From the NCBI GenBank assembly GCA_017452265.1, contig JAFTMS010000019.1, positions 151,844 through 215,843 on the forward strand: a stretch of 64,000 bases of DNA, read 5' to 3'. The position numbers were made by a program, and so were the translations under genes. Positions 1 through 64,000 of the stretch are shown here, one piece after another. How positions within the stretch are numbered: position 1 is the stretch's first letter; each line of letters begins with the position of its first letter. The notes beneath the pieces were generated by a model, which made no database searches, was not told the DNA's origin, and saw only the letters and a program-made list of their open reading frames with translations. The stretch is from Bacteroidales bacterium. Its GTDB lineage: Bacteria > Bacteroidota > Bacteroidia > Bacteroidales > UBA932.

Positions 1-237
1 CGTATGAGCTATTGTCGAAAGACGGAACAGAATATCATCGCTGCTCTTCGCTCCCTTGAACAACTGAACAGCTTCAGGCATCTCGATGAAATTGATTTCA
101 ACGAAACTCTTGAAATTCTTGCCGAACTGCCGTATCGAATAGGTCTTTCCTATCTGTCGTGCACCTGTCACAAGCAAAGCATTGCGTGTCGTTTTGTAAT
201 AATGCCTGATATAGTCATCTATCTTTCGTCTTAACAT
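1..237 (-). CDS. AAA_14-type ATP-binding protein, N-terminal part only
   Basis: An open frame runs from an ATG at 237 down to the window edge (79 codons, no stop), so only the N-terminus is present. The translation opens MLRRKIDDYIRHYYK and carries a Walker A motif, GARQIGKT, at about residues 24-31, followed by a strand with acidic residues (FVEINF). This layout matches the AAA_14/DUF4143 family of predicted ATPases common in Bacteroidota, whose cellular role is poorly known. The family's usual length is about 400 residues, so roughly four fifths lie outside the window. Upstream of its start are 32-bp tandem repeats that contain promoter-like boxes on this strand. The forward-strand frame over the same bases shows no recognisable motif. 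Confidence 0.8.
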   Translation of the reverse strand, partial: MLRRKIDDYIRHYYKTTRNALLVTGARQIGKTYSIRQFGKNFKSFVEINFIEMPEAVQLFKGAKSSDDILFRLSTIAHT

Positions 238-282
238 AAACTCTCAATATTTTAATACATTTACTTACATCAAAAAATGTTT

Positions 283-394
283 TGCCGTTTTTCCAAGCAA
301 GAATAAAGCAATTCTGCCGTTTTTCCAAGCAAAAATAAAGCAATTCTGCCGCTTTTCCAAGTAGAAAACGGTGTAATTGTGCCGTTTTTACAAG
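283..394. repeat. 32-bp tandem repeat array, about 3.5 units
   Basis: Units start at 283, 315, 347 and, degenerate, at 380. Each begins TGCCGTTTTTCCAAG and continues with an AT-rich tail; units 1 and 2 are nearly identical, unit 3 diverges in its second half and unit 4 is partial. Read on the minus strand, units 1 and 2 contain TATTCTTG or TATTTTTG, which resemble the Bacteroidota -7 box (TAnnTTTG). The array lies between the divergent AAA ATPase gene and the SusC gene. It could be a regulatory or promoter array for the ATPase gene, or a simple tandem repeat. Confidence 0.75.
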
Positions 395-502
395 ATTAAA
401 ACTAAAAATGCGCACATTCTCATTCACAAGTCTGGCACAATTAGTGCTTTTGGGGACTGACGACACCGTAACCGTATGACAACGTTGACTGACCGCAGGG
501 AA

Positions 503-515
503 GGGGCAGAGCCCC
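503..515 (+). other. Short GC-rich hairpin in the SusC leader
   Basis: GGGGC-AGA-GCCCC forms a perfect 5-bp stem with a 3-base loop about 40 bases upstream of the chosen SusC start. An octamer AACGTTGA occurs on both sides (481 and 542). An ORF open from 476 would run through this structure, but the signal peptide begins at 554, so I treat this stretch as untranslated leader. A role in translation control is inference. Confidence 0.4.
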
Positions 516-553
516 GGACTGCAAAACATGTATCACAGTTAAACGTTGATCAA

Positions 554-3500
554 ATGAAAGCATTATCCACGGTTTTGGCGGCATTGATTGCCATCGGGGC
601 GTCTGCACAGGAGATATCCGTGTCCGGCAACGTCACCGACGCCACCAACGGAGAACCTGTCCCGTTCGTGTCCGTACACATCGAAGGGACAATGACCGGT
701 GTCAGCACGGACGCCGACGGACATTACGGCATCACGGTCCCGGCAGACGGCATCCTTATATTCTCATCCATCGGCTACACCACAAAGGCCGTTTCAGTGG
801 CCTCACGCTCACATATCGACGTAGCTCTGGAACCGGACACCGAACTGCTTGACGAGACCATAGTCATAGCGTACGGTACCGCGACGAAAAGCTCGTTCAC
901 CGGTTCGGCTTCGATGATAGGGGCTGAGACGATAGAGAACAGAGTGAGCACGAGCGTGACGAGTGCTCTGGCCGGCACGACGCCCGGTGTTCAGTTCATC
1001 TCGTCTTCCGGAGATCCGGCCTCGGGCGGCGCGACCATACGCATAAGAGGCATCGGCTCGATGAGTGCAAGCAACTCGCCGCTGTACATAGTGGACGGAA
1101 TGCCATATGACGGCTCGATTGCCGACATAAATCCGAATGATGTGGAGTCGATGTCTGTGCTGAAGGATGCGTCCGCGTCGGCAATCTACGGTGCAAGAGG
1201 TGCGAACGGAGTGGTGCTCATCACCACGAAAAAGGCCGGCAGAGGGGATGCAGTGGTGAAGTTCGATGCAAAGTGGGGCTCTAACTCACGCCTCATCCCT
1301 CAGTATGACGTGATCACTGATCCTGCGACGTATTACGAGACGCACTACAGGATGATGTACAACTCGCAGATATACGCCGGGAAAACAGCAGAAGAGGCAT
1401 ATGCATACGCAGACGCCAATCTTTTCAACCAGAACAACGGAGGCCTCGGATATCAGGTGTTCACTGTCCCGGAAGGGGAAAAATTCATCGGAACGGACTT
1501 CAGGCTGAACCCGTCAGCCACCCTCGGATATTCCGACGGGACTTATTACTATATCCCGGACGACTGGTACGGCGAGACGTTCCACAGTTCCTTCCGTCAG
1601 GAATACAATTTCTCCGTCAGCGGCTCGCAGGACAAGCTCTCGTATTACGGAAGCGTCGGATATCTTGACGACGGAGGAATCGTGAACAATTCCGATTACA
1701 GGCGCTACACTGCACGAATCAATGCAGAATATCAGGCCAAGAGATGGATGAAGGTGCTCACGAACATGAGCTACGCCCATTCGGATTCGGAAACAGCCTC
1801 GTATTCATCCACATACGGTTCTTCAACCAACGTATTCTACGTGACCAACATGATGGGACCGATATATCCGCTTTATGTGCGTGACGCATCCGGCAAGATC
1901 ATGTACGAGAACGGCATGCCTGTCTACGATGCGAACCAGACGAACTTCGTACGCCCTTCGTTCATCGGGAATGCCGTACGGGACAACGAAGTGGACCGCA
2001 AGTGCAACTATACGGACTTCATTTCCGGCAAATGGGGTGTCGTGCTCACTCCGTTCAAGGGATTCTCACTGACTGGAAACGTCGGTCTTACGAACGAAAA
2101 TTCACGCTACAACGCGCTATACAGCAGGTTCGGCTCCTATGCTTCGACGGACGGCGTGGCATATGTATATAACGACCGGTATTTCGCCGTGAACACTCAG
2201 CTTCTGGCAGAATACAAGACCGACTTCGGAGGCAGTCCGCACAATCTCGACATCCTTGCCGGATACGAACGCTACCACCTCAAGAGGCAGTGGATAGAAG
2301 GGCAGAACGACCATCTGTTCGACCCTTCGGTCGGAGAACTCGGCAATGCGGACGGCACAAGCGCAAAGCAGACAGACTCCTACACAGCGGACTACATGAC
2401 ACAAGGTATCCTGGCACGTGTGCAGTACAGCTTCTCCGAAAAGTATTTCGTGAGCGGTTCCTTCAGACGGGACGAATCCTCACGCTTCGCTCCGGGCCAC
2501 CGCTGGGGCAGCTTCGGCAGCATCGGCGCAGCATGGCTCATAAGCAACGAATATTTCATGAGCGGAGCGGAATGGGTGGATATGCTCAAATTCAAGGCCT
2601 CGTATGGAGTACAGGGAAACGACAACCTCTACCCTACCGCCAACTACGCACGCCAGTATTATCCGTATGCGGACAACTACACCCATAAATACAATGAGGA
2701 AACCGGCGAATACTCGCTTGAGCTGGCTTACAAAGGCAATAAGGAGCTGACTTGGGAATCCTCACATTCGTTCAATGCAGGACTCGACTTCGGTCTTTTC
2801 GGAGGGTATCTCAACGGCTCGTTCGAATATTTCTCACGCAAGACCACCGACCTGCTCTACAGCAAGGACGTTCCGCTTTCTGCAGGCAATCCGACAGGAT
2901 ACTATCCCGTGAACGTGGGTTCCATCCTCAATGACGGCTTCGAACTGTCGCTTGACGGAGACATCTTCAACACGCACGACGTGCAGTGGTCATGGAACGT
3001 GAACCTCAGCCACTACAGAAACCGGATCCTGTCCCTTGACAAAAGCGTTCCGGCAGAAGGGATAAAGGGAGGAAACTACATATACAAGGTCGGAGGCTCT
3101 CTGTATCAGGCATATATGCGCAGGTATGCAGGTGTGGATCCTGAAACGGGAAAAGGTCTGTACTACATGAAGGTGCTTGACGACGAAGGCCGCTGGACGG
3201 GAGAATCCGTGACTACGGATGATTTTTCGAAGGCCGGCCAGTACGAGATCGGAACCGTGCTGCCGAAGGTCTACGGAGGCTTCGGGACAACGCTCAGGCT
3301 GTATGGAGCGGACATTTCAGCCCAGTTCTCGTTCCAGTTGGGAGGCAGATACTACGACGGCACATATCAGGCCCTCATGCATACATCCTCGGCGATAGGA
3401 ACCGCATGGCATAAGGATGTTCTGAAGGCATGGTCTGAGGATAATCCGACATCGGACATTCCTCGTCTGGACGGCGACACGAGTGTAGGGCAAAGTGCCG

Positions 3501-3769
3501 TAGACCGCTTTCTCATAAGCTCGAATTATCTTAGCATCAACAATATAACCATCGGATACACATTACCGGAGAGATGGACATCCACCGTACGTGTCAGCAA
3601 TGTAAGGATATACTTTGCCGCCGACAATCTGGCAGTGTTCTCTGCCCGAAAGGGTGTGGATCCGCGCTATTCCATGGGCCTTGGCTCATACACATCCGGC
3701 TCGGGACTCAACAGCGGCTCGTATTCGGCCATGAGGACGCTCACAGGAGGCATCACACTGACATTCTGA
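554..3769 (+). CDS. SusC-like TonB-dependent outer-membrane transporter
   Basis: Outer-membrane channel of the SusC/RagA family, which imports oligosaccharides with a SusD-like lid, powered by TonB. The 1071-residue product starts with a signal peptide (MKALSTVLAALIAIGASAQ), then a carboxypeptidase-D-like domain at about residues 20-105 (VSGNVTDATNGEPVPFVSV). A plug domain follows, with the family hallmark SVLKDASASAIYGARGANG, and then a long beta-barrel ending in LTF with a terminal aromatic residue. I chose 554 because the frame is open from 476 but the signal peptide begins at the internal Met. The SusD partner follows 25 bases downstream. No enzyme genes accompany the pair, so its substrate cannot be guessed. 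Confidence 0.93.
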   Translation: MKALSTVLAALIAIGASAQEISVSGNVTDATNGEPVPFVSVHIEGTMTGVSTDADGHYGITVPADGILIFSSIGYTTKAVSVASRSHIDVALEPDTELLDETIVIAYGTATKSSFTGSASMIGAETIENRVSTSVTSALAGTTPGVQFISSSGDPASGGATIRIRGIGSMSASNSPLYIVDGMPYDGSIADINPNDVESMSVLKDASASAIYGARGANGVVLITTKKAGRGDAVVKFDAKWGSNSRLIPQYDVITDPATYYETHYRMMYNSQIYAGKTAEEAYAYADANLFNQNNGGLGYQVFTVPEGEKFIGTDFRLNPSATLGYSDGTYYYIPDDWYGETFHSSFRQEYNFSVSGSQDKLSYYGSVGYLDDGGIVNNSDYRRYTARINAEYQAKRWMKVLTNMSYAHSDSETASYSSTYGSSTNVFYVTNMMGPIYPLYVRDASGKIMYENGMPVYDANQTNFVRPSFIGNAVRDNEVDRKCNYTDFISGKWGVVLTPFKGFSLTGNVGLTNENSRYNALYSRFGSYASTDGVAYVYNDRYFAVNTQLLAEYKTDFGGSPHNLDILAGYERYHLKRQWIEGQNDHLFDPSVGELGNADGTSAKQTDSYTADYMTQGILARVQYSFSEKYFVSGSFRRDESSRFAPGHRWGSFGSIGAAWLISNEYFMSGAEWVDMLKFKASYGVQGNDNLYPTANYARQYYPYADNYTHKYNEETGEYSLELAYKGNKELTWESSHSFNAGLDFGLFGGYLNGSFEYFSRKTTDLLYSKDVPLSAGNPTGYYPVNVGSILNDGFELSLDGDIFNTHDVQWSWNVNLSHYRNRILSLDKSVPAEGIKGGNYIYKVGGSLYQAYMRRYAGVDPETGKGLYYMKVLDDEGRWTGESVTTDDFSKAGQYEIGTVLPKVYGGFGTTLRLYGADISAQFSFQLGGRYYDGTYQALMHTSSAIGTAWHKDVLKAWSEDNPTSDIPRLDGDTSVGQSAVDRFLISSNYLSINNITIGYTLPERWTSTVRVSNVRIYFAADNLAVFSARKGVDPRYSMGLGSYTSGSGLNSGSYSAMRTLTGGITLTF

Positions 3770-3794
3770 GATCATCATATAAACATGCAAATCC

Positions 3795-5414
3795 ATGAAA
3801 ACGTTTAAATACATCATACCGGCCGCACTTCTTGCCGCTGCCTGCACTTCCATCGACGAGCTTGACCCTCAAGGCGGCATCATACTCGCCACACAGGTTC
3901 AGGAGACCAACGCCCTCGTGCCTTCACGTACAAATGCCACATTCAACGGCATGTTCACAAAGTTAGGCTCACCGGGAAGCGTATTCGGAGGCACACGTCC
4001 GGACGACTGGGGCTTCCTCATGATGTGCCTTTCGAACGATCTGGAGGCTGCGGACGTCGTCTTCCCATACAGCGGATACAACTGGTTTTCTGCCTGCGGA
4101 CTTCTCACATCGCGCAATGCAGACTATGCGAACCCTTACGTCCGATATGCCGCTCCGTACAACGAAATCGCAATCGCAAATGAAATCATAAGCTCATATC
4201 CGGCTGATACTCAAGATACAGAATCTCTTTACAAGATTGCTCAGGCCCGCGCGATGCGTGCTTTTGCATATCTGAATCTCGCACCGTATTTCCAGTTCGG
4301 TCATGCTGCCGGAGGGGCCGACAAACCGTGTGTTCCGATTGTCACCGAAGCCACGACCGACTTCACGGACAATCCGCGTGCTTCTGTAAGCGAGGTGTAT
4401 GCCCTCATAATCGACGACCTCACATATGCAATCGACAAGCTGGAAGGATATGTCCGCACAGACAAGTCGCGTATCGACAGACAGGTTGCATACGGTCTTA
4501 GAGCCAGAGCCTACCTGAACATGCAGGAATGGGCTCTCGCCGCTTCCGATGCCGCCGCAGCAGCCTCAGGATACGCTCCGGCATCCATTCAGGAAGTCTC
4601 CGCGCCTTCATTCTACAGCATCAGCGAGCACAACTGGATCTGGGGATACGACATGACGACAGACGTCGCCCTGAAGAATCCTTATGCAACATCGAGTTCG
4701 TGGATACGTTCTTTCTCGGCAGACGGATACGCAGCGGCCTGCCAGGTGTACGCCTGCTGCAACAATCTGCTCTATGAAAAGATTCCGCAGACCGACGTGC
4801 GAAAAGGATGGTGGGTGGATTCTTCGCTGTACTCCCCTCTTCTGGATGCGGTCAGCTGGGACGGCGTTTCCGGACAGGAGCTTGCAAAGCTTGAAATCGA
4901 GAATGTAAAGATGGCCTTTCTGCCGTATACGAACGTGAAGTTCGGCATGTACACCATCGGAGGGACAAGCAACGATGAGGACTGGCCTTTCATGCGCGTC
5001 GAGGAAATGATACTGATTCAGGCCGAGGGGCTGCTCAAGAGCGGGTCGGCCGGCCAGGCGAAGGCGCTGCTTGAAGATTTCGTGAAGACATATCGCGATC
5101 CGGCATATTCGGCAGACGCTTCCGGGCGCACCCTTGAAGACGAAATCTGGTTTCAGCGCCGCGTAGAGCTCTGGGGAGAAGGCTTCTCGAACGCAGACAC
5201 ACGCCGCCTAAACAAGCCTTTGGTGCGTTTCCATGATTCTTCAAGCAACTTCCCCGAAGCGTTCCGCTTCAATATGGCCGCCGATGACGGATGGTGGCTG
5301 ATGCGATTCACATCCGGCGAGAAGAACACGAATCTTGCGATCGTGGACAATACAGGAGGCTCACTGCCGGTTCAGGATCAGAATCCGGGCCTGCGTGACG
5401 GAGTGACAGACTGA
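3795..5414 (+). CDS. SusD/RagB-like outer-membrane lipoprotein
   Basis: Surface nutrient-binding lid partner of the upstream SusC-like channel. The 539-residue product has a lipoprotein signal with a lipobox ending in Cys (LLAAAC at about residues 12-17) and SusD-type tetratricopeptide helices (RAMRAFAYLNLA around residue 155, RARAYLNMQEW around residue 237). The C-terminus has the typical E-I-W-F-Q-R-R-V-E-L-W-GEGF segment that in SusD proteins precedes an arginine-rich loop. It follows SusC by 25 bases and ends 110 bases before a palindromic terminator, so the two genes form a two-gene operon. Confidence 0.92.
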   Translation: MKTFKYIIPAALLAAACTSIDELDPQGGIILATQVQETNALVPSRTNATFNGMFTKLGSPGSVFGGTRPDDWGFLMMCLSNDLEAADVVFPYSGYNWFSACGLLTSRNADYANPYVRYAAPYNEIAIANEIISSYPADTQDTESLYKIAQARAMRAFAYLNLAPYFQFGHAAGGADKPCVPIVTEATTDFTDNPRASVSEVYALIIDDLTYAIDKLEGYVRTDKSRIDRQVAYGLRARAYLNMQEWALAASDAAAAASGYAPASIQEVSAPSFYSISEHNWIWGYDMTTDVALKNPYATSSSWIRSFSADGYAAACQVYACCNNLLYEKIPQTDVRKGWWVDSSLYSPLLDAVSWDGVSGQELAKLEIENVKMAFLPYTNVKFGMYTIGGTSNDEDWPFMRVEEMILIQAEGLLKSGSAGQAKALLEDFVKTYRDPAYSADASGRTLEDEIWFQRRVELWGEGFSNADTRRLNKPLVRFHDSSSNFPEAFRFNMAADDGWWLMRFTSGEKNTNLAIVDNTGGSLPVQDQNPGLRDGVTD

Positions 5415-5524
5415 TGGGCAGACAATCATGCCGGCAGATTGGTGAAGGGAAGGCCTGCTGGCCGACTGAAAGGCAATTCGCGTCAATCAGCTAAATCATT
5501 GGCTTTCTTGGAGTTACAACAATC

Positions 5525-5548
5525 AAGGTCGGTAAATTTACCGACCTT
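5525..5548. terminator. Palindromic terminator between convergent susD and groEL
   Basis: A perfect 24-base palindrome, AAGGTCGGTAAA and its complement TTTACCGACCTT, sits between the convergent SusD and GroEL genes. It has A-rich and T-rich flanks, so it could stop transcription from both sides. Confidence 0.6.
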
Positions 5549-5607
5549 AATAATCACATATCATTGAGCATCAGCAAATTGAATGCTCAGGGCTTTTATG
5601 AATATCA

Positions 5608-7245
<1,638 letters not shown>

Positions 7246-7253
7246 CTATTTCA

Positions 7254-7520
7254 TTAAAGTATTGCCAAGATGTCTGACTGCTTCATGATGATGTAGTCCT
7301 TTCCTTCCACTGAAACCTCGGTTCCTGCGTACTTTCCGTAGAGCACCACGTCGCCTACCTTCACTTCCATAGGCTCGTCCTTCTTGCCCGGGCCCGCCGC
7401 TACGACTGTACCCTGCTGTGGTTTTTCCTTTGCTGTATCAGGAATGAAAAGTCCCGATGCTGTCTGTGTCTCGGCCGCCTTCGGCTCGATGACGACTCTG
7501 TCTGCTAATGGTCTGATCAT
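7254..7520 (-). CDS. groS: 10-kDa co-chaperonin GroES
   Basis: Forms the heptameric lid of the GroEL cage. The product is 88 residues. It begins [17 protein letters not shown], carries the mobile-loop region ([15 protein letters not shown]), and has the conserved [15 protein letters not shown] and [13 protein letters not shown] segments. The frame is open up to 7607, but homologues start at this Met, so the extra 29 codons are treated as leader. The leader holds a dispersed-type hairpin repeat (7550-7582) and, further upstream, an inverted repeat (7610-7639) that may be a heat-shock operator. Confidence 0.97.
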
Positions 7521-7549
7521 TTTGTCTATTTTTTTAAATTGTAATTTCA

Positions 7550-7582
7550 CGTCATTGCGAGGCCCTCGGCCGTGGCAATCTC
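7550..7582 (-). repeat. REP-like hairpin in the groES 5' leader
   Basis: The segment opens CGTCATTGCGAGG and closes CGTGGCAATCTC, with ATTGC pairing GCAAT and GGCC pairing GGCC inside. Elements with this CGTCATTGCGAG/GGCAATCTC pattern are known to me as dispersed palindromic repeats in several bacterial genomes; here it lies in what should be the transcribed leader of groES, 30 bases before the start codon. Only one copy is in this window, so repetitiveness cannot be tested here. Confidence 0.55.
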
Positions 7583-7609
7583 TGCGTTCGGAAACACATA
7601 AGGACAAAC

Positions 7610-7639
7610 AAAATGCCAGTCCATCCGGACTGACATTTT
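7610..7639. promoter_or_regulatory. Inverted repeat upstream of groESL, candidate operator
   Basis: Arms AAAATGCCAGTCC (7610-7622) and GGACTGACATTTT (7627-7639) pair at 12 of 13 positions around a 4-base loop. The repeat is 90-120 bases upstream of groES, just past the end of the convergent-side galM gene, where the groESL promoter should be. It is not the CIRCE sequence. A heat-shock regulatory role is inferred from position only. Confidence 0.5.
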
Positions 7640-7669
7640 GGCAGAATTTTATATCAGCAGCACCTCCGG

Positions 7670-8794
7670 CTACTTGACAGAGAACCTGTAGACGCAGGTA
7701 TGCTCATATTTTTCACCCGGATTCAGCAGCGTTGACGGAAAGTTGTCATGGTTCGGAGTGTCCGGAAAGAGCTGTGTCTCAAGAGCCAGCGACTCACGAT
7801 AGCTGAGCGGCCTGCCATATTTTCCGTTTGTCGAGCCATCAAAGAAGTTCCCGCTGTAGAACTGCAATGCAGGCTGATCTGTCAGCACTTCCATGAAACG
7901 TCCTGAAGCAGGCTCCCAGACAGAGGCCGCAAGCTCCAGGCCACAGCATGACTTCCTGTCCAGCACCCAGTTATGGTCGTATCCCGGACCGTACGAAATC
8001 TGCACATTGTCTGCATTCACGTCCTGACCTATCGTCTTTGGAGTGCGGAAATCGAACGGCGTGCCTGTCACGTCCGCGACCTCGCCTGTCGGAATCAGCA
8101 GAGAATCCACCGGAGTGGTCCTGGAGGCATTGATATAGAGGATATTGTCCAGAATCGTACCATTTCCCTCACCTTTCAGATTGAAGAACGAGTGATGCGA
8201 GATGTTCACATGCGTCGCCTTGTCGGTCTCTGCCAGATAGTCCACCCTGAACTCATTGTCAGATGTCAGGGCATATGTCATGACAATCTTCAGATTACCC
8301 GGCATGCCTTCCTGACCGTCCTTATGCAGATACTCCAGCACGAGCGAGCTGTCCGTCTGTGCCGTAACGTCCCACACGACCATGTCAAGACCTTTCTCAC
8401 CGCCATGGAGCGTATTGCCGTTGTTGTTCAGAGGAAAATTATACACATCCTCCCCTATCGTATATGTACCTTTTGCGATACGGTTGGCATATGGGCCGAC
8501 GACAGCACCGAGAAAACGCTCCCCAGGATTGTTCAGATACGTATCTATATTATTATATCCCAGCACTATATCTTCATAGGCACCGTTCTTGTCCGGAGTC
8601 CACAGAGTGACCACGCGCGCACCGAAATCCGTCACCTGCATCGTCAGGTCGCCGCCTTTCAGCGTATAGAGTGACACATCCTTTCCATCCACGACAGTCT
8701 CAAAATCAGCTGCAGGAAGCAGCACGACCTCGCTTTCACGGGCACACGAAGCCAGAACGACAGCCGCCGCAAGAGAATAAAAAATCTTCTTCAT
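7670..8794 (-). CDS. galM: Aldose 1-epimerase (galactose mutarotase), lipoprotein
   Basis: Interconverts alpha and beta anomers of hexoses. The 374-residue product shows GalM landmarks: [19 protein letters not shown] (substrate loop Asn-Arg), [12 protein letters not shown] with a conserved His, the catalytic-His segment [11 protein letters not shown], and the region with the catalytic Glu near [13 protein letters not shown]. It has a lipoprotein signal, [17 protein letters not shown], so it acts in the cell envelope rather than the cytosol. I start at the ATG at 8794, 8 bases after the glyA stop; a TTG start 12 bases upstream is possible. It probably shares a transcript with glyA. Confidence 0.92.
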
Positions 8795-8802
8795 ATCGTT
8801 TT

Positions 8803-10131
8803 TCAATATCTGTTCAGCGGCATTCCGTTGGTCTTCATGCGTACCTGCTTCTTCACCTTGTCGAGCACCTCCTCATATGCCTCGCGGCCTTCCTCAGTCT
8901 TGCCGGCGATGAGATCCAGATGCCCGGATGCATTTGCAAGCACCTGATCGATGAGGTTCACGATGAATTCCATATCCTTCTCCACAAAGCCGCGTGATGT
9001 GATGGCCGGTGTACCGACGCGGATGCCGGAAGTCTGGAACGGAGTGCGTGAATCGAACGGAACCATATTCTTGTTTACGGTGATGTCCGCCTTGCCGAGC
9101 TCCTTCTCAGCCACCTTTCCGGTAAGATCTGGGAACTTGGTGCGGAGGTCTATGAGCATGAGATGGTTGTCCGTGCCGCCAGACACAATCTTGTAGCCCC
9201 TGCTTACGAAGGCCTCTGCCATTGCCTGCGCATTTGCAACCACCTGCTTCTGATAATCCTTGAACTCCGGCTGAAGCGCCTCGTAGAACGAAACGGCCTT
9301 GGCAGCGATGCAGTGTTCGAGCGGGCCGCCCTGTACGCCAGGGAACACGCTCGAATTGAGGATCTGGGACATCTTCTTCACAACGCCCTTAGGAGTCTTG
9401 AGGCCCCAAGGATTGTCGAAGTCCTTGCCAAGAAGGATTATGCCGCCGCGTGGGCCACGGAGGGTCTTGTGTGTGGTCGATGTCACTATATGGGCATATT
9501 TCACAGGGTTGCTCAGAAGACCGGCCGCGATGAGACCGGCCGTGTGTGCCATGTCGATCCAGAGGATTGCGCCCACCTTGTCCGCAATCTCACGCATACG
9601 TGCGTAATCCCACTCCCTTGAATATGCAGACGCACCGCCGATGATGAGCTTCGGCCTGAACTCCAGAGCCCTCTGCTCCATCTGGTCGTAGTCAATCATG
9701 CCCGTTGCCTCGCTGAGGCCGTAAGCCACTGCATTGTAGAGTATTCCCGACATATTCACAGGCGAGCCATGGGTAAGGTGACCGCCATGCGCAAGATCGA
9801 GGCCCATGAAGGTCTCCCCCGGCTTGAGGCATGCCATCATCACGGCCATGTTGGCCTGTGCACCCGAATGCGGCTGCACGTTTGCGTATTCCGCCTCGAA
9901 AAGTTCACAGAGTCTGTCGATGGCAAGCTGTTCAATCTGGTCAACAACCTCGCATCCGCCGTAGTACCTTGCTCCCGGATAACCTTCCGCATATTTGTTT
10001 GTGCAGATCGAACCGAGGGCTGCAAGCACCTGGTTGCTGACATAGTTTTCCGAAGCGATAAGTTCGATTCCTGAGGTCTGTCTGTCCTCTTCCTTCCTGA
10101 TCAGATTGAAAATTTGGAGATCCTGTTTCAT
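8803..10131 (-). CDS. glyA: Serine hydroxymethyltransferase
   Basis: PLP enzyme converting serine and tetrahydrofolate to glycine and methylene-tetrahydrofolate. The 442-residue product has the family features [13 protein letters not shown] near the N-terminus, [29 protein letters not shown], and the PLP-lysine segment [14 protein letters not shown]. Length is slightly above the usual 420-430, with a C-terminal extension rich in charged residues. It is divergent from the SpoU methyltransferase gene and appears to be the first gene of a glyA-galM transcript. Confidence 0.97.
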
Positions 10132-10183
10132 ATGATATACGTCTTAAAAAGTCCGGCAAAATTACACATTTTTTGTTTTTTAT

Positions 10184-10191
10184 TATCTTTG
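10184..10191 (+). promoter_or_regulatory. Bacteroidota -7 promoter box for the SpoU gene
   Basis: TATCTTTG matches the TAnnTTTG -7 consensus of the Bacteroidota housekeeping sigma factor and lies about 36 bases before the ATG at 10227. A convincing -33 TTTG at the right spacing is not obvious. Confidence 0.5.
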
Positions 10192-10226
10192 TGTTGATAA
10201 CTTTTTGCAATAAGGACAAAATCATC

Positions 10227-10757
10227 ATGCAGAACAGGAAACTTCTTAACATCGAACTGGGACGCGTCTCAGCCGACGAGTACAAGGAACTCCCTGATTC
10301 AGGGATAGTTATAGTGCTCGACAACGTTCGCAGCGCCCATAATGTCGGTTCAGCGTTCAGAACGGCGGATTCATTCAAGGCGGACAAGGTATGGCTGTGC
10401 GGAATCTGTGCGGTGCCCCCGTCAGCGGAAATCCACAAATCTGCCCTCGGAGCGGAGGACAGCGTGGAATGGGAGCATGTCGACGACACTATGGAAGCGG
10501 TCAGGAGGCTCAAGGAAGAGGGATATACGGTCGTCAGCGCGGAGCAGACAGTCGGTTCGGTGATGCTCGACAGGTTCGTTCCGGAAAAGGGCAGGAAATA
10601 TGCCATTGTATTCGGAAACGAGGTGTCGGGGGTACGGCAGGACGTTGTGGATGCATCGGATTTCTGTCTTGAGATACCTCAGTTCGGCACGAAGCATTCG
10701 CTGAACGTATCTGTAAGCGTAGGCGTAATACTATGGCATTTTAAACTTAACATCTGA
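10227..10757 (+). CDS. TrmH/SpoU-family RNA 2'-O-ribose methyltransferase
   Basis: SAM-dependent methyltransferase of the SPOUT superfamily acting on tRNA or rRNA ribose; the exact target is unknown. The 176-residue product contains the three family motifs: NVRSAHNVGSAFRTADSF (motif 1), IVFGNEVSGV (motif 2) and IPQFGTKHSLNVSVSVGV (motif 3, knot). The start at 10227 is chosen over an in-frame ATG at 10173, because the extra residues are hydrophobic and lie over the promoter box. It ends 2 bases before the GH95 start, so the two genes are probably co-transcribed. Confidence 0.93.
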   Translation: MQNRKLLNIELGRVSADEYKELPDSGIVIVLDNVRSAHNVGSAFRTADSFKADKVWLCGICAVPPSAEIHKSALGAEDSVEWEHVDDTMEAVRRLKEEGYTVVSAEQTVGSVMLDRFVPEKGRKYAIVFGNEVSGVRQDVVDASDFCLEIPQFGTKHSLNVSVSVGVILWHFKLNI

Positions 10758-10759
10758 CT

Positions 10760-13186
10760 ATGAAAAGGCTTATTTCTTTTATTTCTGGACTTATGGCCCT
10801 GGCAGGATTTTCTTCATGCCGTTCTGATGCGGACAAGGAATGCGGATTCTGGTTCGAGCATCCTGCAAGAATCTGGGAGGAAACCGTGCCGCTGGGCAAC
10901 GGGCGCATCGGCATGATGCCGTGGGGCGGAACGGACTGCGAAAGAATCACGCTGAACGAGATAACGATGTGGTCCGGATCAGTGCAGAATGCCGACAACC
11001 CTGAGGCAGGAAAGCACCTTGGGGATATCCGCAGACTGCTTTTCGAAGGCAGGAACAGGGAGGCTCAGGAGCTCATGTACAGGACGTTCACCTGCTCGGG
11101 CCCCGGCTCAGGCGGAAGGCAGTACGGCAACTATCAGGTGTTTGCAGACCTTGTGGTGGACTTCGGCACAGGCAATGCCGCTTCCGACTGCTATAAAAGG
11201 AGTCTTAACATGGCGGAAGGCATATCGCAGACCTCCTATGAAGCCGGCGGGACCATATATGAAAGGGAACATTTCACATCGATGACCGAAGACGTGGCCG
11301 TCGCGAAGTATTCATCCGACAGAAAGGGCGGAGTCAGCTTCACGGTGACATTCAGAAGAGAATCCGACATAACCCTCGCAAGGCATGATGATGCCCTGAC
11401 CATATCCGGAAGGCTCTCTGACGGCATCACGGAAGATGGCGGAATGGCCTTTGCCGGAGCCACGTCAGTACGCACCAAGGGAGGAAATGTCGTATATACG
11501 GATACGTCTGTCGTCGTGACGGGAGCGGATGAGGCAGAAATCATCATAGCCATGAATACTGATCACGAGATGCCGGGCAAGGATTGCGAGCCTATGGAGG
11601 CCTCGCTGATGCAGATAAGGAAGGCAAAGAAATATGATTATGCGCAACTCCGCAAAAGGCATACTGAAGCGTTCGGCGGGCTTTTCGGAAGAGCCTCCCT
11701 TGAACTGCCACGCAACGGTAATTCCGGGCTTTCAATCAGCCGCCGCTTAGAAGCGTTTGCAGAAGACCCGACAGACCTCGACCTTGTGGCCACATACATG
11801 CAGTACGGACGCTATCTGCTGATAAGCTCGACGCGCGAGGGAAGCCTGCCTCCGAATCTTCAGGGGCTGTGGGCAGAAGGGACAGGCACACCGTGGAACG
11901 GCGACTACCACCTCAACATCAATCTGCAGATGAACCTCTGGGGAGCCGAGACCGGAAATCTCAGCGAGCTGCACATGCCGATGATCGACTATACGCGCAG
12001 CCTTGTGCCGAACGGCGGAAAAACCGCAAGGACGTATTACGGAAGCGACGGATGGGTGACGCATATCCTCGGCAATGTCTGGGGATGGACATCTCCGTCG
12101 GAGGATCCGTCGTGGGGAGCGACAAACACTGCCGGAGCATGGCTGTGCAGGCATATATGGGAGCACTATCTGTATACCTCGGACACGGATTTCCTTGCGG
12201 AATATTTTCCTGTCATGCAGGGAGCCGCAGAATTCTTTTCGGACATGCTCGTGGAAGATCCGCGCACAGGCTTCCTCGTCACGGCTCCGACGACTTCGCC
12301 TGAGAACCATTATATCGACAGTAACGGGGATGTGCTGGCTATCTGCGCAGGCTCGACTATGGACAACCAGCTTGTACGCGAGCTGTTCACCAATGTGCTC
12401 GACGCCTCTGAAGCGCTTGAAAATGACGGCAGGACAGTCGGCGGACAGGATTTTCTTGAAAGAATCGCATCACAAAGGGAAAGGCTGGCACCGACAGTCG
12501 TAGGAAAGTACGGCCAGATTGTGGAATGGAATGAGGACTATCAGGAAGCGGAGCCGCATCACAGGCATGTGTCCCAGCTCTACGGACTGTATCCAGGCAA
12601 TCAGCTTACATGGGAGGCCACCCCGGAACTGATGGAGGCGGCAAAGGTGACGCTGGAGCGCAGGGGCGACCAGTCCACCGGCTGGTCCATGGCATGGAAG
12701 ATAAACTTCTGGGCACGTCTGAAGGACGGAGACAGGGCATTCAAGCTGCTGCGCAACCTGCTCAAGCCGGCCGTGGATGCTGTGCCGACAGGAGATGAAG
12801 CCACAGACCGGGCAGCACTGAAGAATCACCGCTGGGGCACATTCCCGAACCTTTTCAGTTCGCATCCGCCAATGCAGATCGACGGCAATTTCGGAGGAAG
12901 CGCCGGCATAATGGAAATGCTTCTTCAAAGCCACCGCACGGAATGCATGGAAGCCGGTAACGAGCTGAATGTCATCGAGATACTGCCCGCCCTTCCGTCC
13001 TCATGGTCTGAAGGCTCGTTCAGCGGTCTGATGGCAAGAGGCGGCATCGCAGTCTCATGCACATGGAGCGAAGGCAAAGTCACACACCTCACCCTCAGCT
13101 CCCCAACCCCACAGCCCGTAATCCTGACCTGCAACGGCCGCACCCACCGCCTAACCTGCACCTCCCGCACAAAGGTCAGATTATAG
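10760..13186 (+). CDS. GH95-family alpha-L-fucosidase lipoprotein
   Basis: Inverting glycosidase of family GH95, whose known members remove alpha-1,2-linked fucose (some act on galactosides). The 808-residue product starts with a lipoprotein signal (lipobox near FSSC, residue 20), then the N-terminal beta-domain signature PARIWEETVPLGNGRIG and TLNEITMWSG. Residues corresponding to the catalytic set are visible: the Asn pair in NINLQMNLW (from residue 386), Glu515 in TTSPENHY, and Asp708 in QIDGNFGGSAG. The protein is full length. It stands alone next to a housekeeping gene rather than with a SusC/D pair. Confidence 0.92.
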   Translation: MKRLISFISGLMALAGFSSCRSDADKECGFWFEHPARIWEETVPLGNGRIGMMPWGGTDCERITLNEITMWSGSVQNADNPEAGKHLGDIRRLLFEGRNREAQELMYRTFTCSGPGSGGRQYGNYQVFADLVVDFGTGNAASDCYKRSLNMAEGISQTSYEAGGTIYEREHFTSMTEDVAVAKYSSDRKGGVSFTVTFRRESDITLARHDDALTISGRLSDGITEDGGMAFAGATSVRTKGGNVVYTDTSVVVTGADEAEIIIAMNTDHEMPGKDCEPMEASLMQIRKAKKYDYAQLRKRHTEAFGGLFGRASLELPRNGNSGLSISRRLEAFAEDPTDLDLVATYMQYGRYLLISSTREGSLPPNLQGLWAEGTGTPWNGDYHLNINLQMNLWGAETGNLSELHMPMIDYTRSLVPNGGKTARTYYGSDGWVTHILGNVWGWTSPSEDPSWGATNTAGAWLCRHIWEHYLYTSDTDFLAEYFPVMQGAAEFFSDMLVEDPRTGFLVTAPTTSPENHYIDSNGDVLAICAGSTMDNQLVRELFTNVLDASEALENDGRTVGGQDFLERIASQRERLAPTVVGKYGQIVEWNEDYQEAEPHHRHVSQLYGLYPGNQLTWEATPELMEAAKVTLERRGDQSTGWSMAWKINFWARLKDGDRAFKLLRNLLKPAVDAVPTGDEATDRAALKNHRWGTFPNLFSSHPPMQIDGNFGGSAGIMEMLLQSHRTECMEAGNELNVIEILPALPSSWSEGSFSGLMARGGIAVSCTWSEGKVTHLTLSSPTPQPVILTCNGRTHRLTCTSRTKVRL

Positions 13187-13188
13187 GA

Positions 13189-13222
13189 GTGCTCCGGAAA
13201 ATCAGGCATTTCTCCGGAGCAC
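13189..13222. terminator. Hairpin after the GH95 gene
   Basis: GTGCTCCGGA pairs perfectly with TCCGGAGCAC around a 14-base loop, 3 bases after the GH95 stop. A near-copy follows at 13240-13273. No long T-run follows, so termination strength is uncertain. Confidence 0.55.
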
Positions 13223-13239
13223 CCATGTTTTTTGCACCA

Positions 13240-13273
13240 CTGCTCCGGAAAATCAGGCTTTTTCCCGGAGCAG
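13240..13273. terminator. Second copy of the hairpin, before the AraC stop
   Basis: CTGCTCCGG and CCGGAGCAG form a 9-bp stem; the loop shares AAAATCAGGC with the first hairpin. It sits 3 bases from the stop of the convergent AraC gene, so each of the two convergent genes ends at its own copy. Confidence 0.55.
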
Positions 13274-13276
13274 CGC

Positions 13277-14140
13277 TCAATATTTTATGAGGAGCTGCGA
13301 GATATGGTTGCGGTACTCGATCGGGGTCATGTTCTTGCGTTTGGTGAATATGCGGATGAAATTGGACTTGTTGTTGAATCCGCAGTCATAGCATATTTCG
13401 GAAGCGCTCAAGGATGTGCTTGCAAGCAGGTCGCAGGCCTTGGCTACACGAAGATTGTTGATATAAGTGATGAATGAAATGCCCGTCTTCTTCTTGAAGA
13501 AATGGCTGAATGCCGAATCCGACATGTTCACAAGCCTCGCGACATCCGAAAGACTTACCTTCCGGGATATGTTTTCCTCTATATAACGGCAGGCCTTGCT
13601 GATCCTGCGCGACTTCGAGCTGGTGACCAGATTCTCTGATTCATACATATTGCTAACAAGCTTGCGACGGCTGGCATGAGCAAGCGCATTCAATATGTTC
13701 AGGAACTTTGTCGCGGTCTGGAAACCCTGCATCCTTGTAAGTTCGATTATCTCATCCTTTATCCTTTCTGCATCCGCACCATAGAACTGGAGGCCCTGCA
13801 TGGAATCCACAAGCAGCTGCCTTATCGGAGCGAAAAGCCGCTTGCTTATCATCTGATAGTTCAACAGGTCGCTTGAGAACTGGATGGTTATGACATGGTT
13901 GTTCACAAGGTCGGATTTCCACACATGAGGAACATTCGGGCCGGTCATGACTATGTCCAGATCGCCGAAATATTCTTCAGAATCCCCGACCACCCTTGTT
14001 CCGCTCGTCTTCATGACCACATTTATCTCATATTCCGGATGGCAATGGATAGGATAGTCAAAATCCGCATTCGGATGGTTCAAGATAATAAAAAAATCCT
14101 CGCTGGTCAGAGGAGTTATTTCCTGTTGAATATCATTCAT
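13277..14140 (-). CDS. AraC-family transcriptional regulator with cupin-type sensor
   Basis: DNA-binding regulator, probably of the adjacent glycan locus. The 287-residue product has an N-terminal cupin-like part (FDYPIHCHPEYEINVVM with the His-x-His-x4-Glu pattern, residues about 25-45), a linker, and a C-terminal AraC double helix-turn-helix over the last 100 residues (VSLSDVARLVNMSDSAFSHF and ICYDCGFNNKSNFIRIFTKR). The ATG at 14140 is preferred over an upstream TTG. It shares the strand of the minus arm, 80 bases past the last enzyme gene, but its own promoter could lie in that gap. Most Bacteroidota glycan loci use hybrid two-component or SusR regulators, so an AraC is a modest departure. 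Confidence 0.9.
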   Translation of the reverse strand: MNDIQQEITPLTSEDFFIILNHPNADFDYPIHCHPEYEINVVMKTSGTRVVGDSEEYFGDLDIVMTGPNVPHVWKSDLVNNHVITIQFSSDLLNYQMISKRLFAPIRQLLVDSMQGLQFYGADAERIKDEIIELTRMQGFQTATKFLNILNALAHASRRKLVSNMYESENLVTSSKSRRISKACRYIEENISRKVSLSDVARLVNMSDSAFSHFFKKKTGISFITYINNLRVAKACDLLASTSLSASEICYDCGFNNKSNFIRIFTKRKNMTPIEYRNHISQLLIKY

Positions 14141-14220
14141 AGTCAAGTTTGTTTACTCAACAAATGTAAATGAATTTTCAAACGAAAACAATAGGGTGCG
14201 CAAAAAAGTATAATCTTTTG

Positions 14221-15711
14221 TCAATCCTGTACATTCATATCTGTAATTACGACAAGAGAACCGGCAGGTACATCCAGTACAAGGTGTTCCCCGCATAGTC
14301 CGCTGTCAGAGGCCACAAGCCAGCCCTTCCCGTCATACACGGCCCTGCCCTCTTCATACACATATACAGACGCATCCTCAAAGCGCTCCGGCATGGTCAG
14401 CCTGATTCTGCGGTCCTTTTCGGCCCAGTTGACGACAGCGAAGGTCTGACGGCCGTCCTTTTCAGCAGCACACATCCTTACGCTTTCCTCCCCGCATGGT
14501 TCCACAGTCAGGATGTCACATCCCTTTGGAAAGCACCGGCACATCAGGGTCCATGCCCAGTACCACGGGCGCACATCCTCTTCTTCCGGACATCCGAAAA
14601 CCTCCTCACCAAGTGTATTCCAGAAGCCCCATACCTTTATATTGTCCGGACGTCCCACATCACCGACAGAATGAGCCGCATCGTCAAGCATCCACACAGC
14701 CATACCGGAATATCCGGAATTCATGACATCCATGGCAAGAAGAGCCATATCAAGGCCATAGAAATGGTCGTACACCATCATATTGCTGTCAGCTCCCCCT
14801 GCATACGGGTGAGCCTCTGCCCTTGCAAGATTCTCCTGAAGCAGGAGCTCGTCCCCGGGCTTGTCATACTTGAAGCCGGCTTCGCCGAGAATCATCCTTT
14901 TTCCCTCCGGCACCGCCTCACGCAGAGCCTTGAGCCTCCGTGCATACGAACCGTCACGCACCTCAGTCTGCCCCGGATAGGCATGCACATCATATATACC
15001 GACAAGTTCATCCATATCCTCGACAGTTCTGCGTATCCAGTCATCAGCCGTCAGTCCTGTCTCAGGATGCACCCAGTGCACCACCACATCCGGAGCTGCA
15101 AGCGACACTTTCTCCTTCAGACCGGGATATCTCCCCATCTCTTCATCGAAGCGCCGTGCCATGGACATCCAAAGGCCGTAATCGCCGTCCGTGCTGGCCC
15201 AGTCACCGTCCGGCTCGTTGAAGATGACGAAATGCCTTATGCAGTCGAAACCAAGACCGTTCACCAGATGGTCAAGATAGTTTACCGACATCTTCACCCA
15301 TTCCTGAGAATCCCTCATGTGGGGCTCAGGCGGATTGAATTCTCCGTACATGACGGTAATTCCGTGATCCTGACAATACCGGAGCACCTTCTCCAGCCTG
15401 CCGATATTACGATCACGTATATATTCCCCCCCCCTCGCAGCATCCCAATAGAGAAACCGGCTGTTTATCATGCAGCGGACGTAGCCCATCCCCATGACAT
15501 CGATCCTGGACGTGAGCATCCGCCAGTCCTCTTCGGAGACATCGAAGCCCCATGAGGCTGCCTCATCGTACGGATCCCATTCTGCGCCGTTACCGATATA
15601 GTCACTGCTGATGACCTCGTCCGTCACCTTCACGTCCAGTACCTCCCGTGTACATGAAAAGCACATGACGGCACCTAACATGCAGCCCATCATCTTCCTC
15701 AGCATAAGCAT
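14221..15711 (-). CDS. Clan-A (TIM-barrel) glycoside hydrolase lipoprotein, GH5/GH39-like
   Basis: The 496-residue product has a lipoprotein signal (lipobox near MCFSC, residue 20). A barrel follows with two glutamates placed as in retaining clan-A enzymes: Glu166 in VIFNEPDGDW (acid/base) and Glu277 in MILGEAGFKY (nucleophile). A C-terminal beta-sandwich (residues about 390-490) follows. The exact CAZy family cannot be decided by eye. It overlaps the GH130 stop by 13 bases, so it is translationally coupled to the rest of the minus arm and probably works on the same mannan-type glycan. Confidence 0.75.
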   Translation of the reverse strand: MLMLRKMMGCMLGAVMCFSCTREVLDVKVTDEVISSDYIGNGAEWDPYDEAASWGFDVSEEDWRMLTSRIDVMGMGYVRCMINSRFLYWDAARGGEYIRDRNIGRLEKVLRYCQDHGITVMYGEFNPPEPHMRDSQEWVKMSVNYLDHLVNGLGFDCIRHFVIFNEPDGDWASTDGDYGLWMSMARRFDEEMGRYPGLKEKVSLAAPDVVVHWVHPETGLTADDWIRRTVEDMDELVGIYDVHAYPGQTEVRDGSYARRLKALREAVPEGKRMILGEAGFKYDKPGDELLLQENLARAEAHPYAGGADSNMMVYDHFYGLDMALLAMDVMNSGYSGMAVWMLDDAAHSVGDVGRPDNIKVWGFWNTLGEEVFGCPEEEDVRPWYWAWTLMCRCFPKGCDILTVEPCGEESVRMCAAEKDGRQTFAVVNWAEKDRRIRLTMPERFEDASVYVYEEGRAVYDGKGWLVASDSGLCGEHLVLDVPAGSLVVITDMNVQD

Positions 15712-16724
15712 TCAGTCTTTAAGAAGTCCAGCAGCTCCTGCAGCGGGCATGTAGCCACTCCGACATATCTGTCCGCCGCGCCGTAATACACATACAGGGT
15801 TCCGTCCACCACGACATTGCCTCCAGGGAAAATGCACCTGCTGTAGAATCCGTCCGTCTCGTACGGATGTTCCGGCTGCATTATCGGTTCCCTGGTGCGG
15901 GCTATCACCTTCAACGGATCCTCCCTGTCCAGCAGCATGGCTCCGACACTATATTCGGCTTTCCCTCCATCAGCGACTCCATGATACAGGACAAGCCATC
16001 CTTCGTCCGTCATCAGCGGAGGAGTGCTTCCGCCTATCTTTTCCTCCCATGTACCCTTCCTTCCGGTTATGAGCAGATGGCTCGGCTTGTCTTCCCATGC
16101 CATCAGGTCATCGGAAAACTTGAGCCATATGGATGGATATTCCACACCGTACTTCTCCCCCACATACTGCTTAGGCCTGTGCATGAGGACGTATCGTCCC
16201 CCGATCTTCTCCGGGAACAGGATCACATCCCTGTCGTCCAGGACAGGCGACGTGATTCTGCCGAGCCTGCGGAATGTACGGAAATCCTTCGTCATGGCCA
16301 GTCCTGTATTCCCGATGTTCTGCTTCAGGGACTCAGGTGCCTCGCAGCCGCATTCCGGAAGCATCACGACATCATGAGGGAACGTCCAGTACTGTCCTGG
16401 CGGATGAATCCTGTACGCATAGGTCACATAGAAGGTGTCTCCGAGGCGGATTATGCGCGGGTCCTCGACACAGCCAGCATCCGGCCCGTCTGCACTTGGC
16501 CCGAACACAGGAGTGTCGCAGCAGCGCTCGAAATGGAAGCCGTCACGGCTGGTTGCGAGGCCGAAACGTATGACATGTTCCGGATCATCCCCAGCTGCCC
16601 GGTACAGCATGTAAAAGACCCCCTTGTCGTAAATCACCCCCGGATTACAGGTCACAAGATTCTCCCACCGGTTGTCCGGATTCGGACATAGAATCGGATT
16701 ATGTTCGTATTTGTTCAGCTTCAT
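15699..16724 (-). CDS. GH130-family beta-mannoside phosphorylase
   Basis: Cytoplasmic phosphorylase family that splits beta-1,4-mannosyl linkages with phosphate, giving mannose 1-phosphate. The 341-residue product lacks a signal peptide. It shows the five-bladed propeller start (YEHNPILCPNPDNRWENL), an active-site Asp88 in GCVEDPRI, and phosphate-site type basic residues in MHRPKQYVG and IGGSTPP. The length fits the GH130_2-like group (mannooligosaccharide or mannosyl-GlcNAc phosphorylases) better than the longer mannosyl-glucose phosphorylases; this is inference from length. No mannobiose 2-epimerase gene lies nearby. Confidence 0.9.
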   Translation of the reverse strand: MKLNKYEHNPILCPNPDNRWENLVTCNPGVIYDKGVFYMLYRAAGDDPEHVIRFGLATSRDGFHFERCCDTPVFGPSADGPDAGCVEDPRIIRLGDTFYVTYAYRIHPPGQYWTFPHDVVMLPECGCEAPESLKQNIGNTGLAMTKDFRTFRRLGRITSPVLDDRDVILFPEKIGGRYVLMHRPKQYVGEKYGVEYPSIWLKFSDDLMAWEDKPSHLLITGRKGTWEEKIGGSTPPLMTDEGWLVLYHGVADGGKAEYSVGAMLLDREDPLKVIARTREPIMQPEHPYETDGFYSRCIFPGGNVVVDGTLYVYYGAADRYVGVATCPLQELLDFLKTECLC

Positions 16725-16742
16725 ATCTCAAGTTTAGCAAAT

Positions 16743-18326
16743 CTAACTGAAAATAAACAAAAGCATCGTGCCGGACACGAGAAGAGCCGCTCCCCACAGC
16801 CGGTAGTTGTTCCACCATGGCACTCCGCGAAGTTCCATGCCTTCCTTCCTGAAATCGGACAGTGAGAACACCGTATCCTTCAGCCGGTCAGATTCCGGAG
16901 CAGGATACATCAGACTGACGGCATATATGATGACGAGGCTCAACGTGAAGAGTATCGGTATCACAAAGAGGAAATGCATGTCGCCGAAGATGTCCTTCCT
17001 GAAGAAAAGGAGCAGCACCGCAAGGACGAGACCTGCCATGAGGCCCGCAAATGCACCATTGGCATTCGTCCTTCTTGAAAAGATGCCGGCAAGGAAAGCA
17101 GCCACAACAGGAGGCGCGACATATGAGATCATCTCCTGATAGTATTTCAGGAGAGAATCGAAACGGCTGATGTTCGGTGCCCACAAGGCGGCGATGACAA
17201 GGATCGCCACTGTCGCTGTCTTTCCGACCCTGACAAGTCCGGCAGAATCCGCCTTGGGGTTCATCTGGGCATAGAAGTCCATCGTGAAGAGGGTTGAGGC
17301 CGAATTCAGTATGGCGCTTAGCGTGGACATGAGCGCAGCAAGCATCGCCGAAAGCAGAATGCCGAGAAGACCGGCAGGAAGGAGCTTTATGACCATCGTC
17401 GGATACACCATGTCCGGATTGTCTATATCAGGAAAGAAATTCCGCGCCATGACACCCGGAAATATGATTATGAACAGGGTCACAAGTGTCAGGAAACCAC
17501 AGAACATCACACCCTTGCGTCCTTCATTGACGCTTTTCGCGCTCAACACCCTCTGCACGAGCGTCTGGTTGTTCGCCCAGAAATACAGGCCTGATATCGG
17601 CATGCCGACGAACAGCCCGAGCCACGGGGTAGCTGTGTCATCCATAGGACGAACCAGCTTCATGGACGTGTCACCCTCCTGCATCAGCCCCGCAATATAT
17701 TCGCCTCCGCCCGACACGAAGCAGGTGACCGTGAGAATCACCGAGCCTGCAATGAGTATGACAGCCTGGATAAGTTCCGCACTGATTGCAGAAGACAGGC
17801 CTCCCGGAATCGTATACGAAGCAGCCAGCAGGGCGAATATCCAGATGATCAGGCTCAAGTCTGCCGAAGGGAAGATAAGCTTGATTATCAAAGCCGCGGC
17901 ATACATTGCTCCAGCGGCATCAAGGAACACGTTCCCGATTATGCTGACAGCAGAAAAATAGTATCTTGAACGTTTGTCATAACGTTTTTCCAGAAATTCA
18001 GGGATAGTGAATATGCCCGACCTTATGTACAGCGGCAGAAGGAAGACGGCAAAGAACACCATGACGAAAACTCCTCCGGTCAGGTTGTAGTTGAATACCG
18101 CGATGCCTGTGTCATAGGCATCACCGGACTGCCCGATGAGCGTCGTGCTTGATATGCTGGCGGCAAAGAGCGAAAGCCCCACAACCCACCACGGCATTGT
18201 CCTTCCGGCCAGAAAATATGAGCCGGCATCCTTGCTCCGGCCATGACGAAGCCCCCACCATGTGATGAACACGATGTAAAGAACAATTACGGCGATGTCA
18301 GCCAGCCCTATAGAGAATCCGTCCAT
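16743..18326 (-). CDS. SSS-family sodium/solute symporter
   Basis: Inner-membrane transporter of the sodium:solute symporter family, with about 13 hydrophobic segments over 527 residues. The N-terminus (IAVIVLYIVFITWWGLRHGR followed by SYFLAGRTMPWWVVGLSLFA) is diagnostic of SGLT-like members. The start at 18326 lies 7 bases after the GH30 stop; an ATG at 18353, overlapping GH30, is an alternative. Its place between GH30 and GH130 suggests it carries disaccharide or monosaccharide products into the cytosol for GH130. Other Bacteroidota mannan loci often use an MFS permease here. Confidence 0.9.
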   Translation of the reverse strand: MDGFSIGLADIAVIVLYIVFITWWGLRHGRSKDAGSYFLAGRTMPWWVVGLSLFAASISSTTLIGQSGDAYDTGIAVFNYNLTGGVFVMVFFAVFLLPLYIRSGIFTIPEFLEKRYDKRSRYYFSAVSIIGNVFLDAAGAMYAAALIIKLIFPSADLSLIIWIFALLAASYTIPGGLSSAISAELIQAVILIAGSVILTVTCFVSGGGEYIAGLMQEGDTSMKLVRPMDDTATPWLGLFVGMPISGLYFWANNQTLVQRVLSAKSVNEGRKGVMFCGFLTLVTLFIIIFPGVMARNFFPDIDNPDMVYPTMVIKLLPAGLLGILLSAMLAALMSTLSAILNSASTLFTMDFYAQMNPKADSAGLVRVGKTATVAILVIAALWAPNISRFDSLLKYYQEMISYVAPPVVAAFLAGIFSRRTNANGAFAGLMAGLVLAVLLLFFRKDIFGDMHFLFVIPILFTLSLVIIYAVSLMYPAPESDRLKDTVFSLSDFRKEGMELRGVPWWNNYRLWGAALLVSGTMLLFIFS

Positions 18327-18333
18327 GGCACCG

Positions 18334-19812
18334 TCACTCAGCATTCCACACATATGTCGCCACGGCTCCCGGTTCCAGTTTCAGGCGCGCGAACTTTCCG
18401 TTGTACTGGACATTCACGTCACGACGTGACCACGAATCGTTCGCCACGATCATGACGACCTTGCCATATGGCGTCAGGAAAGTCACGTTGTCCGGAACAT
18501 CAGCCTTCTCTATAACGTTCGTCCTCCACATCTGAGGATGCTGTTCATCCTCGCATATGGATATCAGCCTGTCGCCGGGAGCAGTCGAGAAGATACGCTT
18601 CGATCCCGGAGGAACGAGCTTGGAAGCATGCGCGATGACATAGTAGGCAAGATTCCTCGTCACCTCGTCGCCATCTATAGTTATGGCTCCCTGACACATC
18701 GAACAGCCTCCGTTATCCGTATGAGGGTCATTCAGCGGGTCTGCCGCCAGATTCCATAGGACGACATTGCTGCTCCAGTTGCGTGTGACTCCCACTATCA
18801 GCCTCTTGACGGCACGTGCGATATCTATTGTCGGCGAGCCGGGCCGTTCCGTCGTCATCTGCTCGGTGAAATATATCCGTTTGTCCGGCCGCGCCTCATA
18901 CACATAGGTCATCGCGCTCAGGTCACCACGATAATGATGGTAGGCTGCCCCTGACACATATCCGGCAGCCACAGGGTCGCCATATATCGCCAAAGCATAA
19001 TCCGGACGGTCGCAGTTGTGGTCGAAGACTACGATTTCCGTATCTATCCCGGCCCTTGCAAAGGCTGGTCCGAGATGGTCTCTTACAAATTCAGTCTGAT
19101 CGGCGGGATCCCACGGCATGCTCGGAGTATTGCGCGAGTTGAGCGGTTCGTTCTGAATGGTGACAGCATCTATGTCAATGCCTTCCTTCTTCATGGCCTG
19201 AACATATTTCACAAAATACTCAGCATAGACTCCATAGCACTCCTTCCTCAGCTTTCCTCCCCTTACATCACCGCTTTCCTTCATCCATACAGGGGCCGAC
19301 CACGGCGATGACATCACGGTGATGTCCGGATTAATGCCAAGTATCTCGTACATCACCGGCACCACATCCTTAAGATCCTGAGAAAGCGAGAAATGCTTCA
19401 GACCGAAATCCTCCTGTCCGGCCGGCATGTCATCATAAGAGAACACAAAGCTGTTCAGGTCGGATGCGCCCAAGGTCAGGCGGACATAACTGAACCCCAC
19501 CCCTTCCTTGGGATCGAACATCTCACGCAGGATATCATGACGTACGGAAGGCGTCATCTTCATCAGATGCTCTGCACTTCCCCCGGTGAGGGCGAATCCG
19601 AAACCGTCCATCGTCTGATATCCGCGTACAGGGTCGACCACGATGTATGCCGCCCTTTCATTGCGCTTTACGTCAAATTCGGCGACTTCACCCTGAGCCG
19701 CAAACAATGCAGACCGGTCCGGTGAAGTCATCCATGAGGATATTTTCTGTCCCGAAGCAGAGACAGCCGTCAGCAGCGATATCGCCGCAAATGCAGAACG
19801 AAGAGTCTTCAT
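18334..19812 (-). CDS. GH30-family glycosidase
   Basis: Secreted or periplasmic retaining beta-glycosidase of the glucosylceramidase-like GH30 group. The 492-residue product has a signal peptide (MKTLRSAFAAISLLTAVSASG). The barrel carries Glu222 in TIQNEPLNSR (acid/base) and Glu317 in IYFTEQMTTER (nucleophile), and has the GH30 stretch GGCSMCQGAITIDG. A C-terminal beta-domain ends with APGDRLISIC and a strand-rich tail. GH30 enzymes act on beta-1,6- or other beta-glucosidic linkages, so it may remove glucose from glucomannan fragments; substrate is inference. It is 11 bases downstream of the esterase gene. Confidence 0.88.
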   Translation of the reverse strand: MKTLRSAFAAISLLTAVSASGQKISSWMTSPDRSALFAAQGEVAEFDVKRNERAAYIVVDPVRGYQTMDGFGFALTGGSAEHLMKMTPSVRHDILREMFDPKEGVGFSYVRLTLGASDLNSFVFSYDDMPAGQEDFGLKHFSLSQDLKDVVPVMYEILGINPDITVMSSPWSAPVWMKESGDVRGGKLRKECYGVYAEYFVKYVQAMKKEGIDIDAVTIQNEPLNSRNTPSMPWDPADQTEFVRDHLGPAFARAGIDTEIVVFDHNCDRPDYALAIYGDPVAAGYVSGAAYHHYRGDLSAMTYVYEARPDKRIYFTEQMTTERPGSPTIDIARAVKRLIVGVTRNWSSNVVLWNLAADPLNDPHTDNGGCSMCQGAITIDGDEVTRNLAYYVIAHASKLVPPGSKRIFSTAPGDRLISICEDEQHPQMWRTNVIEKADVPDNVTFLTPYGKVVMIVANDSWSRRDVNVQYNGKFARLKLEPGAVATYVWNAE

Positions 19813-19823
19813 ATGAGTATATT

Positions 19824-21449
19824 TCAAAACCAGTTTTCAGAAACGATCATTCTTGCCTCCCTGTCGATATCATCAGACATGAAGCATCTGTCATTCAGAA
19901 TCATCATCCGTCCGTCTTCAGGAGTGTAGCGTTCCCATTCCGGAAGTCTTCTTGCCGATGGAACACCGGTGCGCATGAAGTTGAGAAGAGCTTCCGACAT
20001 CTTCATCGAAAGCCTGTACGGGCGGTTACCGCCTCCGTTATGCGTCACCATCCTGTCCGTGTTCATGAGCCAGAAGGATATGTCTATGCAATGGAAGGCC
20101 CTGTGGCGTCCGTCGAAAAGCGGTGATTCCCACCCGAACCATGCCATATATACCGGGGCGCCCTGCCTGCATCTTGCATCGGCAAGCTTCACCATTCCGT
20201 ACCTGTGGGATACCGCGAATGCCCATATTTCTATTGGTCTCGCCTCCGGAAACACCGTCCTGTAGCCCTCGATGACAGCCATCGGATCCCTGTATGTTCC
20301 TGAAAGCCTTTCCGCCACTTCCTCAAAGGTGATGTCCTCATGTTCAGGATTGTCCCTGTTCGGATTCCATTCATGGAATGTGCTGCACAGGAGCATAGGT
20401 ATATCCGACTTTCTTCCTTCAAAGAACTCTCCCGAAGGTATGTCTACATCGTTTCCCACAGGGGCAAAGCCTGCACGGTAGCCTGATTCTGCACTAAGCT
20501 TCTTCTGAGCCCTCATTGCAAGGGCGAGGTACTCTTCCCAAGGCATGTTCTGCAGGGAATCGACCTCGGAAGGCTTCAGTCCGGCCTCCTCAAGGACAGC
20601 CTCTCCCAGAGCGGCAGAATATGCCGCATCATTCGCTCTGGTGGCATCGCCGCTCAACGCGACTGCCTTGTGGAACAGGCCTTCCGCAGAAGGCATCGCA
20701 CACAACATGCTCACTTTCGAGCCGCCGCCCGACTGTCCCATTATCGTGACGTTGGAAGGATCTCCGCCGAAATGCTCTATATTGTCACGCACCCATTCGA
20801 GCGCCGCCACGATATCAAGCATTCCCACATTTGCCGAATGCCTGTACTTCTCTCCTCCGACAGACGAGAAGTCACTGAATCCGAATGCATTAAGTCTGTG
20901 GTTTACCGAGCAGAACACGATATCTCCACGACGGGCGATGTTCTCCCCGCTGTAACCGTCCTGCTCGATGCCGTTGCCTTTGGCGAAGCCTCCTCCATGA
21001 AGCCACACAAGCACAGGACGTTTTCCGCCATCTCCCAGTCCGGAAGTCCACACATTCAGGCGAAGGCAGTCTTCACCCATGGCGTCATAGTTCCAATGGT
21101 CAGTGAACATGTAATACGACTCCGGTCTCCTGTCATAGTACTCCTGCGGTGCAGATTCTCCGAATGCTACAGCCGGACGTACACCCTCCCAGGGCTGTGG
21201 AGGCTGCGGCGGCATGAAACGGTTGCTTCCGGAAGTCGGAGCTCCGTAAGGAATACCGTGGAAGCAGTACACGTCATGCATGAGATAGCCGCGCACCATC
21301 CCGTATTCCGTCTGTGCCACGGCGATGTCCTCACCTATATATACCTGTTGACGCGAAAGCGGGAACATCCTATTCCCGTCGCACGAGCATGAAACAGCCA
21401 TGGCCGCTGCGGCCACAAGGCTCAATAATCCTGCAGTCTTCATAATCAT
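19824..21449 (-). CDS. Type-B carboxylesterase lipoprotein
   Basis: Alpha/beta-hydrolase esterase, probably deacylating a decorated glycan. The 541-residue product has a lipoprotein signal (MAVSCSC near residue 20) and family hallmarks EDCLRLNVWT and PVLVWLHGGGFAKGNG (oxyanion hole). The nucleophile elbow is GQSGGG with Ser240, a departure from the usual GESAGG, and NFMRTGVPS lies near the end. It is the first gene of the minus arm, divergent from the plus arm across 233 bases. An acetyl esterase for acetylated mannan fits the context, but specificity is not shown by sequence. Confidence 0.88.
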   Translation of the reverse strand: MIMKTAGLLSLVAAAAMAVSCSCDGNRMFPLSRQQVYIGEDIAVAQTEYGMVRGYLMHDVYCFHGIPYGAPTSGSNRFMPPQPPQPWEGVRPAVAFGESAPQEYYDRRPESYYMFTDHWNYDAMGEDCLRLNVWTSGLGDGGKRPVLVWLHGGGFAKGNGIEQDGYSGENIARRGDIVFCSVNHRLNAFGFSDFSSVGGEKYRHSANVGMLDIVAALEWVRDNIEHFGGDPSNVTIMGQSGGGSKVSMLCAMPSAEGLFHKAVALSGDATRANDAAYSAALGEAVLEEAGLKPSEVDSLQNMPWEEYLALAMRAQKKLSAESGYRAGFAPVGNDVDIPSGEFFEGRKSDIPMLLCSTFHEWNPNRDNPEHEDITFEEVAERLSGTYRDPMAVIEGYRTVFPEARPIEIWAFAVSHRYGMVKLADARCRQGAPVYMAWFGWESPLFDGRHRAFHCIDISFWLMNTDRMVTHNGGGNRPYRLSMKMSEALLNFMRTGVPSARRLPEWERYTPEDGRMMILNDRCFMSDDIDREARMIVSENWF

Positions 21450-21682
21450 TCCGTTTTCGACTTCAAAGATACCGATTTATCAGACTAAACCCATTATACT
21501 TTTTTGCCGGATGATTATACGATTTTTCCAACGTTCAAAATTGTATAATTATTTGACCGAACATGACACCCGCAGGAAATTCATAAAAACTATTTTTGTT
21601 GACGGATTATGCCATGACGGCAGGATTCCATCAAGGCCTGCAACAAAGCACAAACCATAATTATAAACTAAAAAACCACGTT
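21450..21682. promoter_or_regulatory. Divergent promoter region of the mannan locus
   Basis: This 233-base AT-rich gap separates the two arms. TATTTTTG at 21591-21598 matches the Bacteroidota -7 box on the plus strand, about 85 bases before the first plus-arm ATG. Near 21514-21548 the sequence TTATAC...GTATAA forms a loose inverted repeat around a T-rich centre, a possible regulator site. No small gene is evident. Confidence 0.5.
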
Positions 21683-22723
21683 ATGAAGAAGAATTTAAGA
21701 CATCTGTTTCTTGCAGTGGCTGCGTCACTGGCCTTCTCTTCCTGCGAAGAGCAGCCGCGCAACACTGAAGAGCTGATCGACCCTTGGCTTCGCGAGCGTA
21801 CTCCTGTCAACCTCAGGCTGGAATCACAGATCGGTGCGGCAGTCATCACGGACAACTGGCGTAACGATGCGGAGGGTTCGATAGTGGTCAGTCTGATCAC
21901 CGGAGGGCTTGACCTTTCGGCAGTCAAGGTGGTCGCTCTGGACTTCGAATATCCGGACAGCGAATTCTGCCCTGTGGCCAGCATCGCTCCGGGAAGCACC
22001 CTGGATTTAAGCGACGGCAAAGCGGATTTCACGGTCACAGCCTATAACGGGGAGACGCGCACCTACACTGTCAGCTACTCCCAGTTCAAGGATCCGCTCG
22101 AAGGCACTTACAGCTTCACTCAGATAGGCGGCCTCCTTGACTCAAGTGCGCCTATGAGCGCATTCATAATCCATGGAGGATGGGATGACGCCGAGGTCAG
22201 GTCTACCGTCATGGACAAATGGTGGCATTGGGGAGACGGATACATGCCGACAGACGAGGATGACAATCTCCTGAGCTTCAGACTTGAAGAGGCCGATGCC
22301 GAAACAGGAGCAACATTCGGAACACTCGTGAACACGCCGGGACCGGACGGGAAGTATGCCAACTACATGTTCCAGAACAGTAATGACGTGAACGGCAAGT
22401 ACCGTATTTTCCCTACAGGAAAGAGCCGCTGGGCAAAACCGGGAGACGGCAGCATCGTCGTGTATGCATACGAGGACGAAGAATATGCCGAGCCACTCTG
22501 GACTGTGAACCTCTACGAGGCAGGAGACCACTCATTCTCTGCCGTCACAGTCACAGTGCCGGATCTTGCTTTCGGACGCTCGCATGAAGGTCCTTTCGAC
22601 AACATCGACTGGAACTGGCCGGATTCACGCTGGTTCACCGACAACGTCCGGAACACCTTCTGGCTCGTTCATAAGGACACTGACGCACCTCTTGCAAACC
22701 ATTCAGACCTTTTAGCTCAATAA
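21683..22723 (+). CDS. Surface lipoprotein, putative glycan-binding (DUF5018-like N-terminus)
   Basis: The 346-residue product has a lipoprotein signal (lipobox near FSSC, residue 20). An immunoglobulin-like region follows (residues about 35-135, VKVVALDFEYPDSEF and LSDGKADFTVTAYNGETRTY) resembling DUF5018-type domains, and then a tryptophan-rich C-terminal domain (GTYSFTQIGG to WLVHKD). The C-terminal domain shares a pattern with the two repeated domains of the lipoprotein at 40970: a GxYS start, an aromatic turn, a GKSRW strand and a DH-FS strand. The start is the ATG in front of the signal peptide. It is first in the plus arm, 3 bases before the GH26 gene, which suits a cell-surface mannan-binding protein. 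Binding is inference. Confidence 0.75.
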   Translation: MKKNLRHLFLAVAASLAFSSCEEQPRNTEELIDPWLRERTPVNLRLESQIGAAVITDNWRNDAEGSIVVSLITGGLDLSAVKVVALDFEYPDSEFCPVASIAPGSTLDLSDGKADFTVTAYNGETRTYTVSYSQFKDPLEGTYSFTQIGGLLDSSAPMSAFIIHGGWDDAEVRSTVMDKWWHWGDGYMPTDEDDNLLSFRLEEADAETGATFGTLVNTPGPDGKYANYMFQNSNDVNGKYRIFPTGKSRWAKPGDGSIVVYAYEDEEYAEPLWTVNLYEAGDHSFSAVTVTVPDLAFGRSHEGPFDNIDWNWPDSRWFTDNVRNTFWLVHKDTDAPLANHSDLLAQ

Positions 22724-22726
22724 GCA

Positions 22727-24178
22727 ATGTCCAGAACCATGAGCATAACATTCATATCGATGGCCGCATCACTGACGGCCTTGCTGTCATGTTCCGGAAC
22801 AGGCAATGAAGCCGAGCCGACCCCTGCGGACACAAGATTCATGACGGTGCCGGAAAGCGTGGAAATCGCTCACAATGCAGGTTCGTTCTCCGTAGACGTG
22901 AATTCGAACTTCACATTCACTGCAGAATCCCAGGCAGACTGGATGGAGTTCGACAGGGCAGAGGACGGCAAGGCATGGTTTACGGTGGAGGACAACAACA
23001 GGATATCGCCGAGGGAAGGAAAGATCAAGGTGTCGGATGCCGGCGACCGCTACTACTATAAGATAGTGACGGTCACTCAGTCCGCCAACCCTGCTCCGGC
23101 AGTGTCCCTCAGCATAGTGGACAAGAATGCGACCGCTGAGACCAAGGCCCTGTATGCAAATCTATGGGCTCTTTCGGAAAAGGGTTTCATGTTCGGTCAT
23201 CACGACGACCTGTGGTACGGACGCTACTGGTATGACGAGCCGGGCAATTCGGACACTAAGGCTGTCTGCGGAGACTATCCGGGAGTGTTCAGCGTGGACT
23301 TCGGCGAAATCATGGACAACAGGCATCAGTCTGAAGCGAACGAGATACGCAGGCGCGTGATAATAGAGGCATATGACAGAGGCGAGGTCATCACGGCATG
23401 CTGCCATCTCAACAATCCTCACACCGGAGGCGATTCATGGGACAACTCCAGCAACGAAGTCGTGAAAAGCATCCTTACCGAAGGACATGCCACACGCACG
23501 AAATACCTCCAGTGGCTTGACAGATGCGCAGATTTCGCCAACAATCTCAAAGGCTCAGACGGAAAGCTCATTCCGATTCTGTTCCGTCCGTATCACGAGC
23601 ACACCCAGACATGGTCATGGTGGGGCTCGAAGTGCACTACCGAGCAGGAGTTCAAGGACTTCTGGAAGTTCACCGTAACGTACCTCCGCGACGTCAAGGG
23701 CGTTCATAATTTCATCTACGCGATATCGCCGCAGATGGACGCGGACTACGGCAACGGCACAAGGGACAGGCTTCTGCACAGATGGCCGGGAGACGACTAC
23801 GTCGACTTCATCGGCATGGACTGCTACCATTACAGCAACGTGCAGGCATTCAAGAGCAACCTCAAGGCGATATCGGCCCTTTCCATCGAGAAGAACAAGC
23901 CTTGCGGCGTGACCGAAACAGGCCCTGAAGGCTTCGACTGGACTGACTACTGGACTTCACATATCCTTGCGAGTGCCGCCGGAAACAGGGTGAGCATGAT
24001 CGTGATGTGGAGGAACAAGTACGTAGGAAGCAACGAGTCGGACAGACACTTCTATTCAGTATATCCGGGGCATCCTTCTGAGAATGACTTCCGTACGATG
24101 TACGACGACCCTTCCACTTTCTTCAGCAGAGACCTCCCTGACATGTACACGATGCCGGAGCAGCATGAAGTGAAGTAG
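22727..24178 (+). CDS. BACON-domain GH26 endo-beta-mannanase lipoprotein
   Basis: Retaining GH26 enzyme, predicted to cut beta-1,4-mannan at the cell surface. The 483-residue product has a lipoprotein signal (lipobox LLSC), a BACON beta-sandwich at residues about 38-125 (SFSVDVNSNFTFTAESQADW), and a GH26 barrel from about residue 140 (FMFGHHDDLWYGRYW). Catalytic residues are visible: Glu291 in LFRPYHEHT (acid/base) and Glu397 in GVTETGPEG (nucleophile). It is full length. It lies between a surface lipoprotein and the SusC/D genes, the usual place for the outer endo-acting enzyme. Confidence 0.93.
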   Translation: MSRTMSITFISMAASLTALLSCSGTGNEAEPTPADTRFMTVPESVEIAHNAGSFSVDVNSNFTFTAESQADWMEFDRAEDGKAWFTVEDNNRISPREGKIKVSDAGDRYYYKIVTVTQSANPAPAVSLSIVDKNATAETKALYANLWALSEKGFMFGHHDDLWYGRYWYDEPGNSDTKAVCGDYPGVFSVDFGEIMDNRHQSEANEIRRRVIIEAYDRGEVITACCHLNNPHTGGDSWDNSSNEVVKSILTEGHATRTKYLQWLDRCADFANNLKGSDGKLIPILFRPYHEHTQTWSWWGSKCTTEQEFKDFWKFTVTYLRDVKGVHNFIYAISPQMDADYGNGTRDRLLHRWPGDDYVDFIGMDCYHYSNVQAFKSNLKAISALSIEKNKPCGVTETGPEGFDWTDYWTSHILASAAGNRVSMIVMWRNKYVGSNESDRHFYSVYPGHPSENDFRTMYDDPSTFFSRDLPDMYTMPEQHEVK

Positions 24179-24213
24179 ACCATAAAGAATTTTAATGACA
24201 AAACATAACCAAT

Positions 24214-27200
24214 ATGACCAGATCACTCAAATCATTTCTGCTGAGCGGCATCATGCTGCTTTGCGGAGCCATTGCAGGTCCGCTTTATGGCCAAAGCAGG
24301 ACGGTCAATGGTGTAGTGCAGGACGATAATGGGGAACCGTTATATGGCGCATTTGTAGTTGAGAAGGGCACGACCAACGGTGTCTCGACCGACATTGACG
24401 GAAAATTCGAGATCCAGGTTCCTTCCGACGCTGTGCTGGAATTCCAGTTTATCGGCTATAAGACTCAGGAGATACAGCTTACTGCCGGCCGGCAGCTGCT
24501 GTTGGTGCAGTTGGAAACAGACGCCAACCTCATGGAAGAGGTGGTGGTGACCGCATTCGCGACACAGAAGAAGATCAACGTCACCGGCGCCATATCGGCG
24601 GTCAGCGGCACAGACCTCGTCGCCTCACCAGTGGCCAACATATCGAACGCCCTGATAGGCAATACTCCTGGCGTAAGCGGTCTCCAGACATCAGGAGAGC
24701 CGGGACGCAACCAGGCCAACATCTATGTGCGCGGCGTCTCCACATACGGAGAGTCCACCCCTCTGATCATCATCGACGGCGTGGAGCAGGCGTCAGAGCA
24801 GGCTTTCAGTGCATTCAATGCGATGGACGCGAATGAAATCGCCAGCATATCCGTGCTGAAGGACGCTTCCTCGACAGCTGTATATGGAGTCAGGGGCGCC
24901 AACGGCGTCATCATAGTGACCACAAAGAGAGGCCAGGTCGGCAAGCCTGTCATAAGCGCTTCAGCCAACTTCGGTCTCACATCGGCGACAAATCTTCAGG
25001 AAGGAACCACAGCCTATGAATATGCTCTTTTCAGGAACGAGGCGATACGCAACGAGCAGAACGCATATCCCGGCAATGAAGGCCTTTCGGCATACATCTA
25101 TGACGACTACGACCTCTGGAAGTTCAAGAACAACCGCGACTTCACCCCTCAGGAGGTGGATGCGATGACGAACCTGACCCCGGAGCAGAAGGAACAGCTC
25201 AAGAACACGCCTGCCCTCTATTATGCATCGCGCAACCTCTACAAGGAGCAGTTCAGCAAGGTCGCTCCGCAATACCAGGCCAACGTAAACATAAGCGGAG
25301 GAACAGATCGTGTGAAATATTTCGTGTCGTTCGGATACTTCCGTCAGGAAGGCATCACCAACGACGTATCATATTATGGCTCGAACACCGGTTCCGTCTT
25401 CAACCGCTACAACTTCAGGAGCAACTTCGACATCAATGTCACGAAGAACCTCAAGGTGACTATCAATTCGGCCGGACAGTTCGGAGAGACCACCGGTCCG
25501 GGCAACAGCGCCGACCCTTATGACCTTTCGTCACGCTACAAGATCATAATGCAGTACATTTACGACGCCAACCCGTTCATTTCACCGGGAATTGTGGATG
25601 GCCGCCTCATCAGAGGATTCGCTGGAATTTCAGGTTCCGAGCAGAATCCGCTTGCAGCCAAGACGAACAGCCAGATCGGAGAACAGAACGCCCTCTACAA
25701 CCTCCTCATAAGCGGTTCCGGCACAATCTTCAACAGCCTGCTCGACAATTCGATAAAGGTGGAGCATACGATGGACTACCTGCTTCCGAACCTCCGTGCA
25801 TATGCAACAGTTTCGTATCAGGACAACTACAACAGGTACGTGAAGTACACCCCTTCCATCCCTTCATACACAGTCCAGAGAAGTGCAGAGGACCCTAACC
25901 AGCTCGAATTCTTCGGAGGTTCCATGGGAAGCGGTTCGTTCGAGTCGTGGGGCTACAGCAACTGGAACAAGTTCTATGTGGATGCAGGGCTGGACTGGGC
26001 AGAATCATATGGAAAGCACAACGTATCCGCCCTCCTGCTTGCAAAGGCTTCGAAATACACCATGCCTTCCGATTCATACAACGTGCCTTCGGGAATCATG
26101 GGATTCGTCGGCCGCGTGACCTACAATTACGATGACCGCTACATGGCGGAAGTCAATGTAGGATACAACGGTACCGAGCAGTTTGCGGAAGGACAGCGCT
26201 TCGGCCTCTTCCCTGCAATTTCGGCCGGTTGGGTTCCTACAGCAGAAAAATGGTTCCCGCAGAACGACATTTTCACATTCATGAAGATACGTGCTTCATA
26301 CGGTGAGGTCGGAAACGACCGTCTCGGAGCTGCGAGAAGATACTATTACCTTCCTAACACATACTACCTCAACCAGACAGGATATTATCTCGGAAACGGT
26401 AACGGTTCATCCGCAAACACATATTTCGCCGGAGCCACGGAAGGTGTGCTCGGAAATCCTGACATCACATGGGAAAGGTCAAGGAAATACGATGTCGGAG
26501 TGGAAACAAAGTTCTTCTCTGACAGACTGTCTCTGGATTTCGACTACTTCTATGAGAAGCGAGACAACATCCTCACGACCCTCGGAACAATCCCTGCGAT
26601 TTACGGCGTTTCATCAGGAGCCGTGCCTCCTGCAAATGTCGGAATCACGGAGAACAGAGGATACGAGATCGTGCTTGGATGGGAGGACACCATAGGCGAC
26701 TTCACATACTCAATCGGCGGAGACCTCAGCTGGTCACGCAACAAGATCATCTACAAGGCGGAGGCCAAGAACCCTTATCCTTGGATGAACGAGACAGGAC
26801 ATGCCATCGGACAGCGTTTCGGCCTTATCAACGACGGGCTCTTCAACACAGAGGAAGAACTTGCAGACCGTCCTTACAACACCTACACGGCAAACCAGGC
26901 GACCCTCGGTGACATCCGCTACAAGGATCTTGACGGCGACGGATACATAAACCAGAACGACGTGGCGCCGATAGGCTTCCCGAACTATGCGGAGTACCAC
27001 TTCAACGTGAAGCTGCATCTGGCATGGAAGGGTCTCGACCTCAGGATGCTCTTCACGGGTTCGGCGAACGGTTCGTACTACCTCAGCAGCGGATACACGA
27101 TTCCGTTCTTCAAGAACGCCGGAAACGCATGGAAATGGCAGTATGACGGACGCTGGACGGCTGAAAAGTATGCGGCAGGCGAGAAGATAACATATCCTCG

Positions 27201-27498
27201 CGCCACCTATTCAGCCACATCGTCACACAACAACTACCTGACGAGCGACTACTGGATGGTGTCAACTAACCATTTCAAGCTCAAGAATGTGGAGCTCGGC
27301 TACACCTTCAACGTGAAGAAGGGCATCCTCAGCCAGCTCAACGTCCAGTCTCTCAGGCTGTTCATGAACGCGAACAATGTATACACCTTCAGGAACGCAC
27401 TTACACCATATGGAATCGACCCTGAGACCACAGACGGCAGCACATACCTCTACCCTCTCACACGAGTATTCACATTCGGCGTAAACCTGCGCTTCTAA
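24214..27498 (+). CDS. SusC-like TonB-dependent transporter, pair 1
   Basis: Outer-membrane importer for the glycan fragments released by GH26. The 1094-residue product has a signal peptide, a carboxypeptidase-D-like domain (residues about 28-110, VNGVVQDDNGEPLYGAFVVE), and a TonB-box-like stretch (MEEVVVTAF). A plug follows with ISVLKDASSTAVYGVRGANG, then a barrel ending in VFTFGVNLRF with a terminal Phe. The SusD partner starts 4 bases downstream. It is 35 bases after the GH26 stop. Confidence 0.95.
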   Translation: MTRSLKSFLLSGIMLLCGAIAGPLYGQSRTVNGVVQDDNGEPLYGAFVVEKGTTNGVSTDIDGKFEIQVPSDAVLEFQFIGYKTQEIQLTAGRQLLLVQLETDANLMEEVVVTAFATQKKINVTGAISAVSGTDLVASPVANISNALIGNTPGVSGLQTSGEPGRNQANIYVRGVSTYGESTPLIIIDGVEQASEQAFSAFNAMDANEIASISVLKDASSTAVYGVRGANGVIIVTTKRGQVGKPVISASANFGLTSATNLQEGTTAYEYALFRNEAIRNEQNAYPGNEGLSAYIYDDYDLWKFKNNRDFTPQEVDAMTNLTPEQKEQLKNTPALYYASRNLYKEQFSKVAPQYQANVNISGGTDRVKYFVSFGYFRQEGITNDVSYYGSNTGSVFNRYNFRSNFDINVTKNLKVTINSAGQFGETTGPGNSADPYDLSSRYKIIMQYIYDANPFISPGIVDGRLIRGFAGISGSEQNPLAAKTNSQIGEQNALYNLLISGSGTIFNSLLDNSIKVEHTMDYLLPNLRAYATVSYQDNYNRYVKYTPSIPSYTVQRSAEDPNQLEFFGGSMGSGSFESWGYSNWNKFYVDAGLDWAESYGKHNVSALLLAKASKYTMPSDSYNVPSGIMGFVGRVTYNYDDRYMAEVNVGYNGTEQFAEGQRFGLFPAISAGWVPTAEKWFPQNDIFTFMKIRASYGEVGNDRLGAARRYYYLPNTYYLNQTGYYLGNGNGSSANTYFAGATEGVLGNPDITWERSRKYDVGVETKFFSDRLSLDFDYFYEKRDNILTTLGTIPAIYGVSSGAVPPANVGITENRGYEIVLGWEDTIGDFTYSIGGDLSWSRNKIIYKAEAKNPYPWMNETGHAIGQRFGLINDGLFNTEEELADRPYNTYTANQATLGDIRYKDLDGDGYINQNDVAPIGFPNYAEYHFNVKLHLAWKGLDLRMLFTGSANGSYYLSSGYTIPFFKNAGNAWKWQYDGRWTAEKYAAGEKITYPRATYSATSSHNNYLTSDYWMVSTNHFKLKNVELGYTFNVKKGILSQLNVQSLRLFMNANNVYTFRNALTPYGIDPETTDGSTYLYPLTRVFTFGVNLRF

Positions 27499-27502
27499 AA
27501 AA

Positions 27503-29326
27503 ATGAACATGATGAAAAAGATTATAAACATATTGGCAGTCATCGGTCTTGCGACGGTCACTTCGTGCAGCCTCTTCCTTGAGAAGCCTGACACGACCGG
27601 TACCGTGGACCTTGACGCAGTGTTCGGCACCACAAAGAACGCCGAAGCAGCCTTGATGTCCTGCTATTCGAATGTTCTTCTGCACGGATGGCCTGGCGGA
27701 ATGGGAATCGGCCACGGCACTCTCGGAGCCATGTCCGGAGAAGTGAACAGAGGATACAACTGGCACGGCACATATGTCGTGGCTCAGCAGGGACTGAGCG
27801 TGAACGGAGTCGACGGATCCGACGCCGGAGCGGACAGCTACCAGAACAACTGGAGGTACATCCGCCAGTGCTTCATCGTGAAGGAGAACATAGACAAAGT
27901 GGCGGACATGGATCAGGCGACCAAGGATGTCATAAAGGCGGAAGCGACTGCTCTGATAGCATACAGGTACATGGGAATGTTCTACCGCTACGGCGGCGTC
28001 CCTATCGTCACCAAGTCATTCGAGGCGAACGACGACCTCACGGCAGGCCGTGCCCCTCTCGAAGAAGTGCTCCAGTACATCATCGACCTCTGTGACGAGG
28101 CCTGTGCGGTGCTCCCTGCGAAATGGGATGCCGCCAATACCGGCCGCATGACGCAGGGAGCGGCTCTCGCCATCAAGGCCAGGGCACTGATGTTCGCCGC
28201 ACGTCCTCTATTCAACAGCGCGACACCTTACCTCGACAACGGTTCCCTGAACAATCTGATATGCTTCGGAAGCGCAGATACAGAGCGCTGGAAGGATGCC
28301 ATAGATGCCAATGAGGCGGTGCTGTCATGGGCAGCGGCAAACGGAACGGCCATCATCGACACAGGAAAGCCTTTCGAGGACTATGCCACTGCGACATCAA
28401 CGCCGGGCAACAACGAGATCATCCTCGCCTACAAGTGCAACAGCTCGGACAAGCACAGCTGGCCTGCAAGCGCCCTCTTCTACTATCATAACTGCTCGCC
28501 TTACTGGGACTACAACCGCTGGGATTCGGACGAGTCAGGTGTGCTCTCAAACCATGTGAAGCTCTACTACAGGAATGACGGAGGCGAGATCGACTGGCCG
28601 TCAGTCGGAGATGCAGCTCCCCGCACAGGTGCGGATTACATAGCCTGCATCAATTCATTGGAACCTCGCGCTCTCGCAGACATAAAGTTCGGAGGATTTG
28701 ATGCGAAGAACAATGCCGGAGACTCGCAATGGCAGAACAACGGCTGGGGAAGAGGCGGATACGATGCCGACAAGGATAAAGGCAGTGCATTCCCGAACAG
28801 GGTAGGAGCGACAGGCCAGGGCTGTGGAGAAAGGAGCAAGTTCTACTACAATGCAGGCTCCCGCGTATGGTTCGAGGCACCTCTCTTCCGTCTTGCGGAG
28901 ACATATCTCAACCTCGCGGAAGCATACAACGAATACGGCAACAGCACCAAGGCGCTTGAGAACCTCAACAAGGTACATGAGCGTGCCGGACTCCCTGCCG
29001 TTACGGAAAAGGATCAGACAAGGCTCCGTGAAATCATACAGAGGGAGAAGGCCATCGAGTTCTTCCAGGAGAACCACAGATACTTCGACGCGAAGCACTG
29101 GAAGCGTTCCGACATCGGAACAGCCATCTGCGGAGGTTCGATGCGTTCGTTCACATTCAACATAAAGAATGACGATGCAGCCACATGGCCATATGCGGCA
29201 GAGTGGGTTGAATCCTGGTGGGAAGCTGAAATCTACACCGCATTCTGGTCTCCGGCTATGTATCTCGAACCATTCCCTCAGACCGAGGTCAACAAGGGAA
29301 CCATCACTCAGAATCCGGGCTATTAA
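27503..29326 (+). CDS. SusD-like lipoprotein, pair 1
   Basis: Glycan-binding lid of the upstream channel. The 607-residue product has a lipoprotein signal (TSCSLFLEKP, Cys near residue 23), the N-terminal helix region with RYMGMFYRYGGVPIV, a central ALAIKARALMFAARPLFN helix pair, and the C-terminal signature LREIIQREKAIEFFQENHRY. It is longer than the first SusD of the window. An internal ATG 9 bases downstream could be the start. It sits between two SusC genes. Confidence 0.94.
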   Translation: MNMMKKIINILAVIGLATVTSCSLFLEKPDTTGTVDLDAVFGTTKNAEAALMSCYSNVLLHGWPGGMGIGHGTLGAMSGEVNRGYNWHGTYVVAQQGLSVNGVDGSDAGADSYQNNWRYIRQCFIVKENIDKVADMDQATKDVIKAEATALIAYRYMGMFYRYGGVPIVTKSFEANDDLTAGRAPLEEVLQYIIDLCDEACAVLPAKWDAANTGRMTQGAALAIKARALMFAARPLFNSATPYLDNGSLNNLICFGSADTERWKDAIDANEAVLSWAAANGTAIIDTGKPFEDYATATSTPGNNEIILAYKCNSSDKHSWPASALFYYHNCSPYWDYNRWDSDESGVLSNHVKLYYRNDGGEIDWPSVGDAAPRTGADYIACINSLEPRALADIKFGGFDAKNNAGDSQWQNNGWGRGGYDADKDKGSAFPNRVGATGQGCGERSKFYYNAGSRVWFEAPLFRLAETYLNLAEAYNEYGNSTKALENLNKVHERAGLPAVTEKDQTRLREIIQREKAIEFFQENHRYFDAKHWKRSDIGTAICGGSMRSFTFNIKNDDAATWPYAAEWVESWWEAEIYTAFWSPAMYLEPFPQTEVNKGTITQNPGY

Positions 29327-29338
29327 AATTCAGAAGAC

Positions 29339-32149
29339 ATGAGAAAACAGAATATGATAAGATGCCTCACCATATTGGGAGCATCGATACTGACAAGCAC
29401 AGGATTGACGGCACAGGAGAAATCCGATTCGCTTTCGACATCCGCTGTGTCGACAGTGACCGGAGAAGACCTGTACCACATCCAGACATCTAACCTGTCC
29501 AATACCTGGGTGGGCATGATTCCGGGACTGACCGTTCTTCAGGGAACAGGTGAAGTAGGAAACGACAATGCCAGATGGCTCATCCGTGGCGTGGGAAGCT
29601 ATGGTGTCGGCAACTGGAATTCGGCAAAGATATTCGTCGACGGCTTCGAAGTGAATTCGGAATATCTCGTTTCGCTGTCTCCGTCGGAGATAGAAAGCGT
29701 ATCGGTTCTCAAGGACGGCGCAGCTCTCGCGATTTACGGAGACCGAGGAGCGAACGGCGTGATCCGCATCGAGACCAAAAGAGGAAAGACCGGGCCTGCA
29801 ACAGTGTCTGCAAAGGTACGCTACGGTGCACAGACTCCGACAGTCCTCAACAAGCCGCTCGGCTCGTATGATTTCGCCAACCTTTACAACCAGGCTGTAT
29901 CGAACGACAACGGCATGGTGTGGTCGCCGGCATACACTCCCGAGCAGCTTGAAGCCTACAGGAACGGGACAGGTGTGGACGTAGACTGGTACGATGAGGT
30001 GATGAGAAGCGCCGGTTCATATATGGACGGCGACATCATCTTCAACGGAGGAAATGCCAATGCACGCTACAACGTGACCCTCGGCTACGTAAATGCCGGA
30101 GGTCTCCTCAACACAAGCAATACAGACGCGACAAAGAACCTCGGATACGAAAGGTACAACCTCCGCGCGAACCTCGACTTCAACATCATGAAGATCTTCG
30201 AGTTCAGGGTGGACTTCGGCGGAAGGCTCGAAATGCGCCGCAGGCCGAACTACGGCATCAGCTCGCTCTTCAACGATCTGGCACGCTACCCTTCGAATAT
30301 CTACAACATCTACGATGATGCGGAGCAGACACACCTTTCCGGAACGGCCATATATCCGAACAACCCTTACGCTTCGGTGAACGAGCTCGGATGGTATTCC
30401 CAGAAGGCCAGAAGCCTGCAGGGCAACTTCGTGATCAGGGAGAAGCTCGACATCGTGACTCCGGGTCTGTACCTCGAAGAGGCGTTCTCCTTCTACAGCT
30501 ACACACTCAGCACATACAGCAAGACGAAGAACTACGCACGCTGGTTCAACGGCGAGAACACGACCACAGACGAGAGCACATCGCTTGTCGCAAGCGGATA
30601 CGGTTCCGGCGGAATGCAGGACTGGAAGCAGGGAAGGCTCACGATAGGTTACGACCGTGACTTCGGAAAGAACAAGGTTTCGGCAGCCGTGAACTACAAC
30701 ATCTCCGCATACAAGGGCGACGGCTACTTCTCATACAAGTACAACTACCTCAACCTCAACGGAATCGTGGACTACAGCTTCGATGACAGATATGTGGCCC
30801 AGCTTGCGTTCTCATATTTCGGAAACGACTCGTTCGCTCCGGGACACAGATGGCATTTCTATCCGGCTGCATCATTCGCATGGGTCGCTTCCAACGAGGA
30901 ATTCCTCAGGAACAGCTCATGGGTGGATTTCCTCAAGGTGCGTCTGTCGGCAGGAGCTGCCGGTGCATCCGATTCAGGAGCGACATCCGTGCTCTCGAAC
31001 TTCTCTTCAAACGGACGATTCCTATTCAAGGACTACTATGCGAACAGCTATGTGGGCTCGTTCTACATGGGACAGAACGGCGGAAGCTGGCAGAACACCC
31101 TCGTGCCTATGTTCGTTCCGAATGAAGACATCGTGCCGGAAAGAAGCATGAAATATAATGTCGGCATCGATGCAATGCTCTTCGGAGGCCTCAGCATCAC
31201 TGCGGATGCCTTCCTCGACAAGAGAAGCGACATTCTCACGCTCGACAACTCGAAGATGGGATATTACGGAAAGCAGTACCATTTCTCCAATGTAGGCGAA
31301 ATGACCAACAGAGGATTCGAGGCATCGGCAATGTACTCAGGAAAGAGCGGAGACTTCTCGTACAGGGTGAACGGCATGGTATCATTTGCAAGGAACACGA
31401 TCGACTATATGGCCGAAGTGGCTCCTGCCAACGAATTCAGTGCACAGACTGGACGTCCATACGGAACAATCATAGGACTGAAGGCCGAGCGATTCTTTGA
31501 TGTGAACGATTTCGACAATGCAGGAAATCTCAAGGAAGGCATTCCGGTTCCGGCATTCGGCTCCGTCCAGCCGGGAGACGTGAAGTACGCCGACCTCGAC
31601 GGGAACGATGTGGTTGACCAGAACGATGTGACCGCAATCGGAAAGTCGGCTTATCCTGAATGGTACTACAGCTTCGGCGGAAAGATCGGATGGAAGGGAT
31701 TCGACCTCGAAGTCCTCTTTCAGGGAGCGGCAGGAGCATCAGTGAATCTCCTCGACAACTGGAATCAGACAGTGGCCTTCGTAGACAACGGCAATGCATA
31801 TGAGATTGCGAAGAGCGCATGGGCATACTACCCTGCAGAAGGCATAGACACACGCGCCTCAGCACGCTTCCCGCGTCTTTCGACACAGAGCAATGAGAAC
31901 AACTACCAGACAAGTTCGCTCTGGATCAGAAGTGCGGACTATCTCAAGCTCCGTAACCTCGAACTCGGATACAACTTCAACACAATGAAGCTTCAGAAGG
32001 CCGGAATCGAGAACCTCAGGATATATCTGAGCGGGCACAACCTGCTGACCTTCAGCGGACTTCTGCGCAACTACGACCTCGACCCCGAGGGATTCGGTTA
32101 CTACCCGACCGTAAGGTCATGCAATGTCGGTGTGTCGATAACATTCTAA
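29339..32149 (+). CDS. SusC-like transporter, pair 2, without N-terminal CPD domain
   Basis: The 936-residue product has a signal peptide (ILTSTGLTAQ) but goes almost directly into the plug (VTGEDLYHIQTSNLSNTW), so the carboxypeptidase-D-like domain present in the two other SusC proteins here is missing. The plug motif is altered: SVLKDGAALAIYGDRGANG. The barrel appears complete and ends VGVSITF. An N-terminal TonB box is not obvious, so energy coupling may differ. It is followed after 4 bases by its own SusD-like gene. Confidence 0.92.
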   Translation: MRKQNMIRCLTILGASILTSTGLTAQEKSDSLSTSAVSTVTGEDLYHIQTSNLSNTWVGMIPGLTVLQGTGEVGNDNARWLIRGVGSYGVGNWNSAKIFVDGFEVNSEYLVSLSPSEIESVSVLKDGAALAIYGDRGANGVIRIETKRGKTGPATVSAKVRYGAQTPTVLNKPLGSYDFANLYNQAVSNDNGMVWSPAYTPEQLEAYRNGTGVDVDWYDEVMRSAGSYMDGDIIFNGGNANARYNVTLGYVNAGGLLNTSNTDATKNLGYERYNLRANLDFNIMKIFEFRVDFGGRLEMRRRPNYGISSLFNDLARYPSNIYNIYDDAEQTHLSGTAIYPNNPYASVNELGWYSQKARSLQGNFVIREKLDIVTPGLYLEEAFSFYSYTLSTYSKTKNYARWFNGENTTTDESTSLVASGYGSGGMQDWKQGRLTIGYDRDFGKNKVSAAVNYNISAYKGDGYFSYKYNYLNLNGIVDYSFDDRYVAQLAFSYFGNDSFAPGHRWHFYPAASFAWVASNEEFLRNSSWVDFLKVRLSAGAAGASDSGATSVLSNFSSNGRFLFKDYYANSYVGSFYMGQNGGSWQNTLVPMFVPNEDIVPERSMKYNVGIDAMLFGGLSITADAFLDKRSDILTLDNSKMGYYGKQYHFSNVGEMTNRGFEASAMYSGKSGDFSYRVNGMVSFARNTIDYMAEVAPANEFSAQTGRPYGTIIGLKAERFFDVNDFDNAGNLKEGIPVPAFGSVQPGDVKYADLDGNDVVDQNDVTAIGKSAYPEWYYSFGGKIGWKGFDLEVLFQGAAGASVNLLDNWNQTVAFVDNGNAYEIAKSAWAYYPAEGIDTRASARFPRLSTQSNENNYQTSSLWIRSADYLKLRNLELGYNFNTMKLQKAGIENLRIYLSGHNLLTFSGLLRNYDLDPEGFGYYPTVRSCNVGVSITF

Positions 32150-32153
32150 ACAG

Positions 32154-33821
32154 ATGAAGATTATGAAACATAGATACATTATTTCAGCTCTCGCGGTTGC
32201 ACTGATGTCTTCAGCCTGCAGCGATTTTCTCGACACGAGCCTCGACCGCAACCAGACAGGAGAGACCATAGTCACTGACAGAAGCTCCATCTGGTACTTC
32301 GGCTATGCATTCTACTCCCCTATCGGATATGGGTATACGACGATTGACAACAACATCTTCGCCACAGCTTCCGACGAGGCACAGCAGACCTCTGCTTCCT
32401 CACAGGTAATATATTTCAATAAAGGTATGCTCAACGAAAGCGTGAATCCGCTGTTCTACCTTTATCAGAACTGCTACGAAGGCATCCGCGCCGCAAATTT
32501 CTTCCTTGAGTATGTGGCGGACGGAAAAGGCGAGGAACTTCTTGCACAGAACAGGAACCTCATCACGGACGCAACGAACTACAAGAAGGATCTGGAGTCT
32601 CTCGCATGGTTCAAGGCCGAGGCTCATATCGCCCGTGCCTACTATTACTCGGAACTCATCAAGATGTATGGCGGAGTGCCGATTGTCGAGTCTTCACAGG
32701 ATGACGGACAGATGATTCCGCGCTCTACATATGAAGAGGTAGTGGAATATATCGTCAAGGAGATAGACGACCACAAGGATGCGCTCGCAGTAAACTGGAA
32801 CGATTACACTGACCGCGAAGGACGCTTCACCCTCGGAGCAGCCCTCGCCATCAAGGCCCGTGTGCTCCTCTATGCGGCATCTCCCCTCCACAACGAAAGC
32901 AATGACGTAAAGAAATGGGAAAGGGCGGCGGCCGCTGTGAACGAACTCGTTTCCAACACATCACTGTCATATTCGCTTGATTCCGACTACGGCGCATATT
33001 TCTCAGGAGGCAATCCACTGTCGAGCAGCGAGACGATATATGCCGTACGCAGCTGGAGTTCAAACACGATGGAGGCTCTCAACTACCCTATCGCCACACA
33101 GGGAGGAGGCAGCGGAGCGACACCTACGCATAATCTCGTGTCTGCATACGAATACATCGGCACACCTGATCCATCCGATCCTTATGCCAACCGCGACCCG
33201 AGGCTTGCGGCGTCAGTCGTGACAAACGGAAGCACATGGAACGGTCGCATCATAGACCAGTCAGCGGGAGGTAGCGACGACATGGCCAAGGCGAATGCAA
33301 GCCGCACAGGCTACTATCTAAAGAAGTTCCTCACAGACAACCTCAATCTCACACAAGGCCAGACCGTACAGCACAACTGGGTGGCATACCGCTGGGGTGA
33401 AGTGCTTCTGAACTACGCTGAGGCCATGAACGAGGCTTACGGCCCGGATGCTGTTCCGGCCGGATTCAGCATGTCGGCGCGTCAGGCGCTTCAGATGGTC
33501 AGAGACCGCGCGAGCAGCCTGCTGCCTCAGGTGACAGCCACTGATGTGGAGTCCTTCCGCAAGGCGGTCAAGCATGAAAGGCGCATCGAACTGGCATTCG
33601 AAGACCACCGCTACTGGGATCTTATCCGCTGGAAGGACGCCATGGAAGTGCTGAACACTCCTGTACTTGGAGTGAAGGTCTCGAAGAGCGGAGACACATA
33701 TGAATATGAGGTGACGGAAGTGGCTGCACGCACGTTCCACGAAAGGAATCATTACCTGCCGTTCCTCCGTTCGGAGATAGAGAACTCAAACAACACACTG
33801 GAACAGAATCCTCAATATTAG
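32154..33821 (+). CDS. SusD-like lipoprotein, pair 2
   Basis: The 555-residue product has a lipoprotein signal (SSACSDFL, Cys near residue 22), RAYYYSELIKMYGGVPIV, ALAIKARVLLYAASPLHN, and the C-terminal VKHERRIELAFEDHRYWDL signature that marks SusD/RagB proteins. The C-terminus LEQNPQY is the usual ending of the family. It is coupled to the second SusC-like gene. A hairpin terminator follows about 85 bases later. Confidence 0.94.
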   Translation: MKIMKHRYIISALAVALMSSACSDFLDTSLDRNQTGETIVTDRSSIWYFGYAFYSPIGYGYTTIDNNIFATASDEAQQTSASSQVIYFNKGMLNESVNPLFYLYQNCYEGIRAANFFLEYVADGKGEELLAQNRNLITDATNYKKDLESLAWFKAEAHIARAYYYSELIKMYGGVPIVESSQDDGQMIPRSTYEEVVEYIVKEIDDHKDALAVNWNDYTDREGRFTLGAALAIKARVLLYAASPLHNESNDVKKWERAAAAVNELVSNTSLSYSLDSDYGAYFSGGNPLSSSETIYAVRSWSSNTMEALNYPIATQGGGSGATPTHNLVSAYEYIGTPDPSDPYANRDPRLAASVVTNGSTWNGRIIDQSAGGSDDMAKANASRTGYYLKKFLTDNLNLTQGQTVQHNWVAYRWGEVLLNYAEAMNEAYGPDAVPAGFSMSARQALQMVRDRASSLLPQVTATDVESFRKAVKHERRIELAFEDHRYWDLIRWKDAMEVLNTPVLGVKVSKSGDTYEYEVTEVAARTFHERNHYLPFLRSEIENSNNTLEQNPQY

Positions 33822-33907
33822 ACTCTCGAAAACGGCACAATGGCCACAGTTGTTGTGGACGTCGATGCTCTGAAAAGCATTTAGTGCTGATAATAACTTG
33901 TTGTGAC

Positions 33908-33940
33908 GACCGCCGTCGCAAAAGATGACGGCGGTCTTTT
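33908..33940 (+). terminator. Intrinsic terminator inside the plus arm
   Basis: GACCGCCGTC pairs with GACGGCGGTC (10 bp, 9-base loop) and is followed by TTTTAAAA. Two smaller hairpins precede it (33845-33859 and 33863-33878). The next gene on the same strand starts only 25 bases later, so it probably acts as a partial terminator that lowers expression of the downstream enzymes relative to SusC/D. Confidence 0.75.
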
Positions 33941-33964
33941 AAAAGCTGTTTAAAGCCAAAGACC

Positions 33965-35608
33965 ATGAAGCGATTGTTTTTGACCATACTCACTGTGATG
34001 ACAGCTGCTGCGTTGCATGCACAGATCGGCAGCATCACCCCACCTGACGGGAAGACTGAAAGATACGGACTTGCAGCCTTCGGGATCCGCCTTACCGGGA
34101 ACTGGGAGAACCCATACCTGCAGGAAGAGGCGGCCTTGGACATGCTGCTCACTTCCCCATCGGGAAAGGCCATTGTGCTGCCGTGTTTCCACGTTTCAGG
34201 CAAAAGTGGCTCGGAAAGTATATGGGAAGCACGTTTCACCCCTCAGGAAGCCGGAGAATACACTTACCGTTTCCGCTATTCAGAGGATGGGGAATGTGTA
34301 TCCGAAACATCCGACGGCACGCTTGAGGTAAAAGACAGCCGTCGTCAGGGAATACTACATCTGCGCGACAACCGGACCCTGCAGTTCGACAACGGGGACA
34401 TTTTCCGGGGCATCGGCATGAATCTATGCTGGGAATCCCGTACGAGAGACGATTCTAAATATTTCAGCGGCCTGCATGAGCAGCACGACAGGTTCAATTA
34501 TGACGTCATGCTCCCGATGTTCGCTGAAAACGGAGGAAACTTCACAAGGATGTGGATGTGTTCATGGAACTTCCCTATCGACAGGAAGGACGGATTCAAC
34601 AACCACCGTTACATGCCGACGGACGGATACATCAATCAGAGCGCTGTGGAACGCCTTGACCATGTGGTGCGTCTGGCCGAAAGACACGACATCAGGATCA
34701 TGCTGTGCATGGGCCAGGGTGACGTAAGGGCGGACAGGGAATTCTTCGTTTCAGAAGAGGCCAAAGCCCGCTACAGGAACAGGCTGCGCTATATCGTCGC
34801 AAGATGGGGCTACAGTCCCGCCATCGGAATGTGGGAGTTCTTCAATGAGATAGACAACATCCAGCACCGCGACAGAAATGGTGTGATACCGAGCGGGGAA
34901 ATCGTCGCATGGCATGACGAAATGAGCACATATCTCAAGGAGATTGATCCTTACGGACATATCACCACAACATCCATATCGCACCGCGACCTCGAAGGGC
35001 TGAATTCAGTAAGGAATCTGGACATCAACCAGAAGCATATCTACAATGCGACCTCAAGCATCCCGAGTAACCTCAGAAGCTATAGCGAAAAGTTCGGCAA
35101 GCCATACATCATCGGAGAATTCGGCTATGAATGGGACTGGTCGAAGAATTTCGACGATTTTGCAGAAGGAATGGACATGGACTTCCGCCGCGGCCTCTGG
35201 TACGGGCTGTTCTGCGGCACTCCTGTCACCCCTATGAGCTGGTGGTGGGAATATTTCGAGAACAGGAACATGATTCCGTACATAAGGAATGCCAGATTCA
35301 TAAGCGACATGATGCTTGAAGCCGGTAATGGAGACTTCGAAGTCCTTGAGACTGAAGACAACGGCAAGGCGGAGACATTTGCGGTACAGTGCGGAAGAAA
35401 GGTATTCGTATATATCTTCAACGGAAGCGACAAAGTGCTCGACTCCACGGAAATACGCCTCGGCACAACAGGCAGGCTGAAGATTTCCAGGCTCGACACG
35501 AAAAAGACAAGACTGGTCAAGGACGGCAAGGCATCGTCAGACGGAACCGTCAGACTTGAAGCACTGGAGCTGAAGCCTCTTGAAGAAGCGATCTTAGTAC
35601 TGGAATAA
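33965..35608 (+). CDS. DUF5060 plus GH5-like glycoside hydrolase
   Basis: Secreted glycosidase. The 547-residue product has a signal peptide (TAAALHAQ), a DUF5060-type beta-sandwich (residues about 25-125, ending SDGTLEVKD), and a TIM barrel with Glu295 in WEFFNEIDN (acid/base) and Glu385 in IIGEFGYEWDW (nucleophile), as in GH5. A C-terminal small beta-domain follows (residues about 450-545). It is probably a periplasmic mannoside- or glucoside-cleaving enzyme of the locus; the subfamily is not resolved. It is 5 bases ahead of the first GH2 gene. Confidence 0.85.
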   Translation: MKRLFLTILTVMTAAALHAQIGSITPPDGKTERYGLAAFGIRLTGNWENPYLQEEAALDMLLTSPSGKAIVLPCFHVSGKSGSESIWEARFTPQEAGEYTYRFRYSEDGECVSETSDGTLEVKDSRRQGILHLRDNRTLQFDNGDIFRGIGMNLCWESRTRDDSKYFSGLHEQHDRFNYDVMLPMFAENGGNFTRMWMCSWNFPIDRKDGFNNHRYMPTDGYINQSAVERLDHVVRLAERHDIRIMLCMGQGDVRADREFFVSEEAKARYRNRLRYIVARWGYSPAIGMWEFFNEIDNIQHRDRNGVIPSGEIVAWHDEMSTYLKEIDPYGHITTTSISHRDLEGLNSVRNLDINQKHIYNATSSIPSNLRSYSEKFGKPYIIGEFGYEWDWSKNFDDFAEGMDMDFRRGLWYGLFCGTPVTPMSWWWEYFENRNMIPYIRNARFISDMMLEAGNGDFEVLETEDNGKAETFAVQCGRKVFVYIFNGSDKVLDSTEIRLGTTGRLKISRLDTKKTRLVKDGKASSDGTVRLEALELKPLEEAILVLE

Positions 35609-35613
35609 TCCAT

Positions 35614-38415
35614 ATGCATATGAACGTCAGGACATTCATAATATCCACATTACTGATATGCTGCCATGCCGCAGCCCTTGCACAGACACCGCACAGGCAG
35701 AAGACGTCAACCAACTTCGGTCTGGCATCGCCACAGCCCGCCCACACCCTTCCTGTAAGCAAAGTGCCTGCAGACGTGCCGCAGAGGGTGGAAAAGCGTC
35801 CTGCTGTGACGGAGCTGCACCCGGCTGGAGAAGGCTCATGGTCCATCACATCCGGATGGGAACTGTGCGAAGCGTACAATATATGTTCTGACGGATGGTA
35901 CAATGCCACCGTACCAGGTACCGTCCTCACGACGTTGGTGAAGCAGGGAGTATATCCGGATCCGCGCTACGGCCTGAACAATCTCGCGATTCCGGACGAC
36001 CTGTGCAGAAAGGACTGGTGGTACAGATGCAGCTTCGCATTGCCGGAAGAAGCGAAGGACAAGAAGACCGTCGAACTCATATTCAACGGAATAAACTACA
36101 GGGCGGACATCTGGCTCAACGGCAGCAGAATCGGCAGCATCGCAGGAGCCTTTACCAGAGGACGGTTCGACATCACGGATCACCTCAAGGACAGCAACGA
36201 CCTGTACGTACATATATTTCCGCCTGCCAATCCGGGGATTCCTCATGAGCAGTCACCTTCAGCCGGTGGCGGACTCAACGGCGGAGCGCTCTGTCTTGAC
36301 GGTCCGACATTCATATGCTCGGAAGGATGGGACTGGATGCCGGGAGTGCGGGACCGTAACATCGGCATATGGCAGGATGTCCTGCTGCACGCTTCAGACG
36401 GCATCACAATCGGGGACACACAGGTCATCACCGACCTGCCGCTGCCGGACACCTCGTATGCAGACCTGACGGTACGTACCTCCCTGAACAATCATCTTGA
36501 CGAAGACAGGAAAGTAACTCTGCACGGGAGTGTGGAGGGAACTGGATTCACTAAGGAAGTCATTGTGCCGGCCGGAATGACGGTCGATGTGGAAATCACA
36601 GGACTCCGTATGGAAAAGCCTGAGCTCTGGATGCCGAACGGATACGGCAGCCCGAATCTTTATACCCTCACCCTGCAATGCTCTACGGAAGAAGGCATTT
36701 CCGACAGCAGACCGGTCCGCTTCGGAGTCCGTGAATTCAGCTATGAGCTGACTGTGGACACGGCAGAAGGCAAAGGGCGCAGACTGGAATATAATCCTCT
36801 GAAGGACAACAATCTCGGGACAATCTTCAACCACAGGATGCTCCGCGACACAGTGGCCGGAGTGCAGATTCCGTCAATTCGTCCGGATGTCCCTTCAGAC
36901 AGTCTTGACTTTATCGCGCATGACGGCATGAGCCCGTATCTGGTCATAAAGGTGAACGGAATACGCATATTCTGCAAAGGCGGGAACTGGGGCATGGACG
37001 ACATGATGAAGAATGTTTCACGCGAACATCTGGAACCATATTTCAGACTTCATAAGGAAGCCGGCTTCAACATGATACGCAACTGGACCGGAGCAAGCAC
37101 CTCGGAGACCTTCTACAGCCTCTGCGACGAATACGGAATGCTTGTATGGAACGACTTCTGGATTTCGACTGAAGGCTTCAACCTCAACCCGTTGGACGAA
37201 GACCTGTTCATGCGCAACGCCACAGATGTCGTCCGCAGGTTCAGGAATCATCCTTCAATAGCAATCTGGTGTCCTCGAAATGAAGGATATGCCACCGAGT
37301 CACTTGAGAAGCGGCTTGCGGAAATGATTGTCCGCGAGGACTGCACACGTCGCTATCATCCGAATTCAAGACACTGCAACCTGCGCCCGAGCGGTCCTTG
37401 GCACTATTACAGGGATGCGGCGAAATATTACAGGGACGATGCCTACGGCTTCAATACGGAAATCGGTTCGCCATCAGTTCCGACAGCGGCAACGATGAGG
37501 AAGATGATGCCGGAGGAAGACCTTTGGCCGATTTCAGACACATGGCACTACCACGACCTGCTGAACGGACTGAAGGAATACGTCAATGCTGCCGGAAGAC
37601 TCTACGGAGAGCCTGAAGGTCTGGAGGACTTCTGCAGAAAGATACAGCTGGTGAACTACGACAGCTACCGGGCGATGTTCGAATCATGGAACAGCCGCCT
37701 ATGGAGCAACACATCGGGAGTGCTTCTCTGGATGTCCCACCCTGCATGGCCGAGCGTGGAATGGCAGACTTATTCATGGGATTACGAGACATTCGGTTCT
37801 TATTATGGCGCGAAGAAGGCGTGCGAACCGGTGCACGTGCAGATGAACCTCCACGACAGAAAGGTCGTGCTGGTCAACACCACACCGGCATCGTCCGGAC
37901 GTGTGGACGTAAGCCTTACGTGCCACGGACTCGACGGAAAGATTCTGAAAAGGCAGGAGGCGAAGGGACTGCCTCTGAATGCCAATTCGAAGACAGAAGC
38001 CTTTACAGCAGACACAGAAGGTCTTGAAGGAGTGTACATCGTACGGCTCAGGATGACGGACAGAAAAAGCAGACTACTGTCCGAGAACGACTATCTGATG
38101 CAGGGTAGAGGAGTCGCGGACTTCACATCCCTCAATGAGATGCCTCGCGTACAGCTCAAGGCAAGAGAGCTCAAGCCGGGCGCAGACGGTTGCAGAAGGA
38201 TCGAGATAACAAATCCTTCGGACGGCATCGCATTAAGTCTGAAGCTGAATCTCAGAAGCCGCGAAACCGGTGAGATAGTGCTTCCTGCATATTTCAGTGA
38301 AGGATATTTCCACCTGCTGCCGGGAGAGAAGAAGATTGTTGAACTCTCCGCCGGCACAGACGGTCAGGTGAGCATAGAAGGTTACAACGTCGACAGTCAT
38401 ATTATCATAAGATGA
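35614..38415 (+). CDS. GH2 exo-glycosidase (CsxA/beta-mannosidase-like)
   Basis: The 933-residue product has a signal peptide, a GH2 sugar-binding domain (residues about 80-230, DWWYRCSFALP and RADIWLNGSRIG), an immunoglobulin-like domain, and a barrel. Glu557 is in CPRNEGYAT (acid/base Asn-Glu pair) and Glu616 in FNTEIGSPS (nucleophile position). The overall pattern, with SEGWDWMPGVRDRNIGIW, is that of GH2 exo-beta-glucosaminidase/mannosidase relatives rather than beta-galactosidases. The exact sugar is undetermined. It overlaps the next gene by 4 bases, so translation is coupled. An ATG 6 bases inside could be the true start. Confidence 0.87.
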   Translation: MHMNVRTFIISTLLICCHAAALAQTPHRQKTSTNFGLASPQPAHTLPVSKVPADVPQRVEKRPAVTELHPAGEGSWSITSGWELCEAYNICSDGWYNATVPGTVLTTLVKQGVYPDPRYGLNNLAIPDDLCRKDWWYRCSFALPEEAKDKKTVELIFNGINYRADIWLNGSRIGSIAGAFTRGRFDITDHLKDSNDLYVHIFPPANPGIPHEQSPSAGGGLNGGALCLDGPTFICSEGWDWMPGVRDRNIGIWQDVLLHASDGITIGDTQVITDLPLPDTSYADLTVRTSLNNHLDEDRKVTLHGSVEGTGFTKEVIVPAGMTVDVEITGLRMEKPELWMPNGYGSPNLYTLTLQCSTEEGISDSRPVRFGVREFSYELTVDTAEGKGRRLEYNPLKDNNLGTIFNHRMLRDTVAGVQIPSIRPDVPSDSLDFIAHDGMSPYLVIKVNGIRIFCKGGNWGMDDMMKNVSREHLEPYFRLHKEAGFNMIRNWTGASTSETFYSLCDEYGMLVWNDFWISTEGFNLNPLDEDLFMRNATDVVRRFRNHPSIAIWCPRNEGYATESLEKRLAEMIVREDCTRRYHPNSRHCNLRPSGPWHYYRDAAKYYRDDAYGFNTEIGSPSVPTAATMRKMMPEEDLWPISDTWHYHDLLNGLKEYVNAAGRLYGEPEGLEDFCRKIQLVNYDSYRAMFESWNSRLWSNTSGVLLWMSHPAWPSVEWQTYSWDYETFGSYYGAKKACEPVHVQMNLHDRKVVLVNTTPASSGRVDVSLTCHGLDGKILKRQEAKGLPLNANSKTEAFTADTEGLEGVYIVRLRMTDRKSRLLSENDYLMQGRGVADFTSLNEMPRVQLKARELKPGADGCRRIEITNPSDGIALSLKLNLRSRETGEIVLPAYFSEGYFHLLPGEKKIVELSAGTDGQVSIEGYNVDSHIIIR

Positions 38416-40973
38416 TGCGCAGATTCATATATACAATGTTCGCGATGGTGCTCTCTACTGCACTTCTGAATGCAGGGAGTCCACTACGCATCTGCCTTGA
38501 CGGGGAATGGGAATTCCGCAAGGCAGGCGATACGGTCTGGAGGACAGCAGAAGTACCGGGATGCGTGCATACGGATCTCCTGTCCTGCGGACTGATAGAA
38601 GACCCTTTCTATGGAAGAAACGAAAAGGAAATTCAATGGATCGGAGAAAAGGACTGGGAATACAGAAAGATATTTTCATTGGAAGAACCATTAGCAGGTG
38701 ATAGTGTTTGGTTAGTAATGGAAGGCGTTGACACTTACGCTGAAGTAAGTGTCAACGGACTTCCGGTGGGAGAATGCGACAACATGTTCCGCACATGGAG
38801 ATGGAACATGGACGGCAGGCTTCAGGAAGGTGAGAATGAAATCACGGTGCGTTTCGAATCTGTGTTCAGAAGGGATATGCCGGAATACCTTGATGCCCCG
38901 TACAGGCTTCAGGTGTGGCCGAACAACGACCAGAGCGACATATGGCTGAGCGTATACGCACGCAAGGCCGGATATAACTACGGCTGGGACTGGGGCCCGC
39001 GCCTGATTACGACAGGACTATGGAAGCCCGTATATATAGAGGCACGCAGCGGCTGCACCATAGAAGCCGCCCACATCAGGACAGAGGAACTCGAAGGCGT
39101 GGACATCAGCAGCGGGAAAGCCGCCAGAGCACATATGCGGGCCGATATCACGGTTGAAGCGCAGACCGGCACCGAGGCAGAAATATGCATATGTGAGAAC
39201 GGGAAGCAGGTGTTCTGCAAAGACATCCTTCTTGAAGCAGGCCGCAATGACTTGGCGTGCCGGTTCACATTAAGGAAGCCTGAGCTCTGGTGGTGCAACG
39301 GGCTGGGAAAGGCCGCAATGCATGAATTCGAGATAGTACTGACAGCCTGGAAGGACACCGCATCACTGAAGCAGTCTGCCGGAGTCAGAACCGTATCCGT
39401 CATACGTGAGGACGATGAATACGGCAGAAGCATGACCGTAAGACTCAACGGACATGACGTATTCTGCAAAGGAGCGAACTGGATTCCTGCCGACAACTTT
39501 CCGAACAGGAAGGACAGGAAAGACTATGCAAGACTGGTCGGCGACGCCGCAAAGGCAAACATGAACATGCTGCGTGTCTGGGGAGGAGGGCTGTACGAAT
39601 CCGACGCATTCTATGACATATGTGACAGCCTCGGCATAATGGTATGGCAGGACATGGCCTTTGCCTGCGGCATGTTCCCGTCATATCCGGAATACATCGC
39701 CTCAGTGCAGGCAGAAGTGAGAGATAACGTGCGCAGACTCCGCAACCATCCGTCCCTCGTGCTCTGGTGCGGCAACAACGAGAACGAAATCTCGTATTAC
39801 GAATGGGGCTGGAACAGAACCCTGAATGCAGATCAGCGAAAGGAGTACGAGGAAGGCCTGCGCAGGCTTTTCCATGAAGCCATTCCTGAAGCCATCATGG
39901 AGGAAGACGGCACCAGATACTATCATCCGACATCTCCGTCGACCGGCTACAGCGGCATCCCGTATTCAATGGGAGACGCACATTTCTGGAGCGTCTGGAA
40001 AGGCGGATGGGTCGAGGAATACCTCAAGCCGCAGAACATAGCTCGCTTCATGAGCGAATACGGCTTCATCTCATATCCGGACATGCATTCCCTCCGGAAG
40101 TTCATACCGGAATGGGACATGCGGCAGGACTCCCCTTCCATGCTGGCCCACCACAGGGCATATGATGACGTCACACGTGATCCGGAATTCTCGAACAAGA
40201 CCATCAGACGATATCTGGAGCGCTATGCCCATGTCCCGGAAGACTTCGAGGACTATGTATATATGACTCAATGGTTTCAGGCAGAGGCCGTAAAAGTGGC
40301 CATGGAGGCACACAGGAGGGCAAAGCCATACTGTATGGGAACGCTCTTCTGGCAGATCAATGACTGCTGGCCGGTCGTATCATGGTCAAGCATAGACTAC
40401 TACGGGCGCTGGAAAGCCCTGCATCACTATGCGGCAAGGGCCTATACGCCTGTCCTTGCATCTCCATACATGGGGGAGAACGGGAAAGTATCCGTAAAGG
40501 TCGTTTCCGACAGGAAGGACAGGTTCAGTGGAGTCCTGGAAACGTATCTGATGGATTTCGACGGCAATGTCGTTGAGTCGGACAGGCATGAGGTGGTTCT
40601 ACCGGCAGACGGTGCGGCGGACTTTTCAGAATACCCTACAGAAATGCTTGAAGGAGACAGGTTCCTGTATGTAAGGCTGCTGGAAGAAGGCGGGGTGGTT
40701 TCAGAAAACACATTCTTCAGCAGATTCCCGAACAGCTACAGCAGGACAGAAGCACAACTGCAATTCTCGGCAGAGGAAACAGACGGAGGACTTGCGCTCA
40801 CAGTCTGGACCGACAAGCTTGCAAGAGGTGTCCTGCTCCATACAGACAATGAGCATGACTCTTTTGAGGATAATCATTTCGATATCATACCCGGATTTGC
40901 CCGCAAGGTCATGGTAAAGACGGACATGAAGGCAGATGAATTTATAACCACGTTAAAATACAAGACACTATGA
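38412..40973 (+). CDS. GH2 beta-mannosidase
   Basis: Removes terminal beta-mannose from mannooligosaccharides. The 853-residue product has a signal peptide (TALLNAG), a jelly-roll domain with GVDTYAEVSVNG, the mannosidase hallmark GYNYGWDWGPRLITTG, Glu457 in GNNENEISYYEWGW (acid/base) and Glu549 in FMSEYGFISYP (nucleophile). Length is typical of periplasmic beta-mannosidases. It overlaps its neighbours by 4 bases on both sides. A short AT-richer patch with a perfect 12-bp inverted repeat lies at 38727-38756. Confidence 0.94.
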   Translation: MMRRFIYTMFAMVLSTALLNAGSPLRICLDGEWEFRKAGDTVWRTAEVPGCVHTDLLSCGLIEDPFYGRNEKEIQWIGEKDWEYRKIFSLEEPLAGDSVWLVMEGVDTYAEVSVNGLPVGECDNMFRTWRWNMDGRLQEGENEITVRFESVFRRDMPEYLDAPYRLQVWPNNDQSDIWLSVYARKAGYNYGWDWGPRLITTGLWKPVYIEARSGCTIEAAHIRTEELEGVDISSGKAARAHMRADITVEAQTGTEAEICICENGKQVFCKDILLEAGRNDLACRFTLRKPELWWCNGLGKAAMHEFEIVLTAWKDTASLKQSAGVRTVSVIREDDEYGRSMTVRLNGHDVFCKGANWIPADNFPNRKDRKDYARLVGDAAKANMNMLRVWGGGLYESDAFYDICDSLGIMVWQDMAFACGMFPSYPEYIASVQAEVRDNVRRLRNHPSLVLWCGNNENEISYYEWGWNRTLNADQRKEYEEGLRRLFHEAIPEAIMEEDGTRYYHPTSPSTGYSGIPYSMGDAHFWSVWKGGWVEEYLKPQNIARFMSEYGFISYPDMHSLRKFIPEWDMRQDSPSMLAHHRAYDDVTRDPEFSNKTIRRYLERYAHVPEDFEDYVYMTQWFQAEAVKVAMEAHRRAKPYCMGTLFWQINDCWPVVSWSSIDYYGRWKALHHYAARAYTPVLASPYMGENGKVSVKVVSDRKDRFSGVLETYLMDFDGNVVESDRHEVVLPADGAADFSEYPTEMLEGDRFLYVRLLEEGGVVSENTFFSRFPNSYSRTEAQLQFSAEETDGGLALTVWTDKLARGVLLHTDNEHDSFEDNHFDIIPGFARKVMVKTDMKADEFITTLKYKTL
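38727..38756. repeat. Perfect inverted repeat inside the beta-mannosidase gene
   Basis: GTTGACACTTAC (38727-38738) and GTAAGTGTCAAC (38745-38756) are perfect complements around GCTGAA. The surrounding 100 bases use T- and A-rich codons unlike the rest of the gene. In mRNA this would be a stable 12-bp hairpin within the coding region. Confidence 0.7.
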
Positions 40974-43099
40974 GAAGAATCTTATTTCTGGGATTTACGC
41001 TGGCTACGTCGGCGTTCCTCCTGACAAACTGCGCTTATCAGGAATGGGAGCCGCAGCCTTCAGACAGCACTTCCTCTGACAACGGCACTGTGCCTCCCGG
41101 TACAGAAAAGAACGTTCCGTTTGAGGTGAAGGCACATGTCGCTGCGACAAAGACCGCCAGTGACGGTGAGAACCTTGCATGGTCGGCCTCAGACGCAGTA
41201 AACGTATGGTATGCGGTATCAGGTGCGACAGAATTCAAGGACACCGGAAGCGCTGAATACGACAAGGACGACACATTCAAGGGAACTCTCGCTACCGGGA
41301 TCAAGGATGGCTACAGCTATGACTGGTTCCTGTTCTATCCTTATACCGAAGGCCTGTCCGTCAGCGGAAACTCGGCAGAAATCACTATCGGTGCGCCGGC
41401 CGGAAACACCCAGACACAGGCGGGCTACGGAAGCAGGGCGCATATCGGCGGCGATGCCCTGCCGATGTACGGATATGCAATGGGAGTACCGTCAGACGAT
41501 ATTCCTTCGGCACAGATGCAGCATCTTGCATCAGTCGTCAGAATCGACGTCTCCAACGGAGCGACACCTCCCCTCACCGTCACCGAAATCATCCTGACGG
41601 CATCAGAGGACATCATCGGCACCTATGTGGTTGACTTTTCTTCTTCGAAGCCAGAATACAAAGCCGTTTCGGGCGGAAAGTCAGCAAGGCTCACCGTCAC
41701 CGACGGAAAGGAGCTTGCAAAACATGAGACAGCCTCGTTCTACATTGTCGTCAAGCCTTTCACCGCCATTCCTTCATCTGAAATCAGAATCAGCGTCAAC
41801 GGATACGAAAAGAAGGTCAACCTTTCAGAAACGGTTGAGTTCAAGGCCGGAGAAAGCGGGACACTTGAGTTCGTATATGACGACATCGATTTTAAGGAAA
41901 GCCTCATGGGATCATACAGCATCGCAGGTCTGTGGGTATACGGAGGCACAGGTCTGGATTATGGCGGAGGCGGCTTCGTCGACATGCACAACAAGGAAAA
42001 GCTTTTCGACGACGAGGGCGGCCACGGCGTTACAGCAGAAATGGACAACTATCTTGAATTTACATTCATAGACCTCATCGACGAAGGCAGAAAGACCACC
42101 GGAAAATGCTACAACTGGGCCGGCGAGGACGGCAAGAACTGGAGTTGCTGGTACAAGCAGTCGGAGGTGCCTTGGAATCAGGCAGACCTGACACATTTCT
42201 ATAGGCAGATACCGATCGGAGAAAGCACATGGACAAGAGACTACTCTGTAGAGCCTAATACGGTGACGTTCACCGATTCGGAAGGAAAGGAGACAGTGCT
42301 TGAACTTCTCGCGCCACAGACAGCGAACGGACACGCTTTCGAGAATCAGACATTCCATACCGCGTTGAACGGAACAGACAACTGGAACGCCATCTATAAC
42401 GACATTGACAAGGTCTACTACAAGCCTCGCGACTACTATATAGAAATTATAAAGGTGGAGAGCGTTCCCGAGGCATCAAGAACCGAAGAAGGCCCGTTCG
42501 TTCCGACGCTCCCGCCGGATCCGAGCGTAGTACCTGAATCGATTGCAGGAACATATTCATATTCGAACGCATACTGCTTCGGTGGAATGGATCCGGCATT
42601 CGTAGGTTTCACAGAGAAGTCATGGGCATTCAATGATTCAGTCTGGAACATGCAGGATGACGTCTACGTATTCACAGCGACAGGAACAGACGCAGACGGC
42701 AACGAAACCGGTGAAGTCGATTTTCAGCCTGGTGAAGGCGGGACATATTGGGATCTGACATACCCGGCGGACAAGCACAATAAAGACGGACTCGGAGATC
42801 TGGATCTTTCTCCTTTCTACGGAAAGATCGCTCAGGGAAAGTCACAGTACATCTATAACAAGACCGACTGCACAGTGACATTCATATCGGGCGACAGGAC
42901 CGAAACTGCGAACTTCCTCGTGCCTGGTTCGCATGACTTCTCCGGCAAGTCGCACGAGGTCATCGCCACATTCGCGCTGGATTTCAATCTCAACTACACA
43001 GAACCGAACATACCTGGCTACTCACAGGACTGGTCAGACTTCGAACGCTTCTATGTAGCTCCGCAGAATTTTGTACTGCATCTGCAGAAAGCGGAATAA
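40970..43099 (+). CDS. Fimbrillin-like lipoprotein with two repeated putative glycan-binding domains
   Basis: The 709-residue product has a lipoprotein signal (FLLTNC, residue 21) and a fimbrillin/Mfa-like region (residues about 45-300, AATKTASDGENLAWSASDA). Two C-terminal domains follow that align with each other by eye: residues about 315-510 (GSYSIAGLWVYGG to YYIEIIKVES) and about 525-708 (GTYSYSNAYCFGG to FVLHLQKAE). Each carries a FY-I-G-S strand, a VTF strand and a final YY-P/FYVAP-F turn. The same pattern ends the lipoprotein at 21683. It closes the plus arm and is likely a surface glycan-binding protein; binding is inferred. Confidence 0.75.
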   Translation: MRRILFLGFTLATSAFLLTNCAYQEWEPQPSDSTSSDNGTVPPGTEKNVPFEVKAHVAATKTASDGENLAWSASDAVNVWYAVSGATEFKDTGSAEYDKDDTFKGTLATGIKDGYSYDWFLFYPYTEGLSVSGNSAEITIGAPAGNTQTQAGYGSRAHIGGDALPMYGYAMGVPSDDIPSAQMQHLASVVRIDVSNGATPPLTVTEIILTASEDIIGTYVVDFSSSKPEYKAVSGGKSARLTVTDGKELAKHETASFYIVVKPFTAIPSSEIRISVNGYEKKVNLSETVEFKAGESGTLEFVYDDIDFKESLMGSYSIAGLWVYGGTGLDYGGGGFVDMHNKEKLFDDEGGHGVTAEMDNYLEFTFIDLIDEGRKTTGKCYNWAGEDGKNWSCWYKQSEVPWNQADLTHFYRQIPIGESTWTRDYSVEPNTVTFTDSEGKETVLELLAPQTANGHAFENQTFHTALNGTDNWNAIYNDIDKVYYKPRDYYIEIIKVESVPEASRTEEGPFVPTLPPDPSVVPESIAGTYSYSNAYCFGGMDPAFVGFTEKSWAFNDSVWNMQDDVYVFTATGTDADGNETGEVDFQPGEGGTYWDLTYPADKHNKDGLGDLDLSPFYGKIAQGKSQYIYNKTDCTVTFISGDRTETANFLVPGSHDFSGKSHEVIATFALDFNLNYTEPNIPGYSQDWSDFERFYVAPQNFVLHLQKAE

Positions 43100-43120
43100 C
43101 ATTCCATACTTCATACTTAA

Positions 43121-43153
43121 AAAGGGAGTGGCATCGGATTGCCACTCCCTTTT
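43121..43153. terminator. Bidirectional terminator between the mannan locus and purH
   Basis: AAAGGGAGTGGC pairs with GCCACTCCCTTT across an 8-base loop, with A-rich sequence before and T-rich after. It lies between convergent genes and can serve both. Confidence 0.85.
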
Positions 43154-43158
43154 ATATT

Positions 43159-44709
43159 CTAATGCTTGAAATGTCTCATTCCGGTACAGAGCATCGTGAT
43201 GCCGTATTCGTCGGCCTTCCTCACGGAGTCTTCGTCACGGACGCTTCCGCCTGGCTGGACGATGGCCTTTACGCCGTATTCCGCAGCGAGGGACACAGTG
43301 TCATCGAACGGAAAGAATCCGTCTGAACCGAGGACAACACCTTCTGTCCTGATGTCCTTTCCGATTTCCTTCAGGGCCTCTTCTGCCTGTTCGAGGGCAA
43401 TCTTTGCAGAACCGACGCGGTTCATCTGGCCGGCTCCCACACCGAGGGTTGCGCCATCCTTCACCACCACAATCGCATTGGACTTCACATGCTTGACGAT
43501 TCTCCACGCAAAATCAAGGTCGGTAAGCTGTGCCTCTGAAGGCTTGGCCTCCGTCACACACATATCCGCGACCACCGTCTTCGTGTCGATATCCTGCTCC
43601 TGAACGAGAATGCCGCCGTTCATGCTTACGTACTGCATATGGCCGCCTTCCTCCTTGCTCATGTCCACTTTGAGCAGACGCAGGTTCTTCTTTGTGCAGA
43701 GCACTTCAAGCGCCTCAGATGTGAATGACGGAGCCATGATGATCTCAAGGAAGATTGGCTTCATCAGCTCTGCGACCTCCTTGTTCACCTCACGGTTTAC
43801 GGCCACGATACCGCCGAAGATGCTCACCTTGTCGGCCTCGTATGCCTTCTTCCATGCATCCACCACGTCAGTTCCGATGGCAGCCCCGCAAGGATTCATA
43901 TGCTTGAGTCCCACACAGAACGGCGCGTCGAACTCACGGACGATATTGAGTGCCGCATTGGCATCCTGTATATTGTTGTATGACAATTCCTTGCCATTGA
44001 GCTGCTCTGCAGTTGCGAGCGAATACGGCACCTGCTGGGCAGACGCATAGAACTTGGCGCTCTGGTGCGGATTCTCTCCGTAACGGAGGCTCTGCTTGAG
44101 GTCGTACTCGAGGAAAAGCTTCTCATTGAGGCCGGCAGCCTTGCGCATGTATGTCGCGATCATCATATCATACTCTGCCGTATGGGTATATGCCTCAGCG
44201 GAAAGCTGGAGACGTGTCTCCTTCGTCGTGTTGCCATGTTCCTTTATCTCTGCGATGATCCTTGCGTAGTTGTCCGGATTGCACACGACCGTCACTGCGC
44301 TCCAGTTCTTTGCCGCGCTGCGGAGCATTGAAGGGCCTCCTATGTCGATGTTCTCGATGGCATCCTCCATGGTCACATCAGGCTTTGCGATGGTCTGCCT
44401 GAACGGATACAGGTTCACGCACACCATGTCGATGAACTCGATGCCGTTCTCCTTGAGCTGGGCGATGTGGCTGTCGAGATCGCGACGTCCAAGAAGTCCT
44501 CCGTGCACCTTCGGGTGCAATGTCTTCACGCGTCCGTCACAGATCTCAGGGAAACCTGTCACCTCGCTTATGTTTATGACTTTAAGTCCCGCCTCCTGCA
44601 GGAGCTTCATTGTGCCTCCGGTGGCGATGATCTCCCAACCGAGGTCTACAAGCTGACTGGCGAATTCTACTACGCCGGTCTTATCGCTTACGCTGAACAA
44701 TGCTCTCAT
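43159..44709 (-). CDS. purH: Bifunctional AICAR transformylase/IMP cyclohydrolase
   Basis: Catalyses the last two steps of IMP synthesis. The 516-residue product begins MRALFSVSDKTGVVEFASQL. It has the cyclohydrolase domain (ATGGT, VKTLHPKVHGGLL, DIGGPSMLRSAAKN) and then the transformylase domain (LRYGENPHQSAKFY, GLKHMNPCGAA, SDGFFPFDD). All segments of the family are present and it is full length. The frame is open to 44814, but the family start is at 44709; an ATG 12 bases upstream is a possible alternative. It is the last gene of the purM-purF-purH group, 190 bases after purF. Confidence 0.97.
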   Translation of the reverse strand: MRALFSVSDKTGVVEFASQLVDLGWEIIATGGTMKLLQEAGLKVINISEVTGFPEICDGRVKTLHPKVHGGLLGRRDLDSHIAQLKENGIEFIDMVCVNLYPFRQTIAKPDVTMEDAIENIDIGGPSMLRSAAKNWSAVTVVCNPDNYARIIAEIKEHGNTTKETRLQLSAEAYTHTAEYDMMIATYMRKAAGLNEKLFLEYDLKQSLRYGENPHQSAKFYASAQQVPYSLATAEQLNGKELSYNNIQDANAALNIVREFDAPFCVGLKHMNPCGAAIGTDVVDAWKKAYEADKVSIFGGIVAVNREVNKEVAELMKPIFLEIIMAPSFTSEALEVLCTKKNLRLLKVDMSKEEGGHMQYVSMNGGILVQEQDIDTKTVVADMCVTEAKPSEAQLTDLDFAWRIVKHVKSNAIVVVKDGATLGVGAGQMNRVGSAKIALEQAEEALKEIGKDIRTEGVVLGSDGFFPFDDTVSLAAEYGVKAIVQPGGSVRDEDSVRKADEYGITMLCTGMRHFKH

Positions 44710-44899
44710 ATATGACTTCATTAAATTGATGACTTGCCCGATGGCGCGGCAAAGATACAAAGAAATCCGATAATATTCACACCCGCTGACGGCCTGCGAC
44801 TCATCATCCTGCACATCAGCGCCTTACAGATTATCGCCTGCTCCACATGCCGCAGGCAACTTTCCACAACTCACTATCAATCAGGCGATTGTATTGCGC

Positions 44900-46321
44900 T
44901 TATTCCGTATAGCTGCTGTTGTCCCAGCAGTGGGTGCAGAGGTCGCATTTCGGAAGGCCTATCGCCTCCACGAGGTCGTCGAGCCTCTGGAACTTGAGCG
45001 ATGTGAGCTGGAGGTGCTTGCGCATGATCTCCACCATCTCCTTGTGCTTCGGGCTGTCCGGATCCGCATACTGCATGCATATCTCGTCTGTGAGATTGTC
45101 CGTACCCTCCATATCCCTTATCACACGCCTTGTGTAGAGGTCGTACGTGCTGCGTGAAGTGGAAAAGTTCAGGAATCTGCATGGGAAGATGAGCGGCGGA
45201 CACGCTATCCTCATGTGAATCTCCTTCACTCCTGAATCAAGAAGCTTAACGACATTGTCCTTCAGCTGGGTTCCCCTGACGATTGAATCATCCATGAAAA
45301 GCACCCTCTGACCTCTGGTGAACTGTTCGTTCGGAAGAAGCTTCATCTTTGCCACGAGGTCACGCATCTTCTGGTTCTGCGGCATGAAGCTGCGCGGCCA
45401 TGTCGGCGTATACTTCACGAACGGACGCTTGTACGGTATTCCCTTCTCGTTCGAATAGCCGATGGCATGGCCCACACCCGAATCCGGAATGCCGGCCGCA
45501 AAATCCACCTCCACATCCTTGTCCCTCCTTGCCATCGCAGCACCGCACCTGTACCGCGAGTCCTCCACGTTTATGCCCTCGTACCACGCCGAAGGGTATC
45601 CATAATACACCCACAGGAAAGAACACACCTGCTTGCGGCAGCCCGGCGGAGTCACCTCACGCACACCGTCCGCACTCATCTGCACGATTTCACCGGGGCC
45701 GAGGTCGCGGACATATGAATATCCGAGGTTCGTGAAGCTCGAACTTTCGCTCGCGCACACATAGCCCTTGTCGTTTTTTCCTATGGTTATCGGCGTTCTT
45801 CCGAAGCGGTCACGTGCCGCATATATCGCATGATCCGTAAGCACGAGCATCGAGCATGAGCCCTTGACGCGCGTCTGGACATATTCTATTCCTTCCTTGA
45901 TGGAATTGCCCATGCCTATGAGCATGGCTACAAGCTCAGTCGCGTTGATATCCGAACCGGACAGCTCTGCGAAATGCATCCTCTTGTCAAGGAGTTCCTT
46001 CACGAGTTCATCTATATTGTCGATTCGGGCGACCGTCACCACGGCATAGCGGCCGAGGTGGGAGGTTATGGTTATAGGCTGTGATTCGCAATCGGAAATC
46101 ACTCCCAAGCCCATTCTGGATTCGCCGAACTTCGGCAGTTCGTCCTCAAACTTGTTCCTGAAGTAGCCGTCCTCCAAGGAGTGGATGGAACGGACGAACT
46201 TCTTGCCGTCATAAAATGCCATTCCGGCACGCTTGGTGCCCAGATGAGAATGATAATCCGTACCGTAGAACACGTCATTCACGCATTCGAGACGGGACAC
46301 ACATCCAAAAAATCCTGACAT
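44900..46321 (-). CDS. purF: Amidophosphoribosyltransferase-like protein, N-terminal Cys missing
   Basis: Family of the first committed step of purine synthesis (PRPP plus glutamine to phosphoribosylamine). The 473-residue product has the Ntn glutaminase-like domain (HLGTKRAGMAFY, RFGRTPITIG) and the PRPP loop VLFMDDSIVRGTQ. It begins MSGFFGCVSR: the catalytic Cys expected directly after the initiator Met is not there, the first Cys being residue 7. The C-terminal KCDLCTHCWDN could bind a metal. The type resembles the short PurF form I know from other Bacteroidales. Function as PurF is supported by its place between purM and purH, but glutamine use is doubtful. Confidence 0.85.
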   Translation of the reverse strand: MSGFFGCVSRLECVNDVFYGTDYHSHLGTKRAGMAFYDGKKFVRSIHSLEDGYFRNKFEDELPKFGESRMGLGVISDCESQPITITSHLGRYAVVTVARIDNIDELVKELLDKRMHFAELSGSDINATELVAMLIGMGNSIKEGIEYVQTRVKGSCSMLVLTDHAIYAARDRFGRTPITIGKNDKGYVCASESSSFTNLGYSYVRDLGPGEIVQMSADGVREVTPPGCRKQVCSFLWVYYGYPSAWYEGINVEDSRYRCGAAMARRDKDVEVDFAAGIPDSGVGHAIGYSNEKGIPYKRPFVKYTPTWPRSFMPQNQKMRDLVAKMKLLPNEQFTRGQRVLFMDDSIVRGTQLKDNVVKLLDSGVKEIHMRIACPPLIFPCRFLNFSTSRSTYDLYTRRVIRDMEGTDNLTDEICMQYADPDSPKHKEMVEIMRKHLQLTSLKFQRLDDLVEAIGLPKCDLCTHCWDNSSYTE

Positions 46322-46365
46322 AGACTATTTATGCACTTTATATCCCTGACGCATCAGGGCTTACA

Positions 46366-47535
46366 CTAATAATTGAATTCTCCGTATTCCGACCTGATGA
46401 TGAGCTCCTTATGGTCGCTCTCCTCGATTCTTCCGACTATCTGTGCGTCGATGTTGAAGCTCTTCGAGATGGCGATGACCTCATCTGCGTATTCAGGAGC
46501 TATATAGACCTCAAGACGATGGCCCATATTGAAGACCTTGTACATCTCGCTCCAGTCCGTTCCGCTCTGCTCCTTGATGGTCCTGAAGAGCGGCGGCACA
46601 GGAAAGAGGTTGTCCTTGACCACACGGCAGTTGTCGCCCACGAAATGCAGCACCTTCGTCTGAGCGCCTCCCGAGCAGTGCACCATGCCGTGGATCTTCG
46701 GTCTCAGCGCATCAAGCAGTTTCTTCACCACCGGGGCATATGTACGTGTCGGGGACAGCACAAGCTTTCCGGCATCAACAGGAGAACCCTCCACAGCATC
46801 CGTCAGCTTAAGGCCTCCGCTGTATACAAGTTCCTCAGGCACAGCCTTGTCATAGCTCTCCGGATATTTCTCGGCGAGATATTTCGAGAACACGTCGTGA
46901 CGCGCGCTCGTCAGGCCGTTGCTCCCCATTCCGCCGTTGTATTCCTTCTCGTATGTGGCCTGGCCGAATGATGCGAGACCGACGATGACGTCACCCGGAC
47001 GTATGTCCGCATTGTCTATCACATCGCTTCTCCTCATGCGGCAGGTCACCGTCGAATCCACGATTATCGTGCGCACGAGATCCCCCACATCAGCTGTCTC
47101 TCCGCCTGTCGCATACACGCCGACGCCCATCTCGCGAAGCTCCGCCAGAAGTTCGTCCGTGCCGTTGATGATTGCGCTTATGACCTCGCCCGGAACCAGC
47201 ATCTTGTTTCGGCCGATCGTGGACGAGACGAGGATGTTGTCGACAGCTCCCACACAGAGCAGGTCGTCGATGTTCATTATGAGGGCGTCCTGAGCGATGC
47301 CTTTCCAGACACTCAGGTCACCGGTCTCCTTCCAGTAGAGATATGCGAGCGACGATTTCGTTCCCGCACCGTCCGCGTGCATGATGTTGCAGTATTCAGG
47401 GTCTCCCCCGAGGATGTCCGGGATGATCTTGCAGAAAGCCTGCGGAAAGATTCCTTTATCGATGTTCTTGATGGCGTTGTGCACATCCTCCTTCGAGGCC
47501 GACACGCCGCGCTGCATATACCTTTGGTTGCTCAT
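46366..47535 (-). CDS. purM: Phosphoribosylformylglycinamidine cyclo-ligase
   Basis: AIR synthetase, the ATP-dependent ring-closing step of purine synthesis. The 389-residue product shows HADGAGTKSSLAYLYW, the PurM motif DALIMNIDDLLCVGA, ATGGETADVGD, GLASFGQATYEKEYNGGMGSNG split over two strands, and MVHCSGGAQTK. Upstream in-frame codons to 47646 are treated as leader. Length fits the longer Bacteroidota form. It is 44 bases upstream of purF on the same strand and is the first gene of the group. Confidence 0.96.
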   Translation of the reverse strand: MSNQRYMQRGVSASKEDVHNAIKNIDKGIFPQAFCKIIPDILGGDPEYCNIMHADGAGTKSSLAYLYWKETGDLSVWKGIAQDALIMNIDDLLCVGAVDNILVSSTIGRNKMLVPGEVISAIINGTDELLAELREMGVGVYATGGETADVGDLVRTIIVDSTVTCRMRRSDVIDNADIRPGDVIVGLASFGQATYEKEYNGGMGSNGLTSARHDVFSKYLAEKYPESYDKAVPEELVYSGGLKLTDAVEGSPVDAGKLVLSPTRTYAPVVKKLLDALRPKIHGMVHCSGGAQTKVLHFVGDNCRVVKDNLFPVPPLFRTIKEQSGTDWSEMYKVFNMGHRLEVYIAPEYADEVIAISKSFNIDAQIVGRIEESDHKELIIRSEYGEFNY

Positions 47536-47562
47536 AAGGACACAGGGTTTAAAATGAAGCCG

Positions 47563-47570
47563 CAAAAATA
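47563..47570 (-). promoter_or_regulatory. -7 promoter box for purM, beside a hairpin
   Basis: On the minus strand TATTTTTG matches the TAnnTTTG box, 28-35 bases before the purM ATG. The -33 element is weak. A hairpin (GCGAGAC with GTCCCGC, about 47581-47602) lies immediately upstream and overlaps the expected spacer, so it might modulate initiation or end an upstream transcript. Confidence 0.5.
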
Positions 47571-47766
47571 CAAAAAGAAAGCGAGACCCGAAAGAGTCCC
47601 GCCTTTGTATTTTCATAGGGGAATGACTATATTGCGGAAAATTCAATGAGCGATTTTCATGAAAAGACTGTCATTCGTTTTGTCCCTGCTGCTTCTGAGC
47701 CGCATTAACTTGACTTCCGCATTTGTGAAACAGCTTATATCTCGACCATGGTCGAATTTTACGACA

Positions 47767-47790
47767 AAAGGAAGCCTTTCGACTTCCTTT
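47767..47790 (-). terminator. Terminator of tRNA-His
   Basis: AAAGGAAG and CTTCCTTT form an 8-bp stem with an 8-base loop, followed on the minus strand by TTTTG. It begins 6 bases past the 3' end of tRNA-His. Confidence 0.7.
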
Positions 47791-47795
47791 GCCTG

Positions 47796-47870
47796 GGTGC
47801 CCAGTCGGATTCGAACCGACGACATTCAGAACCACAATCTGACGCTCTAACCAACTGAACTATGGGCACC
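47796..47870 (-). tRNA. tRNA-His (GTG)
   Basis: On the minus strand a cloverleaf starts GGTGCCCATAGTTCAG. The anticodon stem-loop is CAGA-TTGTGGT-TCTG with anticodon GTG, and the T-arm is GTCGGTTCGAATCCGAC. The extra G at position -1 pairs with C73, as expected for tRNA-His. CCA is not encoded. Confidence 0.95.
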
Positions 47871-47888
47871 ATGTTCATTTGAGGACTG

Positions 47889-47918
47889 CAAAGATACGCA
47901 AATTTTCTTAATCTGCAA
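47889..47918 (-). promoter_or_regulatory. Promoter of tRNA-His
   Basis: On the minus strand TTG (47918-47916), a 19-base spacer and TATCTTTG (47896-47889) match the Bacteroidota -33/-7 consensus. The box ends about 19 bases before the tRNA. Confidence 0.8.
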
Positions 47919-48020
47919 TAGGGGCATTGAAAATTTCTGCCCGAATTCATTGAATTAACGTCATCCAGAAGGACTGAAAAGAAATTTTCACATAAAATGA
48001 AGATATTTTCTTGAAAAAAC

Positions 48021-48051
48021 TTTGCAATTTCAGAAAACATTCATACCTTTG
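48021..48051 (+). promoter_or_regulatory. Promoter of the tRNA-Gln/tRNA-Met transcript
   Basis: TTTG at 48021-48024, a 19-base spacer, and TACCTTTG at 48044-48051 form a consensus-grade Bacteroidota promoter, 30 bases upstream of tRNA-Gln. Confidence 0.85.
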
Positions 48052-48081
48052 CAATCCCAAATTCAAACGGGGAGTTCATAT

Positions 48082-48152
48082 TGAGATATGGTGTAATGGT
48101 AGCACTACAGATTCTGGCTCTGTCAGTGAGGGTTCGAGTCCTTCTATCTCAA
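48082..48152 (+). tRNA. tRNA-Gln (CTG)
   Basis: Acceptor TGAGATA pairs with TATCTCA. The anticodon arm is ACAGA-TTCTGGC-TCTGT with anticodon CTG, and the T-arm is GAGGGTTCGAGTCCTTC. The discriminator is A and CCA is not fully encoded. Confidence 0.93.
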
Positions 48153-48199
48153 CAAAGACAAGCGTCCCACCAAGGCCGCAAGTCGCACGACCAAAATAT

Positions 48200-48273
48200 G
48201 GCGGGATAGCTCAGCTGGTTAGAGCGCATGATTCATAATCATGAGGTCCGCAGTTCAATCCTGCGTCCCGCTA
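48200..48273 (+). tRNA. tRNA-Met (CAT), integration target of the island
   Basis: Acceptor GGCGGGA pairs with TCCCGCT (with one G-U pair). The D-arm is GCTCAGCTGGTTAGAGC, the anticodon arm is CATGA-TTCATAA-TCATG with anticodon CAT, and the T-arm is CGCAGTTCAATCCTGCG. A CAT anticodon could also belong to tRNA-Ile2 with lysidine; elongator Met is the simpler reading. From the anticodon loop to beyond its 3' end this gene is repeated at 58894-58957, which marks it as the attachment site of the island. Confidence 0.92.
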
Positions 48274-48295
48274 CTTGAAAATCAAGCACTTACGA
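48232..48295 (+). repeat. attL: left 64-bp direct repeat
   Basis: Runs from the anticodon loop of tRNA-Met through its T-arm and into the first arm of the terminator. It is identical base for base to 58894-58957 (offset 10662). After a 4-base difference the similarity continues through the terminator to about 48331. Confidence 0.95.
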
Positions 48296-48316
48296 AAGTT
48301 TCGTGAGTGCTTTTTT
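48285..48316 (+). terminator. Terminator after tRNA-Met
   Basis: AGCACTTACGAAA pairs with TTTCGTGAGTGCT (one mismatch), followed by TTTTTT. A copy lies at the island's other end (58947-58978). Confidence 0.85.
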
Positions 48317-48396
48317 CTTTGTGGGGAACACATTTTTGCCCCATTTCGGACAGGTTTCACATGGATTATGTTAGCAGATATGTTAGCAAAATTATC

Positions 48397-49629
48397 ATGT
48401 TAACTACCTCAGTAGAAGCCATTTGCTTCAATTATCGTCCGAAAAAGGACAACACTTATCCTATTATGCTCCGTTTAACCAAGTCCGGAAAGCGGAAATA
48501 TGTCTCTCTCGGAGTGTCTGTAAAGGAAGAACATTGGGATTTCAAGAAGAACACGCCTAAGCGGAACTGCCCCGATAGGGATTTCATTCTAGCTATCATT
48601 GACAAGCGCATCGCGGAATACAGGGCGCGGATAAATGAGTACAGGCTGGAGAACAAGGACTACACTTTGGAAACTCTTGTACAGCGAACCGAAAACCCTG
48701 TGAGAAGCATGAGCGTTGGCAGTTATCTTGACCTGTTCATTTCACAGTTAAAAGATGAAAACAGGCTCGGATATGCAGAAAGTTTCAAGGGTCTCAAATC
48801 ATCCTTACTTCTGTACTGCAAATCCCTTGACATCAAATTTTCCGCAATAGATAATCAATGGTTAAAGGGATATGAAATACACCTCAAAAAAGGAGGAAAA
48901 GGGAACAACACGATAGGCATCCGCTTCCGTTCCCTGCGTGCCCTCTACAACAAAGCCATTGCGGATGAAGTGGTCAAGAGGGATTACTATCCATTTGAGA
49001 CTTTCAAGATCAGTAAGTTCCGTGAACAGACAAGGAAAAGAGCAATCAAGAGAGAGGACATCAAGAGAATCATAGACCTTGATGTGCGGACAATAACCAA
49101 TTATCGAAGTCCATATCTTGAACTTGGCAGAGACCTGTTCATTTTCAGTTACCTCACATGTGGAATAAACCTCGCAGACATGGCTAGGATAAGATATTCT
49201 GATATTTATGATGGCAGATTGGAATATCACAGAAAAAAGACAAACAAACTGATCGCCTGTAAACTGCAAGAACCAGCATTAAAGATTATTGAGAAGTACC
49301 GCAAGCAGAACGCTGTCCCCGAAGATTACATCTTCCCTATCCTTGACAGGAAAGTTCACAAGACAGAAACACAGATAAGGGACAAGGTACGTAAGGCTAA
49401 CAAGGCGACCAACAAAGCCCTGCACAAGATCGAGAACAAACTCGGACTTCCGATAAGCTTGACCACCTATGTAGCCCGCCACTCATTTGCCACAGTCCTG
49501 AAACGGTCTGGAGTAAGTACCTCTATAATCTCTGAAAGTCTCGGACACAGTTCTGAAAAGGTAACGCAGATTTACCTTGACAGCTTTGAGAATGAGCAGA
49601 TAGATAATGCAATGCAGAATCTGCTGTAA
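48397..49629 (+). CDS. Tyrosine-recombinase integrase of the island
   Basis: Catalyses site-specific integration and excision at tRNA-Met. The 410-residue product has an Arm-type N-terminal domain (VEAICFNYRPKKDNTYPI), a SAM-like core-binding domain (residues about 105-205) and a catalytic domain with the Lys in RKKTNK, Arg-His in VARHSFATVLK, His in SLGHSSEK and the Tyr nucleophile in QIYLDSF. At the first catalytic Arg position the sequence is CGINLADM, where Asn replaces Arg. The ATG at 48397 lies just after TGTTAGCA repeats that may be integrase-binding sites; ATGs at 48361 and 48307 are in frame. Confidence 0.93.
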   Translation: MLTTSVEAICFNYRPKKDNTYPIMLRLTKSGKRKYVSLGVSVKEEHWDFKKNTPKRNCPDRDFILAIIDKRIAEYRARINEYRLENKDYTLETLVQRTENPVRSMSVGSYLDLFISQLKDENRLGYAESFKGLKSSLLLYCKSLDIKFSAIDNQWLKGYEIHLKKGGKGNNTIGIRFRSLRALYNKAIADEVVKRDYYPFETFKISKFREQTRKRAIKREDIKRIIDLDVRTITNYRSPYLELGRDLFIFSYLTCGINLADMARIRYSDIYDGRLEYHRKKTNKLIACKLQEPALKIIEKYRKQNAVPEDYIFPILDRKVHKTETQIRDKVRKANKATNKALHKIENKLGLPISLTTYVARHSFATVLKRSGVSTSIISESLGHSSEKVTQIYLDSFENEQIDNAMQNLL

Positions 49630-49705
49630 GCAAATATCCACTCCACTTGTTCCCCACAGGTGGAGTTTTTTGTACCTTTGCTACAAACCAAGCAATAGGT
49701 AAAGA

Positions 49706-50626
49706 ATGAAAAGCAAACTTGTAATGTGGGATGATCTGCTACTGTTAGATTACATTGGCGATATCGAGGACAGATACATTCCTGAATATGATTGTTTTGG
49801 ATACAGCGATAGCGTCAGCATAGAGATATGTGAAGTAAATGATGAAGATTTTTCGGAAGAAGAATTAGAAATGCTGGATTCAATGCCTGTAGGGGCTTCT
49901 ATGTGCAAGAGCATCTTCACAAAACGATATAATGACGATCTTGTAAGGCAGAAGAATATCTATAGCACATACAAGAAAGAATTGTCGCCACTTGTTGAAA
50001 AGCTCGAACTTGATATAGATAAGTTCTGGTACTTGTCACTGTTCATTTTGGACTATTGCGAAAGCATCTTCTATTCAGGAGAATCATTCAAGGCTACAGC
50101 ATTGGAACAGCTTTTCAAATTATCCAACACTATTGAACAATGCCAAGGCGAACCTATGACACTCCTTTTCAAGAGTGGAAAGAAGAAAGTTGAGCTTGAT
50201 TCCCCAAAGGCGATTTCGGTTATTGCATCGCTAATAAATGAGCTAACCGAACAACTTGATCAAGAATATCTAAATGATGATCAAGAGGGAAAGATGAGCC
50301 GCAAGTTAAGAACCTTGCTGAATCAGAGGGAGAGGAAAGAGGAAGCGGATATGATCTCTGATTCCCCTATCATTGCATACTTCGCCAATATGTTCCTGCG
50401 TTTCTTCGATACACAGAGCAAGATATGCGACCAAAGGAAAAAGGGTGTCAAGCATACCAAAACAGAAATGGAGTTGGTAAGTAGGTTAATCTACCTGACA
50501 GGACTTTCCACAAACGAGAATTGGAATGATATAGAATTTGAATATCTAAAGGCATTCCTGAAACAGTACAAGGACTACCGCTATCCGAACAATTCCAGTA
50601 GCGTTTATCCGGAGTTTTCTATCTAA
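49706..50626 (+). CDS. Protein of unknown function (306 aa)
   Basis: I do not recognise a family. The product is soluble, with no signal peptide or membrane segment, acidic at the N-terminus (several runs of Glu and Asp over residues 20-60) and helix-rich. A charged stretch MSRKLRTLLNQRERKEEAD lies around residue 200. It starts 76 bases after the integrase stop in the same direction and is followed by a strong terminator, so it belongs to the integrase end of the island. A role in excision control is possible but has no sequence support. Confidence 0.75.
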   Translation: MKSKLVMWDDLLLLDYIGDIEDRYIPEYDCFGYSDSVSIEICEVNDEDFSEEELEMLDSMPVGASMCKSIFTKRYNDDLVRQKNIYSTYKKELSPLVEKLELDIDKFWYLSLFILDYCESIFYSGESFKATALEQLFKLSNTIEQCQGEPMTLLFKSGKKKVELDSPKAISVIASLINELTEQLDQEYLNDDQEGKMSRKLRTLLNQRERKEEADMISDSPIIAYFANMFLRFFDTQSKICDQRKKGVKHTKTEMELVSRLIYLTGLSTNENWNDIEFEYLKAFLKQYKDYRYPNNSSSVYPEFSI

Positions 50627-50647
50627 GAATAGAACGATTTTTTACAG

Positions 50648-50696
50648 ATCCGTTATTCATTTTTCCGCAAGGGGAATAGAATAGCGGATTTTTTTA
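50648..50696 (+). terminator. Terminator after the 306-aa gene
   Basis: ATCCGTTATTC pairs with GAATAGCGGAT (one G-U/mismatch), extended by an inner TTTTCC/GGGGAA pairing, and is followed by a T-run. Confidence 0.8.
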
Positions 50697-50978
50697 TTCC
50701 CGAGAGACAGGCGAAAAGCGACATATATTTGCATCGTCAAACGGTAAGAGTTCTATGAAAGACTGACAGGAAAACGGATCGCTTCCGCTACTATGAAGCT
50801 CCCTCCGAAGCACAGTAAGGGGGAATAAAAATCCGCAAAAATTCATTCCTGACAGAACGGTCAAAACTGACTTACCTTTGCATCGTCAATCAGAAACAAG
50901 GGCGCCCGTTGAAGATTGAAACAGAGCAATTATTTAACCTTTAAAACCTAATGCTGTACAGGTTAAGCGTAGAAGAAA
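50697..50978 (+). promoter_or_regulatory. Gene-free stretch with two promoter boxes sharing an initiation sequence
   Basis: TATATTTG at 50724-50731 and TACCTTTG at 50873-50880 both match the -7 consensus, and both run into the same 13 bases, TTTGCATCGTCAA (50728-50740 and 50878-50890). The second is about 100 bases before the next gene. The first would start a transcript across about 150 bases without an ORF but with a GCTTC/GAAGC hairpin (about 50785-50805), perhaps a small RNA or an alternative leader. Confidence 0.55.
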
Positions 50979-51944
50979 ATGAATACTAATTCTAACAATA
51001 GAGTAGCTAATGCAGTTGTAGTTAATAACATTAACAACGATCTTATGGTAAATAACAATTCAGTGGGGGCGACCCCAAACACGGATGGAGCGCAGTTCAG
51101 GACAGTTAAGGCTCGAATCAATGGCGAGGTGCAGGATATTATACTTGCACGCCACAAATACAGCATGGAGGGGCTTAAGGCTTCCCAGCAGAAGCAGTTG
51201 GAACTTATAGATAAGTCAAAGATGCTTGACGTGATCTTCCACCTCGCAAAAGCAGAGGTGTTCTATGAAGCAGGGATTGAGCTTCGTGATCTTGACAACA
51301 ACGAGATTCCAACTGGTACACAGAATGTGTTTGTACCTGTTGAAACAGCTGATACATTCTATCGTTTTACAATTGATGATGTTTTGGAGAATGTTGAAGT
51401 ACATACTTTTGCTAATGTGCAGGAGTTTGCAGAGGTAACAGGTACGACAACCCTGTTCAGTAGAGGACTGACATCGAAAGAAAAAATAGGTGTAGCGGCT
51501 CTTGCTACAAACGATGAAGTTTGTAAGGCTACTTTTGACCTCGCTCTTGAAGGCAATATGCCTGCGAGCACAGCCCAGCTGTACCTTGACGTTCAGGTGA
51601 AGGGTGTGACAACATCTATGATGACAACTGGCTACAAGCCAAAGGATCTTACAGGTCTTGGAAGAACTTATGAGGAGGCAAAGGAGTTGTTTGAGAGGGT
51701 AAGCACTGTGTTTGGCGTGAATGAAGCAAAGAAGCGTTACACTATCCGCGCAATCAATTATATGGTAAAGGCAGAAGGCATTAGCCTTGAGCAAATCCAT
51801 AACGCGCTGGAGACAATCCCAGCAAATGATGTAGCAAAAGCCAAGTTAATGAAATGTGGCGAGAAAGAAACTTGCATTGTCACAACACTCATTCTCTGGA
51901 TCAGAGGTCAGGAGAGCAAGAGAATGTTCGTGCCAGCTGCCTAA
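50979..51944 (+). CDS. Protein of unknown function (321 aa)
   Basis: I do not recognise a family. The first 40 residues are Asn- and Val-rich and look disordered; the remainder is a mixed helical/strand soluble protein with a Lys/Arg-rich stretch LARHKYSMEGLKASQQKQ. It has no signal peptide, transmembrane segment or catalytic motif that I can name. It has its own promoter region and a terminator-like hairpin, so it is a single-gene unit. Its strong promoter suggests appreciable expression of an island function such as DNA binding or regulation; this is inference. Confidence 0.75.
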   Translation: MNTNSNNRVANAVVVNNINNDLMVNNNSVGATPNTDGAQFRTVKARINGEVQDIILARHKYSMEGLKASQQKQLELIDKSKMLDVIFHLAKAEVFYEAGIELRDLDNNEIPTGTQNVFVPVETADTFYRFTIDDVLENVEVHTFANVQEFAEVTGTTTLFSRGLTSKEKIGVAALATNDEVCKATFDLALEGNMPASTAQLYLDVQVKGVTTSMMTTGYKPKDLTGLGRTYEEAKELFERVSTVFGVNEAKKRYTIRAINYMVKAEGISLEQIHNALETIPANDVAKAKLMKCGEKETCIVTTLILWIRGQESKRMFVPAA

Positions 51945-51952
51945 TTCAGGAC

Positions 51953-51985
51953 AATGGAAGCCCATCAAAAGGGTGGGCTTCCATT
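51953..51985 (+). terminator. Hairpin after the 321-aa gene
   Basis: AATGGAAGCCCA pairs perfectly with TGGGCTTCCATT around 9 bases, 9 bases past the stop. The T-tract is short. Confidence 0.7.
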
Positions 51986-52131
51986 ACCCCTAAAAATCCG
52001 CAAAATCAATCTCTAATGTTCGTAAAAGCGGTGTTCATATTAGGGGGTGCAGGGTGTTCAATTTAGTTGGGCTACATACTAACAACTAATATACTAATAC
52101 CTATTGTTTATATATCTTGGGAAAGAGGTCT

Positions 52132-52731
52132 ATGATTCAGTACAGAAAAATAACTGAACTTATAGCTGGTAGGTTGAAGCCTAAAGAAGCATACCTGTTC
52201 TATTGTCTGGCTCTGAAGTCTGATTTTATAACTAATGAATCATATATTACGCAGGACAGTTTAGCTAAGTTCTATGGGATCAAAGATGTTGACCAAATCA
52301 GCAAATGGCTATATGAGTTCCAATCAAAAGGTCTGCTGACTGTTGTAAAGTACAAAGTCAAGGGGAAGTACGGAACATTCAGTAAATGCAAGTACATATT
52401 AAACGCAGAACATTACAATCTGATTTCTGACCTCTTGAAAGATGAACCAATCAGCAGGCAGTTGAAAGGATTTTTGATATTGCTGAAATGCAAATGTCTG
52501 AATGGCACGAATACTACAAAATTCAGTCAGAACCAATTAGCTAATGAATTGGGAATATCCACAGGGGCTATATCTCAATATATGAAAGATGCGATAGATA
52601 ATGCTTATGTAAGTAAGGATGAGAACGGAATCCACTTGTTAAGAGAGGATATTTTTCTAAAGGCTAAGGCGGAATTTCGTAAAGTCAAATCTGCGAAGCC
52701 TAAAGAAAAATTAGTTATCCTTATGGACTAA
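52132..52731 (+). CDS. Winged-helix DNA-binding protein
   Basis: The 199-residue product has an N-terminal winged-helix-like region (TQDSLAKFYGIKDVDQISKW, then a wing with KVKGKYGTF). A second helix-turn-helix lies at residues about 140-165 (QLANELGISTGAISQYMKDA). Paired winged helices of this sort occur in replication initiators and plasmid or island regulators, so a Rep-like or regulatory role is possible. I chose the ATG at 52132 because AGAGG lies 5 bases upstream; a TTG 15 bases earlier is in frame. It is followed by a long gene-free region. Confidence 0.75.
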   Translation: MIQYRKITELIAGRLKPKEAYLFYCLALKSDFITNESYITQDSLAKFYGIKDVDQISKWLYEFQSKGLLTVVKYKVKGKYGTFSKCKYILNAEHYNLISDLLKDEPISRQLKGFLILLKCKCLNGTNTTKFSQNQLANELGISTGAISQYMKDAIDNAYVSKDENGIHLLREDIFLKAKAEFRKVKSAKPKEKLVILMD

Positions 52732-53254
52732 TCAGGGACAAACTGTGATTTTTTTGTCTCTACTATACCAAGAACAGAAATGATCAGAAATGTCCCTGTG
52801 CATATAGATAATTGACAAAATCACTTCATTACATACATAGTTAATGGTTACAGAGCCGTAGGTAAGCAATTACTTATGGCTCTTATTTTTAATGGGTGCA
52901 GGAGCATATTGCCGAAAAATCCGCGAATCCGAATATGTGCTGAATCTGTCTGAATTTCAGGATATATAGTCCATACTGAAATTTTCACTCCATTAGCTAA
53001 TATGATATAGAATGACAGATTAGCTGTAAAATCCCCTCCTCCTGTTCTGCAAAAAAATCCCCCTACTGAAATTATATGAGACTCCTGAGGATGGGCAGAC
53101 ATCTCATTTTCCCGCCCCTCGAAAACTTATAGAAAAGCATTCTTTCAGAAAGTAGCGAGCTATATTCATAAAAGGTACTTGAGTAAATATAAACTAGTAA
53201 TCCTATAAGGGACAAATGTTTACAGGAGAATTAACCATTTAATCATCTACCATT
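52732..53254. other. Long gene-free region in the island
   Basis: No convincing coding frame was found over 520 bases. It holds a hairpin (AGAGCC at 52852-52857 with GGCTCT at 52878-52883, plus an inner GTAA/TTAC pair) followed by TATTTTT, which looks like a terminator. C-rich tracts occur near 53030-53060. Position between a Rep-like gene and DUF3871 would also suit an origin, but no iterons or AT-rich unwinding array are evident. Confidence 0.4.
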
Positions 53255-54193
53255 ATGAACGACATTATTTTAGATTCACCAAGCGTGAACTTCCTTGAAG
53301 CGAACACTAACGCTATCACTATGGAGGAACTTACCGAACAGTGCGTTGTGCCTACATGGGCTAATCAGGAGCTGACTATCTCACATCAGGACTTCATCCA
53401 GACTGTGCATGATGCAGCGTGCAACATCTTCGCAGGAGAGACCGTGAACACTCCTGAGATTCGTGTCTCTCACATTGTGCGTGGTCGCATACCATCAGCA
53501 CTTGGCAAGCGTTCAAGTGAACTTCTTGAATCCGAGAAAACACAGTTCTTTCAGCGGCTGGCTTTCGCATTCACTATCCCAAGTCTGCATGAGTGCATAG
53601 CAGGTCAGCGTCTTGAACTCTGCATTGGAGGTGTCCGCAACTATTCGGATTTGAACCTCTATCGTGCCAATCGTGGAATGGAGAAATTCACAATCTTCAT
53701 CGGATGGCGTGTGAATGTCTGCTCTAATCAGGTTCTCACAGGAGAGGGTGTCAGTCTGTCACTTGAAGTGATGTCTATCCATGACCTTTATAAAGGTGTT
53801 CTGGAACTGTTCAACAGTTTCAATATGGATAGGGACATACAACTGTTGCAGACCCTTACACAGACAAGGCTCACAGAATCGCAGTTCGCACAGATTGTGG
53901 GCAGGATGAGACTATATCAGGCATTACCTAGCTACTTGCAGCGTAAAGTGCCAAAGCTTCTCATCACAGACAGTCAGATTAACAATGTGTGCCGTGACTA
54001 CTACAACAATCCGAACTTCGGAGCAAAGGACAGCACGATATCCATGTTCGATTTCCACAATCTGCTCACAGAAGCCAACAAGAGCAGTTACATAGACAGC
54101 TATGTACAGCGTGGCATCAATGCTACAGAAGTGACCGTAGGAATCTGCAAGGCTCTACAGGGAGATTCTGAATACTCTTGGTTCTTGGGATAG
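53255..54193 (+). CDS. DUF3871-family protein
   Basis: The 312-residue product matches my recollection of the DUF3871 family, found on Bacteroidota mobile elements: the VSHIVRGRIPSAL segment, LELCIGGVRNYSDLNLY, KFTIFIGWRVNVCSNQ and a C-terminal NVCRDYYNNPNFG. Its biochemical role is unknown. It is soluble with no signal peptide. It precedes the RadC-like gene by 67 bases, with a terminator between. The association DUF3871, RadC-like, short recombinase is typical of this island type. Confidence 0.85.
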   Translation: MNDIILDSPSVNFLEANTNAITMEELTEQCVVPTWANQELTISHQDFIQTVHDAACNIFAGETVNTPEIRVSHIVRGRIPSALGKRSSELLESEKTQFFQRLAFAFTIPSLHECIAGQRLELCIGGVRNYSDLNLYRANRGMEKFTIFIGWRVNVCSNQVLTGEGVSLSLEVMSIHDLYKGVLELFNSFNMDRDIQLLQTLTQTRLTESQFAQIVGRMRLYQALPSYLQRKVPKLLITDSQINNVCRDYYNNPNFGAKDSTISMFDFHNLLTEANKSSYIDSYVQRGINATEVTVGICKALQGDSEYSWFLG

Positions 54194-54212
54194 GAGTACA
54201 TTTACCTGTCAG

Positions 54213-54244
54213 AGAGGGCATCCGCGTGGGTGTCCTCTTTTTTA
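54213..54244 (+). terminator. Terminator after the DUF3871 gene
   Basis: AGAGGGCATCC and GGGTGTCCTCT form an imperfect stem around GCG(T), followed by TTTTTT. Confidence 0.75.
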
Positions 54245-54260
54245 TTGACCTATTAACTAA

Positions 54261-54719
54261 ATGACAATGAACACAGATTTTAAGGTGGCAGAAGTCAGTC
54301 TGTCTTACAGAAATACTGTTCCATACGATAAGCGGATAAAGGTGAGGGATGCAAAGGACGCGTACAAGGTGATGCTGAAAATGCACGATGATGATACGCT
54401 TGACTATACAGAGACTTTCAGAGTCCTATATCTGAATCAGAACAATCAGGTTCTTGGTTGCAGAATAATATCTGAGGGAGGTCTCGCTAGTACCTGTTGC
54501 GATGTCCGTACAATCCTGCAAGGTGCATTACTTACAAACGCTGTGGCTATGATTCTCGCACATAATCACCCAAGCGGAAATGTCACGCCAAGCCTGTCAG
54601 ACATAAAGATGACAACGCAAATCAGCAAAGCCGCTAAACTGCTGGATATTTCCCTCCTTGACCATATCATCTACACAAGGGAGAATTGCTACAGTTTCGC
54701 TGATGATGGGCAAATCTAA
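54261..54719 (+). CDS. RadC-like JAB-domain protein
   Basis: JAMM/MPN+ metalloprotein related to the C-terminal domain of RadC. The 152-residue product carries the zinc motif AHNHPSGNVTPSLSD (His-x-His-Pro, then Ser and Asp) at about residues 98-112, with an upstream Glu in the RIISEGG stretch. It lacks the N-terminal helix-hairpin-helix region of chromosomal RadC. Such short versions are common on integrated elements and their substrate is unknown. Confidence 0.92.
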   Translation: MTMNTDFKVAEVSLSYRNTVPYDKRIKVRDAKDAYKVMLKMHDDDTLDYTETFRVLYLNQNNQVLGCRIISEGGLASTCCDVRTILQGALLTNAVAMILAHNHPSGNVTPSLSDIKMTTQISKAAKLLDISLLDHIIYTRENCYSFADDGQI

Positions 54720-54736
54720 AATAATCACTAATGGTG

Positions 54737-54800
54737 AAAGTGAATGTTTCTCTGATTATCAATAAGTTACAATGAAGATGATTTTAGGAACATTCACTTT
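54737..54800 (+). terminator. Long-loop hairpin before the short recombinase gene
   Basis: AAAGTGAATGTT (54737-54748) and AACATTCACTTT (54789-54800) are perfect complements with a 40-base loop. It could end the RadC-like transcript, or be an operator or recombination site given the recombinase gene that starts 30 bases later. Confidence 0.5.
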
Positions 54801-54829
54801 TGCTTGTTTAACCACAAAAACGAATATTT

Positions 54830-55417
54830 ATGAGCTTGAAATACTCAACCACAACCGCAGACTATCTTGTGTGGTCTGACGCAATGAACCTTATCCGCAA
54901 ATTGGCGAAAGACAAGAATTATAAAATGTCTCTCCTTATTGCACTCGGCTGTTTCACAGGATTACGAATCTCTGACATCCTAGCTCTGACATGGGAGCAG
55001 ATTCTCAATACAGAGGAATTTACTGTAACGGAGAAAAAGACAGGAAAGCGAAGGACACTCCGCTTGAATCCTCAACTACAGAAGCATATACAGGAGTGCT
55101 ATAATCACATACAACCTCTGAAAGTCCAATCCTACATATTGGTCAGTCAGAAAGGCACAGTCTTCACGATCCAGCGAATCAACGTAATCCTGAAAGAGGT
55201 AAAGAAGAAGTACCGCTTGAAAGTGAAGAACTTCAGCTGTCACTCACTCCGCAAGACCTTTGGCAGACAGGTTTACAATATGAACAGTGAAAACTCCGAG
55301 CTTGCCCTTGTCAAGCTTATGGAACTGTTCAACCATAGCTCTGTAGCCATTACCAAGCGTTACCTTGGTTTGAGACAGGAGGAGATTTTGGAGACTTATG
55401 ACTGTCTGACGTTCTGA
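54830..55417 (+). CDS. Short tyrosine recombinase (catalytic domain only)
   Basis: The 195-residue product is essentially a stand-alone catalytic domain. The complete set is visible: Arg in FTGLRISDIL, Lys in TEKKTGKRR, His-Ser-Leu-Arg in SCHSLRKTFG, His in LFNHSSVA and Tyr in KRYLGLRQ. The usual N-terminal SAM-like domain is missing and there is no sign that it was cut off, as the gene has its own start. It may act as a directionality partner, a DNA inversion enzyme, or a resolvase for the island. Unlike the main integrase it keeps the first catalytic Arg. Confidence 0.9.
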   Translation: MSLKYSTTTADYLVWSDAMNLIRKLAKDKNYKMSLLIALGCFTGLRISDILALTWEQILNTEEFTVTEKKTGKRRTLRLNPQLQKHIQECYNHIQPLKVQSYILVSQKGTVFTIQRINVILKEVKKKYRLKVKNFSCHSLRKTFGRQVYNMNSENSELALVKLMELFNHSSVAITKRYLGLRQEEILETYDCLTF

Positions 55418-55548
55418 ATTTAGGCACGGTAGATTTTTAGGAAATTTTTCTCTTATACAGGGAGACCTTGAAAATCTACCTGCCTTTTCAGAAAATTAGA
55501 ATTGAGAATCTATACAATATCACATCTTTTTGTTAAATTTGTCGCAAT
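55418..55548 (+). promoter_or_regulatory. Promoter region of the structured RNA
   Basis: TAAATTTG at 55534-55541 is a perfect TAnnTTTG -7 box, without a clear -33 element. Further down, TTTTG at 55577-55581 and TATCTTC at 55603-55609, 21 bases apart, form a second candidate promoter that would start inside the first stem of the RNA. No coding frame is seen in this stretch. Confidence 0.5.
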
Positions 55549-55800
55549 TCCGAGCTAGCAATGGTAAGGAAGGACATTTTGACAAAAAGGTGTTATTGAA
55601 ATTATCTTCTTAGATTAAACTTCGCAACTTTAATTTTTAGCATGAAGATAATAGGCAATGGCACCACATCAATGGTTTGTACAGCCCTTAGTGGGTTTAT
55701 ACATATCCTTTGGTGTGGGCTGTTGCTTTATCCATGCTAAAGGTAATGCGAAGACCTAATCTAAGGATAAAGCAATAAGTTCCCACACCTTCTTTTTTAT
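55549..55800 (+). ncRNA. Structured RNA with competing long stems upstream of zinc-ribbon/HEPN genes
   Basis: Stem set A: CTTAGATTA (55609) with TAATCTAAG (55757), TTCGCA (55621) with TGCGAA (55747), and TTAGCATG (55637) with CATGCTAA (55733), all nested. An apical pair ACAGCCC (55681) with GGGCTGT (55717) lies inside. Stem set B: GGTGTGGG (55712) with CCCACACC (55782), and TTGCTTTATCC (55723) with GGATAAAGCAA (55765), followed by TTCTTTTTT. Sets A and B overlap or cross, giving either alternative folds or a pseudoknot. B alone looks like an intrinsic terminator 50 bases before the zinc-ribbon start codon. Readings: an attenuating leader or riboswitch-like element, a free-standing small RNA, or a 6S-like RNA. 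I cannot assign it to a known family. Confidence 0.65.
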
Positions 55801-55839
55801 CCGCTATCTCTGGGAATTGGTTAGCACAAACAGATAAAT

Positions 55840-56025
55840 ATGCCTATTCAATTTGATAAAGCAAATAGAATCGAGGATAATACAGAAAGCACAGACTGTC
55901 CTCATTCTGATATTGTAAAGGAGTACTATCTCAGTTCTCAAACAGGAGATTATAGATGCAGACAATGCGGTGCGACATTAACTGAGCAGGAGGTCAGGAT
56001 AATCAAATTGAACAAGAAATCCTAA
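55840..56025 (+). CDS. Small zinc-ribbon protein
   Basis: The 61-residue product has a CPHS pair at residues about 20-22 and a CRQCG knuckle at about residues 40-44, separated by a strand-like stretch, consistent with a single Cys/His zinc ribbon. It ends 12 bases before the HEPN gene and follows the structured RNA by about 40 bases, so RNA, zinc ribbon and HEPN gene may form one unit. No catalytic residues are visible; a nucleic-acid-binding or adaptor role is plausible. Confidence 0.7.
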   Translation: MPIQFDKANRIEDNTESTDCPHSDIVKEYYLSSQTGDYRCRQCGATLTEQEVRIIKLNKKS

Positions 56026-56037
56026 ACGACGTAGCTC

Positions 56038-56493
56038 ATGGCTGAATTCAACATAAATAAATTATCCGAAAAGGATATAATAAATGCATATCGCTTCATT
56101 TATATTTTTGAGAATGAGGTTTATGCAAACTACGGAACATTTGATTTTAACTGTCCCGAAATCAACAATTTCTGCCAAGAACATAGAATCAAGAAAAAGG
56201 ATAAAAGAAACTCAAAACCAAGCGATAATTACTTTTGGTTTGATTCAATAAAAATACAAGGTGCATTGAACAATGACTATGCTCATAATTTTCTCAGACA
56301 TGTCAGAAATGCCATTGCTCATGGTAATTTCAAGAAAGTCAGAGGTAAGAAGCCATGCTATATAATTGAAGATTATAACAAGAACAATGTTAAAACGATG
56401 TTTGGCAAAATTCACGCTGACTTATTTTGGAAATACCTAAGCATCGTGCTACATACTTCCAAGGCGATTAACAAGAATATAACTTTCAAATAA
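56038..56493 (+). CDS. HEPN-family protein, putative RNase
   Basis: The 151-residue product is helical and contains HVRNAIAHGNF with Arg90 and His95, the R-x4-H signature of HEPN ribonucleases; RNAIAHG also fits the RNxxxHG pattern of DUF4209-like and pEK499_p136-like HEPN proteins. HEPN proteins serve as toxins or abortive-infection effectors, or as RNA-processing enzymes. A preceding zinc-ribbon gene and a structured RNA recall RNA-associated HEPN systems, but no antitoxin (MNT or other) is evident. It is 8 bases ahead of the lipoprotein gene. Confidence 0.8.
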   Translation: MAEFNINKLSEKDIINAYRFIYIFENEVYANYGTFDFNCPEINNFCQEHRIKKKDKRNSKPSDNYFWFDSIKIQGALNNDYAHNFLRHVRNAIAHGNFKKVRGKKPCYIIEDYNKNNVKTMFGKIHADLFWKYLSIVLHTSKAINKNITFK

Positions 56494-56501
56494 AATACAT
56501 T

Positions 56502-58142
56502 ATGAAAATATCTAAATTATTCGGATCGGCATTATTCGCGATCTCATTGTGCGTCTCTGCATGTGATGAAATCGGAACCCAAGCAGTGCTAAACACTGAG
56601 CCTTCTATAAGACCTCAGAAGATAGATATGACTGGGGTTCAAGGTTTTGCTATAGTGGAGAACACCTCTAATGCTCCACGCACAAAGGCAGACATAAATG
56701 GTGATGGAGTAGATGATGATATGCCTAATGGTAATGGAGGTGAGGCAGTGACCACCTCTCCATATGCCCTATATACTATTGATGAAAACGGAGAACTTCA
56801 TGCCTCAATATTCTATTTTGAGGTAGTGCCATCTGAAGATGGTAGTACAGACGTTTCCAACACCGAAGTGTTGAAAGAAATTTCCAACGCTCTTCAGATC
56901 GTGCCATCCCTTGTGACTGACTTAGGTAAATATATTCTCTTTTCAGGATGTGAATACCATATTGTGGATACAGAGATTTCAGATGAAGCAAGAGCTATCT
57001 GTGAATCATTCATCCAAAATAACATGTGGGGGCATAGGGTCTATATGATAAGAAAGTCTGATGGTGCTTTGTTTGATCTTTCTAATCAGTCAATATTTAC
57101 ATATTCATATATGGAACCTATTGACGAATTTATGGGCATTTACAACCACTGGTTTAGTCCTCAATATGTCAACTATAATGCTTTGAATCAGTACATACCG
57201 ACTTATAGGTACATGATTTCACCTAAAGGAAACCTATTTGCTCAATCATGTTGCGATGATCATATTTCTCAAATTGTTGATAACGGTGATGCTATAGATT
57301 TAAAGCAACTGTCCCAAGATTATGATATAAATTCCTTACCTCGTTTTATAGTTGATAAGAGTGAAAACATTTATTTATATTATGATTTAGGGATTTATAG
57401 GAACATTGATATTTATTTCTCTGATGGAGGATTTGACTCTATTGACATTACTTCTGATTGTCATATGTTTTTTGATATGAAAGTTGATAACAATGGTGGT
57501 GCATATATATTCTTTTTGGAAAATCATGATTCAGGCCCCTATATTAAAGCAGGAATATTATCGAATGGTAAGTACGTGGAGTCCAGTGGGATATCAATAC
57601 CAGGCTATACCCATACTCCGTACGCAACATATGGTGGTGATCCAGTAATTTATCCTCATTATATTGGTTTTTCAAATGGAGATTTTAAATGGTTTTTATC
57701 ACAGGAATTCTGGAGCGACTATTATAATAATGAGCCTACAAAAACTTTTAAAACAATTACATACAATAAGGATAGTGATGAATGGATACTAAAAGATTTG
57801 CCTAAAGAATTATATGACTTATTAACAAAAAGATATGATTCATTACTATGTGGAATAAAATCATATGGAGTTAACGTAAGCAGCAATCTTATTGAAGTAA
57901 GTGAGATAGATATAGAGAATGAAAGTTCTCGTCAATACACCTTCAATATAGATTTGTCTTTTATAAAATCACAACGTTATATAGCAACTACTTTAAATGG
58001 ATCGCCCTATCTTATCATTAACGGCAAAAATTCAGATAGTGGAGCTAATATTTCACTTAAGATAAACCTTACCAATGGTGAAAACAATTCTACATTTGCC
58101 CCAGATGGTAGAAATGTAGTTTCGTTCTATAGAATCAATTAG
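56502..58142 (+). CDS. Large surface lipoprotein of unknown function
   Basis: The 546-residue product has a lipoprotein signal (MKISKLFGSALFAISLCVSAC, split before the Cys) and a low-complexity Asp/Gly/Asn stretch after it (ADINGDGVDDDMPNGNGGE). A strand-rich, aromatic-rich body follows in which short segments of the type NIYLYYDLGIYRN and GGAYIFFLENHDSG recur, suggestive of a beta-propeller or repeat fold. The gene is strongly AT-rich compared with the chromosomal genes. Function is unknown; a surface receptor or exclusion factor carried as island cargo is speculation. Confidence 0.75.
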   Translation: MKISKLFGSALFAISLCVSACDEIGTQAVLNTEPSIRPQKIDMTGVQGFAIVENTSNAPRTKADINGDGVDDDMPNGNGGEAVTTSPYALYTIDENGELHASIFYFEVVPSEDGSTDVSNTEVLKEISNALQIVPSLVTDLGKYILFSGCEYHIVDTEISDEARAICESFIQNNMWGHRVYMIRKSDGALFDLSNQSIFTYSYMEPIDEFMGIYNHWFSPQYVNYNALNQYIPTYRYMISPKGNLFAQSCCDDHISQIVDNGDAIDLKQLSQDYDINSLPRFIVDKSENIYLYYDLGIYRNIDIYFSDGGFDSIDITSDCHMFFDMKVDNNGGAYIFFLENHDSGPYIKAGILSNGKYVESSGISIPGYTHTPYATYGGDPVIYPHYIGFSNGDFKWFLSQEFWSDYYNNEPTKTFKTITYNKDSDEWILKDLPKELYDLLTKRYDSLLCGIKSYGVNVSSNLIEVSEIDIENESSRQYTFNIDLSFIKSQRYIATTLNGSPYLIINGKNSDSGANISLKINLTNGENNSTFAPDGRNVVSFYRIN

Positions 58143-58161
58143 AGAATCTTTCTAAATTTGA

Positions 58162-58195
58162 AAAGCCAACCTACCTTTTGCGGTAAGTTGGCTTT
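58162..58195. terminator. Terminator after the lipoprotein gene
   Basis: AAAGCCAACCTACC and GGTAAGTTGGCTTT pair at most positions (G-U and A-U included) around a short loop, with A-rich and T-rich flanks, between convergent genes. Confidence 0.8.
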
Positions 58196-58200
58196 CAGTT

Positions 58201-58389
58201 TTAGAACATTCTCTTTGGTAGAAAATAGGTTTTCAGGACTTTATAAGGAATCGCTTTGTAGGTGTTTTCAGTGATCACAGTTTCCTTAACATCATCGAGA
58301 ATGTAGGTTACAGGTCTGTTCAGTTCCTCGAAAATCCTCTTTGGCTTGTCTGCCTGCCTCTTTCTTTTCTTTAATTTCTTGCTATCCAT
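58201..58389 (-). CDS. Small basic protein of unknown function
   Basis: The 62-residue product is highly basic at the N-terminus (SKKLKKRKRQADKPKR), followed by a strand-like segment PVTYILDDVKETVI. It has a good ATG, ends just inside the convergent terminator, and is the only minus-strand gene of the island. It may bind nucleic acid. It could instead be a chance ORF; size and composition alone do not settle it. Confidence 0.5.
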   Translation of the reverse strand: MDSKKLKKRKRQADKPKRIFEELNRPVTYILDDVKETVITENTYKAIPYKVLKTYFLPKRMF

Positions 58390-58830
58390 AATTCAAAAAT
58401 TTTTGAGTGAAACATAAATTCATATACTCAATTATATGAAGCATTACAGTTCTCTCAAAATAGGAGATACAGAATGTTGAATAGTGAGCAGAATGAGATC
58501 ATATTTGCCATTTTTCTGAGGACTGGAAGGCTACTCTAAATGGAAATACATAGCAAGTCAAATTGTAGAAACAAATGCTGTTGGTGCATGAAAATCACAT
58601 AGGATATAATTGGATAATAGCCACAAAACAGCTATCTTTGTGTTGGATATAGGAAAATATAACTGATTGAATATCAACCATATTATATTAAGTTTAACCC
58701 AATATCTACTGACATATACATGTTAGCAAACCTGTTAACATAAACGAGGAAGTCTTGATTTTCAACATTGATTATCGCAAGGGTGAGCAGAAAAACAACA
58801 CCCATAAACAATGAATAATCAATGAGTTAA
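58390..58830. other. Gene-free right end of the island
   Basis: No convincing coding frame was found. TGTTAGCA and TGTTAACA lie close together at about 58721-58742, resembling TGTTAGCA repeats beside the integrase start (48367-48400). They are candidate integrase arm sites. The rest is AT-rich with no clear structure. Confidence 0.45.
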
Positions 58831-58935
58831 GGGATAGCTCAGCTGGTAGTCTACAAATGCGCCAGCATTTGGAGACCGAAGAGAGCAGCGGGGTTCATAA
58901 TCATGAGGTCCGCAGTTCAATCCTGCGTCCCGCTA
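58831..58935 (+). pseudogene. tRNA-like mosaic at the right junction
   Basis: GGGATAGCTCAGCTGGT (58831-58847) matches bases 48203-48219 of tRNA-Met. A 46-base foreign insert follows, and then the tRNA resumes at the anticodon loop (58894) and runs to its 3' end at 58935. The insert carries a hairpin: GTCT-A-CAAATGC, loop GCCA, GCATTTG-G-AGAC. The 5' acceptor strand is incomplete, so a working tRNA is unlikely. Confidence 0.75.
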
Positions 58936-58957
58936 CTTGAAAATCAAGCACTTACGA
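58894..58957 (+). repeat. attR: right 64-bp direct repeat
   Basis: Exact copy of 48232-48295, again followed by a terminator (TTCGTGAGTGC then TTTTTT), so the displaced tRNA-Met 3' end and its downstream region survive here. Confidence 0.95.
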
Positions 58958-59172
58958 TTCTTTCGTGAGTGCTTTTTTCTTTGTAGGGAACTTTAGGGGA
59001 ACTTGAAATTCTGGAATTTTATTTGGTTTTCAGTAATTTCACAGGGATTTTGCTGGTTTCATAGATTTGATTTCAGGGAGATATGAATTAGAGAAAATCA
59101 TTAGATTGGCGTCTACGAAACAAACAATACACACAGAAAGAGTCGCAATCTTCCGCGCTACATGTCATATAT
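58958..59172. other. Gap right of the island
   Basis: Holds the second half of the duplicated terminator (to about 58988) and then about 180 bases in which I see no gene or clear structure. Confidence 0.5.
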
Positions 59173-60936
59173 CTACTCTGCATCTTTGAACTTTGCAAGT
59201 CTTAAAACACAAAATACTACAAGAGTAGCAACTTTTTCAGTATAATGGACTGGTGTATAGAATCCATGTGCCACATTATTTCTAACATTGAGACAATTTG
59301 CGATATTAGTAAACACATACTGGAAAAGCATCAAGTCATCATCATCAAATGTTTTATAAAAGGCTTCCTTGATTTTACTCGAATCATTTTGATCATCAAA
59401 TCTGATTAATTTTTCAAGTGTAGCCGTATGCGATCCATCATCTTTAAAAATCGTGAGATTTGCTCCGTTAATTTGAAGTATTTCTCGTAAGATACCTTCA
59501 AATTTAGGCACTAAAACATCAACACAAACTCTCCAGTCTGGTGCCTTACCTTGCTTTACCGCTTTTATCTGTTTAAAGAATTCCTCTAGGCCTATATCTA
59601 TCATTGACAGCCATGTGTATGTTATTTGTATTCCATTTATATGTCTGATTCTTTCTACACCAAATGAGGTATGCTGATTTAAAAAGTTATATAATCTTCT
59701 ATAACTCAATCGCTTCTTCTCCATACTTTGAATTATGCTATGTAAAATGAGTGGAAGATAAATATTGTCGATCATAACATTATATGACCAGAAACACATA
59801 TAATGATTATGTTCGATGATTTTACTGTTATTATTAATATCTTTCTGCTCCTCCACGAAATCCTTCAAATATTCTGGATTCTGCATCCCATTGGTTATAT
59901 TATTTACAACTTGCGATGGAATACTAAAATCACATCCATAAACTAGGCAATATGAAGCAACTGAGGACGAAATAGTAGAAAATGTATCTATTGTCCGCTC
60001 CATTGCATCAAGAACCTCTTCTGTAATTTTCCCTTGTATGCGAATAGTAGGGAACACTAACTTAGAACTATTTTCTCGAAACAGTTTTGCTGCATAATTT
60101 AGTTTTTTATGATTCCCAGCTTGTTTGTAATAATTAATCGCTCGTTTAAGTATTGTCTCATTTTGATGAGGTATCATAAGGTTATTCTCATCATCAGGAA
60201 TCAGCATGGATATTTGACAATCTCCCAATTGCTCATAAACTTGAGAAATCAGTGATTTATATGCTATATTATTCTGATATTTCCTAGCATATATCAACGC
60301 CAATTCAAGGCATCTTTCTTTATATGCGTTATCAGATTGTCTCTTTGCAACCTCAATAAGCAATTTGAGTAATTCAGAAGTTTCTTTGTGCGACGGTTTA
60401 AACAAATGATATTTCTCACTAATATTCAAAACACAAAACCTCAGTTTATCACAAGTGCTGTCATCACAAACGATATCCTTAACATATCCCCTAAGATTAT
60501 CTACTCGATGTTTTCTTTTAGTTGATATGGCAATTATGGATTCTATCGAATCTACTATTACAGTGCTATAGCAGTCAAGTCTTTTACTTGACATAGCCAT
60601 ATAATAGCAATCAATAGATTTAATATGAAAAGAACTTCGGCTAACCAACAAAGACAAAGCGTAATAATACTTTGCTTTCAGAATATTATTATTTGTTTGT
60701 TCCACTCTCTCTTGAAGGTAAGAACAAACCAAATCTTTATGAGCACTAAATTTTTCAGTAAAATACTCCGATGATGCAGAATCTAGTCTAAGGGAACATA
60801 AAATATTATGCTCACAACAAATTTTGATTCTATCATCAAAGTCGTTTATCTCTTCTATGCTTGGGAATACATTCCAAAATTTATCCTCAAGGATCTCAAT
60901 ATCAGAATAGAATCTATTTAGAACTGAATCATTCAT
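59173..60936 (-). CDS. DUF4209/HEPN-like protein of unknown function
   Basis: The 587-residue product is helix-rich and soluble. Near the C-terminus it contains VRNNVAHGFY, with Arg552 and His557, matching the RNxxxHG motif of DUF4209 and the R-x4-H HEPN signature. The N-terminal 300 residues look like helical repeats (LELALIYARKYQNNIAYKSL). HEPN proteins of this architecture occur in defence regions. It is separated from the restriction-methylase gene by about 150 bases on the same strand and has its own promoter box. The ATG at 60936 is chosen over a TTG 24 bases upstream. Confidence 0.75.
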   Translation of the reverse strand: MNDSVLNRFYSDIEILEDKFWNVFPSIEEINDFDDRIKICCEHNILCSLRLDSASSEYFTEKFSAHKDLVCSYLQERVEQTNNNILKAKYYYALSLLVSRSSFHIKSIDCYYMAMSSKRLDCYSTVIVDSIESIIAISTKRKHRVDNLRGYVKDIVCDDSTCDKLRFCVLNISEKYHLFKPSHKETSELLKLLIEVAKRQSDNAYKERCLELALIYARKYQNNIAYKSLISQVYEQLGDCQISMLIPDDENNLMIPHQNETILKRAINYYKQAGNHKKLNYAAKLFRENSSKLVFPTIRIQGKITEEVLDAMERTIDTFSTISSSVASYCLVYGCDFSIPSQVVNNITNGMQNPEYLKDFVEEQKDINNNSKIIEHNHYMCFWSYNVMIDNIYLPLILHSIIQSMEKKRLSYRRLYNFLNQHTSFGVERIRHINGIQITYTWLSMIDIGLEEFFKQIKAVKQGKAPDWRVCVDVLVPKFEGILREILQINGANLTIFKDDGSHTATLEKLIRFDDQNDSSKIKEAFYKTFDDDDLMLFQYVFTNIANCLNVRNNVAHGFYTPVHYTEKVATLVVFCVLRLAKFKDAE

Positions 60937-60957
60937 TATCCATTGTGTAACAACAAC

Positions 60958-60965
60958 CAAAGATA
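60958..60965 (-). promoter_or_regulatory. -7 promoter box of the DUF4209-like gene
   Basis: TATCTTTG on the minus strand matches the TAnnTTTG consensus and lies 22 bases before the chosen ATG; a -33 element is not clear. Confidence 0.5.
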
Positions 60966-61089
60966 GTAAAAGACTCTAAAATATCACGAATCTTATTGTC
61001 CGTAATATTACTATATCCAATGGTGATATTATCATATACAGATATTATAGCTATTGTTTACGTTTTAACTACCATATTATAAACCTAAT

Positions 61090-64000
61090 TTATTTCTTCT
61101 TCAAGAAGGATTCTTTGAGTTTGTAAAGAGAGATTCCGTTGAAGGAGAAGTATTTCGGTCCTTGGCAGAGTCCGGAGACGCTGCGCTTGTTGCGAGGCAT
61201 GTGTTTGGCTGTGAACTCTGCGAGGGTGTAGTGTTCTCCGTTACATTCGACTTTATTGTCTTCTGCCACTGTGAGTTCTGTGCCTGTCGGGGTGTAGATG
61301 ATCTTGTCGCCGATGGATACGCCGTGTTCAAGGAGGTCGAAGTTGGCGAATTCAGGGTTGATGAGTTCATCTGTGTTGAAGAGGGCGTCTTCACCCATTG
61401 GTTTTATCATTGACTCTATGTAGTCGATCTCTTCTTTGGAGAGGTTGTATTTCTTGTAGAGTTCGGCGTCAGTCCAAGGTTTTGACCAGTCTTGGAGAGG
61501 GACGAATTGATAAACCTCTTTATCACCGTGCTGAGTCTTTTTCTTCAACGAAATAATATAGCGAACAAACTTAGTTTTGATATATGACAAAATGTTATCA
61601 CACTCTGTTTTGGTGAAATTATGTTTATCTACATCATATCCTATTACTATATATGTTAACGAACAAACACTTTGAGGTTCACCAATAAATGGCTTACCGA
61701 GTACTATCGCATCATGGCCGTTTCCACCAGCCTCAGGGATAAAGATCTTATAGATATCTATCGTTCTTTGATTCTTATAAACCTCTGTTCGAGGCATCCA
61801 TCCGTATCCCACAGGGGTAAGGCGTTTGTTTACATAACATTTGACACAGTTAACATCACTCTTAGTTTCGGAAAATCCAGTCCAATTTGAAGACAAAGTA
61901 ACATCTTGTCCAAAGAAGGCTTTTGAACTAACCAAAGAACTGAAATTACGCTCTGTACAGTATGACTCGCCCTCCTTGTCTATTATCTTTTGTAGGATTC
62001 TCATTCCAAAAGAATCTCTGATAGCAACGCCAAGCCCACTACCATCAAGTGGTGAATCTATAACATCAACACCATTAACTTTATATATATATCTTTTACA
62101 AACCCCACTATACTTGCCACTATATAAGAAATAGTTGACACCACCCTTGATTTCCACACCTTCAAAACACTCTGAGGCATCCAAATAATCGTGCATAGCT
62201 ATAAAGTGATTACACGTAAGCATCTCATCTATCCATGCTTCTGGTATACCTTGGGCACCCCGAGACATCCATCTACTTGGGGTAATCATACTCACATATT
62301 CAGGCTTAAGTTTTACACCGATACTTATAAACAAATGATATAGAGCATTCGCTCTATTTGTGCCTTCAAGCATTTGTTGATACGGCGGATTTCCTACTAT
62401 AGCGTTGAATTTCATGTTTTCTTCGAGTGTGTTGTTTTTCCAATAATTGATGCCGCTGCTGACTTTGGTAATGAACAGGTCCGGCTGGTTTGTGATTTTG
62501 TTGATGAGGTCTTCAAAGTATCGTGCATTGACCTTTACCTGACGGAAACCTCGCAGAGTGCGTTTGGTAATGCTTTTTGCCATCTCGGTCTTGCAGACGA
62601 TGAAGATGTTGTCACGAAGCACTTTATCCCATATTTCATTCTGGATGGATACAGGGATGTCGGTTGCAAGCATGTGGGTGTCTCTATATGCCTGAAGTTT
62701 CTCTGCAAAGACGCTATATGCCATAAATAGCGGATACAGACCGGTCTTGGAATTGATTTCCAGTATCCTTGTATCTGGGTCCTTGAACACTTTGGCTGTT
62801 ACTTCTCCGTGATCTACAAGGCGTGGCTTAAGACCTTCGGTCTGCATATCTTCCTCATAGAACACCTGTCCTCCTATGCAGTCACCTATGTGCATATTGA
62901 CTACTCTCCAAGGGGTAAGGACGGTTTCCTTGTCAGGATTGCGGAAATATGAGAAGATGCGGGCAATCTCACGGGTGCGCTCCATCGGTGCAAGGCGGTC
63001 TGCTGCCCGGACGAGGTCCCGATAGTTACGGCCTACTGCACGGAACATATCCGGGTCGTAGTATGGCACGAATTCCTTGAAGAGTTCCTTTGTGACTCCT
63101 CGTGGCATGAATTCTTCCCAGGACTGATTATCTATGAGCTCGGCAAAGTTTTCAAGGGTTATGTCCTGTCCTTCATCCTTCAGTTCGGCTCCGTACATGA
63201 GAAGCGGAAGACGGATCGAGATGCCTCGAAGGATTGAAATAGCTGCATCTGCATTCTTCTTTTTCTCTTTGGCTTCTTCGAGTCTCCGTTTATCTTCTTC
63301 TGTGAGTTCCTTCTTGTTCTTTTTCTTGATGCGTTCCAGTTCTTTGTACTGCTCGTTTGTTAGTCCGGTCTTGGCCATATCCACGTCCGTAGATGTATGA
63401 TTTGCTTTCGTCGCTCCGATAATCTTGTGGAGACCGGCGAATTTTTCGAGTGCTGCAGCATCTAACTTCCGGAGCATTTCGTGATTATAGAGGCGTGGAT
63501 CATCACAGCCATTCTTGGTCACACGGGTTATATAGGCTCGCTTGAGTTGCTCCAGCATGTTCTCTACATTGTAGGTGGCCATCTTGGTGCCGTTGTAACC
63601 GATGACCGGACAGAAGTTCAGGAATTCCCCTAGTTTCACCCTGTCGTTCTGACTGGCAGTGGATTTTGTGCTGACTTTTGCCGTGTCTGCAAGGACTTTT
63701 AGTGTACGGTCTGGGGCAAAGTCAAAGACATAACAGTTTTCCTTGCGCCTGCCGTCGTTGGTGGTGTATGGACTTTGAACACGGAAGATAGTCTGCATAT
63801 AGGCCTTTGCATCTGTGTTGTGAGAACCTGAGAGCATCATTACTGCAGACCAAGGCCGCACGGTAACGCCAGTTGTGAGTTTACCGCAAGAGAGGGTGAT
63901 GGTTCGGGTATCTTCCGGATTATCACCCATTGCCTTTTCCACAAGTTTAAGAGCATCGTCATTCTCCACCTCTTCATCTCCGTCTCCGGCAACATTCACA
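61090..64000 (-). CDS. Fused helicase/N6-adenine methyltransferase restriction enzyme, 5' end outside window
   Basis: Single-chain restriction-modification protein; the last 969 residues are present and the frame is open to the window edge. In order: the end of a superfamily-2 helicase C-domain (LSCGKLTTGVTVRPWSAV, YMQTIFRVQSP); a charged coiled-coil stretch of Lys and Glu (KKKNKKELTEEDKRRLEEAK); an Eco57I-type methylase with catalytic NPPY at 62380-62393; an AT-rich target-recognition region; and a C-terminal domain with GTELTVAEDNKVECNGE and GPKYFSFNG, like domains linked to adenine methylases. The nuclease domain should lie in the missing N-terminal part. Self-contained cleavage and methylation of foreign DNA is the expected role. 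Confidence 0.87.
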   Translation of the reverse strand, partial: VNVAGDGDEEVENDDALKLVEKAMGDNPEDTRTITLSCGKLTTGVTVRPWSAVMMLSGSHNTDAKAYMQTIFRVQSPYTTNDGRRKENCYVFDFAPDRTLKVLADTAKVSTKSTASQNDRVKLGEFLNFCPVIGYNGTKMATYNVENMLEQLKRAYITRVTKNGCDDPRLYNHEMLRKLDAAALEKFAGLHKIIGATKANHTSTDVDMAKTGLTNEQYKELERIKKKNKKELTEEDKRRLEEAKEKKKNADAAISILRGISIRLPLLMYGAELKDEGQDITLENFAELIDNQSWEEFMPRGVTKELFKEFVPYYDPDMFRAVGRNYRDLVRAADRLAPMERTREIARIFSYFRNPDKETVLTPWRVVNMHIGDCIGGQVFYEEDMQTEGLKPRLVDHGEVTAKVFKDPDTRILEINSKTGLYPLFMAYSVFAEKLQAYRDTHMLATDIPVSIQNEIWDKVLRDNIFIVCKTEMAKSITKRTLRGFRQVKVNARYFEDLINKITNQPDLFITKVSSGINYWKNNTLEENMKFNAIVGNPPYQQMLEGTNRANALYHLFISIGVKLKPEYVSMITPSRWMSRGAQGIPEAWIDEMLTCNHFIAMHDYLDASECFEGVEIKGGVNYFLYSGKYSGVCKRYIYKVNGVDVIDSPLDGSGLGVAIRDSFGMRILQKIIDKEGESYCTERNFSSLVSSKAFFGQDVTLSSNWTGFSETKSDVNCVKCYVNKRLTPVGYGWMPRTEVYKNQRTIDIYKIFIPEAGGNGHDAIVLGKPFIGEPQSVCSLTYIVIGYDVDKHNFTKTECDNILSYIKTKFVRYIISLKKKTQHGDKEVYQFVPLQDWSKPWTDAELYKKYNLSKEEIDYIESMIKPMGEDALFNTDELINPEFANFDLLEHGVSIGDKIIYTPTGTELTVAEDNKVECNGEHYTLAEFTAKHMPRNKRSVSGLCQGPKYFSFNGISLYKLKESFLKKK

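Follow-up and report, generated by a model that had tools for sequence, protein, structure and literature searches.

The window, a stretch of 64,000 nucleotides from the genome of a Bacteroidales bacterium, contains a likely integrated island in tRNA-Met, with an integrase gene and a repeat, 24 bases or more in length, of the 3' end of that tRNA gene (Table 1), in agreement with the mobile island proposed by the initial annotation. Within the island a short tyrosine recombinase is followed by a promoter box, a long structured leader RNA, and genes for a zinc-ribbon protein and a HEPN-like protein, both of which lie where that annotation had placed them, the latter with the R-x4-H motif in its translation. 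A further gene, encoding a lipoprotein-like protein and absent from the initial annotation, begins 8 bases past the HEPN stop codon and probably forms one operon with the other two.

Table 1. Features of the island, the leader RNA and the downstream genes (window positions).
Feature	Position	Strand	Remarks
Integrated island (likely)	48240..58925		integrase at 48307, tRNA-Met 3' end repeated at 58902
Short tyrosine recombinase	54830..55417	+	upstream of leader
-7 promoter box TAAATTTG (TAnnTTTG type, Bacteroidetes-type)	55534..55541	+	recurs at this place in other copies
Strand 1 (GGUGU...AUUAUC)	55589..55606	+	pairs with strand 4 in the rod, with strand 2 in hairpin C
P2, 5' side	55607..55613	+	pairs with 55761-55767; varies among copies yet paired
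Side hairpin hp1 (xAAA..UUUx)	55614..55634	+	loop 55620-55626, CUUCGCA, kisses hp2
P4, 5' side	55637..55644	+	pairs with 55733-55740
Strand 2	55645..55676	+	pairs with strand 3 in the rod, with strand 1 in hairpin C
Strand 3	55712..55732	+	pairs with strand 2 in the rod, with strand 4 in the terminator-like hairpin B
P4, 3' side	55733..55740	+	pairs with 55637-55644
Side hairpin hp2 (AGGY..RCCU)	55741..55757	+	loop segment 55747-55753, UGCGAAG, kisses hp1
P2, 3' side	55761..55767	+	last three bases, 55765-55767, shared with strand 4 in the alternative fold
Strand 4	55765..55789	+	pairs with strand 3 in hairpin B, with strand 1 in the rod
U-run	55790..55798	+	directly after strand 4
3' hairpin	55803..55825	+	loop GGGAAUU complements the AGUUCCC that directly precedes the U-run
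Zinc-ribbon protein, 61 aa	55840..56025	+	first gene after leader; weak Pfam match, below cut-off
HEPN-like protein, 151 aa, R-x4-H = RNAIAH	56038..56493	+	PF18736, E 2.7e-4, below cut-off
Lipoprotein-like protein (by N-terminus), 546 aa	56502..58142	+	no Pfam match

The leader is far more stable than expected of its composition: window positions 55560-55805 (246 nt) fold with a minimum free energy of -87.6 kcal/mol against a shuffled mean of -51.6 kcal/mol (z = -8.0), a value equalled by 0 of 200 shuffles. Two sets of stems had been recognised here previously and are found at the same places. Set A is a rod that includes P2, P4 and the pairing of the kissing segment 55620-55626 with 55747-55753, while set B joins 55712-55732 with 55765-55789 ahead of the T-run at 55790-55798. 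Because bases are common to both, the two sets are mutually exclusive. The initial annotation reasoned that such an RNA must either switch or form a pseudoknot, and both kinds of pairing are present.

We identified relatives of the leader by BLAST, first a copy of 69% identity in Phocaeicola massiliensis and then one of 83% in the window's own genome (contig C6) and one of 80% in another genome of its genus, besides two short matches. A covariance model built from six copies placed the RNA in 94 of 393 genomes of the order and 52 of 206 genera, often several times per genome; the copy numbers are lower bounds, since at most six candidates were scored in each genome. A pattern scan of named genomes added at least 116 stretches with the RNA, and those listed are all Bacteroidia by their record titles, with Phocaeicola, Bacteroides, Parabacteroides, Alistipes, Barnesiella, Muribaculaceae and Paludibacteraceae among the listed matches. 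Model R1 matched 79 of the first 80 of these stretches. Model R2, retrained on 48 copies, matched L149 (cut at its end and without an R1 match) and the other 36, all of which stay outside every count given here. R2 also detected the RNA in 19 of 395 genomes of a phylum sample, other orders and classes among them, in 13 of 37 genomes of the genus (its own genome counted), and six times in its own genome beside two reverse-strand shadows. Such shadows, discarded throughout, arise because the covariance model gives the reverse strand of strong copies 26-38 bits. The IMG/VR viral collection yielded 0 matches to a strict leader-RNA pattern, and the RNA was not found in phage records. Judged by these sequence comparisons, the window leader is one copy of a multicopy and widespread Bacteroidota RNA family, present in bacteria of the gut and in relatives of these.

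For comparative analysis, 50 covariance-model matches gave 44 usable copies (the window duplicates L040, and five were reverse-strand shadows), and the first 80 pattern-scan loci gave 76 from the 79 with an R1 match, three being cut at the end of their stretch and two shadows being discarded. Removing the identical cores L110, L156 and L103 reduced the resulting 120 copies to 117, of which 114 were segmented into strands and helices and L050, L063 and L064 left out. An additional 40 copies came from the order (24, mostly short or low-scoring), from elsewhere in the phylum (12), from the window's own genome (2) and from genome G255 (2).

From the aligned sequences, the predicted consensus is a rod broken by a four-way junction, with a kissing interaction of about 7 bp between the two side hairpins of the junction. 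Among 48 aligned copies, the rod and kissing pairs are formed in 88.9% of cells against 67.9% after shuffling, with a covariation score of 0.595 against 0.191; the rod is favoured in this score, as G-U pairs are in the counts below, because the alignment was fitted to the rod model. The fraction of paired cells is 97.6% for P2, 94.2% for P4 and 99.4% for the kissing helix, and all pairs of these three helices vary on both sides. Hairpin hp1 (AAA/UUU) and the two GG/CC pairs of hp2 hardly vary in sequence. At its fourth pair, hp2 has U-A in 19 copies and C-G in 14 and is unpaired in 13, and some outer rod pairs (helices 8-10) are formed in only 39-62% of cells. A search for compensatory changes in the stems, proposed with the initial annotation, thus came out in favour of an RNA.

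The junction recurs well beyond the aligned set. P2 and P4 of at least 5 bp together with a kissing helix of at least 6 bp occur in 101 of 114 segmented copies and 0 of 1170 mononucleotide shuffles, and the same helices, with further kissing sequences, occur in 36 of the 40 additional copies and 0 of 1000 mononucleotide shuffles. The latter result also rejects the idea that the models simply collect any long palindrome. Across the 114 copies there are 85 different P2 and 92 different P4 sequences. The kissing segment is CUUCGCA in 73 of the 114; as 73 of the 114 come from the pattern scan, which required a CUUCGC core, the constancy of hp1 and of the kissing loops is inflated. In the 41 copies from outside the scan the segment is CUUCGCA in 12 and UCUCGCA in 9, and elsewhere it is UCGCCAA, CUUCGAC, CUUGGCG, UCUCGAC, UCUCUAC, UCCCCA or UCUGGUAA, among others, with a matching partner each time. 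Diversifying selection on P2 and P4 was considered and is not claimed, because over 101 related pairs their mismatch (0.176 and 0.199) does not exceed that of the apical and upstream parts (0.213 and 0.228).

As expected for an RNA of this strand, G-U combinations outnumber A-C combinations in the helices of strands 1-4 (P1 24:7, D 111:47, C 67:26, B 84:27). The excess is weak or absent in P2 (12:6), P4 (10:7) and hp2 (11:9).

The initial annotation had named a 6S-like RNA as a competing explanation, and a long rod-shaped hairpin interrupted at its centre is indeed what such a decoy for RNA polymerase would present. The interruption is, however, a kissing four-way junction and not an open bubble, the window's own genome holds six copies, the 6S model does not match the window leader, and no Rfam family matches the copies scanned; we consider a 6S-like function very improbable. 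Rfam at gathering scores returned three tRNAs for the whole window and nothing over the leader, and at E values up to 10 there were chance-level matches only over the element (best E 0.39). Over the core, Rfam 15 gave no match at the gathering cut-off in the window and 54 loci (in sets of 16, 18 and 20), and none at E<=1 in 10 loci.

We then asked how the four strands flanking the junction are matched to one another. They can pair as 1:4 and 2:3, which makes the rod, or as 1:2 and 3:4, which makes two hairpins with the U-run following 3:4. In a duplex test that counts copies irrespective of relatedness, the number of copies, out of 114, whose strands pair better with each other than with those of other copies is 100 for 1:4, 112 for 2:3, 113 for 1:2 and 107 for 3:4, whereas the control pairings 1:3 and 2:4 reach 62 and 51. 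With the kissing and side-hairpin pairs counted, the alternative fold is formed in 83.7% of cells compared with 75.5% after shuffling, and its covariation score is 0.312 compared with 0.172 in an alignment fitted to the rod. Several of its outer pairs are formed in only part of the cells (outer 1:2, 38-52%; helices 1-3 and 11, within 38-69%). Comparison of the copies thus shows that the two mutually exclusive folds are both maintained. Predicted stability favours the rod in 113 of 113 copies, by a median of 11.4 kcal/mol, so a terminator fold would need kinetic help. The base of the rod likewise stops at the U-run, so the switch might run in either direction.

A TAnnTTTG box lies about 82 nt 5' of P2 in 99 of 110 copies compared with 7.9% of mononucleotide shuffles, which bears out the initial annotation in that promoter boxes were seen there upstream of the RNA; in the window, transcription would start at about 55547-55550. 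No -33 box matching this -7 box was found there by eye, and a sigma-70 scan gave 4 sites against 1.6 in shuffles. Closely 5' of the core, ACAT[AT] is present in 80 of 153 copies versus 12.6% in shuffles. At the other end, a T5 or T3NT3 run follows P2 in 102 of 114 copies, at a median of 25 nt beyond it, versus 16.2% of shuffles; we quote this stricter criterion because a looser one, satisfied by 112 of 114 copies, is also satisfied by 48% of shuffles. A simple terminator scan, which allows loops of 3-8 nt, gave no terminator and does not call hairpin 3:4, whose loop is about 32 nt long.

Pairing continues past the U-run. By inspection, many copies carry a 3' hairpin beyond it whose loop complements the segment that precedes it, and in 93 of 112 copies this segment pairs better with its own downstream stretch than with that of other copies. 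In the window leader the hairpin loop and its complement may form a pseudoknot, and the start codon at 55840 comes after the hairpin.

The orientation of the neighbouring genes is strongly biased. In 104 of 113 copies the following gene shares the strand of the leader (binomial p 1e-21), and in 9 it lies on the opposite one; among additional copies, 36 of 39 have the same-strand arrangement. Genes in these neighbourhood counts are longest-ORF calls and not gene-finder predictions. Of the 104 same-strand genes, 40 start 35-56 nt beyond the core and 22 start at a distance above 110 nt; among the additional copies, 8 of 36 start at 35-56 nt. Outside that count, the copy in Phocaeicola vulgatus ATCC 8482 lies about 450 nt 5' of a fimbrillin-like lipoprotein gene, so named from its sequence. 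The downstream genes are diverse and have no common function that would point to a ligand. Pfam applied to the first genes (78 of 82) found 9 BspA-type LRR, 5 TerB, 3 DUF4595, 2 fimbrillin-like, 2 FHA and 2 DUF2971 proteins and 1 reverse transcriptase, and a PADLOC scan of the same 78 of 82 downstream proteins matched one protein to the AbiP2 model (2e-181). By a simple home-made hydrophobicity rule, secreted and membrane proteins are enriched downstream (48 of 79 versus 326 of 871).

This diversity bears directly on the dedicated RNA-controlled HEPN defence or toxin unit suggested by the initial annotation. The RNA and the HEPN gene are adjacent, and HEPN proteins with R-x4-H are often RNases, which would suit a type III-like toxin-antitoxin arrangement. 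Across the family, however, the RNA precedes many other genes, and the HEPN protein is rare: a search of 61 relatives found it in 1, the window's own genome, and a search of 386 genomes from the order found it in 2, where the second match is weak (34% over residues 80-147) and the 3.2-kb stretch around it contains no copy of the leader RNA. Nor did we find, in window 55400-56500, the tandem repeats characteristic of a type III toxin-antitoxin RNA. Because constant linkage between RNA and HEPN gene is lacking, the HEPN-specific claim is contradicted on the terms that the initial annotation had set for it, and we regard a unit of this kind as barely credible.

The same data weigh on a second alternative, a family of trans-acting small RNAs in which each copy is a gene of its own that ends at the U-run and has its neighbour by accident. 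A separate promoter box and U-run, several copies per genome, and the more distant gene starts (the 22 of 104 and the copy of Phocaeicola vulgatus) would all fit. They are opposed by the same-strand bias in both sets of copies, the clustering of 40 of 104 gene starts at 35-56 nt, the copy-specific pairing beyond the U-run, and three loci, of 54 scanned, in which a DUF805 or DUF805b RNA separates the leader RNA from the start codon. On balance a trans-acting role appears unlikely.

We also compared the flanks of the copies, which reveal how far the element travels as a unit. On contig C6 of the window's own genome, a related locus is 83.5% homologous up to window position 55819, 20 nt short of the start codon; its cargo then differs, with no blastn match, and 92.7% identity resumes from 58198. 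The match of the window to other loci ends at 55826 (L004), 55798 (L044 and L045) or 55829 (L100), and L051 and L073 match only as far as the recombinase. Among 1038 comparisons of copies, in most of 70 similarity begins 6-121 bases 5' of the core and stops between 10 bases before and 70 after the core end; exceptions are L107/L122, similar to about +100, L002/L081/L143 and L084/L085, with long 3' flanks, and L004/L040, with a long 5' flank. Bacteroides sp. 51 has two copies that are 97.2% identical over 324 bases and have different sequence behind each.

Such abrupt boundaries might instead reflect a DNA element, a palindromic site for integron-like exchange or recombination of cargo, perhaps used by the short tyrosine recombinase alongside, with RNA structure as a by-product. 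The two loci of the window's genome, the near-identical copies of Bacteroides sp. 51 and the few G-U pairs in P2 and P4 are compatible with this, as is the presence of a Phage_integrase as the first gene on the 5' side in 13 of the 78 copies scanned, out of 107 with an upstream protein. Against it, 65 of these 78 have no integrase in that position, the promoter box and U-run are strand-specific, the next gene mostly keeps one polarity, G-U exceeds A-C in strands 1-4, and homologous recombination between common flanks explains the contig C6 pattern as well. Each of 40 loci of 9-16 kb holds one same-strand copy, not an integron-like cassette array, and a 20.7-kb contig has two (L115 and L133) about 16 kb apart. 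We therefore rate a DNA site as quite improbable.

Among known systems, the leader RNA most resembles transcription attenuators and orphan riboswitch candidates, with which it shares the choice between 1:2 plus 3:4 and 1:4 plus 2:3 helices, a U-run after 3:4 and a position before a start codon; its exclusive helices are backed by comparison and it mostly lies 5' of a same-strand gene. It differs from them in the kissing four-way junction, the pairing past the U-run, a promoter box of its own, and its repetition before different genes with no common pathway. The "ordinary attenuator" offered by the initial annotation is therefore the closest of the earlier ideas, although both architecture and spread are out of the ordinary. 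Attenuating leaders are a known kind; what appears to be new is the architecture, the latitude in sequence and the position ahead of diverse genes that are often carried by islands. Lysine, purine and cobalamin riboswitch aptamers have junctions stabilised by kissing hairpin loops, with loops and cores conserved in sequence, whereas the kissing sequence of the leader RNA changes with compensation.

DUF805 (RF03081) and DUF805b (RF02914) RNAs are known from Bacteroidetes. Like the leader RNA they are cis-regulatory, according to Rfam, and they lie directly 3' of it in the three loci mentioned above; they are nonetheless separate short motifs (68 and 35 positions) that match neither the leader-RNA core nor anything in the window, and one DUF805-type RNA stands without a leader RNA (L210:4144-4212). 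The FopS/GibS sRNAs are a multicopy Bacteroides RNA family with an intrinsic terminator; FopS is described as a single-stranded 5' stretch plus terminator, with a seed, and is said to be in Rfam (PMC11697453). They share multiple copies with the leader RNA, which differs from this description in being mostly paired, preceding genes and having no Rfam match in the copies scanned. Fremin and Bhatt reported palindromic candidates, often terminator-like, with Bacteroidetes examples near varied genes; the four palindromic examples named there measure 80-132 bp, against about 250 nt for the leader RNA (PMC8040213). We recognised no description of the family in the literature searched, with the proviso that the candidate list of the latter source (3161 entries) could contain pieces of it, and the family is apparently undescribed.

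Structure, both folds, promoter box, gene polarity and spread emerge from comparison of the copies, and we propose, with a probability of about 0.6, that the RNA is a portable 5' leader that attenuates transcription through an exchange of folds. The unit would comprise a promoter, a switching RNA of about 250 nt, a U-run and a 3' hairpin, usually placed right before the start codon of an accessory gene. Hairpin 1:2 would form first during transcription. If the junction (P2, P4 and the hp1-hp2 kiss) then zips, strand 1 would capture strand 4, hairpin 3:4 would not form, and polymerase would read into the gene; if it does not zip, 3:4 and the U-run would end transcription. We infer from this model that 3:4 is the terminating state and the rod the read-through state, with a signal acting on the kissing junction; a small molecule, a protein or a change in transcription speed are candidates for that signal. 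After read-through, the loop of the 3' hairpin could hold the open 3' arm. In the window, the leader would control the zinc-ribbon/HEPN/lipoprotein operon of the tRNA-Met island. Several observations run against attenuation: the stability of the rod, the large loop of 3:4, the few G-U pairs in P2 and P4, and a minority of copies that have no gene nearby.

A leader peptide ending at a conserved TTGA was considered and rejected, as a short ORF is seen by eye in the window, L002 and L007 and is missing from others such as L044.

A broader reading, which we put forward tentatively, is that a phylum-wide, sequence-plastic riboregulator travels together with its promoter, docks as a leader in front of newly acquired genes and answers one common signal. 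The junction would then recognise geometry and not sequence, leaving P2, P4 and the kissing loops free to drift. The cargo on this reading ranges over surface lipoproteins, BspA and TerB proteins, HEPN and an AbiP2-like reverse transcriptase. If this holds, a large number of accessory and surface genes in gut Bacteroidota would be under one undiscovered RNA switch and one signal, and host-compatible control of horizontally acquired cargo, here the zinc-ribbon/HEPN operon, would be explained.

The family itself offers an immediate handle, with more than 100 natural variants, a testable four-strand model and copies in cultured species, namely Phocaeicola vulgatus ATCC 8482, Phocaeicola massiliensis DSM 17679, Phocaeicola coprocola DSM 17136 and Bacteroides clarus YIT 12056.

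In all copies of the switching leader RNA, the arms of the junction helices P2 and P4 change at about the same rate as its unpaired parts, yet they remain complementary to one another, and G-U intermediates are few.

The leader copy of the window and its cargo (zinc ribbon, HEPN-like and lipoprotein-like genes) probably belong to a 10.7-kb island that runs from the integrase (48307) to slightly beyond the cargo. Its extent is marked by a repeat of the tRNA-Met 3' end, of which at least 24 bases recur past the cargo. In both loci of this genome, the window island and the related locus on a second contig, the gene for a 62-aa basic protein marks where the exchanged segment ends on its right side.

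Features at the window island and at other loci (L-numbers, own coordinates)
Feature	Locus	Positions	Strand	Remark
tRNA-Met 3' end	window	48240-48274		
repeat of tRNA-Met 3' end	window	58902-58925		
RadC-like gene	window	54261-54719		directly upstream of short recombinase
hairpin GGTAGATTTT..AAAATCTACC	window	55429-55480		immediately 3' of short recombinase
62-aa basic protein	window	58201-58389	-	convergent with cargo
leader RNA copy	L162	3782-3993	-	Phocaeicola vulgatus ATCC 8482
DUF805/DUF805b RNAs	L210	3180-3245 and 4144-4212		
DUF805/DUF805b RNA	L214	3239-3274		
DUF805/DUF805b RNA	L215	3257-3322		

Relatives of the RadC-like gene lie near the leader RNA in 6 of the 44 clustered loci. The hairpin that follows the short tyrosine recombinase gene is a putative terminator or a putative recombination site; in the same place, the related locus L004 carries a different sequence that is likewise self-complementary (GGGCGACA..TGTCGCCC).

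The copies at two loci, L107 and L122, have in common the element and the beginning of the gene behind it, with its start codon and initial codons; from there on they diverge, and the L107 reading frame meets an early stop. At three other loci the element stands in tandem with DUF805 or DUF805b RNAs, and in one of these, L210, a second DUF805 RNA lies alone ahead of the next gene. The copy in P. vulgatus, a complete genome from a cultured organism, is about 450 nt from the next gene start on its strand.
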